In this document: positions 1 to 64,000 of the stretch, piece by piece
Position numbering within the stretch: the stretch's first letter is position 1
How the letters are laid out: each line of letters begins with the position of its first letter
NCBI GenBank assembly: GCA_021323595.1
Contig: JAJPKR010000026.1
Span: forward strand, 62,001-126,000
Direction of reading: 5' to 3'
Length of the DNA stretch: 64,000 bases
Origin: Terriglobia bacterium
Lineage (GTDB): Bacteria; Acidobacteriota; Terriglobia; Terriglobales; SCQP01
Program-made: the position numbers and the translations under genes
The notes under the pieces: model-generated
The model's database searches: none
The model's input: the letters and a program-made list of their open reading frames with translations, nothing else
What the model was told of the DNA's origin: nothing

Positions 1-471
1 CGGCAATGGCGCAGCGGGCGCCACGGCCGGCGTTTCGAGCTCTGGAAGCTGCGCACGATGCGAGCGGATGCCGATCAGGACAAAGAGGAGTTGCGCGCCT
101 CCAGCGAGGTCCCGTGGCCGGATTTCAAGCTATCGCGCGATCCGCGGGTCACGCGCGTCGGCGCCTGGTTGCGGCGGACCAGCCTCGATGAACTGCCGCA
201 GCTTTGGAATATCTGGCGGGGCGAGATGACCTGGGTGGGGCCCCGGCCGACCTCATTCTCGCATGAGGTTTACGAGCTATGGCAGACCGAGCGGTTGGAA
301 GTACGACCCGGTTTGACGGGACTGTGGCAGGTGCTGGAGCGGGGGCAGAGCCCGTTCCCCCAGCGGGTGCGGCTGGATGTCGCCTACGTTCGCGCGCGCA
401 ATTGGAAGCTGAACGCCAAGATCATGGTCGCGACGATCGGAAAAGTCTGGTCGGGCGACGGAGCCAAATAG
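1..471 (+). CDS. Undecaprenyl-phosphate sugar phosphotransferase (partial, 5' end outside window)
   Basis: C-terminal 156 residues of a bacterial sugar transferase of the WcaJ/RfbP type, open to the left edge. The frame shows the family's catalytic core: FELWKLRTM near the start, the [13 protein letters not shown] block, then [12 protein letters not shown] and WVGPRP (residues about 63-82), and the C-terminal [10 protein letters not shown]. Known members move a hexose-1-phosphate onto undecaprenyl phosphate at the inner face of the cytoplasmic membrane, starting a lipid-linked glycan. It ends 10 nt before the next gene and is the first visible gene of the surface-polysaccharide operon. The ATG at 58 is internal, because conserved family residues precede it. 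Which sugar it transfers cannot be told. Confidence 0.93.
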
Positions 472-481
472 GAGCCGGAAC

Positions 482-1969
482 GTGGCCGACAGGACGAGGG
501 CAGCGAGCAAGGGTATGGTGGCGGCATGGTATCTGGGACCGCCCCTGCTGGCGGCAGCGGCGCTGTGGGCGATCGTTCCCGCGCCTGCCGAGCGCGCGCT
601 GCTGATCGGCCTGGCAGTCGTGGCGGGAGCGGCGGCAGCGGCAATTCTGCGGCAGCCGGCATGGGGCGCGCTGGCGCTGATCGCGTTCGTTTATAGCAAT
701 CTACCTGGCGTGATCACACAACAAGGCGGTGGCACCTGGGAACTGACCGCGCTGCTGATTTGGACTGCGGCCGCATGGCTCGCCCACCAGGGCATGCGCC
801 GCGACTCGCCGCCGCTGCGATGGCCGCTGTGGCTTCCGCTACTGATCTGGGGCGTCTTGATGGTGGTCGCGGGCTGGCGAGGCGTCAATCACCCCGACAG
901 CATCGTCGCGGTCGAAGGGTACGGCAAGAGCGTACTGATCCTTTACTTGATCGTAAATTTGCTGCGCACCCCCCGACGGCTGCATGCGGCGATTCAGGCG
1001 CTCTTGGCGGTGGTCGTGCTCATGGCGGCCGCGGTGATCTACCAAGGCGTGACGGGAAGCAACTTTGACTTCGGCGGCTTCGCGACGCGCACCTACGAGG
1101 AAACGTCGCCGGGCGTGATGGGCTGGCGTTTGGGGGGTTCGATGGGCGATCCCAACTTCCTGGCGCTGATGCTGGTGGCTACGCTGCCGCTCGCGGGGAT
1201 GGAGATGCTCGAACCGCAAGCCCGCCCGGCGCGCGCCTTGGGCGGGTTGGCAATCGCGATGACGCTGATGGCCGCGGTCTTCACCTATTCCCGCGGCGCG
1301 CTGCTCGGCATCGTGTTCGCCGCCGCGGCTTTGGCGTGGCACCAACGGCGGCGAACATTGTGGCTGGCGTTAGGCGCGGCGCTGGGGGTCGTGGTGGTCG
1401 CGGCCTTGCCCCAGGCGTATCGAGCGCGCTTGCTTTCCCTGCGCGAACTGTCGCTGACGGCGCCGCAGCAATCGATTCCTGACGCCTCGTTTCGGGGCCG
1501 GCGCAGCGAATTGCTGGCGGGGGTGCTGATGTGGCGCACGCACCCCTGGCTGGGCGTCGGCACCGGCGCCTACGCCGACGCCTACGAGCGCTATAGCGGC
1601 TGGCTAGGGCTCGATCCGCGCGGCGAGATGCGCGATCCGCACAATCTTTACGTCGAACGCGCGTCGGAGACCGGCACTCTCGGCTTGCTCGCGTTCCTCG
1701 GCCTGCTCGCCACGGCGCTGATCGAATTGCGGCGCACGCGCCACTGGTTCGCGCGCCGGGGCGCCGCCGCTTGGGCGCACGCGGCGCGAGGCGTGGAGCT
1801 GAGCATCGAAACCTACTTGCTGATGAGCTTGTTCTTGCATGGGGCGTACTTCCGCAATTTCTATCTGCTGCTGGCGCTGGCTGCCGGCTACATCGCTTTC
1901 GGACGGGCCTGGCGGCGCGCTGCCGCGGCCGCACCTGCCCGGCCGCTGGCAGCAGCCAGCGGCGCCTAG
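482..1969 (+). CDS. O-antigen ligase / Wzy-like polymerase family membrane protein
   Basis: 495 residues with about ten to twelve hydrophobic segments and a large loop in the second half, the layout of the O-antigen ligase (Wzy_C) family. The loop carries RGRRSELLAG, HPWLGVGTG and DPHNLYVE, typical of that family. Starts at GTG 482, about 7 nt after an AGGAG. Known members join a lipid-linked glycan to an acceptor, or polymerise repeat units, on the periplasmic side of the inner membrane. Operon position between a priming transferase and glycosyltransferases fits either role. Ligase and polymerase cannot be separated from sequence alone. Confidence 0.85.
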   Translation: MADRTRAASKGMVAAWYLGPPLLAAAALWAIVPAPAERALLIGLAVVAGAAAAAILRQPAWGALALIAFVYSNLPGVITQQGGGTWELTALLIWTAAAWLAHQGMRRDSPPLRWPLWLPLLIWGVLMVVAGWRGVNHPDSIVAVEGYGKSVLILYLIVNLLRTPRRLHAAIQALLAVVVLMAAAVIYQGVTGSNFDFGGFATRTYEETSPGVMGWRLGGSMGDPNFLALMLVATLPLAGMEMLEPQARPARALGGLAIAMTLMAAVFTYSRGALLGIVFAAAALAWHQRRRTLWLALGAALGVVVVAALPQAYRARLLSLRELSLTAPQQSIPDASFRGRRSELLAGVLMWRTHPWLGVGTGAYADAYERYSGWLGLDPRGEMRDPHNLYVERASETGTLGLLAFLGLLATALIELRRTRHWFARRGAAAWAHAARGVELSIETYLLMSLFLHGAYFRNFYLLLALAAGYIAFGRAWRRAAAAAPARPLAAASGA

Positions 1970-1983
1970 CGCGGAGGACGCCG

Positions 1984-3138
1984 ATGGCGACGGTCGCGTG
2001 GGTCATCGATTCTTTGCGCTTGGGAGGCGCGGAGCGACTCGCGTTGGCCTGGCAAGCCGAAGGCCCGGCGGGCGAGTGGCGGCAGCGGTTGGCCGTCTTG
2101 CAGTGCGCGGGCGAGGCGGCTTCGTTTGAAGCCGAAGCCCGGGCGCGCGGCTTGGAGTGGTGGTGCGCCGGCGCCCGCCATTTGCGCGACCTGGCCGCTT
2201 GGCGCCGCCTGCGCAATTACTTGCGCCAGGAGCAAGCGGATCTGCTGCATGCGCATCTCGGTTACGCCACCCTGTGGACGGCGGCGGCGGCGCGTGCGTT
2301 ACGAATTCCCTGGCTGGCGACGGTGCATATCTTGCCGGGCCAGGCGCGCGGCTGGCGCGCGCGGGCGCTGGAACGGCTCCAAATCACGGTGCTGAATCGC
2401 AGCGCGTGCCGAATCGTGCTGCTCAGTCAGGCACAGCACCGCGCCTGGACGGAAGCCGGTTTGCACGGCCAACGCGCCGTCTTGCTGCCGAATGGCGTAG
2501 CCGCATCGCCGCTGGCGCTGCCGGCAGAACGCGCCGCTGCAAGAAATCGGCTCGGAGTCGCGCCCTCCGCGCGGCTCTTCTTGACGGTGGCCGCCGTGCG
2601 GCCAGACAAGGGATGGCGTGATTGGCTGGCCGCGATCCCGCTCATCGCCGCGCGCGTTCCGCAGGCACAGTTTGTCTGGATCGGCGATGGCGCGGAAGGC
2701 GCGCTCTTACGCGCGCACACAGCGGCGCGCGCCGATACGCGGCACATCGGCTTGGGCGCCGACATTGGCGCTTGGCTGAAGTGCGCCGACATCTTCCTTT
2801 TCCCGAGCCACGTTGAAGCGCAGCCAACCGCTCTGATCGAAGCCATGGCGGCCGGGCTGCCCATCGTGGCCTATGACCTAGAAGTCCATCGCGAACTCTT
2901 GGGCACCGACGCGGGCTGGCGTGTCGAGCGCGGGAAAAGCGCAGCGCTGGCGGACGCGGCGGCGGCAGCCGCGCTCGATCCGGAGCTGGCGCGCAGCCGC
3001 GGACACCGCGCGTACGAACGATATTCCGCGCAGTATGCGCAAGGCTTGTGGCGACAACGCTTGGCGGAGTTATACCGAACGGCTTTGGATGAGCACGCCT
3101 CGAGGCGGCTTCCCCATGAGCATGCGGCAGCGGCCTGA
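1984..3138 (+). CDS. Glycosyltransferase family 4 protein
   Basis: 384 residues with a GT-B fold pattern. The N-terminal half begins MATVAWVIDSLRLGGAERLA, the usual GT4 opening with a glycine-rich acceptor-site loop. The C-terminal half has EAQPTALIEAMAAGLP, the EX7E motif of retaining GT4 enzymes that binds the nucleotide-sugar. ATG 1984 is chosen because a GGAGG (1973-1977) lies 6 nt upstream and the GT4 N-terminus starts there. It lies 14 nt after the ligase gene and overlaps the next gene by 23 nt, indicating translational coupling. Probably extends the lipid-linked glycan in the cytoplasm. Donor and acceptor are unknown. Confidence 0.88.
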   Translation: MATVAWVIDSLRLGGAERLALAWQAEGPAGEWRQRLAVLQCAGEAASFEAEARARGLEWWCAGARHLRDLAAWRRLRNYLRQEQADLLHAHLGYATLWTAAAARALRIPWLATVHILPGQARGWRARALERLQITVLNRSACRIVLLSQAQHRAWTEAGLHGQRAVLLPNGVAASPLALPAERAAARNRLGVAPSARLFLTVAAVRPDKGWRDWLAAIPLIAARVPQAQFVWIGDGAEGALLRAHTAARADTRHIGLGADIGAWLKCADIFLFPSHVEAQPTALIEAMAAGLPIVAYDLEVHRELLGTDAGWRVERGKSAALADAAAAAALDPELARSRGHRAYERYSAQYAQGLWRQRLAELYRTALDEHASRRLPHEHAAAA

Positions 3139-4387
3139 AATCTTGATCGTCGAGTTCTTCTCGCGCGGCGGACTCTTTCATTACGCGCTGCAACTGGGGC
3201 TCGCGCTGGGACGCCAAGGTCGGCGGGTCACGATGCTGACGGGACGAAAGCCGGAGCTGATGCCGCCGCCATCGGCCGCCGATTTCGTGCTCATGCCGCG
3301 GCTGTGGACTTGGGATCCGCGGCGGCAGCAGCGCCCCGGAGCGTTCCGCCGCGGCCTGCATGCGCTGCGGTACACGGCGGCGTGGATTCAAATTCTTTGG
3401 TTTGTCCGCCGTCTGCGCCCGCGGGCGGTGCTATTAGGCGACCTGGAACACCGCTGCGACGCTTGGTTCTGCCGCCTGCTGCGCGGGAGCGGGGGGACTC
3501 TCGCCGACGTCTGCCACAACGTCGTCGCCTTCGATCGCCGCTCGCGTGGGAAAATGTTGCGGCGGGAACGGTGGCGAGACCGGCTGCTGGCGAATTTCGA
3601 TTGCGTGTTCGTGCATGGCACGGCGCTCGCAGACGAGTTGGCGCGGCGTAATGGGTGCCGCCCGCTGACGATTCCGCACGGCGCCGGTGATTTCTGTGCG
3701 GCGGGAGCGTGCGCCGATCCCAATCTGCGAACGCGCCTGCAATTGCCCGAAACAGCGCCTGTCGCGCTACTTTTCGGCACATTGACAAAGTACAAAGGGG
3801 TGCGGTGGTTACTCACCGCATTGGCCGCAGTCGCAGCCCACAAGCGTCCCTTTTTAGTCATCGCCGGCTTTCCCGCCGCCGACGCCTCGCTCGCGGCTTG
3901 GCGAGCCGAAGCGCGGCAACTGGGCCTCGAGCGCTGGGTGCGTTGGCACACGGAATACATCCCCTGGAAGGAGGTCGCCTGGTACTTTCGCCTGGCGGCT
4001 TTCGTGGTATTGCCCTACTACCACGCCTCGCAAAGTGGGGTGGCCCACCTCGCGTTGAGCTTCGCAAGGCCAATCGTGGCCAGTAACGTGGGCGCGCTGC
4101 CGGAAACAGTGGCGCACGGCGTGAACGGGCTGATCGTTCCGGTAGGGGACGTGGCGGCGCTGGCGCAAGCGATCGAAGAGCTTGCGGGGGCGCCAGAGCG
4201 CTGCCAGGCCATGGGACAACAGTCGGCGCAACGCGCGCGGGAATTGCACGATTGGGACGCCGTGGCCAGACGGGTGTGCGAAGGGCTAGCGGCGCCGCCT
4301 GGGCGGCGCGCACGTCTGCCATCGCCCGGCTTGGCCCCATTCGGCCTGTTGCGCGCCATTTTTGCCGGTCGGCGTGCATCCCGATAG
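3116..4387 (+). CDS. Glycosyltransferase family 4 protein
   Basis: 423 residues resembling GT4 enzymes. The N-terminus EILIVEFFSRGGLFHYALQLG is followed by a central LLFGTLTKYKGVRWLL block. A C-terminal stretch has YHASQSGVAHLALSFARP and VGALPETVAHGVNGLIVPVGD, which corresponds to the donor-sugar site although the classical EX7E spacing is less clear. The start is ATG 3116 or the in-frame ATG 3122. A GAGG at 3102-3105 favours 3116. It begins inside the previous gene. Likely the second chain-extending transferase of the operon; substrate unknown. Confidence 0.85.
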   Translation: MSMRQRPEILIVEFFSRGGLFHYALQLGLALGRQGRRVTMLTGRKPELMPPPSAADFVLMPRLWTWDPRRQQRPGAFRRGLHALRYTAAWIQILWFVRRLRPRAVLLGDLEHRCDAWFCRLLRGSGGTLADVCHNVVAFDRRSRGKMLRRERWRDRLLANFDCVFVHGTALADELARRNGCRPLTIPHGAGDFCAAGACADPNLRTRLQLPETAPVALLFGTLTKYKGVRWLLTALAAVAAHKRPFLVIAGFPAADASLAAWRAEARQLGLERWVRWHTEYIPWKEVAWYFRLAAFVVLPYYHASQSGVAHLALSFARPIVASNVGALPETVAHGVNGLIVPVGDVAALAQAIEELAGAPERCQAMGQQSAQRARELHDWDAVARRVCEGLAAPPGRRARLPSPGLAPFGLLRAIFAGRRASR

Positions 4388-4433
4388 GTACTTTCCTCAT
4401 CTTTCGTCTCGCGGGGGGTGGCAGCGAACATCC

Positions 4434-6347
4434 ATGTGCGGAATCTGCGGCATGGCGGGACGGCGGGTTTCCGCCGCCACCGTGGAGCGAATCACGGCTG
4501 CGCTGCGCCACCGCGGGCCCGAAGACGAAGGCCTGTATCGCAACGAAGGCGTTGCGCTCGGAAGCCGGCGCTTGCGCATTCTCGATCTGGAAGGCGCCCG
4601 CCAGCCGCTGCGCAATGAGACCGGCGACATCATCGCCGTCTTCAACGGCGAAATCTACAACTACCGCGAGCTGCGCCAAGAGCTTGCCGCCAAAGGCCAC
4701 CGCCTGACGACCGAGGGCGACGGCGAGGTCCTGGTGCACTTGTACGAGGAGCACGGCGGCTCCTTGACCCGGCGGTTGGAGGGTATGTTCGCCTTCGCGC
4801 TCTGGGATCGCCGCGAGCAGAGCCTGTGGCTGGCGCGCGACCGCTTCGGCGTGAAGCCGCTCTACTATTCGCCGCGGCCCGAGGGCATCGTCTTCTCCTC
4901 CGAGTTGGGCGCCTTGCTGGAGGATCCGGATTTCAGCACGGAACCGGATCTCGCGGCGCTCGACCTCTACCTCGAGCTGAACTACATTCCTTCTCCCCAT
5001 ACGGTCTACGCGGCGGCGCGAAAGCTGCCGCCGGCGACGATGCTGCGCTGGCGGCGCGGTGAACTACGGCTCTTCCGCTACTGGGTGCTGGAGGAGGAGC
5101 GAGCGCCCGCGCCGCCGAAACTCGCGTCGCAAACGGAGGCGGCAGCGGCGGAGGAGCTGCGGGCGCATTTGCGCCAAGCGGTGGCGCGACGCATGGTCAG
5201 CGACGTACCCTTGGGCCTGTTTCTGAGCGGCGGCTTGGATTCCGCCACGGTGCTGTCTTTCATGGCCGAGCAGTCGCCCAAGCCGGTCAAAACGTTTTCG
5301 ATCGGCTTTCGGGAGCGGCAGTTTTCCGAACTGAAGATGGCGCGCCGTCTGGCGCGACGCTTCGGCTGCGAACACCATGAACTGGTGCTCACGCCGGATG
5401 CGGTGAGCGAGTTGCCCAAATTGACGGAAGCGTTTCACGAACCCTTCGGCGATTCCTCGGCGCTGCCGACGTATTGTTTGGCGCGCATGGCGCGCCGTGA
5501 CGTGACCGCGTGCCTGGGCGGAGACGGCGGCGACGAGATCTTCGCCGGCTACGAAACCTACCGGGCGTTGCAGATTTCGCTCTGGTGCGACCGCTTGCCG
5601 CGCCGCTGGCTGGCGGCTCCGCCGGCGAGCTGGCTGGACCGCCTGCCGTTGGGCCACGGCAAGGTGCCGCTGCAATATCGCTGGCGAAAATTCCGCTCCG
5701 AGCTGGCGGCGCCGCCGCGCGAGCGCACGGTGCGCTGGCGCGGCATCTTCAGCACCGCGCAACGCGCCCGCCTTTGGCGCCAGCCGCCGCCGAGCGTGGG
5801 CGCGGGCGCGCTGGTCGCGAGGATCGGCGAGGAGTGGAGCGATGCGGCGCCGCTCAACCGAGCGCTCTATCTCGATCTGCGCCTGTATCTGGCCGACGAT
5901 ATCTTGACCAAGTTCGACCGCATGACCATGGCGCATTCCTTGGAAGGTCGCGAGCCGCTGCTGGACACCGATTTAGTTCGCTTCATGTTCGGCCTGCCGG
6001 CGCATTTCAAGATGCGCCGGCTGCAGGGCAAGCACCTGCTGCGCCGGGCCATGCGCGGCCGCCTGCCGGGCGCGGTGCTGCGCGGCAAGAAGCAGGGATT
6101 CAGCATTCCGCTCGGTCCGTGGCTGCGCGGCCCGCTGCGCTCGCTGGCGGAGGAGCACTTGCTGGCGCCGGGGGGCGAACTGGCGTATTGGTTCGAGCCC
6201 TCCGCCATCGCCGCACTGCTCCGCGAACACATGGCGGCGCAGGCCGATCACGGGCGCCAGATTTGGAATCTTTTGTGCATCGCGCTCTGGCTCGACCGTG
6301 TGGCGTCGTGCCGGAACGCGAGCGGAGCGTATGCGGTCCGGGCGTAA
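4434..6347 (+). CDS. Asparagine synthase (glutamine-hydrolysing) / AsnB-type amidotransferase
   Basis: 637 residues. Starts MCGICGMAG, so Cys2 becomes the N-terminal nucleophile of the class II glutaminase domain (about residues 2-200). The synthetase domain has the ATP-pyrophosphatase loop SGGLDS at residues 265-270. Family members convert aspartate to asparagine with glutamine and ATP. Copies inside polysaccharide operons are thought to amidate sugar acids or other glycan substituents instead, and many exosortase-linked glycan clusters carry one. The start at ATG 4434 is fixed by the need for Cys2. It lies 46 nt after the previous gene and 24 nt before the next. I infer a glycan-modifying role from context only. 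Confidence 0.9.
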   Translation: MCGICGMAGRRVSAATVERITAALRHRGPEDEGLYRNEGVALGSRRLRILDLEGARQPLRNETGDIIAVFNGEIYNYRELRQELAAKGHRLTTEGDGEVLVHLYEEHGGSLTRRLEGMFAFALWDRREQSLWLARDRFGVKPLYYSPRPEGIVFSSELGALLEDPDFSTEPDLAALDLYLELNYIPSPHTVYAAARKLPPATMLRWRRGELRLFRYWVLEEERAPAPPKLASQTEAAAAEELRAHLRQAVARRMVSDVPLGLFLSGGLDSATVLSFMAEQSPKPVKTFSIGFRERQFSELKMARRLARRFGCEHHELVLTPDAVSELPKLTEAFHEPFGDSSALPTYCLARMARRDVTACLGGDGGDEIFAGYETYRALQISLWCDRLPRRWLAAPPASWLDRLPLGHGKVPLQYRWRKFRSELAAPPRERTVRWRGIFSTAQRARLWRQPPPSVGAGALVARIGEEWSDAAPLNRALYLDLRLYLADDILTKFDRMTMAHSLEGREPLLDTDLVRFMFGLPAHFKMRRLQGKHLLRRAMRGRLPGAVLRGKKQGFSIPLGPWLRGPLRSLAEEHLLAPGGELAYWFEPSAIAALLREHMAAQADHGRQIWNLLCIALWLDRVASCRNASGAYAVRA

Positions 6348-6371
6348 ATCCTTGAAGGAGACTGGAGCCCT

Positions 6372-7631
6372 GTGAAACTGGGCTACATCTTCTCGCGCTA
6401 TCCGTTGCCCTCGGAAACCTTCATCGTGCGCGAGATGGAGGAAATCGCCGCGCTCGGCCATGAACTCGACGTCGCACCGCTCCTGGCTGCGCCGCCTCTC
6501 ACGACCCACGCCAACGCCGGCATGCAGGCGGCGATCGCGGTGCCTCCGTGGCTGCCGGAAGGCGGAGCCGCAGCGCTCGCGGCTTCATGGCGCGCGGCGC
6601 CAACGAGCCACTTCCATACCTGGGCCGTGGCGCTTTGGACGCACAAGGGACACTGGAATTCCCTGGCCGGGGCGGCGCTGTTTTGGCCCAAGGCGATCGC
6701 GATCGCCCGTCGCTTCGAGAAGTCGGGCGTGGAGCACATTCACGCGCACTATGCTACCCACCCAGCTCTGGTTGCCTGGATGGTGCACCGGCTGACCGGC
6801 ATTCCATTCAGTTTCACGGCCCACGCCCACGATATTTTCGTGCATCGTTCCGGCTTGGCTCTGAAGGTGGCCGCGGCGGCGTTCGTAGCGACGGTGAGCG
6901 AGTTCAACCGGCAACTGCTGGCGCGATGCCTGCCAGCCTGGAAGCGCAAGATCGTGGTGATCCATTGCGGCGTGCGGCCGGAGGTGTACGACCGGCGGCG
7001 CACGCCCGCCGCCGACGGCCGCCTGCGCTTGCTGTGCGTGGCTTCATTGCAGCCCTACAAAGGTCATCGGACGCTGCTGGAGGCTTGCGACCGACTGCGC
7101 GGCCGCCTGGACTTCACCTGCCGCTTGATCGGTTGGGGGCCCCAGCACGGGGCGTTGATCCGGGAAACGCGCCGGCGGGGCCTGGCGAGCATGGTCACCT
7201 TTGCCGGCCCGGCGGGCGAGCAGCATATCGCTCGGGAATTGGCCGCCGCAGATGTTTTCGTCCTGCCCAGCGTGGTCGAGCGTTCGGGAAAAATGGACGG
7301 TCTACCGGTGGCGCTTATGGAAGCGATGGCGGCGGGATTGCCGGTCGTCGCTTCGGATTTATCCGGGATTCCGGAGCTCGTGCGCCACGAGCAAACCGGT
7401 TTGTTGACTCCGCCCGGCGACGCTAAAGCCTTGGCGGAAGCGATCTTCATGCTGCGCGACCCAGCGCTGCGCGCGCAACTTGCCCAGCGCGGCCGCGCGT
7501 TGGTACAGCGGGAGTTTGACGCGCACCGTTCCGCCCTAGAGCTGACATCGCTGTTTGCCGGCGCGTCGCAGCCAGCCCATCGGGTGGGAGAGGTCATGCC
7601 CGCGCCGGCAGCGCCTCTGCCCAATACTTAG
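6372..7631 (+). CDS. Glycosyltransferase family 4 protein, colanic-acid type
   Basis: 419 residues, third GT4 enzyme of the operon. The opening LGYIFSRYPLPSETFIVREM and the HIHAHYATHPA and SFTAHAHDIF blocks are typical of the WcaL/ExpE-like GT4 subgroup. The donor-site region reads PSVVERSGKMDGLPVALMEA followed by MAAGLPVVASD, with the EX7E-like spacing. Start is GTG 6372, just after GGAG at about 6364-6367, and the GT4 N-terminus begins there. Expected to act in the cytoplasm on a lipid-linked glycan. No sugar specificity can be assigned. Confidence 0.88.
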   Translation: MKLGYIFSRYPLPSETFIVREMEEIAALGHELDVAPLLAAPPLTTHANAGMQAAIAVPPWLPEGGAAALAASWRAAPTSHFHTWAVALWTHKGHWNSLAGAALFWPKAIAIARRFEKSGVEHIHAHYATHPALVAWMVHRLTGIPFSFTAHAHDIFVHRSGLALKVAAAAFVATVSEFNRQLLARCLPAWKRKIVVIHCGVRPEVYDRRRTPAADGRLRLLCVASLQPYKGHRTLLEACDRLRGRLDFTCRLIGWGPQHGALIRETRRRGLASMVTFAGPAGEQHIARELAAADVFVLPSVVERSGKMDGLPVALMEAMAAGLPVVASDLSGIPELVRHEQTGLLTPPGDAKALAEAIFMLRDPALRAQLAQRGRALVQREFDAHRSALELTSLFAGASQPAHRVGEVMPAPAAPLPNT

Positions 7632-7639
7632 GCGCGAAC

Positions 7640-10393
7640 TTGGTCTGGACACTTGCCGTCGTCTCGATCACGGCCTGGCAGTGGGATGCCGTCGTGTTCT
7701 GCGCCGCGGCAGCCCTGGTCGGGCTCGTGTGGCTGGGCTATCCGGCGGGCGTATTCGTTTGGGCGCGGCGGCGCCGGCCGGGCGCCGCGGCATTGCCGAC
7801 CACCGCGCCGGTCTGGCCAAGCGCCAGCCTGATCGTCGCCGCCCATAACGAAGCGCAGGTGATTGGCGAACGCATCGCCAATGCGCTGGCACTCGATTAT
7901 CCTCGCGAAAAACTCGAGATTATCGTCGTGGAGGATGGCTCGAGCGACGGCACGGCCGAGCGCGCGCGCGCCTGCGGCGGTGATCGCGTGCAAGTGCTCG
8001 GCGCGCCTCTGCGCACCGGCAAGCCGGCGGCGTTGAATCGCGCCGCGGCCACGGCGACCGGCGAGATTCTGGTTTTCTCCGACGCCAACAATCTCTATGA
8101 ACCCGACTGCTTGCGGCATTTGCTCGCGCCTTTTGCTGATCCTAACGTCGGGGCGACCGCAGGATGCAAAGCTGTGGCGGCCCACGCCGGGGTCGGCGGC
8201 GGCGAGAGCGTCTATTGGCGCTTCGAGCGATGGCTCATGCGCCAGGAGAGTCGCCGCGGCTCGGTGGTCAATGCCCCCGGCGAAATCCTGGCCATCCGGC
8301 GTAGCTGCTTCCAACCGCTCCCGACGCAGTCCTTGGTCAACGACGATCTGGGCCTGATTTGGACGGTGTTAGCGCAAGGGTATCGCGTCGCCTTCGCCGC
8401 CGAAGCGCGATCGCTGGAACTCGCGGCCGCCACACCCCAAGACGAATGGCGGCGCCGCACACGCATCGCCAGCGCACGTTGGCGCATGCTGCGTTCGGCG
8501 AGACCGCTCCTGGCACGCATGCCGCTCGAGGCGCGCGTCAAGATCGCGTTCCATCAAGTGCTGCGGCCGGTTTCGCCGATGGCCATGCTGCTGGCGCTGC
8601 TCGCGGGATTGCCGCTTTTGGCGCCGGCAGCGCGCGCCGCCCTGCCCCTCTGGGTGCAGGCCGCGGCTTGGATGCAAGCGGCGGTCTACGGCGCGGCGGC
8701 TCTGGGCTTTTTGTTGGAGCGGCAAGGCTGGCGTTGCAGGCCCTTGCAAGCCGCTTTCTTCTTCGTGGCATCGCAGGGCGGCAATCTCTTTGGCGCGTGG
8801 CAGGGCTGGCGCAAGTCGGAGCCGGCGGCGTGGCGGCGCGTCCACCGCGCCGGCGAAGGCTTCGCCGCAGCGAAAGGCGGCGCGAGCACGCGCTCACCCA
8901 CCCACGACGTGGATGTCAATCAGCGCACTGTCGTCAGCGGTTTGGCCTGGGCCGGCTCCTCGTTCGTGCTCGGGAAACTGGTGGTTTTCGCTTCGGTGAT
9001 GGTGCTGGCGCGGCTGCTGGCGCCGCGCGATTTCGGCGAAATCGCAGTGGTGCTGACTTGCATCATGTTTCTGGAGATCGTCGGCCGACTTGGGCTGTAC
9101 TCGGCCCTGATCTACGAACCCGACGACATAACGACGGCGGCGGCGCCGGTATTTTGGCTGACTCTGGCCACTTCGGTTGCCGCGGCCGCCGCCGCCTGGT
9201 TTGCCGCGCCGCTGGTGGCCGGGTATTTCCATGAGCCGCTGATCCGTCCCATGCTGCGCGTGCTCGCGCCGAGTCTTGTCCTGACGGCGCTCGGCGGCAC
9301 ACACGACGCGTTGTTGCGGCGCGCATTGGCATTCCGCCAAAAACTGATGCCGGATATGGCGATGGCTACGGCGAAAGGCCTGGCAAGCGTCGTTTTGGCG
9401 TTGATGCATTTCGGCGCCTGGAGCCTGATCTGGGGCCAATGGGTCGGCCTAATCGCCAATGCGGTGACCTTGTGGATCGTCGTGCCCTGGCGACCGGGGC
9501 GGCGATGGACGCCCGCGCTGGCCGGCAAATTGCTGGCCTATGGCAAGCACATTTGCCTCATGGAGACGAGCGGGACCATCCTGGCAAATCTCGACACGAT
9601 CACCATCGGCCGCATGCTGGGCGACACGCCGCTGGGCTTTTACAACTTGGCGATGCGCATTCCAGAAGTGCTGCTGGTAAGCGTGCTGAACATCATCACC
9701 GGCGTCATCTTTCCGGCGCTGAGCCGGCTCCAGCAAGACCGGCGCGCGCTACAGCATGCGCTGCTCGAGACGATTCGCTATTCCGTATTGCTCGGCTTGC
9801 CGTTGGCGGTGGGGATGGCGCTGCTCGCGCGCGAGCTCGTGTTGGCCGTGTATGGGCGCCATTGGGGGCCTTCGGTACCGGTTTTGCGGGTGCTCGCCCT
9901 CTACGTCGCCTTGCGCTGCGTCACGCATCATTTCGGCGATGCGTACAAGGCGATCGGGCGGCCGGATATCTTGAGCAAGCTGACTTTGGCTTGGTGGGCG
10001 CTTTTGCCGCCGCTATTGATCGTCGGCGCCCGGCGGGACGGAATCATCGGGGTGGCGTGGGGGGAGGCCGCAGCTCGCGCGCTGATCGGCGCCGTACATT
10101 TTTGGCTGCTGTTCGCCGTGGTCGGGATTGCGCCCCGGGCACTTTGGCAATCGTTACGGCCGGCGCTGGAAGCGAGCGCATTCATGGCCGGCATGGTTTG
10201 GCTGGCGCGGCCGTCGGTAGCCTTTGTGGCGCCGGCGCCGGCGCTGTCGCTCTTGGTCGCGGTCGGTTTGGCCAGCTACGGGCTGCTGCTATGGGTGCGG
10301 CATCGGGGCCTGCTGGAGACCGCGCGGGCCGCGCTGATCGAGGTCATGCACAAGGGCCAGCGACTCCAGACCGCTTCGACGGCTCCGGAATGA
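7640..10393 (+). CDS. Glycosyltransferase family 2 - Wzx-type flippase fusion
   Basis: One open frame of 917 residues joins two proteins that are normally separate. Residues about 1-410 are a GT2 enzyme: a leading membrane segment, IVAAHNEAQVIGERIANALA, VVEDGSSDGT, the metal-site-like FSDANNLYEPD, then hydrophobic segments. Residues about 424-917 are a multi-spanning MOP/WzxC-like flippase beginning VDVNQRTVVSGLAWAGSSF, with TITIGRMLGDTPLGFYNLAM. The GT2 part would add a sugar and the flippase part would move the lipid-linked glycan to the periplasm. The start is weak: TTG 7640 lies 8 nt after the previous stop, and GTG 7694 is an alternative. GTG 8909 at the junction could also start a free flippase, but no stop separates the halves. 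Confidence 0.85.
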   Translation: MVWTLAVVSITAWQWDAVVFCAAAALVGLVWLGYPAGVFVWARRRRPGAAALPTTAPVWPSASLIVAAHNEAQVIGERIANALALDYPREKLEIIVVEDGSSDGTAERARACGGDRVQVLGAPLRTGKPAALNRAAATATGEILVFSDANNLYEPDCLRHLLAPFADPNVGATAGCKAVAAHAGVGGGESVYWRFERWLMRQESRRGSVVNAPGEILAIRRSCFQPLPTQSLVNDDLGLIWTVLAQGYRVAFAAEARSLELAAATPQDEWRRRTRIASARWRMLRSARPLLARMPLEARVKIAFHQVLRPVSPMAMLLALLAGLPLLAPAARAALPLWVQAAAWMQAAVYGAAALGFLLERQGWRCRPLQAAFFFVASQGGNLFGAWQGWRKSEPAAWRRVHRAGEGFAAAKGGASTRSPTHDVDVNQRTVVSGLAWAGSSFVLGKLVVFASVMVLARLLAPRDFGEIAVVLTCIMFLEIVGRLGLYSALIYEPDDITTAAAPVFWLTLATSVAAAAAAWFAAPLVAGYFHEPLIRPMLRVLAPSLVLTALGGTHDALLRRALAFRQKLMPDMAMATAKGLASVVLALMHFGAWSLIWGQWVGLIANAVTLWIVVPWRPGRRWTPALAGKLLAYGKHICLMETSGTILANLDTITIGRMLGDTPLGFYNLAMRIPEVLLVSVLNIITGVIFPALSRLQQDRRALQHALLETIRYSVLLGLPLAVGMALLARELVLAVYGRHWGPSVPVLRVLALYVALRCVTHHFGDAYKAIGRPDILSKLTLAWWALLPPLLIVGARRDGIIGVAWGEAAARALIGAVHFWLLFAVVGIAPRALWQSLRPALEASAFMAGMVWLARPSVAFVAPAPALSLLVAVGLASYGLLLWVRHRGLLETARAALIEVMHKGQRLQTASTAPE

Positions 10394-10402
10394 AGGGCAT
10401 TC

Positions 10403-11485
10403 ATGCGAATCGTCGTTATTAGCGAATGGAATCAGCTAGCGCCGTTCGAGGCGGCATGGCGTCGTCTGCAAGCCGACGCGTCCAATGAGAATCCCTTCCT
10501 CTCCTGGGAGTGGATCGAGGCGTACTTTTGCGTCTTTCGGCCCTTCGTGCGGCCGCTGGTCGTGGTCGCGCTCGACCCGACGGGCCAATGGCGGGCGGTT
10601 TTGCCTTGCGAGCGGCGCCGCATTGCAGGTAGTTGGCGCGTGGGTCCCGTTGCGGCGGAAATGGGCGCCGACGATCTCGACATGCTTTGGGCCGGCCCCG
10701 AGCCGCGGCAAGGCTCGGACATCGTCCCGTTAGTTGCGGCCGCGCTGCGGCACGAAAGTGCGCCATTTTCAAGCTGGCGCGCCTTGCGCGCCGACGGCTG
10801 GCTGGTGCGGGCGCTCGCAAGCGAGCTGGTGCCCGATTGGGTGCTTAGCCTGCAAGAGGATGAACAACTGCCTTATGCCGCGCTGCCGAACTCGTACGAC
10901 GAATTCTTGCGGTCGAAGTCGGCAAATTTTCGCAGCGAGATGCGCCGGCGGCGGCGGCAATGGCAAGCGCGCTTTGGAGGTCCCGAACTGCGCACGATCG
11001 AAACCCCGGACGAGATGCCACCGGCTATGGAAGTGTTATTCCGGCTCCATGACGCGCGGCGAGCGGCAAAAGGGCATCGCGGCTTGTTCGCCGACGCGCG
11101 CCAGCGCGATTTTCACCATCGCCTGGCGCCGGCCTTGGCGCGGCATGGCCAGGCGCGCATCTATCAGCTTTGGGCCGAGCATGCGCCTCGAGCCACCCTG
11201 TATGGCTTCGTTGGTCGCGAACAATACTTCTTTTTTCAAAGTGGGCTGGACCCACACTGGACCGAACACAATCCAGGAACGGTGCTGATGGGAGAATTGG
11301 TGGCGGACTTGATCGCCCGCAAGGCCACCCGGTTCGAGTTGCTGCGCGGCGCCGAGCCATACAAACTGCGCTGGGCGACGGGCCGGCGCGCGACGCTCCG
11401 CGCCACCTGGGCGCGGGGCTGGATCGGGCGCAGCCTGCTCTGGGCTGCGAACACGCGCCGGCGCTGGCGGCGCTACGCCGCCTGA
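10403..11485 (+). CDS. FemAB/GNAT-like acyltransferase (CelD-type, Acetyltransf_6)
   Basis: 360 residues. The N-terminus shows NPFLSWEWIEAYF, the hallmark opening of the CelD/BcsL (Acetyltransf_6) group related to FemAB. The second half has LYGFVGREQYFFFQSGLDPH and GTVLMGELVADLIARKATRF, matching the GNAT-fold acyl-CoA/aminoacyl region. It ends with a basic RRRWRRYAA tail. Genes of this kind are common in exopolysaccharide and exosortase-linked glycan operons, where acyl transfer to a sugar is assumed but rarely tested. Start ATG 10403 lies 9 nt after the flippase fusion, and the stop is 12 nt before the deacetylase gene. Confidence 0.8.
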   Translation: MRIVVISEWNQLAPFEAAWRRLQADASNENPFLSWEWIEAYFCVFRPFVRPLVVVALDPTGQWRAVLPCERRRIAGSWRVGPVAAEMGADDLDMLWAGPEPRQGSDIVPLVAAALRHESAPFSSWRALRADGWLVRALASELVPDWVLSLQEDEQLPYAALPNSYDEFLRSKSANFRSEMRRRRRQWQARFGGPELRTIETPDEMPPAMEVLFRLHDARRAAKGHRGLFADARQRDFHHRLAPALARHGQARIYQLWAEHAPRATLYGFVGREQYFFFQSGLDPHWTEHNPGTVLMGELVADLIARKATRFELLRGAEPYKLRWATGRRATLRATWARGWIGRSLLWAANTRRRWRRYAA

Positions 11486-11497
11486 GGCAAAAAGCCG

Positions 11498-12316
11498 ATG
11501 AATGAGTTCGAGCCGGAACCGGTCTGCATCGCGGCGTTCCACCGGATCGCGAAGCAGCCCGCGGGCGAGTTGAGTTATTCCCCCGCGCACTTCCGCAAAC
11601 TTTGCGCGTTCTGGCGCGAATTTTATGTGGTGCTGCCCTTGGCGGAGTGCTTCGGGCAGCCGGACGCTCCAGGACGCCCGCGCCTCGCGATCACCTTTGA
11701 CGATGGCTATGCGGACAACGCGGAAATTGCCGCGCCGATTCTAGCCGAACTGGGACTGCCCGCCACGTTCTTTTTGCCCACGGCGTGGATCGGCAGCGGC
11801 CGCAGCTTCCCCTGGGATGCGGCCTGCTCGCCAGCGCCGCCGGTAATGGACTGGACGCAAGCGCAAGGGCTCGTCTGCGCAGGCTTTGGGGTCGGCTCGC
11901 ATACGTGCACGCACGTGCGGCTGGCATCGTGCCGGTCGGAGCAGCGCCGGCGGGAGCTGCTCGAATCGAAGCGCGAACTCGAGGACCGGCTCGGGATCGA
12001 GGTGCTGGATTTCGCCTATCCTTTCGGAGGACGCGAAGATTGCAGCGAAGAAGACCGGGTTGCGGTTGCGGAAGCCGGCTATCGCTGCTGCTTGAGTTGC
12101 TTCGGCGGTCTGGCCGACGCCCGCGATCCCATGCACGCGCGCCGTATCGCCGTCAGCCCGCGGTGGCATGCTTCGCCGCGCGCTTGGAGGCGCCATTGGC
12201 AGCAGGCGCTTAACGAATGGCGGCGGAAGCGGTCAGGATTGGACGTGATCGTTCCGAGCCATGGCGCACAAATCGGCGCAAACTTGGGCGAAGGGAAGGC
12301 CGGCGGCCTCGGCTGA
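11498..12316 (+). CDS. Polysaccharide deacetylase (NodB homology domain)
   Basis: 272 residues. NodB motif 1 is AITFDDGYADN with the Asp pair at residues 68-69. Motif 2 is SHTCTH with metal-binding His135 and His139. YPFGG is near residue 175. Such enzymes remove N- or O-acetyl groups from glycans using a divalent metal. No signal peptide is evident, so it may act on lipid-linked precursors. Last gene of the + strand polysaccharide operon. Its last 28 codons lie inside the 3' end of the opposite-strand ddl gene (84 nt overlap), so its C-terminal residues look like run-on sequence rather than conserved domain. Confidence 0.87.
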   Translation: MNEFEPEPVCIAAFHRIAKQPAGELSYSPAHFRKLCAFWREFYVVLPLAECFGQPDAPGRPRLAITFDDGYADNAEIAAPILAELGLPATFFLPTAWIGSGRSFPWDAACSPAPPVMDWTQAQGLVCAGFGVGSHTCTHVRLASCRSEQRRRELLESKRELEDRLGIEVLDFAYPFGGREDCSEEDRVAVAEAGYRCCLSCFGGLADARDPMHARRIAVSPRWHASPRAWRRHWQQALNEWRRKRSGLDVIVPSHGAQIGANLGEGKAGGLG

Positions 12317-13258
12317 TTGCGGATAGAGGCTCTTTTGTGTCATGCCGGGCGCGGCATTCGCCTCGAGAATGTAGATTTCACCGGAATCGGCGAGGATGAA
12401 ATCAATGCGGCAATAGTGCCGCAGCCGTAGCGCTTCGGTGACGGCCAGGGCTAAATCCGCCGCGCGGCTGGCGACGGCGGCAGGCAGATCGGCGGGAAAA
12501 ATTTCACGCGTGCTCGCGGCGCGATATTTAGCCGCGTAATCAAAACCACCGGAGGCGCGAATCTCGCCTATCGCCAACGCTCGCCGGCCGAGCACCCCGA
12601 TGGTGAATTCGCGGCCCGCGATAAAGCGTTCGATCAGAACCTCAGAGTCGAAGGCCAAGGCGCGTTCCAGGGCGGCGGTGAGGTCCGCCGCCGCCGCGCA
12701 GACAGTGACGCCCAGGCTGGAGCCGGCGCTGGCGGGCTTCACGACGCAGGGAAACTGGAATGCCGGTGATGACTTTTCGCCGCGTAGAAAACGCACCCAA
12801 GGCGGCGTCGGAATCTGGTTTTGCGCGAAGAGCTGCTTGGCCAGATGCTTGTTCATGGCCAGAGCCTGGCCGACGTAATCGCTGCCGACATAAGCCAAAC
12901 CCGCAGTTTCGAGCAGCGCCTGGAGATGGCCGTCTTCGCCGAACGTGCCGTGAATAATCGGGAACACGACGTCGGCGGCCAGCAGCAATGGCGACTGCAG
13001 GAGGCCGAAGACATCGGTGTTGCGCTTCAAAGCCGCGAGGTCGGCAAGGCTCGGAGCGTCGGCGATGCTGCCGGATAACCAAGCCGTTTCCTGCTCCTGG
13101 GTGAGCACGCCCCCTGAAAGATCCACGACAACGGCGGGGAGAGACGCCCGGCGCAATTGCAAGGCGATGTTGGCCGCGCTGGCCATCGAGACATTCCGCT
13201 CGGGGGAAAAGCCGCCCCCCAAGACCACGACGCTACGCTCGCGCATGTTGAATTCCAA
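12233..13258 (-). CDS. ddl: D-alanine--D-alanine ligase
   Basis: 341 residues of an ATP-grasp enzyme. Near the N-terminus GGGFSPERNVSMAS matches the Ddl signature GG.S.ER.VS. GTFGEDGHLQALLE, then PCVVKPASAGSSLGVTV, and RIDFILADSGEIYILEANA carrying the metal-binding residues follow in family order. It makes D-Ala-D-Ala for peptidoglycan precursors in the cytoplasm. The start could be ATG 13258 or the in-frame ATG 13246 (MRERSVVV), and the conserved N-terminus allows both. Convergent with, and overlapping, the deacetylase gene. Not in a mur/dcw cluster here. Confidence 0.93.
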   Translation of the reverse strand: MEFNMRERSVVVLGGGFSPERNVSMASAANIALQLRRASLPAVVVDLSGGVLTQEQETAWLSGSIADAPSLADLAALKRNTDVFGLLQSPLLLAADVVFPIIHGTFGEDGHLQALLETAGLAYVGSDYVGQALAMNKHLAKQLFAQNQIPTPPWVRFLRGEKSSPAFQFPCVVKPASAGSSLGVTVCAAAADLTAALERALAFDSEVLIERFIAGREFTIGVLGRRALAIGEIRASGGFDYAAKYRAASTREIFPADLPAAVASRAADLALAVTEALRLRHYCRIDFILADSGEIYILEANAAPGMTQKSLYPQSAEAAGLPFAQVCADLCAMARNDHVQS

Positions 13259-13365
13259 TTGTAGGGCCAGGTTGCGCTGGCGCTTGCACTGGCGAGCCGG
13301 AGTCAGTCCCAGCAGCCGCTTGCCCCGCCGCGCCAGGTCTGGTGGAATGGAGGGTACTCCTGCCT

Positions 13366-13785
13366 ATGACGCTACTCGATGCCGCTCCGTTCGATCGTGC
13401 CCGAGCGCGCCGCCGCAATCTGGCGATCCTAATCGCTGTCTTGGTCGTGTTGGCGGGCGTTTCGCTTTACCTTTACTGGCCCTATTACCAGACCCGCCGG
13501 ACCGTGAACCACTTTTTTGACGCCCTAGTGCACGGCAACTTTCAAGAGGCGTACTACATCTGGCAAGCCAACCCGAAATCCTACTCCATGGATTCGTTCA
13601 TGAAGGACTGGGGACCGGGCAGCGCTTGGGGGCGAATCCGCACCTACAGCATCCAAAAGATCACGGAACCGCCCGGCGGCCACAGCACCGGGCTCGTGGT
13701 GCTCGTCCGCATCAACGGCATCCACACCGATGCCCGGCTTTGGGTCGAGAAAAAATCCCAGGAAATGAGCTTCTATCAGTTTTAA
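13366..13785 (+). CDS. Small single-pass membrane protein, unknown function
   Basis: 139 residues. A basic start (RARARRR) is followed by one strong transmembrane segment (residues about 19-38) and an outside domain with FFDALVHGNFQEAYYIW. That stretch resembles the helical opening of NTF2-like/DUF4878 small domains, but I cannot confirm the family. ATG 13366 is preferred over the ATG 13342 because GGAGGG (13349-13354) precedes it by 11 nt and the N-terminus then fits a signal anchor. It converges with the skp/bamA pair, 2 nt from the skp stop. Function unknown. Confidence 0.7.
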   Translation: MTLLDAAPFDRARARRRNLAILIAVLVVLAGVSLYLYWPYYQTRRTVNHFFDALVHGNFQEAYYIWQANPKSYSMDSFMKDWGPGSAWGRIRTYSIQKITEPPGGHSTGLVVLVRINGIHTDARLWVEKKSQEMSFYQF

Positions 13786-13787
13786 GC

Positions 13788-14387
13788 CTAGGGCTTGGTG
13801 GGCGCCGGTTTCGTCGCGGCCGCGGCCACGGGATACTTCTGATCGTATAGCTTGATGATGTCCGGCGTGATGTTGATGGCTTCGCTGGCGTACAGGACTG
13901 GGGTTTGCGGCGAGCTCACGTCGAGAATCAGCGTGAAGCCGTGCTCCTGCGCATAGGCGTTGATGATCTGCATCATCTTGGTGCCGATGCGGTTGATGGC
14001 GTCGTTGGTCGCGTTCTGGTAATCGCTCTGTGCGTCTTCATAGGCCCGCTGCAAGTCTTTTTGCTTGCTTTCGATCGTGCGGGTCAATTCGGCCTTGGCG
14101 TCGGCGCTGAGCGTGTTGCCGCCATCTTGCAATTTTTGCTGCAGGCTTTGAATTTCCTTGCTCTGATTCTGCAAGTCCGTTTGCTTCGGCTTGAACTCGG
14201 TGTTGAGATCCGCGACGGCCTTCTTCCCCTCTTGGCTGCCCTGAATCGCTTGTTGGATGTTGATGATGCCGATCTTGCCTGAGCTCGATGCGGCACTGGC
14301 ACTCGCAGACGCGGGACCTTGTGCCGCGGCTCCCACGCTCAGGCAAACCAGGGCCATCAGCCCCACCGCCGCTGCATTCAATCGCAT
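13788..14387 (-). CDS. OmpH/Skp family periplasmic chaperone
   Basis: 199 residues. The signal peptide MRLNAAAVGLMALVCLSV ends before AAAQ. The mature part begins KIGIINIQQAIQGSQEGKKA, the usual OmpH/Skp opening. A long charged coiled-coil of QKLQ/TRTIESKQKDLQ helices follows, and then ILDVSSPQ strands. Skp captures unfolded outer-membrane proteins in the periplasm for the Bam machine. The start is chosen at ATG 14387, which has AAAGAGA 6 nt upstream. ATG 14393 and ATG 14420 are in frame upstream. It follows bamA on the same strand after a short gap, the conserved bamA-skp pairing. Confidence 0.88.
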   Translation of the reverse strand: MRLNAAAVGLMALVCLSVGAAAQGPASASASAASSSGKIGIINIQQAIQGSQEGKKAVADLNTEFKPKQTDLQNQSKEIQSLQQKLQDGGNTLSADAKAELTRTIESKQKDLQRAYEDAQSDYQNATNDAINRIGTKMMQIINAYAQEHGFTLILDVSSPQTPVLYASEAINITPDIIKLYDQKYPVAAAATKPAPTKP

Positions 14388-14443
14388 GCTCATTCTCTTT
14401 GGAAAACCCCTGATTTTCATTAGTATATACGTCCCGCGACCGC

Positions 14444-17383
14444 CTAGAACGTAGTGCCGATCGTGAAGCGAAACACGTGCGGCGCCTCGCGGAAGGGAAT
14501 CGGAACCCCGGTCTGCAACTGGCGCAACGTAAACGCCAACGATTGCTGCACGGCAGGGTCGTTCTGGAAGGCGCTAGGAATCTGCCGCAGCAAGTCAGAC
14601 GCCGTTGCCGGCGTGGGCGGAATGATGGTTTCATCCACCCGCAAGGGATTGAAGGCGTAATAGACGCGGAATGGCTGATGGATCACCGGCATCAGCACCT
14701 GCAACTCCAATCCGGTGGAGAGGCGAATTTGGTTGTTGGTTCCGGGCGCCATGGGAATGCGCGGGTTGAATGGCCGCTGGAAATCGGTCTCCAGCGTGTT
14801 CAAAACGCCCGGGTTGATGCGCAACTGATTGAAGAACGAGACGCGGTTGATGCCCGCATCCGCGAAATACACCAGGTTGACGGGACCAACGATCGGAATG
14901 CGGTACTCGAAATTGCCGATCGCTTGCGTGTCGCCGCCGATCGGCGTCAGCTGATAGCTTGGCACGAGGAGGGGAAACGTCTTGGTGATGGTGTTGCTCG
15001 GGTTGGTGGGCGTTGGCGCCGGAATCTTGATGCTCAACGGCGTGCAGCCGCCCAGGTTGTTCACGGTGCCGCCCGCCGCCGCTTCCGTCGGGGTGCAGGG
15101 CTGGGTGGGATCGTAGAGGAACACCGAGTTGACACTGGGGATCATGGCGATCGGCGTGACCGCCAGCAGATCGAACCCGCGAATCGTGTTTTCGCCGCCG
15201 CTGTAGAAGCGGTCGAAGCTCGGCGGCGAGCCGCCGCCGTAGCCGGTCACGACCGAACCCAGGAAGCGCAATCCGATGACGTGATTGAAGAACGCCTTGT
15301 GAAAATAGCGAATCGACAATGTGGGCTCGATGAGCTTGACGTTGCCGCCGATACCGGCGAACTGGGTCGAAAACTCGAATTCCTTGCCCGCCGTCGGGAA
15401 AAAGACGCTATTGACGGTGTTGTAGCTGATCGAGGGGATGAGACGGCTGGTGCGGATGCCGGTCAAGCTATTGGGACCGCTGAGATTGTTGAACGAGATC
15501 GAGTTGAACAGCAATTTGGCGCTGGTCGTGATCGGGTTCAGGCTCGAGATATCATAGCCGTAGGTCAGCCCAACGCGCGTGAACGAGCGCGGGAGCGGAT
15601 AGCTGGTGCTGACGGTGAAGCCTTTGCTCGATTGCAAGTAGTTGAGCAGGCCCTGCTGGTTCGGTCCCGCCAACGCTTGCAAGTAGGGCTCGATATTCGC
15701 ACCGTAGAAGATCGAGGCCTGCTTGGCTTGATCGAAGTGGTAGCTGGAGCCGTAGAGGGTGAAGCCCAATTCGATGGGCCGGTCCATCAAGTAAGGCTCA
15801 GTAAAGCCGAACTGCGCCGCCCGCTGGATCGAGCCGTATTGGGTGGAAAACGACAACGTTTCGCCCAGGCCCAGAAAATTGTTGGTTGCGTAGTTCAAAC
15901 CGAGAAAGCTGCCGAAAAGGCCGCTGACGCCGCCCGTAAGGCCGATGCTGTTCTTGCCCTTTTCGTGAAGGTGCAAATTGATGTCCACCTCGCCTTCGGG
16001 CCCGGTGGTGTTTTGGCGGATGGTGGCGTCTTCAGGCTTGATCTGGTCGAAGTAGCCCAGTTGGTTCAGCCGCAGCAAGCTATTTTGCCAGGCTTGGGAA
16101 TTGAAGCGATCCCCCTCCTGTACGAGCAGTTCGCGGCGAATCACCTTGTCGCGGGTCGTGGTGTTGCCGGTGAACTCGATGCGATGGATGAAAAAGGGCT
16201 TGCCCTCTTGCATGTCCATCGTCAAATCAATGGTTTGTTTTTCTTCGTTGGGCTTGAAGTCGGGATTGGCGACGAAGTTGATGTAGCCCAGTTGGCCGTA
16301 GGCCTTGCGCAGGTTTTCGAGACCCTTGCGAATCTTGCTGACGTCCATGACGTCGCCACTGTGCACTCCGAAGACGTTTTCCAAAACGCGCGGGTTGGTG
16401 ATCGCTTGATTGTTGATAAAATTGACCTTGCCGACCTTGTACTTCTTTCCTTCCACGACGGGAACCGTGATATCCACGCTCTTGCCTTCGTGCCCGCCCC
16501 AGAACAAAATGCGCGTGCTATGCGTAGTGCGCAGCTTCAGCGTGGGATCTTCGACCACCGCCTCGAAGTAGCCGCGATCCTGATAGGTTTCACGCACCCG
16601 TTCCAGATCTTCCGACAGCTTGGCCTGATCGTAGGTCTTGCTGAATAGATTCTCGAAGATCAGTGAATAGGGAATGCCGATGGGATGAAGATTTTTCATG
16701 CTGGCGCGCAAAGTCCCCGAGCTCAGCACATGGTTGCCGCGGAATTGGATGCGACCGACTTGCACCTTCGGCCCTTCGTCAACAACAAAAGTCAACTCCA
16801 CGGAACTGGGCGGCAGCGGCGTGATTTGCTCTTTGACCGTGGCGTACTGCCGACCGTGCTCGGATAGCAGTTCCTTGATGGCATCGATGGCGTGTTTGGC
16901 GACGGTAGGGTCGAATTGACTGTCGATCTCGAGATGGACGTTGCGTGCTTTGTAGCGGTCGAGAATATCGGATTCTGTGATTGATTTCAGGCCCTTGTAC
17001 TTGATGGTGCGAATGAGCGGCCGTTCCGTGACCCAGATCTGCAAGATGACGCCCTTGGGCGTGTCCACGCGTTTGAAGGTGATGTCGTCGAAAAAGCCGG
17101 TATTCCAAAGGGCGTTGAAATCACGGTTGATCTGGCCGGGATCGTAGGCCTGACCCGGCCGGGAGTAGATGTGCGCAAGGATGGTCGAACAGGGCACACG
17201 ATGGTTGTTGAAGCACTGGATCGAATAGATCAGGTTCGGGCCGGTCGGAGTACTGCCCGCCTGCGGCGCGTTGGCGCCCGCGACGGCGAGCGTGAGCGCC
17301 AGGCAAAAGCCGAGTAGCGTCCATGGGCGCAGTCGCGTTCGGCGCCCACCGAAGATTCGGGGGAAGGGGGGACGGCGAATCAC
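14444..17383 (-). CDS. bamA: Outer membrane protein assembly factor BamA
   Basis: 979 residues from GTG 17383, which gives a normal signal peptide (RPWTLLGFCLALTLAVAGANA). ATG 17470 and TTG 17476 upstream would add about 30 odd residues. A series of POTRA domains follows (about residues 60-480), with repeats such as VGRIQFRGNHVLSSGTLR and IHRIEFTGNTTTRDKVIRR. The 16-strand barrel follows, with IRGFD (the conserved VRGF/Y-type loop 6 motif), and the chain ends HVFRFTIGTTF with a C-terminal Phe. BamA folds beta-barrel proteins into the outer membrane. It is first in the bamA-skp pair, with a TATAAT on the same strand at 17556-17561. Confidence 0.95.
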   Translation of the reverse strand: MIRRPPFPRIFGGRRTRLRPWTLLGFCLALTLAVAGANAPQAGSTPTGPNLIYSIQCFNNHRVPCSTILAHIYSRPGQAYDPGQINRDFNALWNTGFFDDITFKRVDTPKGVILQIWVTERPLIRTIKYKGLKSITESDILDRYKARNVHLEIDSQFDPTVAKHAIDAIKELLSEHGRQYATVKEQITPLPPSSVELTFVVDEGPKVQVGRIQFRGNHVLSSGTLRASMKNLHPIGIPYSLIFENLFSKTYDQAKLSEDLERVRETYQDRGYFEAVVEDPTLKLRTTHSTRILFWGGHEGKSVDITVPVVEGKKYKVGKVNFINNQAITNPRVLENVFGVHSGDVMDVSKIRKGLENLRKAYGQLGYINFVANPDFKPNEEKQTIDLTMDMQEGKPFFIHRIEFTGNTTTRDKVIRRELLVQEGDRFNSQAWQNSLLRLNQLGYFDQIKPEDATIRQNTTGPEGEVDINLHLHEKGKNSIGLTGGVSGLFGSFLGLNYATNNFLGLGETLSFSTQYGSIQRAAQFGFTEPYLMDRPIELGFTLYGSSYHFDQAKQASIFYGANIEPYLQALAGPNQQGLLNYLQSSKGFTVSTSYPLPRSFTRVGLTYGYDISSLNPITTSAKLLFNSISFNNLSGPNSLTGIRTSRLIPSISYNTVNSVFFPTAGKEFEFSTQFAGIGGNVKLIEPTLSIRYFHKAFFNHVIGLRFLGSVVTGYGGGSPPSFDRFYSGGENTIRGFDLLAVTPIAMIPSVNSVFLYDPTQPCTPTEAAAGGTVNNLGGCTPLSIKIPAPTPTNPSNTITKTFPLLVPSYQLTPIGGDTQAIGNFEYRIPIVGPVNLVYFADAGINRVSFFNQLRINPGVLNTLETDFQRPFNPRIPMAPGTNNQIRLSTGLELQVLMPVIHQPFRVYYAFNPLRVDETIIPPTPATASDLLRQIPSAFQNDPAVQQSLAFTLRQLQTGVPIPFREAPHVFRFTIGTTF

Positions 17384-17555
17384 TGATGAGAATTTAGCTC
17401 CCGAACCGTGGCCAAAGCGCCAACCTTGCGCTGCCCTCCGGCCAACCCGATCGCCGCAGGGTGCTCCCATCGCCAAAACCCATCAACCCAGGAGATCGGG
17501 TGAGACGCCGCTACTTGCGCAGGCGACTCTCCGCTTCGGCATGGGGAACTCGCCC

Positions 17556-17561
17556 ATTATA
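17556..17561 (-). promoter_or_regulatory. Predicted -10 element of the bamA-skp promoter
   Basis: Perfect TATAAT on the minus strand, upstream of bamA. The spaced -35 candidate (TCGAAC, 17 bp away) is poor, so the call rests on the -10 and position. The leader would be roughly 80-165 nt depending on the bamA start. Confidence 0.4.
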
Positions 17562-17688
17562 GCCGTCTCGTGCCCCAGGTTCGACCTGAAAAGCGCTGAA
17601 ATCGCATGGCCCTCCACCCCAAGACACCTCGGCGGATGCTGCCGGCATCTCACGAACATGGGCCCGCTTGACCTCGGGCAACGAACCC

Positions 17689-17901
17689 ATGCCGAAACTT
17701 GTCGGCTTCTCTGTCAAATGCGGACGATGCGGCGCGGTCTTCACCACCAAGCATTGCGTGAAGCTGGATCACTTCGGTATATATCGGGTGCCCTGCCCGC
17801 GTTGCCAATGGCCGGGGCGGTATTTGGCCACTGAGCTGCACCCGGTGCCGGAAAGCCCGGAAGCCGATGCGCAAAAACCCGGCGAGGCCCGCCGGGAGTA
17901 G
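17689..17901 (+). CDS. Small zinc-ribbon-like protein, unknown function
   Basis: 70 residues from ATG 17689. It carries two CxxC pairs, CGRC near residue 11 and CPRC near residue 36, spaced as in a four-cysteine zinc ribbon, and ends in a charged, Pro-rich tail. I do not recognise a named family. The coding call rests on the paired cysteines and a clean frame with a stop before the GH172 promoter. It lies between bamA (divergent) and the GH172 gene. Confidence 0.55.
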   Translation: MPKLVGFSVKCGRCGAVFTTKHCVKLDHFGIYRVPCPRCQWPGRYLATELHPVPESPEADAQKPGEARRE

Positions 17902-17908
17902 CCCGGCA

Positions 17909-17939
17909 TTGGCGAGCGGCAGACGCCGGATGGTACACT
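17909..17939 (+). promoter_or_regulatory. Predicted sigma-70 type promoter with extended -10
   Basis: TTGGCG at 17909-17914 and TACACT at 17934-17939, with TGG directly before the -10 (extended -10 form). The 19-bp spacing is long, but the TG can compensate. It would start transcription near 17946, about 20 nt before the GTG of the GH172 gene. Confidence 0.45.
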
Positions 17940-17966
17940 TGCGGCTGCAGCGTACGCGAGCCGAAT

Positions 17967-19109
17967 GTGCCCGAGTTGATTTCCCTGCTCCGCCAGCCCT
18001 CGTCGCGCCGCGGTTTGCTTCGTTCGCTGCCGGCGCTAGGGGCATGGTTGCCATTCACGCGCGCGGCGGGCCAACCGATGCCAGCCCCGGCGGCCATCGC
18101 CGACGTCGGAGTCGCGCGCCTGCGTGCGGTGCGCTCGCGCAAGGCGTCTAGCTACGATCGGAGCGGCGGCAACGCCGATTTTTTCCGCATTCCCGCCGGA
18201 GCAACGCAAGTCTTGCTCGAGGCGGCAGGCCCTGGGGTGGTCCGCCATATTTGGGCCACAATCGCGGGACCCCCTAATCATCTGAAGGACCTCGTGCTGC
18301 GCATGAATTGGGATGCCGAACCCACGCCTTCGGTCGAGGCCCCCATCGGCGACTTCTTCGGCCTGAATTTGAACGAGTACTTTCTTTATGCCTCCGCGGC
18401 AATGTCAGTGGCCTCGATCAAAGCTCTCAATTGCTATTTGCCGATGCCGTTCCGGCGCTCGGCGCGGATTACCGTAACCAACGAGGGGCCGAGCCAGGTA
18501 GAGGCATTTTACTCCAACATCGACTATGAGATAGCGGAGGAGCTGCCCAGCGAAGCCGGTTATTTCCATGCCCAATACCGGCAGGCCGCACCCTGCCGCG
18601 CCGTCGTCTCCGACGGAAAAAATCGCGACGGCAAGAACAACTATGTCGTGCTGGAAGCCACGGGTCGCGGCCATTACGTCGGCATCACGCAGGGCGTGCT
18701 CCAGAACGCGGACGGCTGGTGGGGCGAAGGCGACGACATGATCTTCATTGACGGCGCCTCCTTGCCGACGATCAACGGCACCGGCTCGGAGGATTATTTC
18801 AACGGCGCCTGGGACTTCGGCGGACAGCCGTTTCATTATCCTTATAACGGCGCGCCGTCGATCGTGAACCCTGAACGCACCGGCGGGCGCTGGTGCCTCT
18901 ACCGGTGGCATCTGGTCGATCCCATTCGCTTCGAGCGCTCGCTGCGCGTCACGCTCGAGCACGGGACGGCGAACAACCGCAGCGACAATTACTACACCGT
19001 CGCCTACTGGTATCAAACCGAGCCGCACGCCGCCTTTCCTTCGCTGCCGCCCCGGCAAGAGCGGTATCCGCGGCTGCACGTTGCCGGCGCGATCCCGTCC
19101 GGGGAGTGA
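17967..19109 (+). CDS. Glycoside hydrolase family 172 (DUF2961) protein, Tat-exported
   Basis: 380 residues. The N-terminus has a twin-arginine motif (SSRRGLL, residues about 12-18), a hydrophobic run and an Ala-rich cleavage region, so export in folded form by Tat is likely. The body matches DUF2961/GH172: GPGVVRHIWATI near residue 88, IGDFFG, and the signature NGTGSEDYFNGAWDFGG. Characterised GH172 members include difructose-anhydride synthase/hydrolase and D-arabinan-degrading fructofuranosidases/arabinofuranosidases; the substrate here is unknown. Start is GTG 17967. The next gene begins inside this stop codon (GTGA overlap), so the two are coupled. Confidence 0.87.
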   Translation: MPELISLLRQPSSRRGLLRSLPALGAWLPFTRAAGQPMPAPAAIADVGVARLRAVRSRKASSYDRSGGNADFFRIPAGATQVLLEAAGPGVVRHIWATIAGPPNHLKDLVLRMNWDAEPTPSVEAPIGDFFGLNLNEYFLYASAAMSVASIKALNCYLPMPFRRSARITVTNEGPSQVEAFYSNIDYEIAEELPSEAGYFHAQYRQAAPCRAVVSDGKNRDGKNNYVVLEATGRGHYVGITQGVLQNADGWWGEGDDMIFIDGASLPTINGTGSEDYFNGAWDFGGQPFHYPYNGAPSIVNPERTGGRWCLYRWHLVDPIRFERSLRVTLEHGTANNRSDNYYTVAYWYQTEPHAAFPSLPPRQERYPRLHVAGAIPSGE

Positions 19110-19714
19110 GCGAGGGCGCCGTGTTGCACGCCATTCGCCAATATTCGCTGGAGCGCGGCAGTCTCGAGATCGAATACCTGGAGCAGTACTTCGACGAATT
19201 CCAGGAAAAAAAGACGGCGCGCGAGATCCTCCAGCGGCTCAGCGCCCGGCAGCATCTGATCCTGATCGCGCTCGCGCCGGCGCTAGACGAACCCGAGCAC
19301 ATGGTTCCGGTCGCCTTTAAAGTCGGGCACGAACTCCGCGCTCTCGAAGACGAGCCGCAATTGATGGACTTGGCGCAGCGGCTGGAAGGGTGCGTGCAGT
19401 TGGCCGGCCGCCGCGTCTTCTACAGTTGGATCGGGGGCACCCGCCAGGAGTGGCGGGGGCGAGGACACTACCGCGCTCTCACCGAACAGCAGGAAGAGTG
19501 GGCGCACCGCAACGGTTTCGAGGAGATCGTGGTCAAGACGAAGAACAAGTTTCACGCGATGCGCGCGACGCTCGACCACCTGCAATTCAACGTGCTGAAA
19601 TTCGAGCGCCATCCGTACGACAACGCCGAAAGCAAGCTTTATTTGCACAAGCTGCTCTCGCCGGAACTCCTGCGCGAGCACCGCACCGCGCGGCATGTGC
19701 AAATCGCGGCCTAG
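19106..19714 (+). CDS. GNAT-family-like acetyltransferase
   Basis: 202 residues from GTG 19106, which overlaps the TGA of the GH172 gene by 4 nt. The central FYSWIGGTRQEWRGRGHYRAL matches GNAT motif A, with the acyl-CoA loop (R/Q)xxGxG/A represented by RGRGHY. The VVKTKNKFHAMRATLDHLQF stretch that follows is like motif B. The N-terminal third is helical and charged. GNAT enzymes transfer acyl groups from acyl-CoA to amines; the acceptor is unknown here. Coupling to GH172 suggests co-expression, but the proteins would sit in different compartments. Confidence 0.7.
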   Translation: MSEGAVLHAIRQYSLERGSLEIEYLEQYFDEFQEKKTAREILQRLSARQHLILIALAPALDEPEHMVPVAFKVGHELRALEDEPQLMDLAQRLEGCVQLAGRRVFYSWIGGTRQEWRGRGHYRALTEQQEEWAHRNGFEEIVVKTKNKFHAMRATLDHLQFNVLKFERHPYDNAESKLYLHKLLSPELLREHRTARHVQIAA

Positions 19715-19723
19715 AGCCGCGTT

Positions 19724-20401
19724 TCAGCCCAGCACGCTCGCCAAGCGGTCGGGAGCGACTTCGATCGCCTTGCGCGAGTAGTTCAACAACCCGCGCGCCC
19801 GGAAGTGGTTCATGTGATGGGTGATGATCTCGCGCGAAGTCGCGACCTCCTGCGCCAGCGCCTCGTGGGTCATCGGCAGCGCCCGAATGCGGCCGTCTTG
19901 CAATACCGTGCCGAAGCGCTGGGCGTGACGCAGGATCGTGCGCGCCAAGCGTTTGGGAATCGGGTCAAACGACAAAGTCTCGATGCGATCGTGCGCTTCT
20001 TGCAAGCGCCGCGCGAGCAAGCTGGAAAACCACGCCGCCAGTTGCGGTGTTTGCTGGGCGCGGCGATGGACCTCTGCCGCCGGCCAGGCGGCCACGGTGA
20101 GATCGTCCAAAGCGCTGGCTTGCTCTTGTCGCTGCTTGCCTTCGAGCGCCGCCACTTCGCCGAAGACCTCGCCGCCCCGGAGGACGTGCAAAACGCTTTC
20201 GCGGCCGTCGCCTGCCACCCGCGTCAGGCGAACCCGCCCGTTCAAGACCAAATAAACCGAGTCGGCCGGCTGTTCCACGCGGTAAACGACTGCGCCGCGA
20301 TGGTAGCTATGGCGCACCGCCGGCAACTGCCGCAACGCCAGTGGCAGATCGCCCGCGGTTTCCTGCATCAACATGATCGGTTGACTGTAAATGGCGTTCA
20401 C
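19724..20401 (-). CDS. Crp/Fnr family transcriptional regulator
   Basis: 225 residues. The N-terminal cyclic-nucleotide-binding-type barrel (about residues 25-135) shows GAVVYRVEQPADSVYLVLNG and LRGGEVFGEVAAL. The C-terminal winged helix has MTHEALAQEVATSREIITHHM followed by NHFRARGLL. No cysteine cluster for a Fe-S centre is visible, so it is not a classical oxygen-sensing Fnr. The start is set at GTG 20401 because AAGGAG (20414-20409) lies 7 nt upstream. The gene has a long leader with a predicted promoter and an 18-bp palindrome, suggesting regulation of its own expression. The ligand is unknown. Confidence 0.9.
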   Translation of the reverse strand: MNAIYSQPIMLMQETAGDLPLALRQLPAVRHSYHRGAVVYRVEQPADSVYLVLNGRVRLTRVAGDGRESVLHVLRGGEVFGEVAALEGKQRQEQASALDDLTVAAWPAAEVHRRAQQTPQLAAWFSSLLARRLQEAHDRIETLSFDPIPKRLARTILRHAQRFGTVLQDGRIRALPMTHEALAQEVATSREIITHHMNHFRARGLLNYSRKAIEVAPDRLASVLG

Positions 20402-20506
20402 GCAAAAACTCCTTACGGTTAGGTGACCTCGCTCCCGGGGCGGCGCAAGCGCAAACCACCACCCATATTCGGTGAGCCATCCACCGAACCTTCTGCTCTT
20501 AAGACG

Positions 20507-20535
20507 AATATATGTGGCAAAAGTTGCAGCCAAAA
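20507..20535 (-). promoter_or_regulatory. Predicted promoter of the Crp/Fnr regulator
   Basis: On the minus strand TTTTGG (20535-20530) and TATATT (20512-20507) are separated by 17 bp, upstream of the regulator with a leader of roughly 100 nt. The surrounding stretch is AT-rich compared with its neighbours. The -35 is imperfect. Confidence 0.4.
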
Positions 20536-20540
20536 TTACA

Positions 20541-20558
20541 CTGTCCGAATTCGGACAG
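20541..20558. promoter_or_regulatory. 18-bp perfect palindrome, candidate operator
   Basis: CTGTCCGAATTCGGACAG reads the same on both strands. It lies 6 bp upstream of the predicted -35 of the Crp/Fnr gene and 17 bp downstream of the small CxxC gene's stop, centred near -50 relative to the predicted start. Its shape fits a dimeric helix-turn-helix protein. It does not look like the TGTGA-N6-TCACA (Crp) or TTGAT-N4-ATCAA (Fnr) consensus. Confidence 0.55.
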
Positions 20559-20574
20559 ATCGCCGGCGTCGCGC

Positions 20575-20700
20575 TCAGGCCGCGCGGCCTGGACCGCGGG
20601 AGACGCCGGAGGCAACCCCGTCGCGCTCCTTGCCAATGCGCATCCGCGACCAGTCGTACCAAAATTCGCGGCCGCAATCGAGGCAGGTTACATGCGGCAT
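20575..20700 (-). CDS. Very small CxxC protein, unknown function
   Basis: 41 residues from ATG 20700. The start reads MPHVTCLDCGREFWYDWSRM, with one CxxC knuckle, aromatic residues and a basic tail. The pattern suggests half of a zinc ribbon and reads like a real conserved peptide rather than random sequence, but I cannot name a family. A weak purine-rich GAGAA precedes the ATG. It lies between the anti-sigma gene and the Crp/Fnr gene, all on the minus strand. Confidence 0.5.
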   Translation of the reverse strand: MPHVTCLDCGREFWYDWSRMRIGKERDGVASGVSRGPGRAA

Positions 20701-20900
20701 TTTCTCGCTGCCCGGCGCACCGGCATCTTGGCGAGTGACGATGGGAAAGCTCAGACGCCGATGCGAACACCGCCAATCCCAAGGCCAGCGCATGGCTCAG
20801 TATCCCGCGCACCTCAAAAGCGCGCTACTTGGTCAAAAGCGGAAAATGGGACGGGAGCGCGCGATTTGCGCGCGGCAGACGCAACGAGACGAAAAAGCCG

Positions 20901-21140
20901 TCAGCGCGCGATGTCGCGGCGAATTCGCAACACTGCCTTCATAAGCCGGTCATGGACGGCGGCCGGCAGTTCCGGAGGCTCTTGGTGCTCGTAAACAGCC
21001 ACGGTCTTCCGGCACGTTTCGAGCAGCAGCCAGCATTTGTGGCAGCGATGGCAGTGCTGCTCGATCTCCCGCCGCACCGAGACAGTGATCTCCTGGTCCA
21101 GGTAATCGCCAAGCGCGTCGAGAAGCTGTCTGCAATTCAT
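20901..21140 (-). CDS. Zinc-finger (zf-HC2 type) anti-sigma factor
   Basis: 79 residues. MNCRQLLDALGDYLDQEI followed by IEQHCHRCHKCWLLLETC gives the zf-HC2 pattern HxxxCxxC of ZAS-family anti-sigma factors. No transmembrane segment is present, so it is cytoplasmic. It starts 12 nt after the stop of the ECF sigma gene and is surely its partner. Members bind and silence the sigma factor, often releasing it when the zinc/thiol site is oxidised. The signal here is unknown. Confidence 0.87.
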   Translation of the reverse strand: MNCRQLLDALGDYLDQEITVSVRREIEQHCHRCHKCWLLLETCRKTVAVYEHQEPPELPAAVHDRLMKAVLRIRRDIAR

Positions 21141-21152
21141 GTTCCCCCCCGG

Positions 21153-21773
21153 TCAGGCTGGATTCGCCTCACGACGGAAAAACCGATTGAGCTTTTCGCG
21201 CAATTGCAGGCGCGCGCGCAATAACCGAGATTTTACCGCGGGGATAGATAACCCCAACGCTTCGGCAGTTTCTTCGGTCGAAAGCCCCTCGACATCCCGC
21301 AACTGAAACACCAGCCGATACGGCAGAGCGAGCGATGCGATCGTTCGACTCAGCAAGTCGTGCATTTCTTGGCGGGCAAACTGCTGTTCGGGATCGGGAT
21401 GCCAATCTTCCACTTCCCGCGGCAGCAGATCCTCGCCAGTGTCGATCTCTTGATCCAAGGAGACCTCGCGCTCACCGTGGCGGCGCCGCAAGCGCATCAA
21501 AGCTTCATTCACGGCGATGCGGACGATCCAGGTATAGAAGCTCGAGTGGCCTTGAAACTGCTCAAGCTTGGCGTAGGCCTTGAGAAAGGCCTCTTGCAGC
21601 ACGTCTTCCGCGTCAGCTTCGTTGCCCACCACCCGGATCGCCAAGCGCAAAATACGGGGCGCGTAGCGGCGCACCAACTCTTCAAAAGCGCGCAGATCGC
21701 CGACACGAGCGGAGGCAACGAGTTCCGCTTCCGGGATCAGCGTCAACGGCAGGGATGGCGATTGCGAGGTCAA
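21153..21773 (-). CDS. ECF-type RNA polymerase sigma factor
   Basis: 206 residues with the two-domain ECF layout. Region 2 (about residues 25-95) contains FEELVRRYAPRILRLAIRVV, DAEDVLQEAFLKAYAKL and SSFYTWIVRIAVNEALMRLR. Region 4 (about residues 140-195) contains LPYRLVFQLRDVEGLSTEET and LGLSIPAVKSRLLRARLQLR. A linker of acidic residues joins them. It directs RNA polymerase to a specific regulon under control of the adjacent zinc-finger anti-sigma gene. Divergent from the unknown gene at 21878. Confidence 0.92.
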   Translation of the reverse strand: MTSQSPSLPLTLIPEAELVASARVGDLRAFEELVRRYAPRILRLAIRVVGNEADAEDVLQEAFLKAYAKLEQFQGHSSFYTWIVRIAVNEALMRLRRRHGEREVSLDQEIDTGEDLLPREVEDWHPDPEQQFARQEMHDLLSRTIASLALPYRLVFQLRDVEGLSTEETAEALGLSIPAVKSRLLRARLQLREKLNRFFRREANPA

Positions 21774-21877
21774 AATCTTCTCATCTCATTTTGCCCCGAA
21801 TCCGGTCTGGCCGCCAGAATACGAATCCCCCGCTTGGGCGGGAACCGCCAGGAGGGGAAGGCACTATCATCGGCGGC

Positions 21878-23419
21878 ATGCGATGGGTGCGCGATCCTGA
21901 GGAGGTCGCTCGCAAAATCGAGGCCTTCTTAGCAACGGAGGCTCATGTGCGCGTGGTGGAACAGGACCGGGTACCCCTGACACTGGCGCCGCAACGTGCC
22001 GGTTTCTCAGTTCTCGTCGAGCAGGGGAAGACGGTTCTGCATCTTTGGTCGGCAGAGGCCAGCCTGCTGCGGCGCGTCGTCGAGTTGCGCGAAGAACGCC
22101 GCGCGCTGCATCTGACCGCCTTGCGCTTGGGACAAAATCGCCCGGCGCCATTGCGGCTGGAGGCAACTACGGCACGCGCCGACCGATGGCCACAGCGCCA
22201 CGTGTTTCGCCAGCGATTGCTGGCGGCGATCGAAACGGTCTGGCGGCCATGGCGCGTGGTCCCTGCGCAGGTTCGCGCGCCGCGCTCGCAGGCGGAGCTC
22301 CTGCTTCTCCATTCGCGCTTTGGGCATTGCCTCTGTGCTGCGGTGCGCGAAAGCACGAGCGGCGGAGAGTCTGTCCTGGCGGACCTGCTGCTTTGGAGCC
22401 GCTGGCTGCGCGAAGCGGGAGAAATCGAAGATGGCCATAGCTTCCGGCTGGTCGTGCCCAGCTCGGCGGCGGCGCTGCAACAACTCCGCATCGCAGGCCT
22501 GCGCGCCGCGGCACGCATTTCCGTATTCGTTTGGGATGAGCAGCGCGGCCTGCGTCCGCCGCCGCCTTGGGACTGGGGCAATCTTCAGTCCCGGTTACGT
22601 TCGCCCGCAGGATTACCGCTAGAGCCGCCGGCTGCGTGGCAGGAAGCCAGCGAACTCATCACGCGCGAGTGCCCGGCGGCCGAGCGCGCGCAGGATGCCG
22701 ACGGGCGGTGGTGCTTTCGCTTGCACGGGCTTACGTTTCTGCGGCAAACCGCGGGCACAGAAGCTTGGCAGGCCCCATTGGCTTTCGCCGACTTCGCGTC
22801 GGGTGATGGCCGCCGGGCTCGGTTCCGTCCCTTGCTGCCGGGTACCGAGGCGGCGTTCTTGAGCTCTTTGCGGCGTTTGGCCCGAGAACGCAACGCCAGC
22901 GGCGACCCGAGCGCGCCGTTGTTTCAACTCCAACCCGAGGCGTGGCTGGAAGAATTAGCGCGGGGCCATCTGCCGCAGTTGGACCCGCTATGCGACGAGC
23001 GTTTTCTCTATCGCCAGGTGCCCTCGTTCAGCCAACCGGGACGCGACGTCATCGACTTGTTGGCGGCGCGCCGCGACGGCCGCTTGTGCCTTTTCGAGCT
23101 GAAGGCGAGCGAGGCCGCCCCTTTGCCGCTGCAAGCACTCGATTATTGGCAGCGGGTGCGCCGTCATTTGGCGGCCGGCGACTTCACCCGGCACGGCTAT
23201 TTTCCCGGCCTGGAACTGAGCCCGGCGCCGCCGGTGCTGGTGCTCGTCACTCCCGCGCTGCGCCGCCACACCGGCTTCAGCGAATTGCTCGCGGAGCTGA
23301 CTCCGGAAATCCCAATCGTCGTTCTGGGCCTCAACGAACGGTGGCGGTCCGAATTGCGGGTAGTCGAGCGGCAAACCACGGAGGCGTCCGCGCGAGGCGA
23401 CACGGTTTCGGCACTATGA
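21878..23419 (+). CDS. Unknown protein with PD-(D/E)XK-like C-terminal domain
   Basis: 513 residues, mostly hydrophilic and rich in Arg, Leu and Glu, without membrane segments or signal. I do not recognise the N-terminal 380 residues. Near the C-terminus RDVIDLLAARRDGRLCLFEL is followed directly by KASEAAPLP. Asp393, Glu407 and Lys409 are spaced like the catalytic D...ExK of PD-(D/E)XK nucleases, and a QALDYWQRVRRH helix follows as in that fold. This is a motif-level resemblance only. The start, ATG 21878, lacks a close ribosome-binding site. It is transcribed away from the ECF sigma gene. Possible roles include a nuclease or a degenerate nuclease-fold protein. Confidence 0.65.
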   Translation: MRWVRDPEEVARKIEAFLATEAHVRVVEQDRVPLTLAPQRAGFSVLVEQGKTVLHLWSAEASLLRRVVELREERRALHLTALRLGQNRPAPLRLEATTARADRWPQRHVFRQRLLAAIETVWRPWRVVPAQVRAPRSQAELLLLHSRFGHCLCAAVRESTSGGESVLADLLLWSRWLREAGEIEDGHSFRLVVPSSAAALQQLRIAGLRAAARISVFVWDEQRGLRPPPPWDWGNLQSRLRSPAGLPLEPPAAWQEASELITRECPAAERAQDADGRWCFRLHGLTFLRQTAGTEAWQAPLAFADFASGDGRRARFRPLLPGTEAAFLSSLRRLARERNASGDPSAPLFQLQPEAWLEELARGHLPQLDPLCDERFLYRQVPSFSQPGRDVIDLLAARRDGRLCLFELKASEAAPLPLQALDYWQRVRRHLAAGDFTRHGYFPGLELSPAPPVLVLVTPALRRHTGFSELLAELTPEIPIVVLGLNERWRSELRVVERQTTEASARGDTVSAL

Positions 23420-23464
23420 TGAAGGGTTGGCCCGGCGTATCGGGCTTACGGCAAGGAGGAAAGA

Positions 23465-24076
23465 ATGGCGGAAGCCAAGAAGATTGGGTACGGCGATCTA
23501 ACCGGCCGGGTTGGCGTCGAGGAGATTCGTGCTCGCGGCGTGGATGTCGATTTGCTGATCAAGAAATTGATCGCCAACGCAGCGGCGGAATTTTCCAGCA
23601 CTTATTACTACTACACGATCCTGCGAATGCATTTGGCGGGCTACGAAGATTACAAGGAGATCTGCGAAGACGCGCGCCTGGAAGACCGCGCGCATTGGGA
23701 GTTGATCGTTCCCCGCATCTACGAGCTGGGCGGCGAACTCCCCAATGACCTGCCGACGTTTCACAATCAGGCCGGCTGCGCGCCTGCGAAGCTGCCCAGC
23801 CCGCCGACGGCGGTGAACATTTTGACGCTGTTGCTCGAATCCGAACGCTGCGCGATCCGCAGTTGGTCGGAGATCTGCGACATGACCTTCGGCAAGGATC
23901 CGAGAACCTACGATATGGCTTCCCGCATTCTCAACGAAGAGATCGAACACGAAGCCTGGTTCATCGAGTTGTTGGCGCGCGAGCGGGATGGCAGGAGCAT
24001 TCCTTCCGGCCATTTCCGCCGCGGCGAGCCGGGCGATGCGCCCTACAGCAAGAACCGCCAATTCTACAATCCGTAG
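23465..24076 (+). CDS. Ferritin-like protein, DPSL/thioferritin type
   Basis: 203 residues with four helical stretches carrying ferritin-type iron ligands: [49 protein letters not shown] and [17 protein letters not shown] (ExxH). A cysteine trio (in [17 protein letters not shown] and SEIC) fits the Dps-like (DPSL) group, which combines a bacterioferritin-like di-iron site with conserved cysteines. Members oxidise and store iron using peroxide and protect DNA. ATG 23465 has a strong AAGGAGG just upstream. It converges with the TPR-CHAT gene across a GC-rich hairpin. Confidence 0.8.
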
Positions 24077-24083
24077 CCTTCCC

Positions 24084-24114
24084 GGCGGCGGGCGCCCGGC
24101 GGGCGCCCGCCGCC
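24084..24114. terminator. Strong GC-rich hairpin between convergent genes
   Basis: GGCGGCGGGCGCCC (24084-24097) and its exact complement (24101-24114) form a 14-bp stem with a 3-nt loop, just after the ferritin stop and before the TPR-CHAT stop. There is no T-tract on either side, so it may pause or protect 3' ends rather than act as a classical intrinsic terminator. Confidence 0.5.
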
Positions 24115-24127
24115 GTTGCAGCCCGCC

Positions 24128-27121
24128 TCAGTCGTTCGATCCAATCAGGACAAACGGCGCCCAATAGTACGGGTGCGGCCACTGTTCGCGCACCGCAGCC
24201 ATCGCCTGGCGAACCGCCTCGTCCTTGGCCAAGCCCGATCGCCAGCCGCGATAGAAGGCGCTCATGAATTCGAGCGTGGCGCGGTCGTTGACGTCCCATA
24301 GCGTCAGCAGCAGCGAACGTGCGCCCGCGCTCAATAGGCCGCGCATCAAGCCCACCAACTCGTCTCCATGCGCCACCACGTTCAGCCCGGTGGCGCAGCC
24401 GCTCAGCACCGCCAACTCCAACGGCATCCGCAGCTGGTAAAGCTCGTACAGGCTCAAGCGCGAGCGGCTAAGGTGGATCGCGGAAAACAGCGGCGTCTCC
24501 CGGCGGAAGGTGCCATGCGCGGCGATATGCAACACGCGGGTGCCGGCCGCATGGGCGCGCAGGGCGGTCACCGTAGCGCGCTCGCCCTCGAGGAGGCAGG
24601 ATCGAGGCCAGAGCCCGGCGACCGCACGCGCCTCGGCGGCGATGAGCGGCGCCTTGCGGTCGGCTACGCCCAGCACCAGCACCCGGCCCCGGCGCCGTGG
24701 GGGCAACGCGAGGCAGGCGGCCATCACTGAAGCGCTAGGCGCGTAGCTGATCCGAAAGCGATCCATCAGATATCGGCCTTGCGCGTCGATCAGCGCGTGA
24801 AAGGGCAGGTAATGCAGCGCGCCGTGGGGCACGATGATCAAGCGCTGGGCGCGCAATCGCCCCTCGAACGGCGCCAGCAGCTCGGCATGAAGTTCGGCGA
24901 GATGCGCGCTCAGGGCCGCCTGCCGATGCTCCTCGAGGCGCGGCGGAATCGGCGCGTTGACGCCGCATTTGGCGAGATGGAAGCGCACCAAGCGCAGCTG
25001 CTCCTGGACGCGCGACGCCAAGGTGACGGGCAAGATCTCGAGGTCATCCGCGCTCAGGCGAACCGCGAGAATTTGATCGCCGGACTGAAAAAATTCGAGC
25101 AGTTGCGCGTCACCCGGCAAGGCGGCGCGAATTTGTGCCAAACCGAGCGGAGGCAAGTGCTCCAACTCGACCCGTTCGTGCAGCGGCTGCTCGCGGAGCG
25201 CGCGCATGAGCTCGGTTTCGTAGTTGCGCACTTGCTCCTGCAATTGCTCGACGCGCTGGCGCGAAAAAGACTGGCTGAGGGTTTCGACCTCAATGCGGTG
25301 GTAGTACCAGTTGAGCTGCTCGCGCAACTGCCGGATGCGCTGCCCGAGCTCGCTCTGACCGGCCGCGCCGGGGTCGGCGCGGCGTGCGGGCCGGTACATC
25401 AGCTCCATCAGGCTGCGCGACTTCGCCTGCTCGATGTAGCCGAAGGCCTCCTCGACGCGATCGCCGGTCGCGGCGGCGTCGTCAGCTTGACCCGCAACGC
25501 GCCAAGAAGGCGGGCCCTGCCGTGTGCCCGGGCGCACACCGGCTTCGAGACAGAGGTCGACCAGCATTTCATAGACCTCGGCCTTGTTTTTCATGAACGC
25601 GATCTTCAGTTCTTCGCCGTGCAGCCCGCCGCGCAAATTTTCCAATTCCTGCCGCGCCCGCTGGGCGCTGGCAAAGGCCGCCGTCGGGTCCCCGCGCGCC
25701 ATCTCAATGCGCGCGAGCACGAAATACGCCTGGTGGCGCAGGGATGGGCTCTCGACAGCAGCGGCGCGCTCCACGGCAGACAGGCACTGTCGCCGCGCTT
25801 CATCGAGTTCGCCGAGGGCCAGCGCGATCCGGGCCAGCAGCAAGTGGCACAGCGCGGCCTTGCCTGCCAGCATCGTGCCGCTGAAAAACTCCAGCGCGCC
25901 GCGCGCCAGCCGCCGCGCTTCGAAGTGCCGCCCGGTTTCGTGCAAGATCAGGGCCTGATAGAGGTCGGTCAGCCACGGCCAGACGTAATTGTTTTCGCGC
26001 GCAAAGCGCGCCCGGGCCGCGGCGAACAGCTCCAGGCTGCGCAGCAGTTGCCCTTCCCGGCCCAAGGCGATGGCGCGGTTGGCGAGCGCTTTGGCGCTTT
26101 CGTAGCCGAGGCCCAAGCGTTGGAAGCGCTCCTCCGCATCCTGCGCCAGCTCCGCGCTCTCGGCGCTCAGATTCAGCTCCAGGTAAATCTCCGACAGGTC
26201 GAGGTTGCACAGGGCGGCGTGATAGGCGTCCCCGCTGCGGGCGCAGGCCTCGCGCGCGGTGCGCAGTCCGGAAATCGCGCGGTTATATTCCCCGCGCAAG
26301 TAGTAGAGATAGGCGATGTTGTAGTCGGCCTGAAAAACCAGCAGCGGCAGGCCATGCTGCCGGCAGAAGGCGCGGGCGTGGCGATAGGCGGACAGGGCGC
26401 TCTCGAAATCGTTCAAGCTGATCTGGCAGACGGCGATGTTGCTGAGCACGGCGGCGATCGCTTCCACGTCTTTGCTGCCGCTGCGGCGCAATCCCGCGTG
26501 GGCGCGCTGATAGCAGGCGAGCGCCTCGGCGAAGCGATCCTGGCGGTAGAGCACGTTGCCGATATTGATTTCGAGGCGGGTAATGCGGCCCTTCTCGCCG
26601 GCGGCCGCGAACAGCTCCCGCGCGCGGTTCGCCGCCGCCAGCGCGTCGTCATATTGCCCGTTCAGCATGAGCGGCAGCATGGAGGCGCTGAGCGTGCGCG
26701 CCACTTGCACGAAATCGCCGGCGCGCTCGAAATAACGCAAGGCGCGGCGATGATACGCGAGCGCGGAGGGATGGCGCGCTTGCGCATAGAGGGCGTTGGC
26801 TTTGGCGCGATAGGCATGAGCCAGGATCGCGGGTTGGGGATGCGCATGCGCCAGCGCCAAGGCGGCCTCGGCCCAGGCGGCGGCCCGTCGCACATCCACG
26901 CGCACCTGCGCCGCGACTTGCTCGTCGAGTTCGGCCAAAAGTGCCTCGCTGATGCGGCCGCGGTGGCGCAGCGCCTGACTGCGGCGCTCGCGGGGGCTGG
27001 CCTGCGCAGCAATGCGGCGAATCCAAACTGCGGGCTCTGCGGCGGCGCGCGAAGCGGCACGCCGGCGGCGCGGAAGAGTCGGGCGTCGAGGCATCCGGGC
27101 TTGGTGGCTTGCGCCTCTCAT
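24128..27121 (-). CDS. TPR-CHAT protein (caspase-like protease domain)
   Basis: 997 residues. Residues about 55-570 are tandem TPR-like helix pairs, for example FAEALACYQRAHAGLRRSG and ALSAYRHARAFCRQHG. A coiled region follows, and the last 350 residues are a CHAT domain. CHAT landmarks are LIIVPHGALHYLPFHALID, VLHIAAHGTF with the catalytic His at about residue 869, and AVLSGCATG with the catalytic Cys at about residue 909. Both dyad residues are present, so peptidase activity is plausible. CHAT proteins cleave protein targets, for example in bacterial defence or signalling, with the TPR part sensing or binding partners. Start ATG 27121 is uncertain; ATG 27094 is an alternative. Divergent from the bacilliredoxin gene, 72 nt apart. 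Confidence 0.87.
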   Translation of the reverse strand: MRGASHQARMPRRPTLPRRRRAASRAAAEPAVWIRRIAAQASPRERRSQALRHRGRISEALLAELDEQVAAQVRVDVRRAAAWAEAALALAHAHPQPAILAHAYRAKANALYAQARHPSALAYHRRALRYFERAGDFVQVARTLSASMLPLMLNGQYDDALAAANRARELFAAAGEKGRITRLEINIGNVLYRQDRFAEALACYQRAHAGLRRSGSKDVEAIAAVLSNIAVCQISLNDFESALSAYRHARAFCRQHGLPLLVFQADYNIAYLYYLRGEYNRAISGLRTAREACARSGDAYHAALCNLDLSEIYLELNLSAESAELAQDAEERFQRLGLGYESAKALANRAIALGREGQLLRSLELFAAARARFARENNYVWPWLTDLYQALILHETGRHFEARRLARGALEFFSGTMLAGKAALCHLLLARIALALGELDEARRQCLSAVERAAAVESPSLRHQAYFVLARIEMARGDPTAAFASAQRARQELENLRGGLHGEELKIAFMKNKAEVYEMLVDLCLEAGVRPGTRQGPPSWRVAGQADDAAATGDRVEEAFGYIEQAKSRSLMELMYRPARRADPGAAGQSELGQRIRQLREQLNWYYHRIEVETLSQSFSRQRVEQLQEQVRNYETELMRALREQPLHERVELEHLPPLGLAQIRAALPGDAQLLEFFQSGDQILAVRLSADDLEILPVTLASRVQEQLRLVRFHLAKCGVNAPIPPRLEEHRQAALSAHLAELHAELLAPFEGRLRAQRLIIVPHGALHYLPFHALIDAQGRYLMDRFRISYAPSASVMAACLALPPRRRGRVLVLGVADRKAPLIAAEARAVAGLWPRSCLLEGERATVTALRAHAAGTRVLHIAAHGTFRRETPLFSAIHLSRSRLSLYELYQLRMPLELAVLSGCATGLNVVAHGDELVGLMRGLLSAGARSLLLTLWDVNDRATLEFMSAFYRGWRSGLAKDEAVRQAMAAVREQWPHPYYWAPFVLIGSND

Positions 27122-27193
27122 GGTATCGGTCCGCGGTTGGGGACGCCAGCGCTCCGCGCCGCGGCGTTTTACACTGAGGGACAGGAGCTCGCT

Positions 27194-27625
27194 ATGACCT
27201 ACCCCGAGGTTTTGATTGCGCCCATGCGCGAGGAGCTGACACGCCTGGGCATCGAAGAGACGCGTACGCCCGAACAAGTGCGGGCGGCGCTCCGCCGTTC
27301 CGGTACCCTGCTGGTCGTGGTCAACTCCGTCTGCGGTTGCGCGGCCGGCAAGGCCCGCCCGGGCGTGGCCGCGGCGCTGCGGCACGTGCCTCGGCCGGAT
27401 GCCGCGATCACGGTGTTTGCCGGTGCCGATCTCGAAGCCACCGAGGAAGCACGGCGCCATTTCGCCCCCTATCCGCCCTCCTCGCCGCAGATCGCCCTGT
27501 TCAAGGATGGCCGCCTGGTTTACATGCTGGAGCGCCACCAGATCGAGGGGCGCATGGCCGGCGACATCGCCGCGTCCCTCACCGCCGCCTTCGATGAGCA
27601 TTGCCGGGCGGCGCAAGCCGTCTGA
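27194..27625 (+). CDS. BrxA/BrxB family bacilliredoxin
   Basis: 143 residues with a thioredoxin-like fold. The family's CGC active site is present as VVVNSVCGCAAGKARPG (about residue 50), followed by TVFAGADLEAT, PSSPQIALFKDGRLV and the RHQIEGR block typical of BrxA/BrxB (formerly YphP/YqiW). These proteins remove bacillithiol from oxidised protein cysteines. ATG 27194 has AGGAG (27183-27187) 6 nt upstream. A bacillithiol-pathway gene (bshC) is present at the right edge of the window, which supports this role. Confidence 0.88.
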   Translation: MTYPEVLIAPMREELTRLGIEETRTPEQVRAALRRSGTLLVVVNSVCGCAAGKARPGVAAALRHVPRPDAAITVFAGADLEATEEARRHFAPYPPSSPQIALFKDGRLVYMLERHQIEGRMAGDIAASLTAAFDEHCRAAQAV

Positions 27626-27654
27626 GCCCTTGCGACCGCCAACGTTTCGGGCCC

Positions 27655-27699
27655 GTCGGCGCCGCCAACGCCGCGTTGCGCCCGGCGCAGGGCGCCGAC
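27655..27699 (+). terminator. Inverted repeat downstream of the bacilliredoxin gene
   Basis: GTCGGCGCC (27655-27663) pairs exactly with GGCGCCGAC (27691-27699), with 27 nt of GC-rich, partly self-complementary sequence between. It lies between the bacilliredoxin stop and queA. No T-run follows, so termination is uncertain. The short direct repeat GAGCCCTTG flanks the structure. Confidence 0.35.
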
Positions 27700-27722
27700 C
27701 CGAGCCCTTGTTAGCCTGAAGA

Positions 27723-28850
27723 GTGCGCCTGCAAGAGTTCGATTACGAGCTGCCGCCGGAACGCATCGCGCAGCACCCCAGTCCGGAGCGTGACAGCGCC
27801 CGCCTCCTGCTCCTGGACCGCGCCCGCGCCGAATGGAGCGACCATCGCTTTCGCGAGCTTCCCCAGCTCTTGCGGCGGGGAGATTTGCTGGTGCTCAACG
27901 ACAGTCGCGTGCTGCCTGCGAGGCTTTTCGGCCGGCGGGAAGGCGTGCACGCGCAACCGCTTCCCGGACCGCGCAATCCCGCCCGCCATGATTACCTGAA
28001 ACGGCGCATTGAGGTGCTCTTGACGCGGGCGCTTGATACGGGCGTATGGCAAGCCCTGGTGCGGCCCGGCCGCAAGCTGGCCACCGGCGAACGGCTTTGG
28101 TTCGGTGCCCCGGCCCCGCTGCTACAGGCCGAGATTGCCGGTCGCGGCGCCATGGGGGAACGCACGCTGCGGTTCAGCCATGCCGACGGCCGGCCGTTCC
28201 GTTCCCAAGAAGAATTTTTGGCAGCGCTCGAGCAAATTGGTCACGTGCCGCTTCCGCCTTACATCCACCGCGCGCCTGGGAAGGCGGATCGCGCCGAGGA
28301 TCGCGAGCGCTATCAGACCATATTCGCGCGTGAACCGGGCTCCGTGGCGGCACCTACGGCGGGATTGCACTTCAGCCATGATGTGCTCGCCCGTTTGGCC
28401 GAGGCGGGAATCGAAACGGCCAGGATCACGCTGGAAGTGGGCCTGGGGACGTTTCAACCCGTGCGAGCCGAAAAGATCGAAAACCATCCCATGCACGCGG
28501 AACGGTACCGCATCGCCCCAGAGGCCGCGGCCGCGGTCAATCAGGCGCGGCAGGCGGGGCGAAGAGTCATCGCCGTCGGGACCACCAGCGCTCGCGCCCT
28601 GGAGGCCAGCGCACGCGCCCATGACGGAGCGGTGGCGGCCGGCGCGGGGGAGACAGACTTATTTCTCTACCCCGGCCAACGCTTCCAAGTGATCCAGGCG
28701 CTGCTGACGAACTTCCATGCGCCACGCTCGACCCTGCTCATGCTGGTCGCCGCTTTCGCCGGTCTGGAGTTAACCCTGAGCGCCTACCACCATGCCATCG
28801 CCAGCGGCTACCGCTTCCTTAGCTACGGCGATTGCATGTTGATCGTGTAG
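27723..28850 (+). CDS. queA: S-adenosylmethionine:tRNA ribosyltransferase-isomerase QueA
   Basis: 375 residues. FDYELPPERIAQHP at the N-terminus, DLLVLNDSRVLPARLFG, then PTAGLHFSHDVLARL, VGLGTFQPVR, and HAERYRI, with NFHAPRSTLLMLVAAFAG and YRFLSYGDCMLI at the end, are diagnostic. QueA transfers and isomerises the ribosyl part of SAM onto preQ1-modified tRNA, making epoxyqueuosine in GUN-anticodon tRNAs. Start GTG 27723. The 3' end overlaps rlmN by 28 nt on the opposite strand. No other queuosine genes are in the window. Confidence 0.96.
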   Translation: MRLQEFDYELPPERIAQHPSPERDSARLLLLDRARAEWSDHRFRELPQLLRRGDLLVLNDSRVLPARLFGRREGVHAQPLPGPRNPARHDYLKRRIEVLLTRALDTGVWQALVRPGRKLATGERLWFGAPAPLLQAEIAGRGAMGERTLRFSHADGRPFRSQEEFLAALEQIGHVPLPPYIHRAPGKADRAEDRERYQTIFAREPGSVAAPTAGLHFSHDVLARLAEAGIETARITLEVGLGTFQPVRAEKIENHPMHAERYRIAPEAAAAVNQARQAGRRVIAVGTTSARALEASARAHDGAVAAGAGETDLFLYPGQRFQVIQALLTNFHAPRSTLLMLVAAFAGLELTLSAYHHAIASGYRFLSYGDCMLIV

Positions 28851-29980
28851 GCGCCCGCCCGCCGACGGCTGAGCTGGCCGCAGGCGGCGAACACATCGAG
28901 CCCGCGCGGCCGCCGGACGAAAGCCGGTAGACCACCCGCGAGCAGCCGCGCCTGGAACCCTTGCACCCGCTCCGGCGAGGGCGTTTGCCAGGACAGTTCG
29001 GGACCTTGATTCCAGGGGATCAAGTTCACTTTGGCGCGAATCCCTTGAAGAAGCTGGAGAAGGCGGCCGGCATCGGCATCGGTGTCGTTGATGCCGGCGA
29101 GCAAGACATACTCGAACGTCAGGCGCTCGCGCTTTGCCAGTGGAAATTCGCGGGCGGCAGCGAGAAGTGCCGCAAAGCCGCCTTGGCCGCGGTGAATCGG
29201 CATCAATGCCTGGCGCTGGTCCTCGCTGCTGGCGTTCAGCGAAATGGCCAGGCGTGGCCGGACCGGCTCCGTTCCGAAGCGTCGAATTTTCTCCACGATG
29301 CCCGCCGTCGAAATCGTGACCCGGCGTGGCGGCAGGGCCAATCCCTCGTCATCACAAAGCAAGCGCACCGATTGCATCACCGCTTCATAGTTGAGCATTG
29401 GCTCGCCCATGCCCATATAGACGACGTTGAGCCGGTCGCATGGGCCCGTTCCGCGCCGCAGCCCATGTTCGTGGACGAGGGTCAGCACTTGCCCCGCGAT
29501 CTCGCCGGCGCCGAGATTGCGGCGCAAGCCCAGCAAGGCGGTCAAGCAAAATTGGCAATTGACGGGACAGCCGGCTTGGCTGGAGATGCACAGAGTCGTC
29601 CGCCTTCGCTTCAAGCCAGCCGGGCCCTCGAACACCTCGTCGGGCAGAAAGACCGCCTCGACATGCTCGCCGTCCTTCAGGCGCAGCAAGGAGCGGACGG
29701 TTCCGTCACCGGAGATGAAGCGTTCGTCGATGACGGGCCAGATGATCGGCAATCGGTTCTCGAGTTGCTCCCGCAACCGCCTGGGCACTTCCCTGGCCTC
29801 ATCCCACGATGCGAGATGGCGGCGGTGCAGCGCCCGGAACGCCTGGAAGCCGTGGAAGCGTTCCCAGCCCCAACTCTGAAGCAAGGCGCCCCATCCCTCG
29901 CGACTCAAGGCCAGCGGGTCTCCTCCCGCGGCGGCAAACGAGTCCAAGCCGGGTTGGGCGTGCAGGGCCATTTGCCCCAT
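28823..29980 (-). CDS. rlmN: 23S rRNA (adenine-C2)-methyltransferase RlmN
   Basis: About 385 residues. The radical-SAM cluster motif reads CPVNCQFC after TTLCISSQAG, preceded by EAVFLPDEVFEG and followed by YMGMGEPMLNY, SLNASSEDQRQALMP and the C-terminal AACGQLSRR, whose Cys is the methyl-carrying residue. RlmN methylates A2503 of 23S rRNA and A37 of some tRNAs. The start is uncertain among ATG 29980, 29971 and upstream in-frame ATGs at 30016 and 30043; 29980 is used because conserved sequence begins shortly after. Convergent with queA, overlapping it by 28 nt. Confidence 0.95.
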   Translation of the reverse strand: MGQMALHAQPGLDSFAAAGGDPLALSREGWGALLQSWGWERFHGFQAFRALHRRHLASWDEAREVPRRLREQLENRLPIIWPVIDERFISGDGTVRSLLRLKDGEHVEAVFLPDEVFEGPAGLKRRRTTLCISSQAGCPVNCQFCLTALLGLRRNLGAGEIAGQVLTLVHEHGLRRGTGPCDRLNVVYMGMGEPMLNYEAVMQSVRLLCDDEGLALPPRRVTISTAGIVEKIRRFGTEPVRPRLAISLNASSEDQRQALMPIHRGQGGFAALLAAAREFPLAKRERLTFEYVLLAGINDTDADAGRLLQLLQGIRAKVNLIPWNQGPELSWQTPSPERVQGFQARLLAGGLPAFVRRPRGLDVFAACGQLSRRRAGAYTINMQSP

Positions 29981-30148
29981 CGTAACATGCCAAGGCTGGC
30001 ACGATGAACCTAACATTATGAAAACACAGATCTTATTATCCAATCCGGGGGGGGCGATCTTTGTGTCACAATAAAAGGGACCGCCCCCGAGGCGATGGGC
30101 GCTCGACCGAAATTTGGACGTCTTCGCGGCACCCGAGGATAAAAATCC

Positions 30149-31456
30149 ATGACCGCCCCCACCCCGACCGCCATCGGTCTTTCCTCAGACCCGCGCACGA
30201 CCGAACGCACGGTGTTGCCGAATGGCCTGTCGATCGTTTCCGAGACGATGCGTCATGTGCGCTCGGTTTCGCTGGGCATCTGGGTCAAGTCGGGCTCGCG
30301 TCGCGAAGAGGCGCAAGACAACGGCATTACGCATTTCATTGAGCACATGGTGTTTAAGGGAACCGAGCGGCGGACGGCGGAGGAAATCGCCCGCTCGGTG
30401 GACGCGATTGGCGGAAATCTCGATGCTTTCACGTCGAAGGAAACAGTTTGCTTCAGCGCCAAAGTGCTTGACGAGCACTTGCCGGTGGCGCTTGACGTTC
30501 TCGCGGACCTGGTCCGCCGCCCGCTCTTCCGTGATGAAGATATCGAGCGCGAGCAAGGGGTGATCCTGCAAGAGATCAAGATGGACGAGGACAATCCCGA
30601 TTACCTCGTTCATGAAATCTTCACTCAGAACTTCTGGAAAGATCACCCTCTGGGACGGCCGATCCTCGGGACCAAGGACACCATTCGCGGTTTGACCCAA
30701 AAGCGGCTCTTCGAGTACTACCAGGCCTGCTTCTCGCCGGAAAACCTCGTGGTGGCGGCCGCGGGAAACCTCGAGCATGAGCAGCTCGTGCAGCTGACGA
30801 GCCGATTGTTCGAAGATCTCAAGCCGCGCCCCAACGGCCACGTCGAAACCACGCCCAAGAGCCACGCCCGGATCGTGCTCCGCAACAAGAAGCAATTAGA
30901 GCAAGTGCAGCTTTTCTTTGGGATGCCGGCCTATCCCATCGCCCACGACCGCCGCTACGCGTTGTCGGTTTTGAACATGCTGTTGGGAGGCGGCATGTCT
31001 TCGCGGCTCTTCCAGGCCATTCGCGAACGCCAAGGCTTGGCCTACTCGGTTTTCAGCGATCTGAACCCATATCGCGACACGGGCATGTTTTGCATTTACG
31101 CTGGAACCAGCATTCAAACCGTGCCCCAGGTTGTGCGTTCGGTACTTGGCGAACTGAAGTCCCTCAAGGAGACTCCCGTCTCCGCCGAGGAATTGCGGCG
31201 GGCGAAGGACGGCTTGAAAGGCAGCCTAATGCTCGGGCTCGAGTCCACGGGCGCGCGCATGTCCAATTTGGCGCGGCAGGAGATTTACTTCGACCGGCGC
31301 GTCAGCCTCGACGAGATGCTGAACCACATCGAAGAGGTCACCGGCGAGGAGATTCAGGAAATCGCCCGCGACTGTTTCGTCGGCGAAAAAATCGGCCTGA
31401 CCGCTCTGGGCAATCTCAACGGTCTGAAACTTACCCGCGCGGATCTCGAACTCTAG
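30149..31456 (+). CDS. M16 family zinc peptidase (pitrilysin/processing-peptidase type)
   Basis: 435 residues. The inverted zinc motif HFIEH has His62, Glu65 and His66, with the third ligand in the following DEDIEREQGVILQEI helix. NGITHFIEHMVFKGT and GGNLDAFTSKE are family hallmarks, and the C-terminal half has the inactive M16_C repeat (LGGGMSSRLFQAIRERQGLAY). Bacterial members degrade peptides or process signal fragments; no signal peptide is visible, so a cytoplasmic location is likely. It ends 25 nt before the dnaA stop on the other strand. Confidence 0.93.
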   Translation: MTAPTPTAIGLSSDPRTTERTVLPNGLSIVSETMRHVRSVSLGIWVKSGSRREEAQDNGITHFIEHMVFKGTERRTAEEIARSVDAIGGNLDAFTSKETVCFSAKVLDEHLPVALDVLADLVRRPLFRDEDIEREQGVILQEIKMDEDNPDYLVHEIFTQNFWKDHPLGRPILGTKDTIRGLTQKRLFEYYQACFSPENLVVAAAGNLEHEQLVQLTSRLFEDLKPRPNGHVETTPKSHARIVLRNKKQLEQVQLFFGMPAYPIAHDRRYALSVLNMLLGGGMSSRLFQAIRERQGLAYSVFSDLNPYRDTGMFCIYAGTSIQTVPQVVRSVLGELKSLKETPVSAEELRRAKDGLKGSLMLGLESTGARMSNLARQEIYFDRRVSLDEMLNHIEEVTGEEIQEIARDCFVGEKIGLTALGNLNGLKLTRADLEL

Positions 31457-31481
31457 CAGCGCCCACGTGCGGGAAGCGGCC

Positions 31482-32840
31482 TCAGCTCAACTTTTCGCTC
31501 AAGTGTTGGAGCAGGCGATCCAGTTCCTTGTTCGTTTTCCGCTCGTTTTCGATCTTGCGCACGGAATGGATGACGGTGGAGTGATGTTTGCCGCCGTAAA
31601 AACGCGCGATCTCCGGTAACGAGGCTTCGGTCAGTTGTTTGGCCAGAAACATCGCGATCTGGCGCGGGTACACGATGTGCTTGGAGTTGTTCCGCGCCTT
31701 CAGATCCGCCACGCGCATGGAAAAATGCTCGGCGACCTGCTTGGCGATGCCTTCGATATCCACCTTGCGCTGCTGCTGGTCAATGATGTGCTTGAGCGCC
31801 TCTTGCGCCACGGGGATGGTCACCGGCAGCTTTTTCACCGAGCAATAGGCCAGTAGGCGCACGAGCGCGCCCTCGAGCTCGCGCACGTTGCTCTTCACGT
31901 TGCCGGCGATGAATTCCGCCACCTCCGGCGTGAGATCGGGAGCGACATTGTGGCTGGCCCGCTCCGTCTGCGCCTTGCGCATCAGGATCGCGATTCGGGT
32001 TTCCAAATCGGGAGGTTGCAGATCGGCAATCAGGCCCCATTCGAATCGCGACCGCAACCGCTCTTCCAGTTGGGAGAGTTCCTTGGGCGGGCGGTCGCTC
32101 GAGATCACGATTTGTTTCTCGGCGCCATGCAGGCTGTTGAACGTGTGGAAGAACTCTTCCTGCATGCGCTCCTTGTTGGCGATGAACTGAATGTCGTCAA
32201 TCAGGAGCACGTCAATCGAGCGGTAACGGTCCCGGAAGGCGATGGTCTGGTTGTTGACCAACGCCCCGATCAATTCGTTGACAAATCGCTCGGCGGTCAC
32301 GTACTCGATGCGCAGGCTGGGGTAAAGCTGCTTGGCCTGGTGACCGATGGCGTGCATGAGATGGGTCTTGCCCATGCCCACGCCCCCGTAGAGAAACAGG
32401 GGATTGTAAGCGTGGCCGGGACGATCGGCGGCCGCCATGGCGGCAGCATGCGCAAACTGGTTGGACCCGCCCACGACAAACGTGTCGAAGGTGTAGCGGG
32501 GGTTGAGGCTATTGACCACACTCTCGAAATCCAAGTTTTGCTGCAAGGGCGGGGCGGATGCCGCGCGCGCGCCGGAGACGAGAGGCGGCACGAAACGCAA
32601 GTCGCGCACCACGCCTTCGAGATGCAGACGGGCGATGGCTTGCTCGATCTGCGGGCCGAACTTCTCGCCGACCCGCTCAAAATCGACGGTAGGGACGGCG
32701 ATGTAGAGGGTACCGTTTTCGAGCCGCTCCTGGCGGGTGGGGCGCAGCCAAGTGTTGTAGGTGTGGGGATTGATCTGCTTTTGGACTTCGCCGAGAATCT
32801 CGTCCCACGTAGAGCGCGTTTTCGCCGATGACTGGGCCAT
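31482..32840 (-). CDS. dnaA: Chromosomal replication initiator DnaA
   Basis: 452 residues. Domain I is at the N-terminus (TWDEILGEVQKQINPHTYNTW) and domain III shows NPLFLYGGVGMGKTHLM (Walker A) and IDVLLIDDIQF (Walker B). Domain IV ends with the DnaA-box-binding signature ARFYGGKHHSTVIHSVRKIE. DnaA binds origin DNA and recruits DnaB. The upstream gap is an origin candidate and holds one near-consensus DnaA box over a predicted -10 of this gene, which would fit autoregulation. Divergent from rpmH. Confidence 0.97.
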   Translation of the reverse strand: MAQSSAKTRSTWDEILGEVQKQINPHTYNTWLRPTRQERLENGTLYIAVPTVDFERVGEKFGPQIEQAIARLHLEGVVRDLRFVPPLVSGARAASAPPLQQNLDFESVVNSLNPRYTFDTFVVGGSNQFAHAAAMAAADRPGHAYNPLFLYGGVGMGKTHLMHAIGHQAKQLYPSLRIEYVTAERFVNELIGALVNNQTIAFRDRYRSIDVLLIDDIQFIANKERMQEEFFHTFNSLHGAEKQIVISSDRPPKELSQLEERLRSRFEWGLIADLQPPDLETRIAILMRKAQTERASHNVAPDLTPEVAEFIAGNVKSNVRELEGALVRLLAYCSVKKLPVTIPVAQEALKHIIDQQQRKVDIEGIAKQVAEHFSMRVADLKARNNSKHIVYPRQIAMFLAKQLTEASLPEIARFYGGKHHSTVIHSVRKIENERKTNKELDRLLQHLSEKLS

Positions 32841-32927
32841 GGACTTGCTCTCCCGCCCCGCGCCTTCCAGAGCGTGGGCAAGCCGGGAAATTTGCGGGAG
32901 GTATGTTTTTTACGCTTCCCCCAAAAA

Positions 32928-32957
32928 ATTATCAACAGGAAAGTTCCCGGTGGTGAA
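32928..32957 (-). promoter_or_regulatory. Predicted dnaA promoter overlapping a DnaA-box-like site
   Basis: On the minus strand TTCACC (32957-32952) and GATAAT (32933-32928) are 18 bp apart, about 90 nt upstream of dnaA. The near-consensus DnaA box (TTATCAACA, 32929-32937) covers the -10, the layout expected for negative autoregulation. Confidence 0.4.
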
Positions 32958-33036
32958 TCCTGCCTACCAGGACGCGTGACAAACGAACGCAAATGTGCTG
33001 AGGGCTAGCGCAGGCGGCACGCCAACGCTGGCCGCC

Positions 33037-33066
33037 TTGGGCGCGGCGCGAAGGCCACGTTATAAT
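33037..33066 (+). promoter_or_regulatory. Predicted promoter of the rpmH operon
   Basis: TTGGGC at 33037-33042 and a perfect TATAAT at 33061-33066, with an 18-bp spacer, about 95 nt upstream of rpmH. The -10 is convincing and the -35 matches 3 of 6 bases. Confidence 0.5.
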
Positions 33067-33161
33067 CGGAACTGTAGTCGCGGCGGCCTGCACGCCGCCG
33101 TCCCAAATCTCCAGCCTTCCACGCGCCGTTGATCTCGCCGGGTGGCGGAACGGGAATAGCC

Positions 33162-33317
33162 ATGCCGAAACGCACTTTTCAGCCGAATCGCCGCCATCGC
33201 GCCAAGACCCATGGCTTCCGCGCGCGCATGGCCAGCAAGAATGGAAGAGCCGTGCTGGCCCGCCGCCGGGCCAAGGGGCGCAAGCGGGTCGCCGTGAGTG
33301 CCGGGTACCGCGATTAA
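33162..33317 (+). CDS. rpmH: 50S ribosomal protein L34
   Basis: 51 residues beginning [20 protein letters not shown] and continuing through [20 protein letters not shown], the near-invariant bL34 sequence. The short C-terminal tail VAVSAGYRD is slightly longer than in E. coli. Start ATG 33162 follows a GGGAA. rnpA begins inside this gene (20 nt overlap), the usual rpmH-rnpA coupling. Confidence 0.96.
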
Positions 33318-33723
33318 AGCCACGCGCTCCCGGCCGCCGCGCTTGCATCGCAGCGCGGAGTACCGCGCCGTCTACCAAGGCGGGCGACGCTGGCCGCAGC
33401 CGCATTTCGTGCTCTTGGCACGCCCCGCGCCGCCGCAAGAGCACGAATCGCGCGTGGGGATCACCACCTCGCGCCAATTGGGCGGCGCGGTGGCGCGCAA
33501 TCGGCTGCGGCGGCGGCTGCGTGAAGTGATCCGCCGCAATTGGCGGGCGGCGCCGGCGGGCTGGCACTTGGTGATCCACCCGCGCCGGGAAGCTGCCGAG
33601 GCGACATTCGCGGCGCTGGAAGCCGAATGGCGGCAGGCGGTGGCACGACTCGGCGCGCCGCCGGGCGCGCGGCCGGGCGCGGGCCCGGGCGCGGGCCCGG
33701 GCGCGGGGAAGGAAAAGCGATGA
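33298..33723 (+). CDS. rnpA: Ribonuclease P protein component
   Basis: 141 residues from GTG 33298. [22 protein letters not shown] and [16 protein letters not shown] form the RNR motif that contacts RNase P RNA. The enzyme trims tRNA 5' ends. The last 25 residues are a tandem Pro-Gly-Ala tail encoded by a GC-rich 12-nt repeat (about 33660-33711), not part of the family. yidD starts in its stop codon (ATGA overlap). Confidence 0.92.
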
Positions 33724-33929
33724 AGGTTGTGCTCATCAGTTTATTGCGCGGCTACCAGGCCGTGATTTCGCCCTGGCTGCCGCCCGCTTGCCGCTATTCG
33801 CCCACGTGCAGTGAATACGCCATCGAGGCGATCCGCAAATATGGCGCCGCGCGCGGGAGCTGGATGGCCGTGCGGCGCTTGGCCCGCTGCCATCCATTTC
33901 ATGCCGGAGGCTTCGACCCGGTCCGCTAG
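33720..33929 (+). CDS. yidD: Membrane protein insertion efficiency factor YidD
   Basis: 69 residues. [20 protein letters not shown] followed by [19 protein letters not shown] and a [13 protein letters not shown] ending is the YidD signature, with its three conserved cysteines. An amphipathic N-terminal helix is expected to lie on the inner membrane face and assist YidC-dependent insertion. It overlaps rnpA by 4 nt and precedes yidC by 14 nt. Confidence 0.94.
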
Positions 33930-33943
33930 CAGGAACACGAGCT

Positions 33944-35674
33944 TTGAACGACGATCCGAACATCGAACGCAACCTGATCCTGGCCTTTATTCTTTCGGCC
34001 TTGGTGTTCTTGATTGCGCTGCCTTTCATGCAGCGCCGACCCGCCTCCGCCCCGAGTTCGCAAGCGACACGGCCGACGGCCACCGCGCCCGCGCCGAAAG
34101 CGCAGCCGAAACCCGCGCTCGCCGCGCCCACGGTCAGCGTGGGTCCTACGGCGCCGCTGGCCGCCTCCCGCGAAGAAGAATTCTGGGTCACAACGCCGGT
34201 CTTCCGCCTGGAATTCGACAATCGCGGCGGCGTGGCGCGTGCCTGGATCCTGACGCAGTACACCGACAACAACCGCAAGCCGCTTGATCTCGTCAGTCCG
34301 AAGTTCTCCGAGCAGCATGAATATCCGCTCTCCTTCTGGACCCCGGACGGGAGCGTGACCGAAAAGCTGAATTCGGCGCTCTACACAGTCACCGAAACCC
34401 ATCCCAAACCCGGCCTCACCTCCGTCGCATTCGACTGGTCGAACGGAACATTGGCCGCCCACAAGCAATTGACCTTCGATCGCGGCTATGTGGTGGACGT
34501 GCAAGCTTCGGCCTCGCAGAACGGCCAGCCCATCGCCGATGCCGCCATCGCGTGGCCGGGGGATTTCGGCGACCGCACACTTCCTAACCATTACAGCGCG
34601 CAGGAGCTCTTCGAAGATCAAGGCGCGACGCTGAGCGTCGTCTCGCAAAAGAAGGTCGGTAACGGCCAAACCACGGAGGGCAGCTACAATTTCATCGGAC
34701 TGGAAGATCTCTACTTCGCCGTCGCCTTTTTGCCGAATTCCTCCGGCAAGCAAAGGGTAACGACCTTTCAGACCCAATTCCAACCATCGCCGAGCGCCAA
34801 ACCGGTGGAGACCATAGGCGTGGCGCTCAACACCGGCGCGCAGAACTCCTTTCATCTCTTCGTCGGACCCAAGCGCATCGACCTGCTGGAGTCGATCAAT
34901 CCACGCTTGCGCGGCCTAGTCGATTTCGGATGGTTCAGTTTTTTGGCCGATCCGATCTTCGCGTGGATGAAATGGACGTATGTCCATTGGATCCACAACT
35001 ACGGCTGGGTGATCGTCTGGATCACGTTCGTGATCATGATGGCGATGTTCCCGTTCCGTTGGAACGCGCAGAAAACCCAGATCAAGATGGCCGCCATTCA
35101 GCCCAAGATCAAGGCCATCAACGACAAGATGAAGAAGTTCAAGATGAACGATCCGCGCCGGCAGGAGCTGCAAAAAGAGCAGATGCGGCTCTTCCAGGAG
35201 CACGGCGTGAACCCGATGAGCGGGTGCTTGCCGATGCTCGTGCCGCTGATCGTCATCTGGCCGTTTTATAAAGTATTGGAGCTGGCGATTGAACTGCGCC
35301 ACGCGCCCTGGATCGGCTACCTCACCGACCTCTCGGCAAAGGACCCTTATTACCTCCTGCCCATCCTGTTGGTCGTGGCGCAGTTCGTATCGATGAGCCT
35401 GATGCCGCCCACCCCGGGGGCCGATCCGCGGCAAATGCGCATGATGAAGTGGGTGATGCCAGCCTTTCTGGGCTATATCTTCTTCTTCTTGCCCAGCGGT
35501 GTTAATCTTTACTACCTGGCGAGCACCGGCATCAGCGTCGGCCAGCAAGTCTGGATCAACAAGCACTTCGGCCTGACTGCGGGCGGCCACAAAATCAAAG
35601 GCGTCGCCAAGGCCAAGAGCGGGTCCAAGCCCGCCGCAAAACCTTCGGGCAAAGCCTACCAAGGGACGAAATGA
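33944..35674 (+). CDS. yidC: Membrane protein insertase YidC
   Basis: 576 residues, the long form with a periplasmic domain. TM1 is near residues 10-26 (LILAFILSALVFLIALPF), then a large P1 domain (about 60-350), then five C-terminal segments with HNYGWVIVWITFVIMMAMFP, IKMAAIQPKIKAINDKMKK, NPMSGCLPMLVPL and FFLPSGVNLYYLAS. The C-terminal tail is Lys-rich. It inserts and folds inner-membrane proteins. TTG 33944 is the start, with AGGAA just before. khpB starts inside its stop codon. Confidence 0.96.
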   Translation: MNDDPNIERNLILAFILSALVFLIALPFMQRRPASAPSSQATRPTATAPAPKAQPKPALAAPTVSVGPTAPLAASREEEFWVTTPVFRLEFDNRGGVARAWILTQYTDNNRKPLDLVSPKFSEQHEYPLSFWTPDGSVTEKLNSALYTVTETHPKPGLTSVAFDWSNGTLAAHKQLTFDRGYVVDVQASASQNGQPIADAAIAWPGDFGDRTLPNHYSAQELFEDQGATLSVVSQKKVGNGQTTEGSYNFIGLEDLYFAVAFLPNSSGKQRVTTFQTQFQPSPSAKPVETIGVALNTGAQNSFHLFVGPKRIDLLESINPRLRGLVDFGWFSFLADPIFAWMKWTYVHWIHNYGWVIVWITFVIMMAMFPFRWNAQKTQIKMAAIQPKIKAINDKMKKFKMNDPRRQELQKEQMRLFQEHGVNPMSGCLPMLVPLIVIWPFYKVLELAIELRHAPWIGYLTDLSAKDPYYLLPILLVVAQFVSMSLMPPTPGADPRQMRMMKWVMPAFLGYIFFFLPSGVNLYYLASTGISVGQQVWINKHFGLTAGGHKIKGVAKAKSGSKPAAKPSGKAYQGTK

Positions 35675-36195
35675 AGCCCCTCGACGAAGCTCTCCTCCGC
35701 CAATTCCTTGACACGCTGTTGCGCGAGGGCCATTTTCGACTGACCTATCGCTTCTTGGCACGGCCGGCGGGCGAGGCCCGGGATTTCGAGAACCCCGAAC
35801 TCCTGGTGGATTTCGATGGCGAGGACGCACCGCTTCTGCTGGCCAACGGCGGCGAGTTGTTGCGCGCGACCGAGCATTTAGCGCACGAGATTCTGCGCCT
35901 CGGCAGCGATGAGCACGAGCGGTTGGTCTTCGATTGCCATAACCGCCGCATGCTGCGCGTGGACGAATTGCGCACCGCCGCGGAACTCGCGGCGCAACGG
36001 GTGCTTAAGACCGGCCTGCCCTACGCTTTCGGGCCGATGAGCAGCCGGGAGCGCCGCGTCATCCACATGGCGCTGCGCGGCACGCAGGGGATTCAAACCG
36101 GCAGCCAGGGAGTCGGGCCGCAGCGGCACGTGGTGATCGAACCGCTCCAACCGGCGCGGCCGGCGGCGCGACGGCGCGAAATTCGCCGCCTCTAG
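35671..36195 (+). CDS. khpB: KH-R3H RNA-binding protein (KhpB/Jag family, lacking Jag_N)
   Basis: 174 residues. The N-terminal half matches the KH-II region of Jag/KhpB (LLVDFDGEDAPLLLANGGEL). The C-terminal R3H part reads MSSRERRVIHMALRGTQGIQ then GPQRHVVIE, the family's ending. The N-terminal Jag_N domain found in longer relatives is absent. KhpB works with KhpA as an RNA-binding pair affecting cell division and RNA stability. Starts in the yidC stop (ATGA), so it is translationally coupled. Confidence 0.87.
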   Translation: MKPLDEALLRQFLDTLLREGHFRLTYRFLARPAGEARDFENPELLVDFDGEDAPLLLANGGELLRATEHLAHEILRLGSDEHERLVFDCHNRRMLRVDELRTAAELAAQRVLKTGLPYAFGPMSSRERRVIHMALRGTQGIQTGSQGVGPQRHVVIEPLQPARPAARRREIRRL

Positions 36196-36209
36196 CTATA
36201 CTGGCCTCG

Positions 36210-36563
36210 ATGCCTTCGGCTTCCATGCCCACGCGCGCGGCGCGCGCGGTCGCCTGGCTGGTGGTGCGGCGTCGCCGCGCTCCCGCCGGCGGCGTGCTCT
36301 GGCGCGCAGCGCAAGCGGGCGCGCGACGCATGATTGGGCACGCCTGGGCGGTGGTGCGGCAGATGACGCTGCAAATTGTCGGGGTGACGTTCTTGTTTTT
36401 TGCCGCCGGGTTCGCCTACCACGGGCTGCTGGAATGGCGCCGCTTCGAGCATGGCGGCGGCCCGAATTCCCTCGCGGTAACCGAATCCGTGCTGGCGATT
36501 CTCTTCGCCTATTTCGGAATCAGCAGTTTTTTCCGCGCCGGCCACGCCAAAACCGGCAAATAG
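36210..36563 (+). CDS. Small membrane protein, unknown function
   Basis: 117 residues. An Arg-rich N-terminus (many RR pairs, net positive) precedes two hydrophobic segments, VGVTFLFFAAGFAYHGLL and SVLAILFAYFGISSFF, separated by a short polar loop. No family recognised. It ends on the base before the methylmalonyl-CoA mutase ATG, so it is probably co-transcribed. No clear ribosome-binding site is visible; TATACT occurs at 36197-36202, 7 nt before the ATG, raising the possibility of a leaderless transcript. Confidence 0.65.
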   Translation: MPSASMPTRAARAVAWLVVRRRRAPAGGVLWRAAQAGARRMIGHAWAVVRQMTLQIVGVTFLFFAAGFAYHGLLEWRRFEHGGGPNSLAVTESVLAILFAYFGISSFFRAGHAKTGK

Positions 36564-38147
<1,584 letters not shown>

Positions 38148-38242
38148 ATTCCCCGGCCGTCAGTGCTTAGGAACGGTTGCGGGCCCCCTTTTCGGGGGAA
38201 TTGACGCCTGTGCTGGCGCGGGTTCTCATCAAGGCTCGCGCC

Positions 38243-39832
38243 ATGTTATTTCGCACGCGGAGCGCATCAGTGGTGGGTATCGACTCCACCCTGGTCGAAG
38301 TAGAGGTGGATACGGCGCCGGCCGCGCGCATCAATGCCCAATTTTCGACGGTCGGATTGCCCGATGCCGCAGTGCGGGAGAGCCGGGAGCGGCTGCGCGC
38401 CGCGCTGCGCAACTGCGGCTACGATCCACCCAATGCCGACGTCGTAATCAACCTGGCGCCCGCCGACGTGCGCAAAGAAGGTTCGGGGCTCGATCTGCCG
38501 ATGGCCCTCGCGCTGCTCGGCGCCTGGGGTGCATTGAGCCGGCCCCGGGGCGCCCAAGCCGGGGAAGAAGGGGCAAATGGCGCGGGTATTTACGGTATTT
38601 CTGATTACTTGTTCGTCGGCGAACTAGCGCTCGATGGCAGCTTGCGGCCGGTGCGCGGCGCCTTGCCGATCGCCTTGCTGGCGCGGGAAAAGGGCCTGTC
38701 CAAAGTAGTCGTGCCTCGCGATAACGCCGGCGAGGCCGCGGTGGTGACCGGCATCGAGGTGCTCGCCGCCAAGAATTTGCCCGAAGTGATGGATTGGATC
38801 AACGGCCGCGCCGTCCCGGCTCCGGTCAAGGTGAACGTCGGGCGGTTGCTCGAGGAGGGTGGCGAATACAAAGAGGATTTCAGCGACGTCAAAGGCCAGC
38901 ATGCCGTCAAGCGGGCGCTGGAGGTGGCCTGCGCCGGCGGCCATAACATCCTGATGATCGGCCCGCCGGGTTCCGGCAAGACGATGTTGGCCCGGCGCAT
39001 CCCGTCCATTCTGCCTGCCTTGAGCTTCGAGGAGGCGCTGGAAACGACCAAGGTGCACAGCGTCGCCGGAACTCTCGATAACGGCGGGCTGGTTAGCCGG
39101 CGGCCCTTCCGCGCGCCCCATCACACGATCTCCGACGCCGGTCTGATCGGCGGCGGCTCCCCCCCGAGGCCGGGGGAAGTGAGCCTGGCTCACTTCGGTG
39201 TGCTGTTTCTCGACGAACTGCCGGAATTTCCTCATGCGGTGCTGGAATCGCTGCGCCAGCCGCTCGAGGACGGGCACGTCACCATCGTGCGCGTCGGCAA
39301 TTCCGTGCGCTTCCCCGCGCGATTCATGCTGGCGGCGGCGATGAACCCGTGTCCGTGCGGCTATTTCAACGATCCCGCGCGCGAATGTCATTGCACGCCG
39401 ACCCAGATTCAGCGCTATACCGCGCGGCTGTCGGGGCCGCTGCTGGATCGCATTGACATTCACATCGACGTACCGATGGTGAAGTACCAGGAATTGCGCG
39501 GCAGCAGCGGCCGCACCGAAACCTCGGCGGCCATCCGCGAGCGCGTCATGCAAGCGCGCGAACGCCAGATCGCGCGCTTTCGCGGCGAGAAGATTTATGC
39601 CAACGCGCAAATGACGACGCGTCAAGTGGCGATGTACTGCGAACTCTCCACAGACTGCAGCCGGTTGCTGGAGCGCGCCATGGAGCGCATGGCACTGAGC
39701 GCCCGCGCTCATGACCGCATCCTCAAGGTGGCGCGCACGATTGCCGATTTGTCCGGCTGCGAGCAGATCGAGCCGGCGCACATCTCCGAGGCCATTCAGT
39801 ACCGCACGCTCGACCGCACCTACTGGGCTTGA
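38243..39832 (+). CDS. YifB/ComM family Mg-chelatase-like AAA+ ATPase
   Basis: 529 residues. [20 protein letters not shown] is the family's usual start, so ATG 38243 is preferred over earlier in-frame codons. An N-terminal Lon-protease-like fold is followed by an AAA+ core with [13 protein letters not shown] (Walker A), [13 protein letters not shown] (Walker B) and [17 protein letters not shown], and a C-terminal SRAHDRIL-type region ([18 protein letters not shown]). ComM-type helicases drive branch migration during natural transformation; other members are uncharacterised. It lies 95 nt after the mutase gene. Confidence 0.9.
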
Positions 39833-39844
39833 CGCCGCAATGCG

Positions 39845-40405
39845 CTAGGCCGCCCGGCTCGGGCGCGCATGAGCGGCAAAGACGCGAACGGCTTCCGCCG
39901 CGAACACGGGGATATCGGTGGGCTTGCGGCTCGAAATCCAGTCGTTGTCCACCACGACCGGTTCATCCACCCATTTGGCGCCGGCATTGCGGTAGTCGTC
40001 TTGGAGAGTTGGTCAGCTCGTCACAGTGCGGCCTTGCACCAATCCGCAGGAGATCAGCAGCCAGCCGCCGTGGCAGATCACGGCGACCGGCTTGCCGGCA
40101 TCCACGAGCGCGCGCGCGAAATTCTGCGCTTCCGGCACAATGCGCAAGCTGTCGCCGTTCATCACGCCCCCCGGCAGAAACAGCGCGTCGAAGTCCCCCG
40201 GCCGCGCATTCTCCAGTGCGACATCGGTCGTGAACCGATCGCCCGGCTGGTCGTGCCGCATGGCGGTGAGCCGCGGGTTGCGCGAAACGATGCTGACCGT
40301 CGCGCCTGCTTCTTCCCAAATTCGCTTGGGCTCGGTCATCTCGACCTGTTCGAAATGATCGTCCACCAGCGCCGCGATGCGGATTCCTTGAAGCTGACCT
40401 GCCAT
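39845..40405 (-). pseudogene. DJ-1/PfpI family protein with an in-frame stop codon
   Basis: Reading from ATG 40405, the frame gives a PfpI protein (MAGQLQGIRIAALVDDHFEQ), with the catalytic-type Cys in VAVICHGGWLLISCGL. It stops at a TGA at 40015-40013 after 130 residues. The same frame then continues without a break for 55 more codons to TAG at 39847-39845, reading PTLQDDYRNAGAKWVDEP and later DWISSRKPTDIPVF. This is the normal PfpI ending. Full length would be 187 codons (186 sense positions counting the TGA), normal for the family, where Trp commonly follows TS. A TGG-to-TGA change is the simplest cause. Members are glyoxalase/deglycase- or chaperone-like. Confidence 0.85.
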
Positions 40406-40571
40406 AAGCCCCTCCTGGCCTCTTTCGTCATAGATGCCGCGACTAAGGCGGATGCCTTGGCCTGCTTAGTGGGCTTTCTAGCGCGTTTGGCGGGGTTCCA
40501 CCGATCCAGGGATCTTCTACTAACCCCCACTCTGAACCGAGTTGGCCGCACCCGCGGCCGTAGGGGGTCTA

Positions 40572-41489
40572 ATGCAGTACCGTTGGGGTCTTGCCAAAGC
40601 GGCGTGCGCCGTCGCTCTCGTTATCGGATATGCCAGCTGCGGCGGCTCGCCCGGTTCCAGTTCCTCGGCCGCCGGCGACCCGCTCGTCAATACCGCCGCC
40701 GCGCCTGGCGCGCGGATCTTCCCTAATGCGGCCTGGCTCTATCGCGCACCGTCCGGACCCAGCGTGGATATCGGCTACTTACACGCCACACTGAGCATCA
40801 ACGATCACCGCGGCGGCTTCGATTTTCCTGTGCAATCGGCGGATGGCGGCAACGGTTGGGTTCACTTCACGGACGGCTACGGCGGCAGCGAGAACGTCCC
40901 CGTTCCCGACGGCGGCTTTGCCCCATCCGTCGGCGGTTGGGGCGCCGACGACGGCCACTTGGTGGTCATCGATCGGTCCAACAACCGGTTTTACGACTTC
41001 TGGAAGCTAACGGTTGACGGCAGCGGCCGCCCCACCAGCACGCGAGTTGGTCAGATCGTTTCCGGGCCGCTCGATGGCAATGGCAACCCCGGCACGACTG
41101 CGGCGGATATCTCCGGCGCAGCCGGCGACCTGATGCCCGGAGAGATTCAAAACGGCATTGACCATGCCTTGAGCTGTATCGTTCCGGGCGCGTGGAACAA
41201 CTCTTCGCTCGGCGATCAAGCCCCGGCGGCCAAGACCGACGGCAGTTCGAACGGGCCGCTCAGCGAAGGCGGCAAAATCGGCGTGGACCCGAATTTGAAC
41301 GTTGATAGCCTCGACGTCGGCTCCACGACCAAAGCCATCCTCAAGGCTTTTCAGCGCTACGGCTGCGCGATCACCGATCAAAACTCCAGTTCCAACGTCA
41401 TCGGCATCTATTCGGCGTTGCCGAACCTCGACAACCTGGACCGCCGGGGCATGGATCAAGTCGGCCGATATTTGCGCTTCTATTTTTGA
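40572..41489 (+). CDS. Secreted lipoprotein, unknown function
   Basis: 305 residues. An N-terminal signal with a YASC lipobox-like site (Cys near residue 18) is followed by a Ser/Gly-rich linker. The body has LHATLSINDHRGGFDFPV, DDGHLVVIDRSNNRFYDFWK and NLDNLDRRGMDQVGRYLRF. Several Trp, Asp and Gly pairs suggest a beta-rich extracellular domain, but I recognise no family. ATG 40572 has GGGGG at 40563-40567 upstream. Its last 10 nt overlap the M48 peptidase gene on the other strand. Confidence 0.75.
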   Translation: MQYRWGLAKAACAVALVIGYASCGGSPGSSSSAAGDPLVNTAAAPGARIFPNAAWLYRAPSGPSVDIGYLHATLSINDHRGGFDFPVQSADGGNGWVHFTDGYGGSENVPVPDGGFAPSVGGWGADDGHLVVIDRSNNRFYDFWKLTVDGSGRPTSTRVGQIVSGPLDGNGNPGTTAADISGAAGDLMPGEIQNGIDHALSCIVPGAWNNSSLGDQAPAAKTDGSSNGPLSEGGKIGVDPNLNVDSLDVGSTTKAILKAFQRYGCAITDQNSSSNVIGIYSALPNLDNLDRRGMDQVGRYLRFYF

Positions 41490-43219
41490 GTGGGAGCGTC
41501 GTTCTTGTATGTCAATGGGGTTCCGGCGGCGGTGCCGCTTGTTTCCGTCGCCCGGCGCAAATTGGGAAGCAGCGGCGTCACCTGAAACGGCATTTTTTCG
41601 AGCGCCGAGAGCAGGTGCGGCCGTGGCGCGGTTTCGAGAGTCAAATCGTCGGTCCAAGGGTTCATATAGACCCAGGCGCCCAGCGGCAAGGCGGCGATCT
41701 GATCCACGCGCTCGGGCTGCAGCTTGGGCGCGCCCGGCACCAGCGCGGCCAAGCGGTCCAAGTAACCGTCCACGAAAAACCCGTTGCTGAGATGCGAGCC
41801 GACGAGATTTCTTTCTCCCGCCTGCTTCATCAGTTCGCGCAGATAAAGTCCCGCCGCGCCAAGTTCGTTCCTGTACGGGGATCGCTTGAGCAGCGCCAAC
41901 GCCCGGCGATCGGCTTGCTGCTCCTGCCATTGCGGCCGCGTCAACTCGATGACTTGATAGACATCGCGGTCGGGGAACAGCATGCGGTCGGAGAAGGCGT
42001 AGTCGCTATTGATGGTCTGCCCGAGGGAAATATGGCCGAGTTCATGCGCCAGGATTGCGGCGAGGCTGGCTTCGTTCGGCAGCGTATCGATCAATCCGCG
42101 GCTCAGCACGATCGTGTGGCCGATCGCCATCGATTCCAGCGGGGTGGTCATCAACACCCGGCATCGCACGGGCGGCTCGATGTCGAGATGGTTGGTGACG
42201 ATCAGGTTGTTGGTGACCGTCTCCAAAACGTGATCAACGGGGCCCGGCGGGGCCAGAAGGCCGGCGCGCTGGAGCCGGTCGAGGATGTTGTCTTCGGCTT
42301 GCCTTTGCCAAGCGCGAAAGCTCTCGACCGGCGAAAGGTGCTGAGGGACTTGCGTCGGATCGGTGGCTGCGTTGTTCTCGACGGCGATGTTGGTCAATTG
42401 TTCGAGGTTGTTGGCGCGGCGGAGGTTGTAGCCCCAGAGCCGCGTCTGCGCGCGGAAGCGCACGTTGCGCGCAAACACGTAATCCCAATTCGACTCTTCG
42501 CTGTAGATGAAGGCGGGCACCCACAGATCCGGCGCGACGTTGTAGCGCCAGCTATCGAAGTGCACGGCGGGATGGAGCGGCCGCGGCCGGTAGAATGCGC
42601 CGTTGAATCGAACCAGGAAGTCGTCTTGATCCTCGATCCAAATGCGTCCCCAAAAGCCCGACTCCGCTTCCCGGCGCGGCGCCACATCGAAGACGTAACA
42701 GCGCACGTCCCCCAGGAAGACCCGGCGCACATAGGCGAAGTCGTAGTGCGCACGATCGAAGTGCGCGGCATCGGGAAACAGCATGCGCGCAAAACCGTTG
42801 CGGCCGGCCGGCTGGTCCTTGAACAAGTGCGCGATCGGCGCGGCCAGGCCGCCGCTGATCGGGCCCATTTCCGTCAGCCACGGCGGCGCCGCATCGGCGA
42901 TGAAGGAAACGGTCTCGAAGCGGCCATCGCGCCACACCAGGCGCCCCAAATGATAACGGTCGCTGGCGGGCACCTCGCCCCCCAACGAATCGGGCCGGAA
43001 ATTTTGCAAATAGGTCTCGATGCGGGGGGATAAATGCTGAAGGCGGCGCACCAGATCGCGCTCATGCGCCGCCATGCGATCGAGGATTGCCTGGGCGGCG
43101 CGTTGTCCCTGCGCCGCGGCTTCGGAACTGGCCGCCGGCGCTTGCGGCAGCCCGCGCGCCCAGCCGGCGCTGCCTAGCGAACACACGATCAAGAGCGTGA
43201 GAACGGCGCGCGAGGCCAT
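41480..43219 (-). CDS. M48 family metallopeptidase, exported
   Basis: 579 residues. A signal peptide (MASRAVLTLLIVCSLGSAGW) opens the protein and the zinc motif HELGH lies in AAILAHELGHISLGQ. The N-terminal 330 residues (beta-rich, HFDRAHYDFAYVRRVF) belong to the protein but not to the catalytic core. M48 peptidases act on misfolded envelope proteins or other periplasmic targets. Start ATG 43219 shares one nucleotide with the stop of the TonB gene (TAATG), so the two are co-translated. Confidence 0.87.
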   Translation of the reverse strand: MASRAVLTLLIVCSLGSAGWARGLPQAPAASSEAAAQGQRAAQAILDRMAAHERDLVRRLQHLSPRIETYLQNFRPDSLGGEVPASDRYHLGRLVWRDGRFETVSFIADAAPPWLTEMGPISGGLAAPIAHLFKDQPAGRNGFARMLFPDAAHFDRAHYDFAYVRRVFLGDVRCYVFDVAPRREAESGFWGRIWIEDQDDFLVRFNGAFYRPRPLHPAVHFDSWRYNVAPDLWVPAFIYSEESNWDYVFARNVRFRAQTRLWGYNLRRANNLEQLTNIAVENNAATDPTQVPQHLSPVESFRAWQRQAEDNILDRLQRAGLLAPPGPVDHVLETVTNNLIVTNHLDIEPPVRCRVLMTTPLESMAIGHTIVLSRGLIDTLPNEASLAAILAHELGHISLGQTINSDYAFSDRMLFPDRDVYQVIELTRPQWQEQQADRRALALLKRSPYRNELGAAGLYLRELMKQAGERNLVGSHLSNGFFVDGYLDRLAALVPGAPKLQPERVDQIAALPLGAWVYMNPWTDDLTLETAPRPHLLSALEKMPFQVTPLLPNLRRATETSGTAAGTPLTYKNDAPTQK

Positions 43220-44256
43220 TATTCCGCCAGACGAAAGCTGACGCGCACCAAGACCGTCGCGTCCACCGGATATCCATCGCGCCGAGCGGGCCGAAAGCGT
43301 ATCGCTCGAACGGAGTCTTGCGCGGCGCGGTCCAGTCCGGCGCCGAGGCCGTGAACGATGCCCAGCACCCGCACTGCTCCAGTGGCCGTAAGGATGACCC
43401 GCAACACCACGTCGCCCTGCAGACGTAGGGCGCGCGCCTGAGCCGTGTAGCGAGGCGTTGGTTTCGACAAAATGAGCGGCGGCTGATAGCGCGCGAGCGG
43501 CGGTCGCGCCGCCCGCGGCTGGATCGGCGGCCGGGGCGCGCCGGTTGCACCAAATCCGAATTCAGGCGCCGCGGACACTGCCGGGTGAGATGCCGCTCTC
43601 AGAACTGGCGGATGCTCCGGCGCCGCACCAAACGTCCCGATCTGCGGCATCTCATCGCCTATGGCAGTGGATGCCGGCTGCTGATCCCTGAACAAACCAG
43701 TGCGGACCGGACCGTACGCGGCCGGGGCCGGTGCTCCGGAAGGATCCGCAGCGGCGAAGCTGCCGACTTTCACGGTCGCGGTCGAGTGCGGTTGCGGCGG
43801 CTGGGCGACGGGTGCGACAGGAATTATGTCAGCGGTCACCGGGAGGGCGTTGCGTACCGAAGGCGGATCCTCGCTCACTTCCGGCGCCGGCGGCAGCCCA
43901 CGGGGCAGGCGTCGCGGAGGCCCGCTGCGTGCATGCAAGCGTCGCACCGAAAGGTGGGCGAATGTGTGGTGCACCGGCGGCCGCCGCCGCGCAATGGTTG
44001 GGGGCGGCGGCAGGCTCGGCTCCGGCGCGGTTAGCCAGGTAATGTTCCTCGGGCTCGACAAGACCGGATAATCGGGCTGCGGCGGAACGTTGAGCAGCCA
44101 GGCCAAGCCCGCCCAAAGCAACACCTGGATTACGGCGCTGGCGAGGAAGACCGGCCGGCGCGGATGCGGTTCGAATTGGAGCGCTGAGAAAGAGATGTTC
44201 GCGGCGCGGCCAGCGCCGCTCCTTTCCTCTGTCGCCGCTCCCGCCTCTCCTCCCAT
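43219..44256 (-). CDS. TonB-type energy transducer
   Basis: 345 residues. One transmembrane segment (about residues 38-56, FLASAVIQVLLWAGLAWLL), then a long Pro/Arg/Ala-rich spacer, and a C-terminal TonB domain with ALRLQGDVVLRVILTATGAV followed by AIRFRPARRDGYPVDATVLV. TonB couples the inner-membrane proton motive force to outer-membrane transporters. It is coupled to the M48 gene by a one-nucleotide overlap. ExbB/ExbD are not visible here. Confidence 0.88.
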   Translation of the reverse strand: MGGEAGAATEERSGAGRAANISFSALQFEPHPRRPVFLASAVIQVLLWAGLAWLLNVPPQPDYPVLSSPRNITWLTAPEPSLPPPPTIARRRPPVHHTFAHLSVRRLHARSGPPRRLPRGLPPAPEVSEDPPSVRNALPVTADIIPVAPVAQPPQPHSTATVKVGSFAAADPSGAPAPAAYGPVRTGLFRDQQPASTAIGDEMPQIGTFGAAPEHPPVLRAASHPAVSAAPEFGFGATGAPRPPIQPRAARPPLARYQPPLILSKPTPRYTAQARALRLQGDVVLRVILTATGAVRVLGIVHGLGAGLDRAAQDSVRAIRFRPARRDGYPVDATVLVRVSFRLAE

Positions 44257-44429
44257 CTCCAGGTTTGCAGATGCTGCTGGTTCGAGGCGAGTTGACTTGC
44301 TCTACTTTTGGCCCAATGCCATCTGGCTGCCAAGGTAGCATTCGCCGCAAGCCGTCGCGCCGATGTGCATCCTATGTAGCTGCCCGCGAGTTCCAACCCC
44401 GGTGTGACTGACAAGGGAGAAGAGTGGTG

Positions 44430-44897
44430 ATGCGTTGGGGACTAGCGCGCGCGCTGGCGCTGGCGTTAGCGCTGGCAGCCGCGGCCGGCGCGCAGACCTA
44501 CCAGCCGTGCTTGGGCTGTGCCGAGCATCGGGAATTGACAACTCGCTGGCATCGGCCGTTCGCGATCGAGTTGGAAACCGAGAGCGTGCTGATCGCCGAG
44601 CATTATGCCGCCGAAGCGAAAGGGCGGCGATTCGGGCTCTGCGAGAGCAATATCTTGCTGCGCAGCTCGACCGCGATGAACGGTTGTCATCCGTTCTCCT
44701 TGAAGCGGGCGATGCTGGTGGCCACGCCGTTGGAAATCTTGGCCTTCACCAGCCCCGCCTGGGGTTTGGGCCGGGCTGGCCATACGCATTGGGCGCTGGC
44801 GCTGCAAGCGGTGCCCATGCTGCTCCACGCGTGGGCGATTCGGCATACCTGGGAAGCGATTCATCGGCGACAGCGGCAAATCGCCCTGTTGCAGTGA
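44430..44897 (+). CDS. Exported small protein, unknown function
   Basis: 155 residues. A signal peptide with Leu-Ala repeats (RALALALALAAAAGAQT) precedes CLGCAEHRELTTRWHRPFAI and a mature part with scattered Cys (FGLCESN, NGCHPF). A hydrophobic stretch (TPLEILAFTSPAWGLGRA) may be membrane-associated. ATG 44430 is preferred over GTG 44424/44427. The stop overlaps no neighbour, but the next gene's TTG lies immediately after it. No family recognised. Confidence 0.65.
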   Translation: MRWGLARALALALALAAAAGAQTYQPCLGCAEHRELTTRWHRPFAIELETESVLIAEHYAAEAKGRRFGLCESNILLRSSTAMNGCHPFSLKRAMLVATPLEILAFTSPAWGLGRAGHTHWALALQAVPMLLHAWAIRHTWEAIHRRQRQIALLQ

Positions 44898-47800
44898 TTG
44901 GGGACTGCCGTGGGAGCCATCCTTGAGGCCGGCCGCCGGCGCCCGCGCTCCAGCTACGCTTGGGCGCTGGTTGCGGTTCTCGCGGTCGGCGCCGCCGTCG
45001 CTTGCAGTTCGCATCAGCCCAAGGACGATCCGATCGTCTCGATCGCGCCGGCACAGGCCACGCTGCAAGCGGACTTGGGCAGTCAGCAGTTCGTGGCCAC
45101 GGTGCAAAACGACGCCAATCAGAACGTCATTTGGCGGGTGAATAAGATCCTCGGCGGCAACGCGCTTTACGGCACGATCAGCCCTACCGGCCTCTATACC
45201 GCGCCCGCGGCTATGCCCAACCCACCGCAAGTGACGGTGACGGCCGTGAGCGTGGCCGATTCCCGCAACTCCGCCAGCGCCAGCGTGACCATCACTCCCG
45301 CGGTGACGATCGCCGTGGCGCCCGCGACCACCGAGGTCGCGCAGAGCGGGCAGGCGCAGTTTACGGCCATCGTGAACAACGCTTTGAACACCGCCGTAAC
45401 TTGGGCGGTGAATGGCACGGTGGGCGGCAACACCACTGTCGGCACGATCTCCCCCACCGGCCTCTATTCCGCACCGGCTACGTTCCCCGGCCTGGCGCAA
45501 GTGACCGTGACTGCGACCAGCATTCAAGATCCTAAGATCAGCGCCTCGGCCACAGTCACCCTGACCAGCGGCATCGTCGTCAGCGTCAGCCCGGCGGCGG
45601 TGACCGTGCAATTGGGCGCCAGCCAGACTTTCACCGCGACAGTGAGCGGAACTAACGATTCCGCGGTGAGCTGGAGCGTGGATGGCCAGCCCGGCGGCAG
45701 CGCGTCGGTGGGCGTAATCACCGCCCAAGGCGTCTACACCGCTCCCGCCGGCATGCCGCCCTCCTCGCAGGTTGCGATTACGGCCACGAGCTTGGCTGAC
45801 CCCGCCGCTTCCGGTTCCGCTACCGTCACGCTGAAGGTCGCGCCCAATACGTTCAACATCTCACCCGCTTCGACCACGTTATCGCTGCCCAAGGCGGCCT
45901 CCGCCACCATTCCGCTGCAAGTGACGACCGGCGACGGCTTCTCGGGCACGATCACGCTCCAGGCGCTGGGATTGCCGCCCAACGTCAGCGCCACCTTCGA
46001 TCACAACGGTTTGACCACGGGCAGCACCGTGCAACTCACGTTAACCACCGCCAGCATCAGCTTGGCGGCGGCCAACGTGCCGATCACCATTGAAGGAACG
46101 GCAACGGGCGGTGCGAATCCTAACACTCAAACGGCAACTGTGCTGCTGACGATCCAGGGCTGGAGCGGTGTCGTGCATACTCTCGCCGGCGGACCGGGCG
46201 GCATAGGCTTCGAAGACGGCGCCGGCGAGCAAGACGAAGCCACGCCCCTGGCCATCACCAGCGACGGCGGCGGCAACCTTTATTTCACCGATCTGGAAGG
46301 ATACGCGCTGCGGCAATTGGGCCTCACCTCGGGCACGGTAACAACGCTGATCGGCTCTCCGTACCTCTTCACGTTCGCCGACGGCGAAGCCTTGGCCATG
46401 GATCGGCGCACGCAAACCTTCTACATCGCCGATGCCCATGACAACCAAATCTTCGCCTATACGGTCGGCGATCGCGTGACGCGCGTGCTCGCGGGGAGCG
46501 GAGCGGCCGCCTACGGCGACGGCGCCGGCACGGCGGCGTCGTTCAACGGCCCGCGCGGCCTGGCACTCTCGCTCGACCGCACCACCCTTTACATCGCCGA
46601 TACGCAGAACGACGTGATTCGCAGCATCGATGTCGCGAGCGGCGCGGTCACGACCCTTGCCGGCCAGCCTGGCGTCGCCCGCTCGATCGACGGCGACGGC
46701 GCGGCGGCAGCGTTTTGCCATCCCTGGGGCTTGGACGTGGACCCCGCGGGCGCTGATCTCTATATAGCGGATTCTTGTTCGTTCACGATTCGCCGCCTGC
46801 ACTTGGTAGACAACTCGGTTACGACGATTGCCGGCAACGGCCAGTCCGGGGCCAGCGGCGGTCCGGCGCTCTCGGCGAGCTTCAGCGATTTGAGCGCGCT
46901 CGCGGTCGATCCCCAGCACGCAGGCGCCAACGGCGGCAAGCTGCTCTATGTCTGCGACGGCAACCGCATCCGCGTCGTGACTCTTGGTTCCGATCCCGTC
47001 GTGTACACGCTCGCGGGGCAAACCGGCGCGGGCGAAGCGAATGGGAGCGGCGCGGAAGCTTCATTCTTCAACCCTCGCGGGATCACCGTGATCCCCGAAC
47101 TGGTCGGCAATAACACCAGTTCACTTTTCATCGCCGACAGCGGCAACGGGTTGATTCGCCGCCTGGATTTCGCCAACCCTCTCTCCGCCACGTCAACCGC
47201 CACCGCCAACACGGGCGTCAGCTCGATCGCCGGCCAGCCCTCGCATCGCGGCTTCGCCGATGGCCCGGGCACGGGCGCAGGTTTCGGCTCTCCCTCGATC
47301 GCCCTCTTTGACGGTCCCACCGGCATCGCTACCGACGGCGCCACCGCTTATGTCGCCGACACCAACAACGCGGCGATCCGCGCTATCGACCTCTCCAGCA
47401 CCCAGGTCACGACGATCGCCGGGCCGGGATTCGGCGCCGCCGACGGCCCCGCCGCCGACGCTCGCTTCAACGAGCCGGAGGGTCTGGCGTTCGATACTTC
47501 CCAACGCATCCTCTATATCGCCGACACCGGCAATAACGAAATCCGCAAACTGGATCTGACCGCCCAGGTGGTCACCACCCTTGCCGGCGCCACGAGCCCG
47601 GGTTTCGCCGATGGCGCGCTCAATGCCGCCCGTTTCGATGCGCCGCAGGGCGTCGCGCTCTCCGCCGATGGCGGCAAGCTTTATGTCGCGGACAGCGGAA
47701 ACAACGCGATTCGTGTCGTCGATCTCGCCTCGGGCAACGTGAGCACGCTGGCGGGCGGCAGCTCGGGGCACAATGACGGCACCGGCACGGCAGCGCAATT

Positions 47801-48251
47801 CAACGATCCCACCGGTTTGGCGCTCGACGCCACCGGCAAGATCTTGTACGTGAGCGATTACGGCAACCACACCATCCGCGCGATCGCGCTCGCCACCGGC
47901 GCCGTCGTCACCGTCGCCGGCGAGCCCGGCGTGTGCGGGCATGCCGACGGTTTCGGCACCACCGCCACGCTTTGCTCGCCGGCGCTGCTCGCCAGTGATG
48001 GCCGGACTGTGTTCTGGGGCGACTCGACGACGGGCTTGGTACGCTGCCTGGATCTGGCGACCGGGCAAGTCTATACACTTGCCGCCGCGCCGGGCGTGCT
48101 GCACATGGCGGATGGTCAATACACCGAAGTCCCCGGCACACTCACCGGTCCAGTCCGCTACAACGTAACCTTCGGAATCGCGGCGGCGCCGGACGCCAGC
48201 TTCCTGCTGTACGCCGATCGGACCGCTAACGTCATCCGCCTTGTGCAGTGA
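44898..48251 (+). CDS. Ig-like and NHL-repeat lipoprotein
   Basis: 1117 codons, start TTG 44898 (or GTG 44910). Signal and lipobox near AVLAVGAAVACSS. Three bacterial Ig-like modules of about 95 residues follow (repeated endings like VTVTATSIQDPKISASATV), then a BACON/Ig-like region, then about ten NHL-type blades from residue about 430, each like LYIADTQNDVIRSIDVASGA and TTLAGQPG. NHL blades form beta-propellers that bind partners or glycans. It is expected on the outer membrane surface. Its last base lies next to the opposing transglycosylase stop, inside a shared palindrome. Confidence 0.87.
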   Translation: MGTAVGAILEAGRRRPRSSYAWALVAVLAVGAAVACSSHQPKDDPIVSIAPAQATLQADLGSQQFVATVQNDANQNVIWRVNKILGGNALYGTISPTGLYTAPAAMPNPPQVTVTAVSVADSRNSASASVTITPAVTIAVAPATTEVAQSGQAQFTAIVNNALNTAVTWAVNGTVGGNTTVGTISPTGLYSAPATFPGLAQVTVTATSIQDPKISASATVTLTSGIVVSVSPAAVTVQLGASQTFTATVSGTNDSAVSWSVDGQPGGSASVGVITAQGVYTAPAGMPPSSQVAITATSLADPAASGSATVTLKVAPNTFNISPASTTLSLPKAASATIPLQVTTGDGFSGTITLQALGLPPNVSATFDHNGLTTGSTVQLTLTTASISLAAANVPITIEGTATGGANPNTQTATVLLTIQGWSGVVHTLAGGPGGIGFEDGAGEQDEATPLAITSDGGGNLYFTDLEGYALRQLGLTSGTVTTLIGSPYLFTFADGEALAMDRRTQTFYIADAHDNQIFAYTVGDRVTRVLAGSGAAAYGDGAGTAASFNGPRGLALSLDRTTLYIADTQNDVIRSIDVASGAVTTLAGQPGVARSIDGDGAAAAFCHPWGLDVDPAGADLYIADSCSFTIRRLHLVDNSVTTIAGNGQSGASGGPALSASFSDLSALAVDPQHAGANGGKLLYVCDGNRIRVVTLGSDPVVYTLAGQTGAGEANGSGAEASFFNPRGITVIPELVGNNTSSLFIADSGNGLIRRLDFANPLSATSTATANTGVSSIAGQPSHRGFADGPGTGAGFGSPSIALFDGPTGIATDGATAYVADTNNAAIRAIDLSSTQVTTIAGPGFGAADGPAADARFNEPEGLAFDTSQRILYIADTGNNEIRKLDLTAQVVTTLAGATSPGFADGALNAARFDAPQGVALSADGGKLYVADSGNNAIRVVDLASGNVSTLAGGSSGHNDGTGTAAQFNDPTGLALDATGKILYVSDYGNHTIRAIALATGAVVTVAGEPGVCGHADGFGTTATLCSPALLASDGRTVFWGDSTTGLVRCLDLATGQVYTLAAAPGVLHMADGQYTEVPGTLTGPVRYNVTFGIAAAPDASFLLYADRTANVIRLVQ

Positions 48252-48260
48252 TCACTGCAC
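48243..48260. repeat. 18-bp palindrome spanning two convergent stop codons
   Basis: GTGCAGTGATCACTGCAC is a perfect palindrome. It contains TGA (48249-48251) of the Ig-NHL gene and TCA (48252-48254), the opposite-strand stop of the transglycosylase gene, so both proteins end Val-Gln. Confidence 0.85.
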
Positions 48261-49040
48261 GTCGCTGTACACCAAGGCCCCCGTCGCATCCCGGCCTGTC
48301 AAGACGATCGCCTCGCTGCGCGCCGGACGCGCCACGCGCACGCCGTCGGCGCGCAGCCGCCGCGTGATGACGCGCACATAATCGCGGGTTTCGTTGAATG
48401 GCGGGATGCGGTTGCCGTAGTGCGCGACCACCGCCGGGCCAGCATTGTATGCCGCCAAGCTGAGGCGGATGTCGCCGCGATAAAGATGCAATAGATCACG
48501 CAAGTAGCGGGTGCCGCCATCAATGTTTTGCCGCGGATCGAAAGGATCGGTGACGCCCAAAATCCGCGCGGTCTCCGGCATGAGCTGCATTACACCCATG
48601 GCTCCTTTGTCGGAGACGGAGCGCGGATCGAAGCCCGATTCCTGCCACGCCACTTCCCGCACTAGGCGGGGATCCAAGCGATAGCGGCGAGCGGCGGCGT
48701 CGAGCAAGGCGGCGATGGAAGGTCGGCGAACGCGCGCTACCCGGCTGGCGCGCGCCGGCACCGCGCGAGCGGGACGGGGGGCGGCAGGCCCATGTACATT
48801 GGCAGCGATTCCGGCGGAGGCGGCGGCCGACTGCCGTGCTTCAGGCCGTTGTTGGCCCACCACATGCGGCGTGGATGCGTCTAAGCCCGGCAGATTGGTA
48901 AAGACGACGGATCCATCGCTCTGCCGCACCGCGACGATGGCGCCAATCCGCGCCGGCAAAGCCGGTGCGGGTGTTTGCCCCGCCAAGGGCCAGGCCAAGG
49001 CGCAAGCGAACACACTACTCAGGAAGTGGCGCGCACGCAT
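48252..49040 (-). CDS. Lytic transglycosylase (SLT domain)
   Basis: 262 residues. A signal peptide (MRARHFLSSVFACALAWPLA) precedes an Ala/Pro linker and a C-terminal SLT domain. VREVAWQESGFDPRSVS carries the catalytic Glu, followed by KGAMGVMQLMPETARILGV and LSLAAYNAGPAVVAHYG. It cleaves peptidoglycan between MurNAc and GlcNAc. A TATAAT at 49080-49075 on the same strand lies about 35 nt upstream. Convergent with the Ig-NHL gene, sharing the stop-codon palindrome. Confidence 0.93.
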   Translation of the reverse strand: MRARHFLSSVFACALAWPLAGQTPAPALPARIGAIVAVRQSDGSVVFTNLPGLDASTPHVVGQQRPEARQSAAASAGIAANVHGPAAPRPARAVPARASRVARVRRPSIAALLDAAARRYRLDPRLVREVAWQESGFDPRSVSDKGAMGVMQLMPETARILGVTDPFDPRQNIDGGTRYLRDLLHLYRGDIRLSLAAYNAGPAVVAHYGNRIPPFNETRDYVRVITRRLRADGVRVARPARSEAIVLTGRDATGALVYSDVQ

Positions 49041-49074
49041 GTGTCTCCCCCGTGCTGGGCAAAAGCTGACGGCG

Positions 49075-49080
49075 ATTATA
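49075..49080 (-). promoter_or_regulatory. Predicted -10 of the transglycosylase promoter
   Basis: Perfect TATAAT on the minus strand, 35 nt upstream of the ATG at 49040. No -35 match is evident at the expected spacing. A purine-rich GGGGGAG precedes the start codon. Confidence 0.4.
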
Positions 49081-49157
49081 GGACGTGGGCGGCCTTCTCC
49101 GCGACGGGCGATCGACCAGGGGTCGCACCTAGACTCACGTCCAGGTGCGGCAGGAAT

Positions 49158-51923
49158 CTACTGCGTCGCAAGGACGGCCTGCTGAAACGACAGGGTATTG
49201 ATATCCGTGAAGCGCGGCGTGCCCGGCGGCAGCGTGCTGATGTCTTCGAAATCGGTGTCGAAATTCTCCGCGCGCGTCGGCGCTCCGTAAACTGTCGTGC
49301 AGCACTTGTACACGCCGGTCGCCTGCCGTGATATGTAGAGGCTCACGAGCGAGCCACGATAGTAGTAGTCTTTTCCGCTCCATGACTCGAGGTAGCGGAC
49401 AAAGTTGTGCACGCCGCCGTCAGTTCCGAAATCTTGATACGTGCCGGAGGGATGCGGGAAGGAAAGGTTCTTGCCGGCAATGATCCCGACGCGGTACGCG
49501 CTTGTGGATGCGGACCGCCCGCTGGGGGAATCGGGACTGCTGAAGCTCCAGCTATCGTTCCAATTGTTCGATAGCACCGTCACCGCATCCGCCATTACCG
49601 ACGCGGGCACATGACACGCGCCCGGCTGATCGGGCCAATCCGTCCCGGAGGGGACGGATGCCGCGCTCGCCGCCGTGGCGTTGTAGTCGCCTTGAACATA
49701 GAGCGGGTTTTCCGATACCACCGTGAATCCCCCGCCGGTGGCGCTGGAGCAATTCGCCGTTGCCAAAGGGGGCAGGCTGCCAAGCGAGCCATCCATGAGC
49801 CGCAGCGCGCGGCGGAAGAACAACGGCGGATTGGCCTGCGGGATCGAGGGATAGGAACAGGCGACCGTACCGCGGCCAGCAGGCACCGAACAATTCGACC
49901 TCGACGACCAGCTTGCCGTTGCGCCTCCGGATACCCTCGTTTCAGGAGTGGGACTGGCGCCACCCGGCAGGCCAAACGTCGTCCATTGGCCCTGTTCCGC
50001 GCTGGTTTGCCAGATGGGAGTCGCGCCGTAGGTATCGAGGATGCCGTTGCCATTGACGTCTTCAGCCGGCTCGAGGATGCCGTCGGGCAGGCACGATGTG
50101 CTTAACCCACAACTGGGGTTGACGATATCTTCGTTGCCGTATTCACCGGTCGAACACGGAGACGCGACCGGCGCCCCCGGGTAGCGCTGGCTGCAAGAGC
50201 TCGCGAGGCTATCGACATTGCCACGGCGATCGGAAAAATAAACGATATAGCCGCCATTGGGAATTGCCTGGCTCCCAGTCGTACCGACCGCGCCGGCAAA
50301 ATACTGCTGCAGGTTCTTCACATCGAGATTGACCACGTCCATCACGCCGTTCAGGGCGACGGTATTGCAGGGGCTGCCGCAGGCCATGTCGCGCAGCTCG
50401 CCCTCGCGCGTGTCGTAGATCGAAATCGGGATATAGGCATCGGGGCTTTTGCTGCCGCAACCAGTGGCGGAACAAGTCGCGCCGGAATAGGCATATTGTT
50501 CGAGCTGCACGATGGGGTGGTTCGAACAGCCAGAAGGCACCGGCGCGATACCCTGCGCCAGGACGTCTTTGGTCACATCGGTCCAGCTCCCTTGGCCGTT
50601 TTGAATCAGGATCACGATGCGCGCCGGTTGAAATCCCGAACCGCTCGGCAGGCCGCCCAGCAAAGGCGTGCCTGCCGCCAGCAGATAGGAACCGGAAATG
50701 GGACCGGGCGATTCGGCAACCGGAGGATGGCACGCGTCAAACGCGCTTGCGCTGCTATACCAACTCGCCGGGCCGAAGCCCGGCTGGCTCTCGGCCGCGC
50801 CATTGCCGAACCCGTTGGAACTGTTGTCTAAACTTACGCCCATGCTCAAGAAGGGATCCGAATTGCCAAACGTGTTGGCCTCGGTTTGCGGATCGAAGAT
50901 TAAAATGATCAGATTCGCCTGGTTGAAGAGCCGAGCTTGTCCGATCACCGAAGCGGGATCTTCGCCCGGAGCCGGCCGGCGGATAATCTCGATGGGCGAG
51001 GCGTTGCCGCTCACGGCCAGATCGAGGTTCAGCGGCTTGCCGCCGGTTTCGCTGCTGGTGATATTGCCGTTGTAGGTGGTCAGCGAAATTGCCGGCCAGT
51101 TCGGATTATGGCCGCTTCCCGGGCCACCGGTTAGGCTGCCCTCGCTCATCGCCAACGCCCGATAGGTCCCGGGAGCCGTAATTGCGTCCACCGTGCCGTT
51201 GTAGTTGGAGGTGAGCGGCCAACCGTTCGACAGTTGCGTGCGAATGATGTCTTTTGCTGTTGTGACCTTGTCGCTCAACTTCAGGGTGCCGCCGTCGCCC
51301 TGGGCCAAATACAAGTCGCCGTTGGTATGCACCCGGCCGCCAAAATCGAAATCCGGACCGGCAAAAAAAGAAAGGTCGGTATCGGAGAAGATTCCGAACT
51401 CGAAGACCGGCACCGAGACTTCCTGCACGCCCCGGGTCATCTTCACTTCGGTGCCGTTCGGCCCCTGCGCCACCACGGTCAGCGTGAAAGGCGTGATTAT
51501 GCCCTGCAATCCGGCGAGGGGGCCGGTGCCGCCGATCGTCCCCGAAGTCGACTTCAGACTGCCGTCGGGGTTCTGTTGAAAGCTGATGATGTAGCCGCCC
51601 GCCGGGTAATCGGTGCTGCCGGGCGCCGGGAAAATGACTCCCGGAATGCTGGGCTCGTGGCCGGGGCCGGCCAAGGCGGCGACTTGCGCCGCCGTCGGCG
51701 ACGTATGATGCGCGAAAAACGTGCCCAGATCGGCCGCCATCTTCTCCATGCCGGCTTCCGCGCCGTAAAACGCGATGGTGTTGTCGCGATCGCTGGCCGA
51801 GATCTTCTGCTCGCCGTTGACGATGAAGAAGAATCCCACCAGCATCAGCGCAAAAACCACGCTGATCATCATCACCGTGATCAAAGCGATGCCGGCTTGG
51901 CGTTGGCGTCTGTGGGGGTTCAT
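49158..51923 (-). CDS. PilX-like pilus assembly protein with large C-terminal ectodomain
   Basis: 921 residues. The N-terminus GIALITVMMISVVFALMLVG and AFYGAEAGMEKMAADLG match PilX_N of type IV pilus minor components, but the protein is about five times normal size. The ectodomain is Ser/Gly/Thr-rich with about 20 cysteines (CSATGCG, ACGSPC, CSQRYPGAP and YKCC), probably disulfide-linked, and lacks a recognised adhesin domain. It is the last gene of a four-gene minor-pilin operon. PilX-type subunits help pilus assembly; the large part could mediate adhesion (inference). Confidence 0.8.
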   Translation of the reverse strand: MNPHRRQRQAGIALITVMMISVVFALMLVGFFFIVNGEQKISASDRDNTIAFYGAEAGMEKMAADLGTFFAHHTSPTAAQVAALAGPGHEPSIPGVIFPAPGSTDYPAGGYIISFQQNPDGSLKSTSGTIGGTGPLAGLQGIITPFTLTVVAQGPNGTEVKMTRGVQEVSVPVFEFGIFSDTDLSFFAGPDFDFGGRVHTNGDLYLAQGDGGTLKLSDKVTTAKDIIRTQLSNGWPLTSNYNGTVDAITAPGTYRALAMSEGSLTGGPGSGHNPNWPAISLTTYNGNITSSETGGKPLNLDLAVSGNASPIEIIRRPAPGEDPASVIGQARLFNQANLIILIFDPQTEANTFGNSDPFLSMGVSLDNSSNGFGNGAAESQPGFGPASWYSSASAFDACHPPVAESPGPISGSYLLAAGTPLLGGLPSGSGFQPARIVILIQNGQGSWTDVTKDVLAQGIAPVPSGCSNHPIVQLEQYAYSGATCSATGCGSKSPDAYIPISIYDTREGELRDMACGSPCNTVALNGVMDVVNLDVKNLQQYFAGAVGTTGSQAIPNGGYIVYFSDRRGNVDSLASSCSQRYPGAPVASPCSTGEYGNEDIVNPSCGLSTSCLPDGILEPAEDVNGNGILDTYGATPIWQTSAEQGQWTTFGLPGGASPTPETRVSGGATASWSSRSNCSVPAGRGTVACSYPSIPQANPPLFFRRALRLMDGSLGSLPPLATANCSSATGGGFTVVSENPLYVQGDYNATAASAASVPSGTDWPDQPGACHVPASVMADAVTVLSNNWNDSWSFSSPDSPSGRSASTSAYRVGIIAGKNLSFPHPSGTYQDFGTDGGVHNFVRYLESWSGKDYYYRGSLVSLYISRQATGVYKCCTTVYGAPTRAENFDTDFEDISTLPPGTPRFTDINTLSFQQAVLATQ

Positions 51924-51975
51924 GTGTGCGTGCCTCCGGAGGCGGCGCCGGGGGGAAGAGCGCGAGCCATGCCGC

Positions 51976-53022
51976 TCAGTAGCGGTTGCGATACTCCAAG
52001 TTGCGGATCATGACCGCCGTGGCGATCGAGTTCGTGTAATAGCGGCCCGTCTTCAGCGAACGGTGCGTGGAACGGGCGGAGATGACGAAATTGACCTTGC
52101 GAATTTGGTTGGGCTGGAGGACGGTGCGCTGGTCGATCGTCTTGCCGTCCGATAGGTCGTAGGTGAACTGGAGGCCGGTGATATAGGCGGCGACCTTCAT
52201 CGCCGCCTGATCGTCCAGCTGCCGCATCAGCACCGGTTCGTTCGGATTCGAAAAATCGAGGTAATACGAGATCATCAGCAGCCGGTAGGCCGTGGTCGGC
52301 GGCGAGCCGCTTAAGATCGCGGCGAAGTTCCCTGCCGCCGCGTTAGGCTGATTGATCTGCAGCGGATCGCCCGCGTTGAGGCTGACTACATCGCCGTTGA
52401 TGTTCGTGACCATCGCCAGCGCCGAGCCGTTCGCGTTTTGCAGCATCAAGAGGTCGCCGGTGCGCAACTGCGAAACCCCCGACCCCAAATTGGTGGCGGC
52501 ATTGAAGGTGATCGAGGTCGGCGATTCCGCGGCCAAGGGATATTGATTGATCTGCGACAAAGGATCGACCTCGAGAATCGTGATTTCGTCGCTGTTGGTG
52601 ATGGCGCCCGCCAAATACGAGGTGTCGACATTGGCCGACGCCTGCGATGGACCCAGCCCATATCCCGGTGAAATGGCCGGAATGACGCCAAGCGCGGCGG
52701 GAAAGGTATTGCAGCAGGGCCCGGGCCGGTTCACCGGCTGAGCATTGGCGCCGGAGGGCAGCGGCAAGCCGCCGATCGGGACCCCCGCCGCCGCCATCAT
52801 CAGATCCTGCGAAATCAGATTGGCCGCCGCACGCAAGTTTTGGTTCATCTCAGCGGTCGCGGTCGCCTCGTCGGAGATATTGAGCAGGGAGCTGAAGAGC
52901 ATCATCCCCAAGCCCAGCATCAGCAGCGCCAAGCTCGCCGCCACCAAGATCTCGAGCAGCGTGAAGCCCGCCGCCCGCGGCCGCATGGAGAATGGCGCCC
53001 GTCTAGATATAGTTCGAGACAT
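51976..53022 (-). CDS. PilW-like minor prepilin
   Basis: 348 residues. The prepilin peptidase site is AAG|FTLLEIL, with Glu5 of the mature protein and a hydrophobic helix ILVAASLALLMLGLGMMLFS. The remainder (QNLRAAANLISQDLMMA and a beta-rich body) fits the PilW/minor pilin layout. It primes or tips type IV pili. The start is ATG 53022, overlapping the preceding gene by 20 nt, or ATG 52986. It lies upstream of the PilX-like gene in the same operon. Confidence 0.87.
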   Translation of the reverse strand: MSRTISRRAPFSMRPRAAGFTLLEILVAASLALLMLGLGMMLFSSLLNISDEATATAEMNQNLRAAANLISQDLMMAAAGVPIGGLPLPSGANAQPVNRPGPCCNTFPAALGVIPAISPGYGLGPSQASANVDTSYLAGAITNSDEITILEVDPLSQINQYPLAAESPTSITFNAATNLGSGVSQLRTGDLLMLQNANGSALAMVTNINGDVVSLNAGDPLQINQPNAAAGNFAAILSGSPPTTAYRLLMISYYLDFSNPNEPVLMRQLDDQAAMKVAAYITGLQFTYDLSDGKTIDQRTVLQPNQIRKVNFVISARSTHRSLKTGRYYTNSIATAVMIRNLEYRNRY

Positions 53023-53557
53023 CGGTGGTCACCGAAATTTGCCGCCGCAGGCCCTTTTGCGTCGTGTACTGAATCGTCACCGTGATCTGAGACAGATTGG
53101 GAGACAGGCTGGTGATTGCGATGCGGCGCTGAAATTGGTTTAAAGGAACGTTGACATCGTCGGCGGTGCCCAGGATTCCGTCCGGCCCAGGCTCGATGAC
53201 GGTTTCGACCGGGCCGTCGTCGGCAGTGTTGGGCAAGCCGTCGGCGCCGTCGGTGGTCAAGGGCGTAAAGCCGTCGAGAAAAATCCCCCCGTTGCTGACG
53301 TTGGCAATTTGACTGAACGTGAGGGTTTGGTCGTTGCGGGCGGTGATGACGCTCTCCAAGGCCTCGCGCGCTTTCTGGCGCGCAATCGTTTCCTCTTGAG
53401 TCGCCGCAACCAAGGTCATGCCCTGCGCGTAGGCGTAGGCCATCGTGAGCAGGCTGATGGTCAGCACCATACCCGCGACGATGACCTCGAGCAGCGAAAA
53501 GCCTTCGCTCCGCCGCCGCGGACGCCGGCTATTGGAAGGAGTTCGTCGAAACGTCAT
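53003..53557 (-). CDS. PilV-like minor prepilin
   Basis: 184 residues. Basic leader (RRPRRRSEG) then G|FSLLEVIVAGMVLTISLL with Glu5, followed by YAQGMTLVAATQEETIARQKA. The body includes an Asp/Gly loop, DGPVETVIEPGPDGILGTAD, resembling a calcium-type or flexible loop. Minor pilin of the same operon as the PilW- and PilX-like genes. It overlaps the preceding FimT-like gene by 29 nt and the next by 20 nt. Confidence 0.87.
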   Translation of the reverse strand: MTFRRTPSNSRRPRRRSEGFSLLEVIVAGMVLTISLLTMAYAYAQGMTLVAATQEETIARQKAREALESVITARNDQTLTFSQIANVSNGGIFLDGFTPLTTDGADGLPNTADDGPVETVIEPGPDGILGTADDVNVPLNQFQRRIAITSLSPNLSQITVTIQYTTQKGLRRQISVTTDVSNYI

Positions 53558-54245
53558 AGCGATAGCCGTGAAAAATGCCCGTCGCCCCCATCAGGGTGAT
53601 GGCACGGGCGGTTCCGATCTGGCCGGATTGGCCGATGAAAAGCGTCCCGTTTACGAAGTTTCCCGTCGCGTCCACGATCGAGCCGTCGCTACGGAAATAC
53701 AGGGTGTCGCCGGCCATGCCGCCGGTGCCATCCACGAAATCGATCGGCTGGCCGTTGCCGAAGGCATCCGGAGTGTCGGGCTCACCGGCGAACAAGGTGA
53801 AGTTCAAGTGGTTCGGCAACGTCCATAGCGGTTCGTTCGTGAGCGCCCCATTCAGCTCGATGCGCGCCACCTGAACTTGATCGGGCGCGGTGAAGGTTAT
53901 CTGGTAAGTCCGCCGTTGCGTCAGCGCTTGCTGCCGCGTGGTGCGCAGCAGGGCCATCAGCGATTCCCAAGATGAATCGGCACGCAAGCCGGCGTACATG
54001 CTCGGAAATACCGTCGCTGCCAGGGCGACCATGATGAGCAGCACGCAAACCGCAATGAGGAGTTCAGCCAGCGAAAAGCCGGCGGTTTGCCGTCGCGATG
54101 GCCGGGCCGCGGGAGAGCCTACGGCGCAAGTGTTTTTGTCGGGCCGCGCCCGGCTGCCATTTGCAACTGGAACAGCACGGGCGGCGCCTGACCTCGCCGG
54201 CGCTTGGCGCCGCCCGTCACAGAAGGAGTCCCCGGAATCGTGCAT
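53529..54245 (-). CDS. FimT/GspH-like minor prepilin
   Basis: 238 residues. The cleavage site is TAG|FSLAELLIAVCVLLIMV with the Glu5-type residue. The following SSWESLMALLRTTRQQALTQ and beta-rich C-terminus match GspH/FimT. Only ATG 54245 fits this frame, so the leader would be about 57 residues, unusually long for type IVa prepilins. The true start may be a downstream non-ATG codon. First gene of the minor-pilin operon. Confidence 0.82.
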   Translation of the reverse strand: MHDSGDSFCDGRRQAPARSGAARAVPVANGSRARPDKNTCAVGSPAARPSRRQTAGFSLAELLIAVCVLLIMVALAATVFPSMYAGLRADSSWESLMALLRTTRQQALTQRRTYQITFTAPDQVQVARIELNGALTNEPLWTLPNHLNFTLFAGEPDTPDAFGNGQPIDFVDGTGGMAGDTLYFRSDGSIVDATGNFVNGTLFIGQSGQIGTARAITLMGATGIFHGYRYDVSTNSFQ

Positions 54246-54342
54246 GAGCCACCAATGCCCATCTTCCGGGGGGAACCACTACCCTATACAACTGTTCACG
54301 ATGCCGCATTCATGACAGGGCCCGAGGACCGTACGTCATTTC

Positions 54343-54364
54343 CGCCTGGCCATTTGTCCAGGCG
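54343..54364 (-). terminator. Hairpin downstream of the sigma/membrane operon
   Basis: CGCCTGG (54343-54349) pairs with CCAGGCG (54358-54364) around an 8-nt loop, just after the 54398 stop on the minus strand. No T-run follows, so it may be Rho-dependent or part of the leader of the minor-pilin operon, which lies downstream. Confidence 0.35.
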
Positions 54365-54397
54365 TGTGAACCTCCCCCGTGCTTGAAGGTGTGGCCG

Positions 54398-55321
54398 TTA
54401 GGCCGTGTGCCGGGCAGCGCGATAGAGTTCCAGCCGCCGCTGCGTGACCCGGAACGCTTGCACCTGATAAGCCGGACAAGCCGCGAACGCCGCTGCCGCC
54501 GGATACCAAATCAGCCAGGTCACGCTGAAATACGGCCAGCGGATCAGGCCGAAGTCAACGGCCCACATCAAGGCGCTGCCCGCCGCCGTCAACAGCACCG
54601 CCGCCGCCACTGCGCCCCAGCAGCGGCCAAGCAAGCCCCAGCCCATGACGAGCACGCCCCGCCGCAGCAGCAAGGCCTCCGCCACCAGCAGCGCCAAGAG
54701 CGGATCGTTCATCCAATCGAGCACGCTTGTGAACGTCACCACGGCATGGGCGTGAAGCTGAATCCTTACGACGACATAAATGACGTGCAACGCATATGCA
54801 GCCACCAGTCCGCAGACGACCCAGTCCCACGCCACGAAGCGGCGTACCAGACCGGAGCGCCGATAGCAAACGAGCACTACCGCGAGGCCGGCGGCCAGAA
54901 AGGCCATCGAAAGCGTGCCGCTAACGTCAAGCCCGATCTGGTATAAGGTCGCGCCGCGGCGCGGAGCTCCAGCCAGCAGATAAGCCCGCAGGGGGTTCAG
55001 CCAGGTCGCCTGGGCCAGCCAATGCGCGATGATATAGCCGATCGCTTGCCACGTCGCCGCGACGGCAATCAAAAACCAAGCGGGACGCAGCAGGTCGCCG
55101 GGACCAAACTCGAGCCATGCAATCCAGCACAGCCAACAGCCGATGATGGCGATCACCACGAAAAAGACGTTGGCGGGATAGTCATAGAAGAACCTCACCG
55201 GCGCGAAGCTGTGGGTCCATGCCCAGGCGAGATAAAACGGCGCCGCCGATGCCAACAGTCCCACCGTCGCCCAAAGGAAGACACGAGGCCAATCCACCCC
55301 TAGGGAAGCGTTCGGTCTCAC
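54398..55321 (-). CDS. Multi-spanning membrane protein of an ECF sigma operon
   Basis: 307 residues with about eight hydrophobic segments (for example FLWATVGLLASAAPFYLAWA and VNFVVIAII-like FFVVIAIIGCWLCWIAWL). No family recognised. GTG 55321 is the start because it overlaps the preceding stop (GTGA) and gives a normal N-terminus. Third gene of the sigma/zinc-finger/membrane set; it may sense an envelope signal and free the sigma factor, but that is inference. Confidence 0.75.
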   Translation of the reverse strand: MRPNASLGVDWPRVFLWATVGLLASAAPFYLAWAWTHSFAPVRFFYDYPANVFFVVIAIIGCWLCWIAWLEFGPGDLLRPAWFLIAVAATWQAIGYIIAHWLAQATWLNPLRAYLLAGAPRRGATLYQIGLDVSGTLSMAFLAAGLAVVLVCYRRSGLVRRFVAWDWVVCGLVAAYALHVIYVVVRIQLHAHAVVTFTSVLDWMNDPLLALLVAEALLLRRGVLVMGWGLLGRCWGAVAAAVLLTAAGSALMWAVDFGLIRWPYFSVTWLIWYPAAAAFAACPAYQVQAFRVTQRRLELYRAARHTA

Positions 55322-55734
55322 CGCCCTGCCCACTCCTTCAGCAACGCTTGGCCGTAGCGGCGGCCGAGCCAAAGGCGTAGTTGTGTTTCGACCGTGATCC
55401 CGCCCGCAGCGGTCAACGAGCGTGCCGCCTCGGGCGCGAAGTAGGGTGCGAGCAACTGCCAGCGCTCCTTGAAATCGGCGAACCGCTCGCTCTCCTGCCG
55501 CCGGATCGCAAACAGCAGGGAACGTTCGTCCGGACGGGCCGCTGCCGCTTGTGTCTGGCGCGACCAGCGCGCGTTCAACTCCCGCCAAACGGCATCCATT
55601 TCCGCGACGCGGCCTTGGCAGCAGCGGCACCGCGCCACATGCCGTCCGATCCGTTCGCTCGCCTTGCCGGCGGCCCGATCATGCCAGGCCCAAAGCTGTG
55701 ACGCGCGCGGATGAAATGGCCACGCGCGGATCAT
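55318..55734 (-). CDS. Zinc-finger (zf-HC2-like) putative anti-sigma factor
   Basis: 138 residues. HVARCRCCQGRV gives a HxxxCxxC zinc site (about residues 32-39), and the rest is charged and helical. Its ATG overlaps the stop of the ECF sigma gene (ATGA), so the two are made together. No transmembrane segment, unlike most long anti-sigma factors; the next gene supplies the membrane part. Likely binds the sigma factor. Confidence 0.75.
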   Translation of the reverse strand: MIRAWPFHPRASQLWAWHDRAAGKASERIGRHVARCRCCQGRVAEMDAVWRELNARWSRQTQAAAARPDERSLLFAIRRQESERFADFKERWQLLAPYFAPEAARSLTAAGGITVETQLRLWLGRRYGQALLKEWAGR

Positions 55735-56402
55735 GGCTCCCCTCCCCTGGGCTCCCCTGCTCCGGTCTCGATGGCAAGTTCGCGGCGCAGCTTTTTCAGC
55801 GCCCGCGCCAAAAACGTCGCTACACTGCCGGTTTCGACGCCCATTTCGCGGGCGATCTCCCGGTAACTCAAACCGTGCAGGCGCAGACTAAGGCATTCGA
55901 ATTCGCGCTTCGAAAGGCGCCGGTGAATCAAGCGCGACAGCTCGGTCAACCGATACAGCGATTCCGGCGAAATGCCGGCGTCGCTGGTTTCCGCGCCTTC
56001 GCTCTGCGCTTCGGCTCCGCGGTCCAACTTTTTGAAACGGTCGAAAATATAGTTGCGCACCACGCGAAACAGCCACGGGCGGCCGGCCGCTCCCAACCGG
56101 CCCTCGACCCGCGCCGCATAATAGCGAAGAAACGCCTCTTGCACCGCATCTTGTGCCAACTCCGGCGTGCCGGCGATCCGTTCGGCGTAGCGCAACAAGT
56201 CCGGCGCGGTTTCCCGGTAAAGCCCGATAACCTCGGTTTCCAACGCGCGGCGGGTGAGGCCGGATGCGCCTTCCGCGGCGCTTGGGTCCGAACGCGGGGG
56301 ACTCGCGCCCGTTTCTCCTTTTGCCTTCGCTCGGGTCAGTTTGGTTCTCGCTGGCGTGCCGGGTTCACTCGAACTGTACCAAGGGACTGCTGCTTCGGGC
56401 AA
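55731..56402 (-). CDS. ECF-type RNA polymerase sigma factor
   Basis: 223 residues. Region 2 has TAPDLLRYAERIAGTPELAQ and DAVQEAFLRYYAARVEG, WLFRVVRNYIFDRFKKL. Region 4 has LSRLIHRRLSKREFECLSLR and LHGLSYREIAREMGVETGSV. The N-terminal 55 residues are low-complexity and may be a start-site artefact, since no ATG lies nearer. Transcribes its own operon in many relatives. Head of a tightly overlapping three-gene operon. Confidence 0.88.
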   Translation of the reverse strand: MPEAAVPWYSSSEPGTPARTKLTRAKAKGETGASPPRSDPSAAEGASGLTRRALETEVIGLYRETAPDLLRYAERIAGTPELAQDAVQEAFLRYYAARVEGRLGAAGRPWLFRVVRNYIFDRFKKLDRGAEAQSEGAETSDAGISPESLYRLTELSRLIHRRLSKREFECLSLRLHGLSYREIAREMGVETGSVATFLARALKKLRRELAIETGAGEPRGGEP

Positions 56403-56516
56403 TCACGGCGGCCCAACGCGCGGAATCCCTGGCATCAAGCCGGAAACAGTTTTGGGGATTGCCTAGCGGAGTACGACGGCTTACAGTAAACGAAGCTCTG
56501 GATTCCGTAGCTTTTG

Positions 56517-58619
56517 GTGTTGCGCAGTACCAGTCACAGTCTAGGAACGGCGGCGTTGGTCTTGGCCGCATGCGGTTGGCTTTGCGCCCGCTCTACTCCC
56601 CTTTCGTCGCCCGCGCCGCAGGCGATCTTGGAGCGCGCGCATGAGCTGCACTTGCGTTTGGAGCAGCGACCTGTAAGCGACCGCACGGTCGGCGACTACA
56701 CCAAGATCACGGATCTGCTGGCTACCGTCTGGCGCCATCAGCCGCGCGTGGATCCTACGAAAGACGTACACGCGACGCCCGCGGAGGAGGCTCTTTTCGA
56801 TGCCGCCGGCATCGAGATCGCCCTGGCCACCGATCTGCAGCATGCGCCCGCTTGGTCGTCCGCGGCGCAAGACCTCGAACTGCTTTTGCAACGGTTCCCC
56901 TCGACCCTCTACCGGCGCAACGCGGAATGGGCGCTGGCGCAAATCGATTGGTATCATCGCCGGGAGCCCCTGACCGCGCGCCGCTATTTGCGCGACTTCC
57001 TCCGGCGCTACCCCGCCGATCCGCGCGCGCCCGTGGCGCGCAGGCAAGTGCGCGGCGAACGAGTCGAGCCGCCGCCGGCGCTCTGGCCGACCACGGGCGC
57101 GGCCGGGGACTCCGCCCCGGCGGGCGCGCCCAGTTCCGCTCCCGGCGCCGTGCGTTTCGAGCCGATTGTCGCCCGCCCTCCCTGGGAATTGAACGATCAA
57201 GCCCAGGCCCAGGCGGACGCGCCGGCGCCCTCTTCCGCCGCTCCGGTAAGTATCGAAGGACTTCGGTGGACGACAACGCCCGATGGCATCAGCATTATTG
57301 TGGACGTCAGCGGTCGGCCCGACTGGCAGCGCGGTACCGTGCCCGAAACCCATTCCGTCTATTTCGACCTAAAGGGCGACTTTGGCCGGCTCATGGATCG
57401 CCGCAGTGTCGATCTCTCCAATCCTCTGGTTCAGCGTATCGTCATCGCGCAAAATCGCGACGGGGTGATTCGTTTGGTGATCCATGAGAATCGCGCCGGC
57501 GAACACGACACCGCGCTTTGGTTTCCCAACCCCTCGCGACTCGTCGTGGCCGTGCACGCGGATTCCGATCACGCTTCGGACGTGGCGCAGGTTCGCGCGC
57601 ATCAGCCGAAGACCAACGCCGCCGCCGCGCCGCTCGCCGCAGGCCCCGTTCCCAAGAGCAACTCACATTCCGCGCCATCAGAACGGGCAGACGCCGGCAT
57701 CGGCCGGAGCAATCTGGAGTCCTCTCACCCAGCCCCAGCGCATGGCGTCATCGCCAAAGCGAACCACGGTAAGACACCCGCCGAGTCCGCGCGCGACAAT
57801 GCAGACTCGGTCGTGGAAGCCAGTCCGTTGGCCGATGGCAATCGCTCGCTGACCCGCGCGCTTGGGCTCAAGATCGGCCGCATCGTCCTTGATGCCGGCC
57901 ACGGCGGCCATGACACCGGCACGATCGGGCCGAATGGCCTGGCTGAAAAGAACGTTGTGCTCGATGTCACTCTTCGGCTGGGTCGCTTGTTGCACCGCCG
58001 GCTTGGCGCCGACGTCATTTACACCCGTCACGACGATACGTTCATCCCGCTGCGGGAACGCACGGCCATCGCCAATCGCGCTCACGCGGATCTATTCGTT
58101 TCCATCCATGCCAACTCAAGTCCAGAAAAGGATGCCGAAGGCGTCGAAACTTACTTCCTCAATCTGACGCAGAATGCGCGCGCGCTCAATGTCGCCGCGC
58201 GCGAAAACGCCGCTGGGCAAATGGGCGAACACGAGCTGCAAACACTGCTCCAATCCATCACCGCCGACGATAAGCGGCAAGAGTCGCAGGCGCTGGGCCA
58301 TGATCTCGAAGTCAGCCTCTCCCACGCGCTGCATGAAGACAATCGCGGCGTCAAGAGCGCGCCGTTCATCGTGCTCATCGGCGCGCATATGCCCTCGGTA
58401 TTGGCCGAGATCTCCTTCCTAAGCAATGCTCATGACGCGCGCTTGCTCGCGCGCCCCAGCTACCGCCAACGCATCGCCGAAGGCCTCTATCGCGGCATCG
58501 CGCGCTATGTCAAATCGTTGGGCGGCGTGCAGGCGGACGTGGCGCGGCGGGCGCCGCCGCCGTCAATGCACGAAGTCAGCGCGGCCGCCAATCCCGCGGT
58601 CAGCCCTGATCACAATTAG
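56517..58619 (+). CDS. N-acetylmuramoyl-L-alanine amidase with AMIN domain
   Basis: About 700 residues. Signal or lipoprotein start (AALVLAACGW, Cys near residue 19), a tetratricopeptide-like helical part, an AMIN-like domain (about residues 240-345, ISIIVDVSGRPDW) and an Amidase_3 domain. Zinc and catalytic residues lie in IVLDAGHGGHDTGTIGPNGL, AEKNVVLDVTLRL, FVSIHANSS and SVLAEISFLSN. It cleaves peptidoglycan at the MurNAc-L-Ala bond for cell separation. GTG 56517 is used; TTG 56514 is an alternative start. No FtsEX/EnvC partner is visible. Confidence 0.92.
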   Translation: MLRSTSHSLGTAALVLAACGWLCARSTPLSSPAPQAILERAHELHLRLEQRPVSDRTVGDYTKITDLLATVWRHQPRVDPTKDVHATPAEEALFDAAGIEIALATDLQHAPAWSSAAQDLELLLQRFPSTLYRRNAEWALAQIDWYHRREPLTARRYLRDFLRRYPADPRAPVARRQVRGERVEPPPALWPTTGAAGDSAPAGAPSSAPGAVRFEPIVARPPWELNDQAQAQADAPAPSSAAPVSIEGLRWTTTPDGISIIVDVSGRPDWQRGTVPETHSVYFDLKGDFGRLMDRRSVDLSNPLVQRIVIAQNRDGVIRLVIHENRAGEHDTALWFPNPSRLVVAVHADSDHASDVAQVRAHQPKTNAAAAPLAAGPVPKSNSHSAPSERADAGIGRSNLESSHPAPAHGVIAKANHGKTPAESARDNADSVVEASPLADGNRSLTRALGLKIGRIVLDAGHGGHDTGTIGPNGLAEKNVVLDVTLRLGRLLHRRLGADVIYTRHDDTFIPLRERTAIANRAHADLFVSIHANSSPEKDAEGVETYFLNLTQNARALNVAARENAAGQMGEHELQTLLQSITADDKRQESQALGHDLEVSLSHALHEDNRGVKSAPFIVLIGAHMPSVLAEISFLSNAHDARLLARPSYRQRIAEGLYRGIARYVKSLGGVQADVARRAPPPSMHEVSAAANPAVSPDHN

Positions 58620-58940
58620 CATCCAACCGCGCTTCCCGCGGGAATCGTGAACCCGATTTTGCGGACTCGGGGTCGGGCGCGGATTCTCGCTCGCCTGCGC
58701 TAACATCGTAGCCGGTGAAAACAGCACCGAGCGCGAGCGCGGCAACGCCACTCCTTCCGCCCTGCCCGCCCATCGTAGGTACCGCCCGCTGCGGCGATGA
58801 AATCACGAGTGGCCGCGCACAAAGTGGAACAAGAACGCGGGTTCCCCGCCGGGAACGGCCGCAGCCACCGCCGGGCGAAAGGCCGTCGTTATCAAAACGC
58901 TGCTTGGCGAATGCTAGTGCAATCTGATTGGGCCTCCCTG
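58620..58940. other. Intergenic region with no assigned gene
   Basis: 321 nt between the amidase and the cytochrome oxidase subunit III-like gene. It contains a 12-bp palindrome TTCCCGCGGGAA (58633-58644) and a 6-bp-stem hairpin GTTCCC/GGGAAC (58842-58857). An ATG at 58797 and one at 58911 are in frame with the next gene, but the sequence between is Arg/Gly-rich and unlike the domain. No tRNA or clear promoter seen. Confidence 0.5.
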
Positions 58941-59486
58941 ATGAGTTCGCGCCGCCGCGGCCAGCGGCTGCTGCGTTTAAGCGCCGCGCTGAGCTTGGCC
59001 GTAATCTGCTTTTTTTCGGTCCTGAGTTTCGGCTACTTGAGCCGCCCCGCGGCCGCACGCGTACTCATTCCCCTGCCGCCCATCTTGTTCCCCAACACGG
59101 GTGTGTTGCTGGCGAGCAGCTTGGCTTTGTGGAACGCCGGCCGTGACTTGGCGGCCGAACACGTGCGCTCGATGCTGCGCTGGCTTGTGATCGCCTTGGG
59201 CCTGGGCTGCGTCTTCGTTGGCGGCCAGGTTCTGGCGTGGCGGGAGTGGTGGCAGGCGGGAGTGTTTCTCAAGAGCGCGCCCGCCAGCCGCTTCTTTTAT
59301 GTCCTCACGGCGGCCCATGCCGCCCATATCACCGCCGGCTTGGTGGCCATCGCGGCCGTCTTTAGCTTGGCTTGGCGCGGGCGGCTCCGCCCCGACGCGC
59401 CCGCACCTCTGCGCGCCGCTTCGCTTTTCTGGCACTGCTTGGGTTTGACTTGGCTCTGGATTTACTTCATGCTTTGGCGCTTTTAA
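58941..59486 (+). CDS. Cytochrome c oxidase subunit III-like membrane protein
   Basis: 181 residues, about five transmembrane segments. Typical subunit III features are NTGVLLASSLALWNAGRDLA, HAAHITAGLVAIAAV and the ending FWHCLGLTWLWIYFMLW. It is short, as in alternative heme-copper oxidases. No subunits I and II or assembly genes are adjacent, so it is an orphan here. ATG 58941 is chosen; ATG 58911 is in frame upstream. The aminotransferase starts 4 nt after. Confidence 0.75.
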   Translation: MSSRRRGQRLLRLSAALSLAVICFFSVLSFGYLSRPAAARVLIPLPPILFPNTGVLLASSLALWNAGRDLAAEHVRSMLRWLVIALGLGCVFVGGQVLAWREWWQAGVFLKSAPASRFFYVLTAAHAAHITAGLVAIAAVFSLAWRGRLRPDAPAPLRAASLFWHCLGLTWLWIYFMLWRF

Positions 59487-59490
59487 AGCA

Positions 59491-60684
59491 ATGTTCGCGC
59501 GACGCACGCAATGGGATCTGCGCCCGAATGCGCTCGCCGCGGCGCTGGCGCACCGCACCCGGCCGTGGACCGATCTCACCGTCTCGAATCCCACCGCCGT
59601 CGGGTTGGACTACCCGGCCGCGGAAATTGCCGCCGCATGGGCTTCGCTCGCGGCGCTTCGCTACCGCCCCGATCCGCGCGGCTGGCTGCCGGCGCGCGAG
59701 GCGATCGCCAACTATTATCGTGAGCGCGGCGTCGCGGTCGCCCCTGAGCAATTGATCCTGACCGCCAGCACCAGTGAAGGTTATGCACACTTGTTGCGCT
59801 TGCTGTGCGACCCCGGCGATCGCATCCACGTGCCGAGCCCGAGCTATCCCTTGCTGGACCACCTGGCTGCGCTCGCCGACGTCGAGATCGCTCGCTATCC
59901 GCTCTGGTACGAGCAAACCTGGCATTGCGATTTGGCCGCACTGGAACAGCAGTTGGGGGAGCGCTCCCGCGCCATCCTCGTCATTCACCCCAATAACCCC
60001 ACCGGCTCTTACTGCCGCACGGAAGAGTGGCAGGCGCTGTCGCAAATGGCGGCGCGGCGACGGCTGGCGCTGATCGTGGATGAAGTCTTCTTCGATTACG
60101 TTTGGGATTTCGCCGGCGTCGCGCCGCCCATGCAAGCCTACTGTGCGCCGGAAACGGCTGCGCCGCTCGTTTTCGTTCTCAATGGGTTTTCAAAACTTTG
60201 CGGTTTGCCGCAGGCTAAGCTGGCTTGGATCGCAGTCGCGGGCGGCGATGGCGCCATGCGCCGCTCCGCGCTCGAGAAGCTCGAAATCATCGCTGATACC
60301 TTTCTTTCCGTGGGCGGCGCAGTGCAAATAGGCGCGGCGGCGCTGCTGGCCGCCGGCGCAACGGTGCGGTCGCAGATTTCCGCGCGGGTCGCCTCCAATT
60401 TGGCCGTGCTCGATCGCGCGCTTGCATCCTTGCCGCCCGAGTCCGCCACGTTGGTCACACGCTACGCCGCCGAGGGCGGCTGGAGCGCGGTGCTGCGCTG
60501 GCCGAATGTGCGCAGCGATGAAGCCTGGGCGCGGATGCTGCTCGATCGCGCCGACGTATTGCTGCATCCCGGTCATTTCTATGACTTCGCCAGTGAATCC
60601 GCGCTCGTCCTGAGCCTCTTGCCAGACCCATCGGACTTCGCCGCCGGTGTTTCCCGAGCCCTGGCGCTGGCAGGCGAGCTTTAA
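59491..60684 (+). CDS. Pyridoxal-phosphate-dependent aminotransferase (class I/II)
   Basis: 397 residues. VIHPNNPTGSYC, the cofactor-site VDEVFFDYVW, and FVLNGFSKLCGLPQAKLAW (the Lys that binds PLP, GFSK) are diagnostic of fold type I aminotransferases. LILTASTSEGYAHLLRLLCD and VPSPSYPLLDHLA are also typical. Such enzymes transfer an amino group between an amino acid and a keto acid. Substrate unknown. It starts 4 nt after the oxidase subunit. Confidence 0.9.
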   Translation: MFARRTQWDLRPNALAAALAHRTRPWTDLTVSNPTAVGLDYPAAEIAAAWASLAALRYRPDPRGWLPAREAIANYYRERGVAVAPEQLILTASTSEGYAHLLRLLCDPGDRIHVPSPSYPLLDHLAALADVEIARYPLWYEQTWHCDLAALEQQLGERSRAILVIHPNNPTGSYCRTEEWQALSQMAARRRLALIVDEVFFDYVWDFAGVAPPMQAYCAPETAAPLVFVLNGFSKLCGLPQAKLAWIAVAGGDGAMRRSALEKLEIIADTFLSVGGAVQIGAAALLAAGATVRSQISARVASNLAVLDRALASLPPESATLVTRYAAEGGWSAVLRWPNVRSDEAWARMLLDRADVLLHPGHFYDFASESALVLSLLPDPSDFAAGVSRALALAGEL

Positions 60685-60720
60685 GCGGATCCGGACATTC
60701 CCGCCAACCGCCGCCATGTG

Positions 60721-60930
60721 AAAAAAAAGTACAGGTCGCACCCGCCGTCGAGGACCGCCCCGCTTCCCTGCAGCCCCCGGCGACTCAAACCTGGAAATTC
60801 ATGTTTACCAAAGAGATGCTGCCAAAGTCCGGGGGCCCGCGCGGGCCTCGTCCCATCGTGCAGACCGAGTACAGGGAACCAGAGTAGTAACTGTTCCGCC
60901 GAACAGGGCCTAGGCAAGCGGGCGCGGCTG
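60721..60930 (-). ncRNA. Structured RNA, candidate 6S RNA (ssrS)
   Basis: A minus-strand region of about 200 nt ends in a T8 run (60728-60721). Its ends pair: CCCGCTT (60922-60916) with AAGCGGG (60765-60759), then CCCTG (60908-60904) with CAGGG (60770-60766), then CGGCG (60901-60897) with CGCCG (60782-60778). An apical stem GGCCCGC/GCGGGCC (60847-60834) and ACTCGGTCTGC resemble 6S RNA's rod shape and CUCGGUC element. Length fits 6S, which binds RNA polymerase. It lies downstream of tRNA-Pro on the same strand. No family search was possible, so identity is a guess. Confidence 0.5.
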
Positions 60931-61063
60931 CTACATAGTGCAGGCGTCGGCCCTTGCGGTGGCGAGGAATTCCTTCCCGTGATCGCGAAGGCTGGAGAGT
61001 TGGAGTTTAGCGAGCGGGCGAGGCCGCAGCCGCCACCATTTTACCGATGAAACTTGGGTGAAA

Positions 61064-61140
<77 letters not shown>

Positions 61141-61148
61141 ACGTTGGC

Positions 61149-61157
61149 AGTATAACA
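61149..61157 (-). promoter_or_regulatory. Extended -10 element of the tRNA-Pro promoter
   Basis: TGTTATACT on the minus strand (TG + T + TATACT), ending 9 nt upstream of the tRNA 5' end. No good -35 is visible. Confidence 0.45.
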
Positions 61158-61232
61158 CTGGCTCACCGGCAGGAACTCGAGGCAAAAAAAAAGCGAAAGC
61201 CCGCTTTTGGGACTGGCCTCGGGCCTCCTCGC

Positions 61233-61256
61233 CCTGACTTTTAGGTCAGGTTTTTT
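61233..61256 (+). terminator. Rho-independent terminator
   Basis: CCTGAC (61233-61238), loop TTTTAG, GTCAGG (61245-61250), then TTTTTT (61251-61256). On the + strand, which here is antisense to tRNA-Pro and the candidate 6S RNA; the nearest upstream + gene is the aminotransferase about 550 nt away. Confidence 0.8.
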
Positions 61257-61376
61257 GCTGACCCTAGGGGGAAGCCGCTGTTCCTGCTTGCTAGCCTAAC
61301 TCTGGGATTATCAAGTTTTTGCAGTTCGGCGGCGGGCCTACTCAACCTGGTCGCCGACAGAAAGGATACCTGTACC

Positions 61377-61820
61377 ATGCGTCGTTTTCAACTTGCTGCC
61401 ATCACGGTGTTATTCTCCCTTTGCGCGATTGTAGGCGTGCGCCAGTGGCTGAGCCCAGGGCCCAGCGGCGACGTGGTTTACGCCATGTCCACCGCGATGC
61501 CGGCTCCGGGCATTAGCCCCTACGCGACGGCGGCTACGAGTGGAACAGGTTTTCCAATTCCGGGCAGCGGGCTTGCCAAGAGCGGCACGGGCCTCCCGAT
61601 CCCGGGCAGCGGGCTACGGAGCGGAACAGGCCTCCCGATCCCGGGCAGCGGGCTACGGAGCGGAACAGGCCTCCCGATCCCGGGCAGCGGCGTGGCGAAG
61701 AGCGGAACTGGCCTCCCGATCCCGGGCAGCGGCGTGGCGAAGAGCGGAACGGGCCTCCCGATCCCGGGCAGCGGGCTACGGAGCGGAACAGGCCTCCCGA
61801 TCCCGGGCAGCGGCTGGTAG
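61377..61820 (+). CDS. Secreted protein with seven [11 protein letters not shown] tandem repeats
   Basis: 147 residues. A signal-anchor-like start ([20 protein letters not shown]) and a short spacer precede seven repeats of [11 protein letters not shown] followed by LR, VAK or LAK (residues about 55-147). It ends GSGW. The repeat has Gly, Pro and Ser but no charges apart from the linker Arg/Lys. I recognise no family. It may be an extracellular matrix, adhesin or cell-wall peptide. No other gene is closely linked in the same operon. Confidence 0.75.
61539..61820 (+). repeat. Seven-copy 39/42-bp tandem repeat
   Basis: Units at 61539 (42), 61581 (39), 61620 (39), 61659 (42), 61701 (42), 61743 (39) and 61782 (39 bp). 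Each carries CCCGGG. The last unit ends in the stop codon TAG. Units 2-6 are almost identical; unit 1 is the most diverged. Confidence 0.95.
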
Positions 61821-61831
61821 AGCGCTTCAGG

Positions 61832-61840
61832 TGCTATACT
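61832..61840 (+). promoter_or_regulatory. Extended -10 promoter element
   Basis: TGCTATACT (TG + C + TATACT), 14 nt before the GTG start at 61854, inside the gap after the repeat gene. No -35 matches. Confidence 0.4.
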
Positions 61841-61853
61841 GGGGCGCCAGAGG

Positions 61854-62591
61854 GTGCCCCAGTTGAGCCTTAGTCTTATTCCGGGCCTGATCGGTACACT
61901 GGCGAAGGCCGGGGGACTGGCCCTCGCGTTTCGACTTCCGCTCAAAAGGTGGCTCGTCGTAAAGCTCTGGCTCCTCCTCATGCTGTTGGAGGACATTGCG
62001 CTTTATGGCGTCCTCTGGCTCGGCTTCAATCCCAAGACTTCGATTCTTTACGCGCAGGTCTACTACTGGTCCGACCTGATTGTCGTCTTTTTCGGCCTGC
62101 TGGTGCTGCTGCGGCTGGCTGAGACCGTTCTCGCCAAAACCAGGATTTCCCTCCCCATGGTCCGCGGCACAGCCGTGGCCATTTTGGCCGGAATTGCGAT
62201 CGTCAGTTTTGCCGCCGTGTTCAGCCGCCTCGGCCCGGCTGCCTTCAGCCTGCGGCACCTGATCGCCTTCGCCAACGAGGCCGAGCAGAACCTGGCGGCC
62301 GCCGGCATGCTCGGCTCATTCGTGCTGTGGGGAGCCATCGGGGCGATGCACGTGCCCGGGCTGCGTATTCGCCGCATCGCGGCCGGCTGCGGCATCTTTT
62401 ACAGCGCCAGCGCCTGCGCGTGGTCCTTGGTCGCGGTGTTCGGCTACATCTTGAGCTGGGCCGTGCCGCTTCTTTCTACCGCTTCGATCGTCCTGCTCGC
62501 ATATGCGATGGCGGAGCGGGAAGAAGGCCAGCCGCCGCGGCCGAGGCGCGCGGACTTGCCGCTGGCGCTTCCGCAACAGGGGGCGGCATGA
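61854..62591 (+). CDS. Multi-spanning membrane protein, unknown function
   Basis: 245 residues with about seven hydrophobic segments (for example [20 protein letters not shown] and [16 protein letters not shown]) and a basic/Pro-rich C-terminal tail. No family recognised. GTG 61854 is the longest start; TTG 61863 has GAGGG 8 nt upstream and is possible. The next gene begins in its stop codon (ATGA), so the two are a coupled pair. Confidence 0.7.
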
Positions 62592-62980
62592 TCGCGATTC
62601 CGCCGCCGCCGGACCTGGGCCGCTCGCTGATCGAGCTTGCGATCAGCGCGATTGCGCTCATCTTCTTCACCCTCCGTTATGCGCATTCCCGCGTCGCCGG
62701 CGCCAAGCTTTCCCTTTTGGCGGAGCTGAAGCAGGCGGGCCTGCTGTCCGGCGATCCGCACAAGGACTACCGCACGCTGACCCGTCTCATTCACACCATG
62801 TCGCCAGCGGTCACCTTGCGGTCGGAGTTCTGGGTGGGCTTTTATGCCGTTTCGATGAATATGGCGGGCGTGCTGTTTTCGGATTGGGCCCATCGCCAGC
62901 TCCAGCTCCTTGCCGCCCACCAAGCCGGCCGATATAAGCTGGCGCTGCAACGTCTCGACGCCCTGCGCTTCGAAGCGTGA
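62588..62980 (+). CDS. Small membrane-anchored protein, unknown function
   Basis: 130 residues. One N-terminal hydrophobic segment (SLIELAISAIALIFFTL), then a hydrophilic part with LLAELKQAGLLSGDPHKDYR and WVGFYAVSMNMAGVLFSDW, ending charged. ATG 62588 overlaps the previous stop by 4 nt. It is probably a partner of the membrane protein upstream. No family recognised. Confidence 0.7.
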   Translation: MIAIPPPPDLGRSLIELAISAIALIFFTLRYAHSRVAGAKLSLLAELKQAGLLSGDPHKDYRTLTRLIHTMSPAVTLRSEFWVGFYAVSMNMAGVLFSDWAHRQLQLLAAHQAGRYKLALQRLDALRFEA

Positions 62981-63077
62981 TCGCGGGAGATTTCCGCCAA
63001 AATTTGCGATTTCGCGCTGCGCTCGCCTGCTCCAGCGCAAGCGGACTTCGCGCGCATTTTCTCCCGCGCGCCGAAGC

Positions 63078-63086
63078 TGCTAAACT
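63078..63086 (+). promoter_or_regulatory. Candidate extended -10 element
   Basis: TGCTAAACT at 63078-63086, with an AT-rich flank, about 145 nt upstream of the small charged gene. Leader length is long and the -35 is not evident. Confidence 0.3.
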
Positions 63087-63232
63087 ATAAAAGGCAACTC
63101 CCGCAAGCGCCTCTCATACCGGCACTTCCGGTACTTGCGGCCCTCGGCGCGCCGGGCGGCCGAGAGGAGGGGCTTGTTGCGCCGCCGTGCTTGTTGGCCA
63201 GTGGCGCGGATTCTTGATTTTGGAGGTGGATC

Positions 63233-63445
63233 ATGGCCGGTCGCTCCCGTCCCAGTTTCCAAAAACGCCAAAAAGAAAAAGCGCGTCAGGAAAGACAAAA
63301 AGAAAAGATGGAGCGGCGTTTGCAGCGCAGCCATGAGAAGGCCTCCCGGGTCAATCACGACGACGACATCGATTACAGTTTCTCGATTTACGCAGGCCTC
63401 GAGGAAGCAGAAGTAGAGGAAGAAGAGCAGCAGCAGCCCAGCTGA
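63233..63445 (+). CDS. Small charged protein, unknown function
   Basis: 70 residues. The first half is Lys/Arg-rich and helical (QKRQKEKARQERQKEKMERR), the last third acidic (EEAEVEEEEQQQ) with NHDDDIDYSFSI between. ATG 63233 has a strong GGAGGTGGATC immediately upstream. Bipolar charge suggests an RNA- or protein-binding adaptor, but I recognise no family. It stands alone, next to the bshC gene. Confidence 0.7.
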   Translation: MAGRSRPSFQKRQKEKARQERQKEKMERRLQRSHEKASRVNHDDDIDYSFSIYAGLEEAEVEEEEQQQPS

Positions 63446-63536
63446 CCGCGATGCACGGGGCAATAAAAGCGTCTGCGCCCAAGCTGCCCTGCGCCGCACG
63501 AAGGGCGTGACACGGAATCGGCGGCTAGTTTCGAAA

Positions 63537-64000
63537 TCAGAGTTCGATGGCTTGGTGGTCGGCACATTCGGGAACGATACGCGCGTGCAGCACCGGAATC
63601 GCGTCAGCCCAGATCGCTCCCGTCAACAGGCGCTCTTGCAAGTGGCGCTCGGGAAAGAGCGCGCCGACCAGACCGCGTGCATGGCGTTCGAGGTCGTCTT
63701 GCCGCCGCGCCAACGCGCGGCTGACGCGATTTTCAATCTGATCCAACTGATGCCGCATCTTCGCCCCGGCGGTCGCGGCGAAGTCGGATAAGGTCGGGTC
63801 GAGCGCGCGAATCTGCTCCACCACACTCTGAAAATCTCGCTCCCAGGCGCCGCGCAGCGCCCCCAGGGCCTGTTCGAGCCCGGGCGGCAGCGTTTCCCGG
63901 GCAAGCTTCGCACCCAAGCTGGCGCCCGGGTCGGGGCTCGGCGGCTGCTGCCAGATTTGCGGCAGCGTCAAGCCATATTTTTCCAGCCAGCGGCGCACGC
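63537..64000 (-). CDS. bshC: Putative cysteine ligase BshC (partial, 5' end outside window)
   Basis: C-terminal 154 residues, open to the right edge. The coiled-coil stretch with RALARRQDDLERHARGLVGA is followed by LFPERHLQERLLTGAIW, and the end is IVPECADHQAIEL; this matches the BshC C-terminal region, with its L(Y/F)P...LQER motif. BshC adds cysteine to GlcN-malate, the last step of bacillithiol synthesis. The BrxA/BrxB-type protein at 27194 supports a bacillithiol system. The call rests on motif memory because the catalytic core is outside the window. Confidence 0.75.
   Translation of the reverse strand, partial: VRRWLEKYGLTLPQIWQQPPSPDPGASLGAKLARETLPPGLEQALGALRGAWERDFQSVVEQIRALDPTLSDFAATAGAKMRHQLDQIENRVSRALARRQDDLERHARGLVGALFPERHLQERLLTGAIWADAIPVLHARIVPECADHQAIEL

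Follow-up and report, generated by a model that had tools for sequence, protein, structure and literature searches.

A tandem-repeat peptide gene coupled to a gene for a seven-transmembrane protein in Acidobacteriota: a candidate peptide signalling module

Bacterial signalling systems such as ComX/ComP, Agr and CSP/ComD pair a secreted peptide with a polytopic receptor in the membrane, and the two genes lie side by side; each precursor carries one peptide, the receptors are histidine kinases, and the systems are found mainly in Firmicutes. Repeated peptides within one precursor are known from fungi: the P-factor precursor contains four to eight repeats in wild S. pombe strains (PMC6342294), and the architecture of Kex2-processed repeat proteins (KEPs) has been described (PMC7329392). 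Seven transmembrane segments (7TM) are present in the LytS-type kinase BtsS, a bacterial receptor for pyruvate (PMC10653868). Our survey of open-licence papers recovered no acidobacterial peptide signalling, 7TM peptide receptor or tandem precursor that matches the system described here; Acidobacteriota are among the most abundant bacteria of soils.

We analyzed a stretch of 64,000 nucleotides from a Terriglobia bacterium (contig JAJPKR010000026.1; referred to below as the window), in which an initial annotation had singled out a gene for an exported protein built from seven repeats. As detailed below, this gene belongs to a well-supported peptide/7TM gene module, and sequence comparisons suggest that the 7TM protein might function as a receptor. 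Both the operon with its two membrane proteins and the phylum-wide peptide/7TM family go beyond what had been noticed before.

The repeat precursor gene and its operon

The repeat gene (Table 1) starts with an ATG codon that is preceded by a ribosome-binding-like AAAGGA sequence (61361-61366). Its product is organized into an N-terminal hydrophobic signal or anchor segment, a spacer of about 30 residues and seven units (residues 55-146), the last of which is followed by a tryptophan residue and the stop codon. Hence, the open reading frame and an array reaching the end of the gene are real, as originally described, and the predicted export of the protein is judged from its signal sequence. Tandem Repeats Finder reported a single array at this locus (61532-61813; 7.0 copies with a period of 39 and a score of 350), which outscores all others of the window by a wide margin; at 33652-33707, there is a short tandem repeat with a G+C-rich unit of 12 bp (GGCGCGCGCCCG, about 4.5 copies). 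Since all frames stay open in an array of this kind, antisense and +1 open reading frames also run across it, and the correct frame was chosen by homology. The repeat gene is present in a single copy in its genome (a 3.55-Mb draft of 65 contigs), and, as a short sequencing read does not span the array, the copy number of seven is possibly inexact.

Profile searches against Pfam and NCBIfam yielded no family for the repeat protein, which upholds the earlier view that its unit is unlike known families. Because these searches were negative for all three operon proteins, assignment to a known repeat or protein family was rejected. Likewise, we rejected an RNA- or DNA-level function of the array: the only Rfam match in the window was the neighboring tRNA-Pro gene, and the array RNA folds more weakly than shuffled sequences (z = +4.85), which renders an RNA role unlikely.

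Table 1. Position of the repeat gene, its parts and its neighbors in the window
Feature	Position	Strand	Basis
tRNA-Pro(CGG), neighbor and landmark	61064..61140	-	ARAGORN, Rfam; same tRNA at the equivalent site of G002 and G007
Repeat peptide precursor gene, 147 aa	61377..61820	+	ORF call; homologues of the same architecture in G001, G006, G008, G009 and G012
Predicted signal peptide or signal anchor	61377..61448	+	Sequence; alignment to MKNGLRAAVVVVLFLCAVVGL and MRKLQIATIAVLLSLCSVVGVRE in relatives
Seven SGTG(L/F)PIPGSG units in tandem (linkers LAK, LR, LR, VAK, VAK, LR)	61539..61814	+	Sequence, Tandem Repeats Finder, silent differences far exceeding replacements
Candidate receptor, a seven-transmembrane protein of 245 aa (start codon GTG)	61854..62591	+	AlphaFold2, charge pattern, family alignments A1/A4/A9
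Membrane protein, 130 aa; candidate transducer or co-receptor	62588..62980	+	Third gene conserved in the window's family

A three-gene operon starts with the repeat gene; it encodes the peptide precursor, a predicted 7TM protein and a small membrane protein. The 7TM gene begins 33 bases after the stop codon of the repeat gene, and its own stop codon overlaps the start of the third gene (ATGA), whose 130-aa product possesses an N-terminal hydrophobic segment followed by a more hydrophilic remainder. No conserved kinase, G protein or regulator is encoded beside the operon, and the cassette is devoid of a conserved processing protease.

The same three-gene cassette is conserved in related genomes, where it is embedded among other flanking genes and carries a different unit (G001, G006 and G009, contigs JAJYIU010000022, JAKASR010000007 and DAIDIF010000090, as well as G012 and others; in G008, contig JAKATS010000406 ends within the second gene). 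The first gene of these relatives retains the signal sequence (MKNGLRAAVVVVLFLCAVVGL...), and the unit is changed to SGTSTAPYPGTG (six copies), NNSSAPFPGSG (five), TGTSAPFPGT (three), NGIGDPPPMG (seven) or, in G012, NGLGDPPPMG (ten). In G002 and G007, the same site next to the same tRNA-Pro(CGG) gene is occupied by a first gene of just 47 codons with one ...SAPIPGS or ...SAPVPGT end; one copy of the unit is also found in G005 and G013, and two copies are present in G003 and at the second locus of G004. The proposal that copy number varies between strains is therefore borne out at the level of species, among which 1, 2, 3, 5, 6, 7 or 10 copies were found.

Just downstream of the single-copy orthologous locus in G002, there is another repeat reading frame with a 15-residue period (L026, 5585-6925; GAEPSPAQAGRPALI / GWAPRQSTRDAPPER frames). 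Low-scoring matches to the repeat protein in other genomes (long reading frames, antisense frames) were set aside as low-complexity noise, the L035 match proved to be an unrelated gene, G473 (L076) is not a member of the family, and the membership of G365 (L074) is uncertain.

Variation and selection within the tandem arrays

The copies of the window's array had been described as identical at the codon level. This is not the case: they are alike but differ in their codons (ACA/ACG/ACT, GGA/GGC and GGG/GGC), the first unit being more diverged (FPIP), and the cores differ by at least eight silent changes vs. one that alters an amino acid. Comparable arrays of PxP cores were found at separate loci elsewhere, with units such as AGITGSDPRPPKSSVVV (12 copies), FGPGGGMPSPIGQTGLIA (11-12), AVTGSDPMPKSKGGLTT (10), KGIIGSLPRPAGT (8-9), FPMGTNPLPRVNEAA (6-7), FGPGDPSPIGH (5), AAGPWPFPDDSAGGNI (3) and others. 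Thus, the core was amplified in tandem on many independent occasions, from three up to 12 copies.

We counted the minimum number of changes in 17 arrays, comprising that of the window and 16 others in which a signal peptide is likewise followed by tandem near-identical peptides and short variable linkers, the layout of an alpha-factor-like precursor. There were 179 silent changes on 200 silent sites and 37 replacement changes on 562 replacement sites, corresponding to a pN/pS ratio of 0.07 (binomial p ~1e-67 on minimum counts) for units with at least 65% identity to the consensus, a threshold that very degenerate units would escape. Since the copies differ at silent sites and hardly in their amino acids, the peptide itself is under selection. 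The linkers, in contrast, vary freely (LAK/LR/VAK; LEKA/LVKA; LAK/LVAM); most of them contain one lysine or arginine, and some contain neither (LVAM and LAAM in G009). Constant cores separated by freely varying linkers are the pattern expected if each unit were a functional peptide and the linkers were spacers.

The suggestion that the array had recently expanded or is being homogenized fares less well, although part of it stands. Within the arrays of G009 and G012, two species of one genus, the silent divergence between copies amounts to 0.49 and 0.62, respectively, vs. 0.29 between the 7TM genes of the two species, so that a simple recent duplication is insufficient to explain these arrays; copies in the relatives are heavily diverged at silent sites while their amino acids are constant. 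However, turnover exists. All copies in G009 (L024, 7711-8127) read NGIGDPPPMG and all copies in G012 (L062) read NGLGDPPPMG, and some array-wide change must therefore also have occurred, while G006 represents the opposite extreme with five identical copies. Taken as a whole, the main signal in the arrays is purifying selection on the peptide rather than recent expansion or homogenization.

The seven-transmembrane protein and its peptide partners across the order

An AlphaFold2 model of the 7TM protein built with 68 family members contains exactly seven helices (mean pLDDT 88.1, pTM 0.83). Lysine and arginine residues are concentrated in loops 1, 3 and 5 and at the C-terminus, a distribution that implies a predicted topology with the N-terminus outside and the C-terminus inside. 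Among the conserved polar residues are Y66 and Y70, which lie in helix 3 at its outer end. No histidine or cysteine residue is conserved in the family alignment, which speaks against a protease of the metallo- or cysteine type. We found no relative of the protein by sequence in PADLOC or the PDB either, and a structure-based family assignment was rejected because neither of two Foldseek runs gave a match below E 0.001. The GPCRs, Ste2 and rhodopsins that Foldseek retrieved have high probability values; their best E-value, however, is 0.046, and their TM-scores reach at most 0.53. The model thus suggests a receptor-like arrangement of seven helices, which is not proof of membership among the GPCRs.

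A profile of the 245-aa protein matched in 12 genomes belonging to the window's family. It also matched two distant proteins elsewhere in the order, which are true homologues according to profile-profile comparison (hhalign 97.3%, E 2.7e-11). A profile of these distant proteins, in turn, matched in 227 of the 249 genomes of the order, with one to ten copies in each, while homologues are sparse in the rest of the phylum; the order-wide proteins, too, are without a Pfam or NCBIfam model. At a typical locus, the 7TM gene is preceded by a small open reading frame (mostly 37-100 aa, longer if repeated) encoding a signal peptide and a PxP core, for instance VVGGTDPEPQ, TGSDPRP, MGTNPHPQ or ADGSDPMPLC (also GTDPEP and GSDPRP). 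Such a small secreted PxP peptide precedes almost every 7TM gene examined outside of one orphan clade.

This coupling of peptide and 7TM genes is far above expectation. In 22 of 29 loci, a reading frame with a signal peptide and a [DNAGS]PxP motif ends at most 330 nt upstream on the same strand, with 0.016 expected per locus; the strict motif G[TSG][DNAS]PxP was present in 18 of the 29 (0.0018 expected per locus), the expected frequencies being taken from 396 kb of background strand. Since the 29 loci had been taken from the top of the score list and included some on which the motif had first been noticed, we tested 77 further loci from this list, among which the automatic rule called a peptide in 45. 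Inspection revealed additional peptide loci that the rule had missed owing to arrays above the length limit or to a slight variation of the motif.

Of 106 order-wide 7TM proteins placed in a tree together with 11 from the window's family, 83 received a peptide call from the automatic rule, a number that includes one clearly false call (L157) and one mis-call of the 7TM gene itself (L164). Seventeen of the 23 proteins lacking such a call fall into a single clade of 18, the orphans; the other six (L114, L138, L153, L159, L160 and L168) do have a peptide by eye. The orphan clade (including L110, L116, L118, L135, L136, L139, L142, L143, L144, L148, L152, L155 and L187) is a conserved 7TM subfamily without a peptide gene, whose upstream genes, among those examined, mostly encode CBS-domain or DUF58 proteins (each type confirmed by Pfam for one example). 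Its role may reveal the ancestral function of the family.

Three subtypes of the locus can be distinguished. In the first, a peptide with a hydrophobic C-terminal tail is followed in order by the 7TM gene and a third gene of about 180 codons; in the second, the peptide has a cysteine pair and a third gene is present in some loci and absent from others; the third is the repeat type found in the window's family, where the third protein has 130 aa. Homology between the 130-aa and the ~180-aa proteins was undetectable (hhalign 1.5%), and the notion that the third gene of the window's family is homologous to that of the rest of the order was rejected on this basis.

Eight 7TM genes are present in one genome (G040), and the peptide that accompanies them differs in every case. 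The plasmids pACPOL3 and pACPOL1 of Acidisarcina polymorpha carry one copy each, in which the 7TM gene and the preceding small gene are annotated only as hypothetical proteins; the two small genes encode ...AVGGGAPRPVKGEN... and ...AAVGGTNPRPGRGAS.... At the pACPOL3 locus (L107, 2268-2558), a gene encoding a sigma-70 region 4 protein runs divergently to the peptide gene and is a possible regulator or output. The whole small peptide gene is tandemly duplicated at L096, L101 and L103; at the latter two, three tandem paralogous peptide genes stand before one 7TM gene, an alternative route of multiplication. Elsewhere in the phylum, some families have the peptide and 7TM genes in divergent orientation (L068, L070, L073, L190 and L191), with cores such as FGTAPPPPLPPP or CCPIPPPPPP.

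Possible functions and relation to known systems

We see about an even chance that the gene at 61377-61820 encodes the multi-copy precursor of a peptide pheromone and the adjacent 7TM gene its receptor. The precursor would be exported by the Sec pathway, as indicated by the signal sequence only, and would probably be cut at the linkers into near-identical short proline-containing units such as GITGSDPRPPKSSVVVA. The released peptide would act outside the cytoplasm as a ligand of the 7TM protein, which would signal inward, in the window's family jointly with the small membrane protein. Such a module might serve autocrine or population sensing and would resemble alpha-factor/Ste2 in design without being homologous to it. 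The eight gene pairs of G040 with their eight peptides would fit parallel, specific channels. The wider proposal, to which we assign a probability slightly under one half, is that Acidobacteriota possess a large undescribed system of cell-cell signalling: stand-alone 7TM receptors would read secreted PxP peptides, which often derive from tandem multi-copy precursors, and each genome would contain several such pairs in parallel. It would amount to a bacterial counterpart of pheromone/GPCR signalling.

Several observations count against signalling: the missing conserved kinase, G protein, regulator and protease, the linkers without lysine or arginine, the weak Foldseek matches and a third gene that is not detectably homologous across the order. 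The outer halves of the 7TM helices vary more than the inner halves in every group, yet this variability is not specific to pairing with a peptide because the peptide-less orphan clade shows it as well. Charge complementarity between the PxP residue of the peptide and 7TM columns, assessed with phylogenetic contrasts, was not significant (p = 0.38), so that there is so far no direct sign of binding between the two partners.

The main rival explanation holds that the peptide is a secreted bacteriocin-like effector directed against close relatives and that immunity or self-protection is conferred by the 7TM protein together with the small membrane protein. A small secreted peptide that adjoins membrane proteins, the hydrophobic C-terminal tail or paired cysteines of many peptides across the order, rapid peptide diversification and the plasmid-borne copies in A. 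polymorpha would all suit such a role. However, the module is near-universal in the order rather than patchy, and the 7TM family contains an orphan clade without a peptide; for these two reasons we consider this explanation unlikely. The cores of the window's family are short, hydrophilic and repeated without any toxin-like feature, and searches with NCBIfam bacteriocin models (for eight peptides) and with PADLOC were negative.

It is more doubtful still that the repeat protein remains uncut and forms a flexible extracellular structural or adhesive polymer that the membrane proteins export, anchor or assemble. Elastin-like PGxG turns are indeed present in the window's family (PGSG/PGTG), and secreted arrays of up to 12 units are long, but the many members with a single core (precursors of 47-60 aa) are too small for this purpose, the cores stay constant next to variable linkers, and the 7TM protein, lacking conserved histidine and cysteine residues, matches no transporter or protease family.

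We regard as very improbable a cis-acting regulatory leader or translation-arrest peptide of the SecM/RAPP type that controls translation of the 7TM gene. Arrest peptides associated with Sec/YidC (PMC10987492, PMC7897499) are secreted, proline-containing and encoded directly before a membrane-protein gene, and in the window the peptide gene is upstream of and co-oriented with the 7TM gene, as an arrest leader requires. Nevertheless, cis action on 7TM translation is incompatible with the loci at which the two genes are divergent, an arrest sequence is not expected to occur in tandem copies, and in many members the core is followed by a hydrophobic tail. In a single draft genome with an array difficult for short reads, one might suspect an error of assembly, or a recent tandem expansion without meaning in a frame of no importance. 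This view is already contradicted by the conserved operon, by independent arrays in many genomes, some of which consist of a single contig, and by the strong deficit of replacement changes over the 17 arrays (pN/pS 0.07, p ~1e-67), and its probability is negligible.

Should the pheromone and receptor reading be correct, near-universal peptide/7TM pairs in one order, with up to ten 7TM genes per genome, would constitute a new signalling language, one that is directly testable because its ligands can be read from the genome and synthesized. If the 7TM proteins are receptors, they would represent bacterial peptide-to-7TM signalling without a fused kinase.

With ComX/ComP, Agr and CSP/ComD, the acidobacterial module shares the adjacency of the genes, but it contains no kinase. 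The 7TMR-DISM, 7TMR-HD and LytS-type proteins are likewise 7TM sensory membrane proteins of bacteria, and sensors such as BtsS carry fused output domains. The 7TM protein described here, in contrast, is a stand-alone protein to which no kinase, HD or cyclase domain is fused; its gene is coupled to that of a peptide, and neither a Pfam or NCBIfam match nor an output domain places it among them. Like SecM, VemP and RAPP, the peptide gene is a small secreted proline-containing reading frame just upstream of a membrane-protein gene; unlike them, it has tandem cores and a divergent orientation in some families, and its downstream gene is not Sec/YidC. The fungal systems MFalpha1/Ste2 and map2/Mam2 of S. 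pombe and the KEPs offer the closest parallel in the signal peptide, the tandem short peptides, the short linkers and the variable copy number. The partner of the fungal pheromones is also a 7TM protein, and Ste2 is the second Foldseek match of the AlphaFold model (E 0.048, TM 0.45). They differ in that the acidobacterial module is bacterial, that its peptide and candidate receptor have no detectable homology to the fungal ones (no Pfam or PDB sequence match to Ste2/Mam2 class D GPCRs), that a G protein is missing and that the gene pair is adjacent in one operon; dibasic KR sites of the Kex2 type were not found between the units, where most linkers offer a single basic residue. In their repeated and independent origin, the tandem precursors of the Acidobacteriota have clearly converged on the gene architecture known from mating pheromones of fungi.
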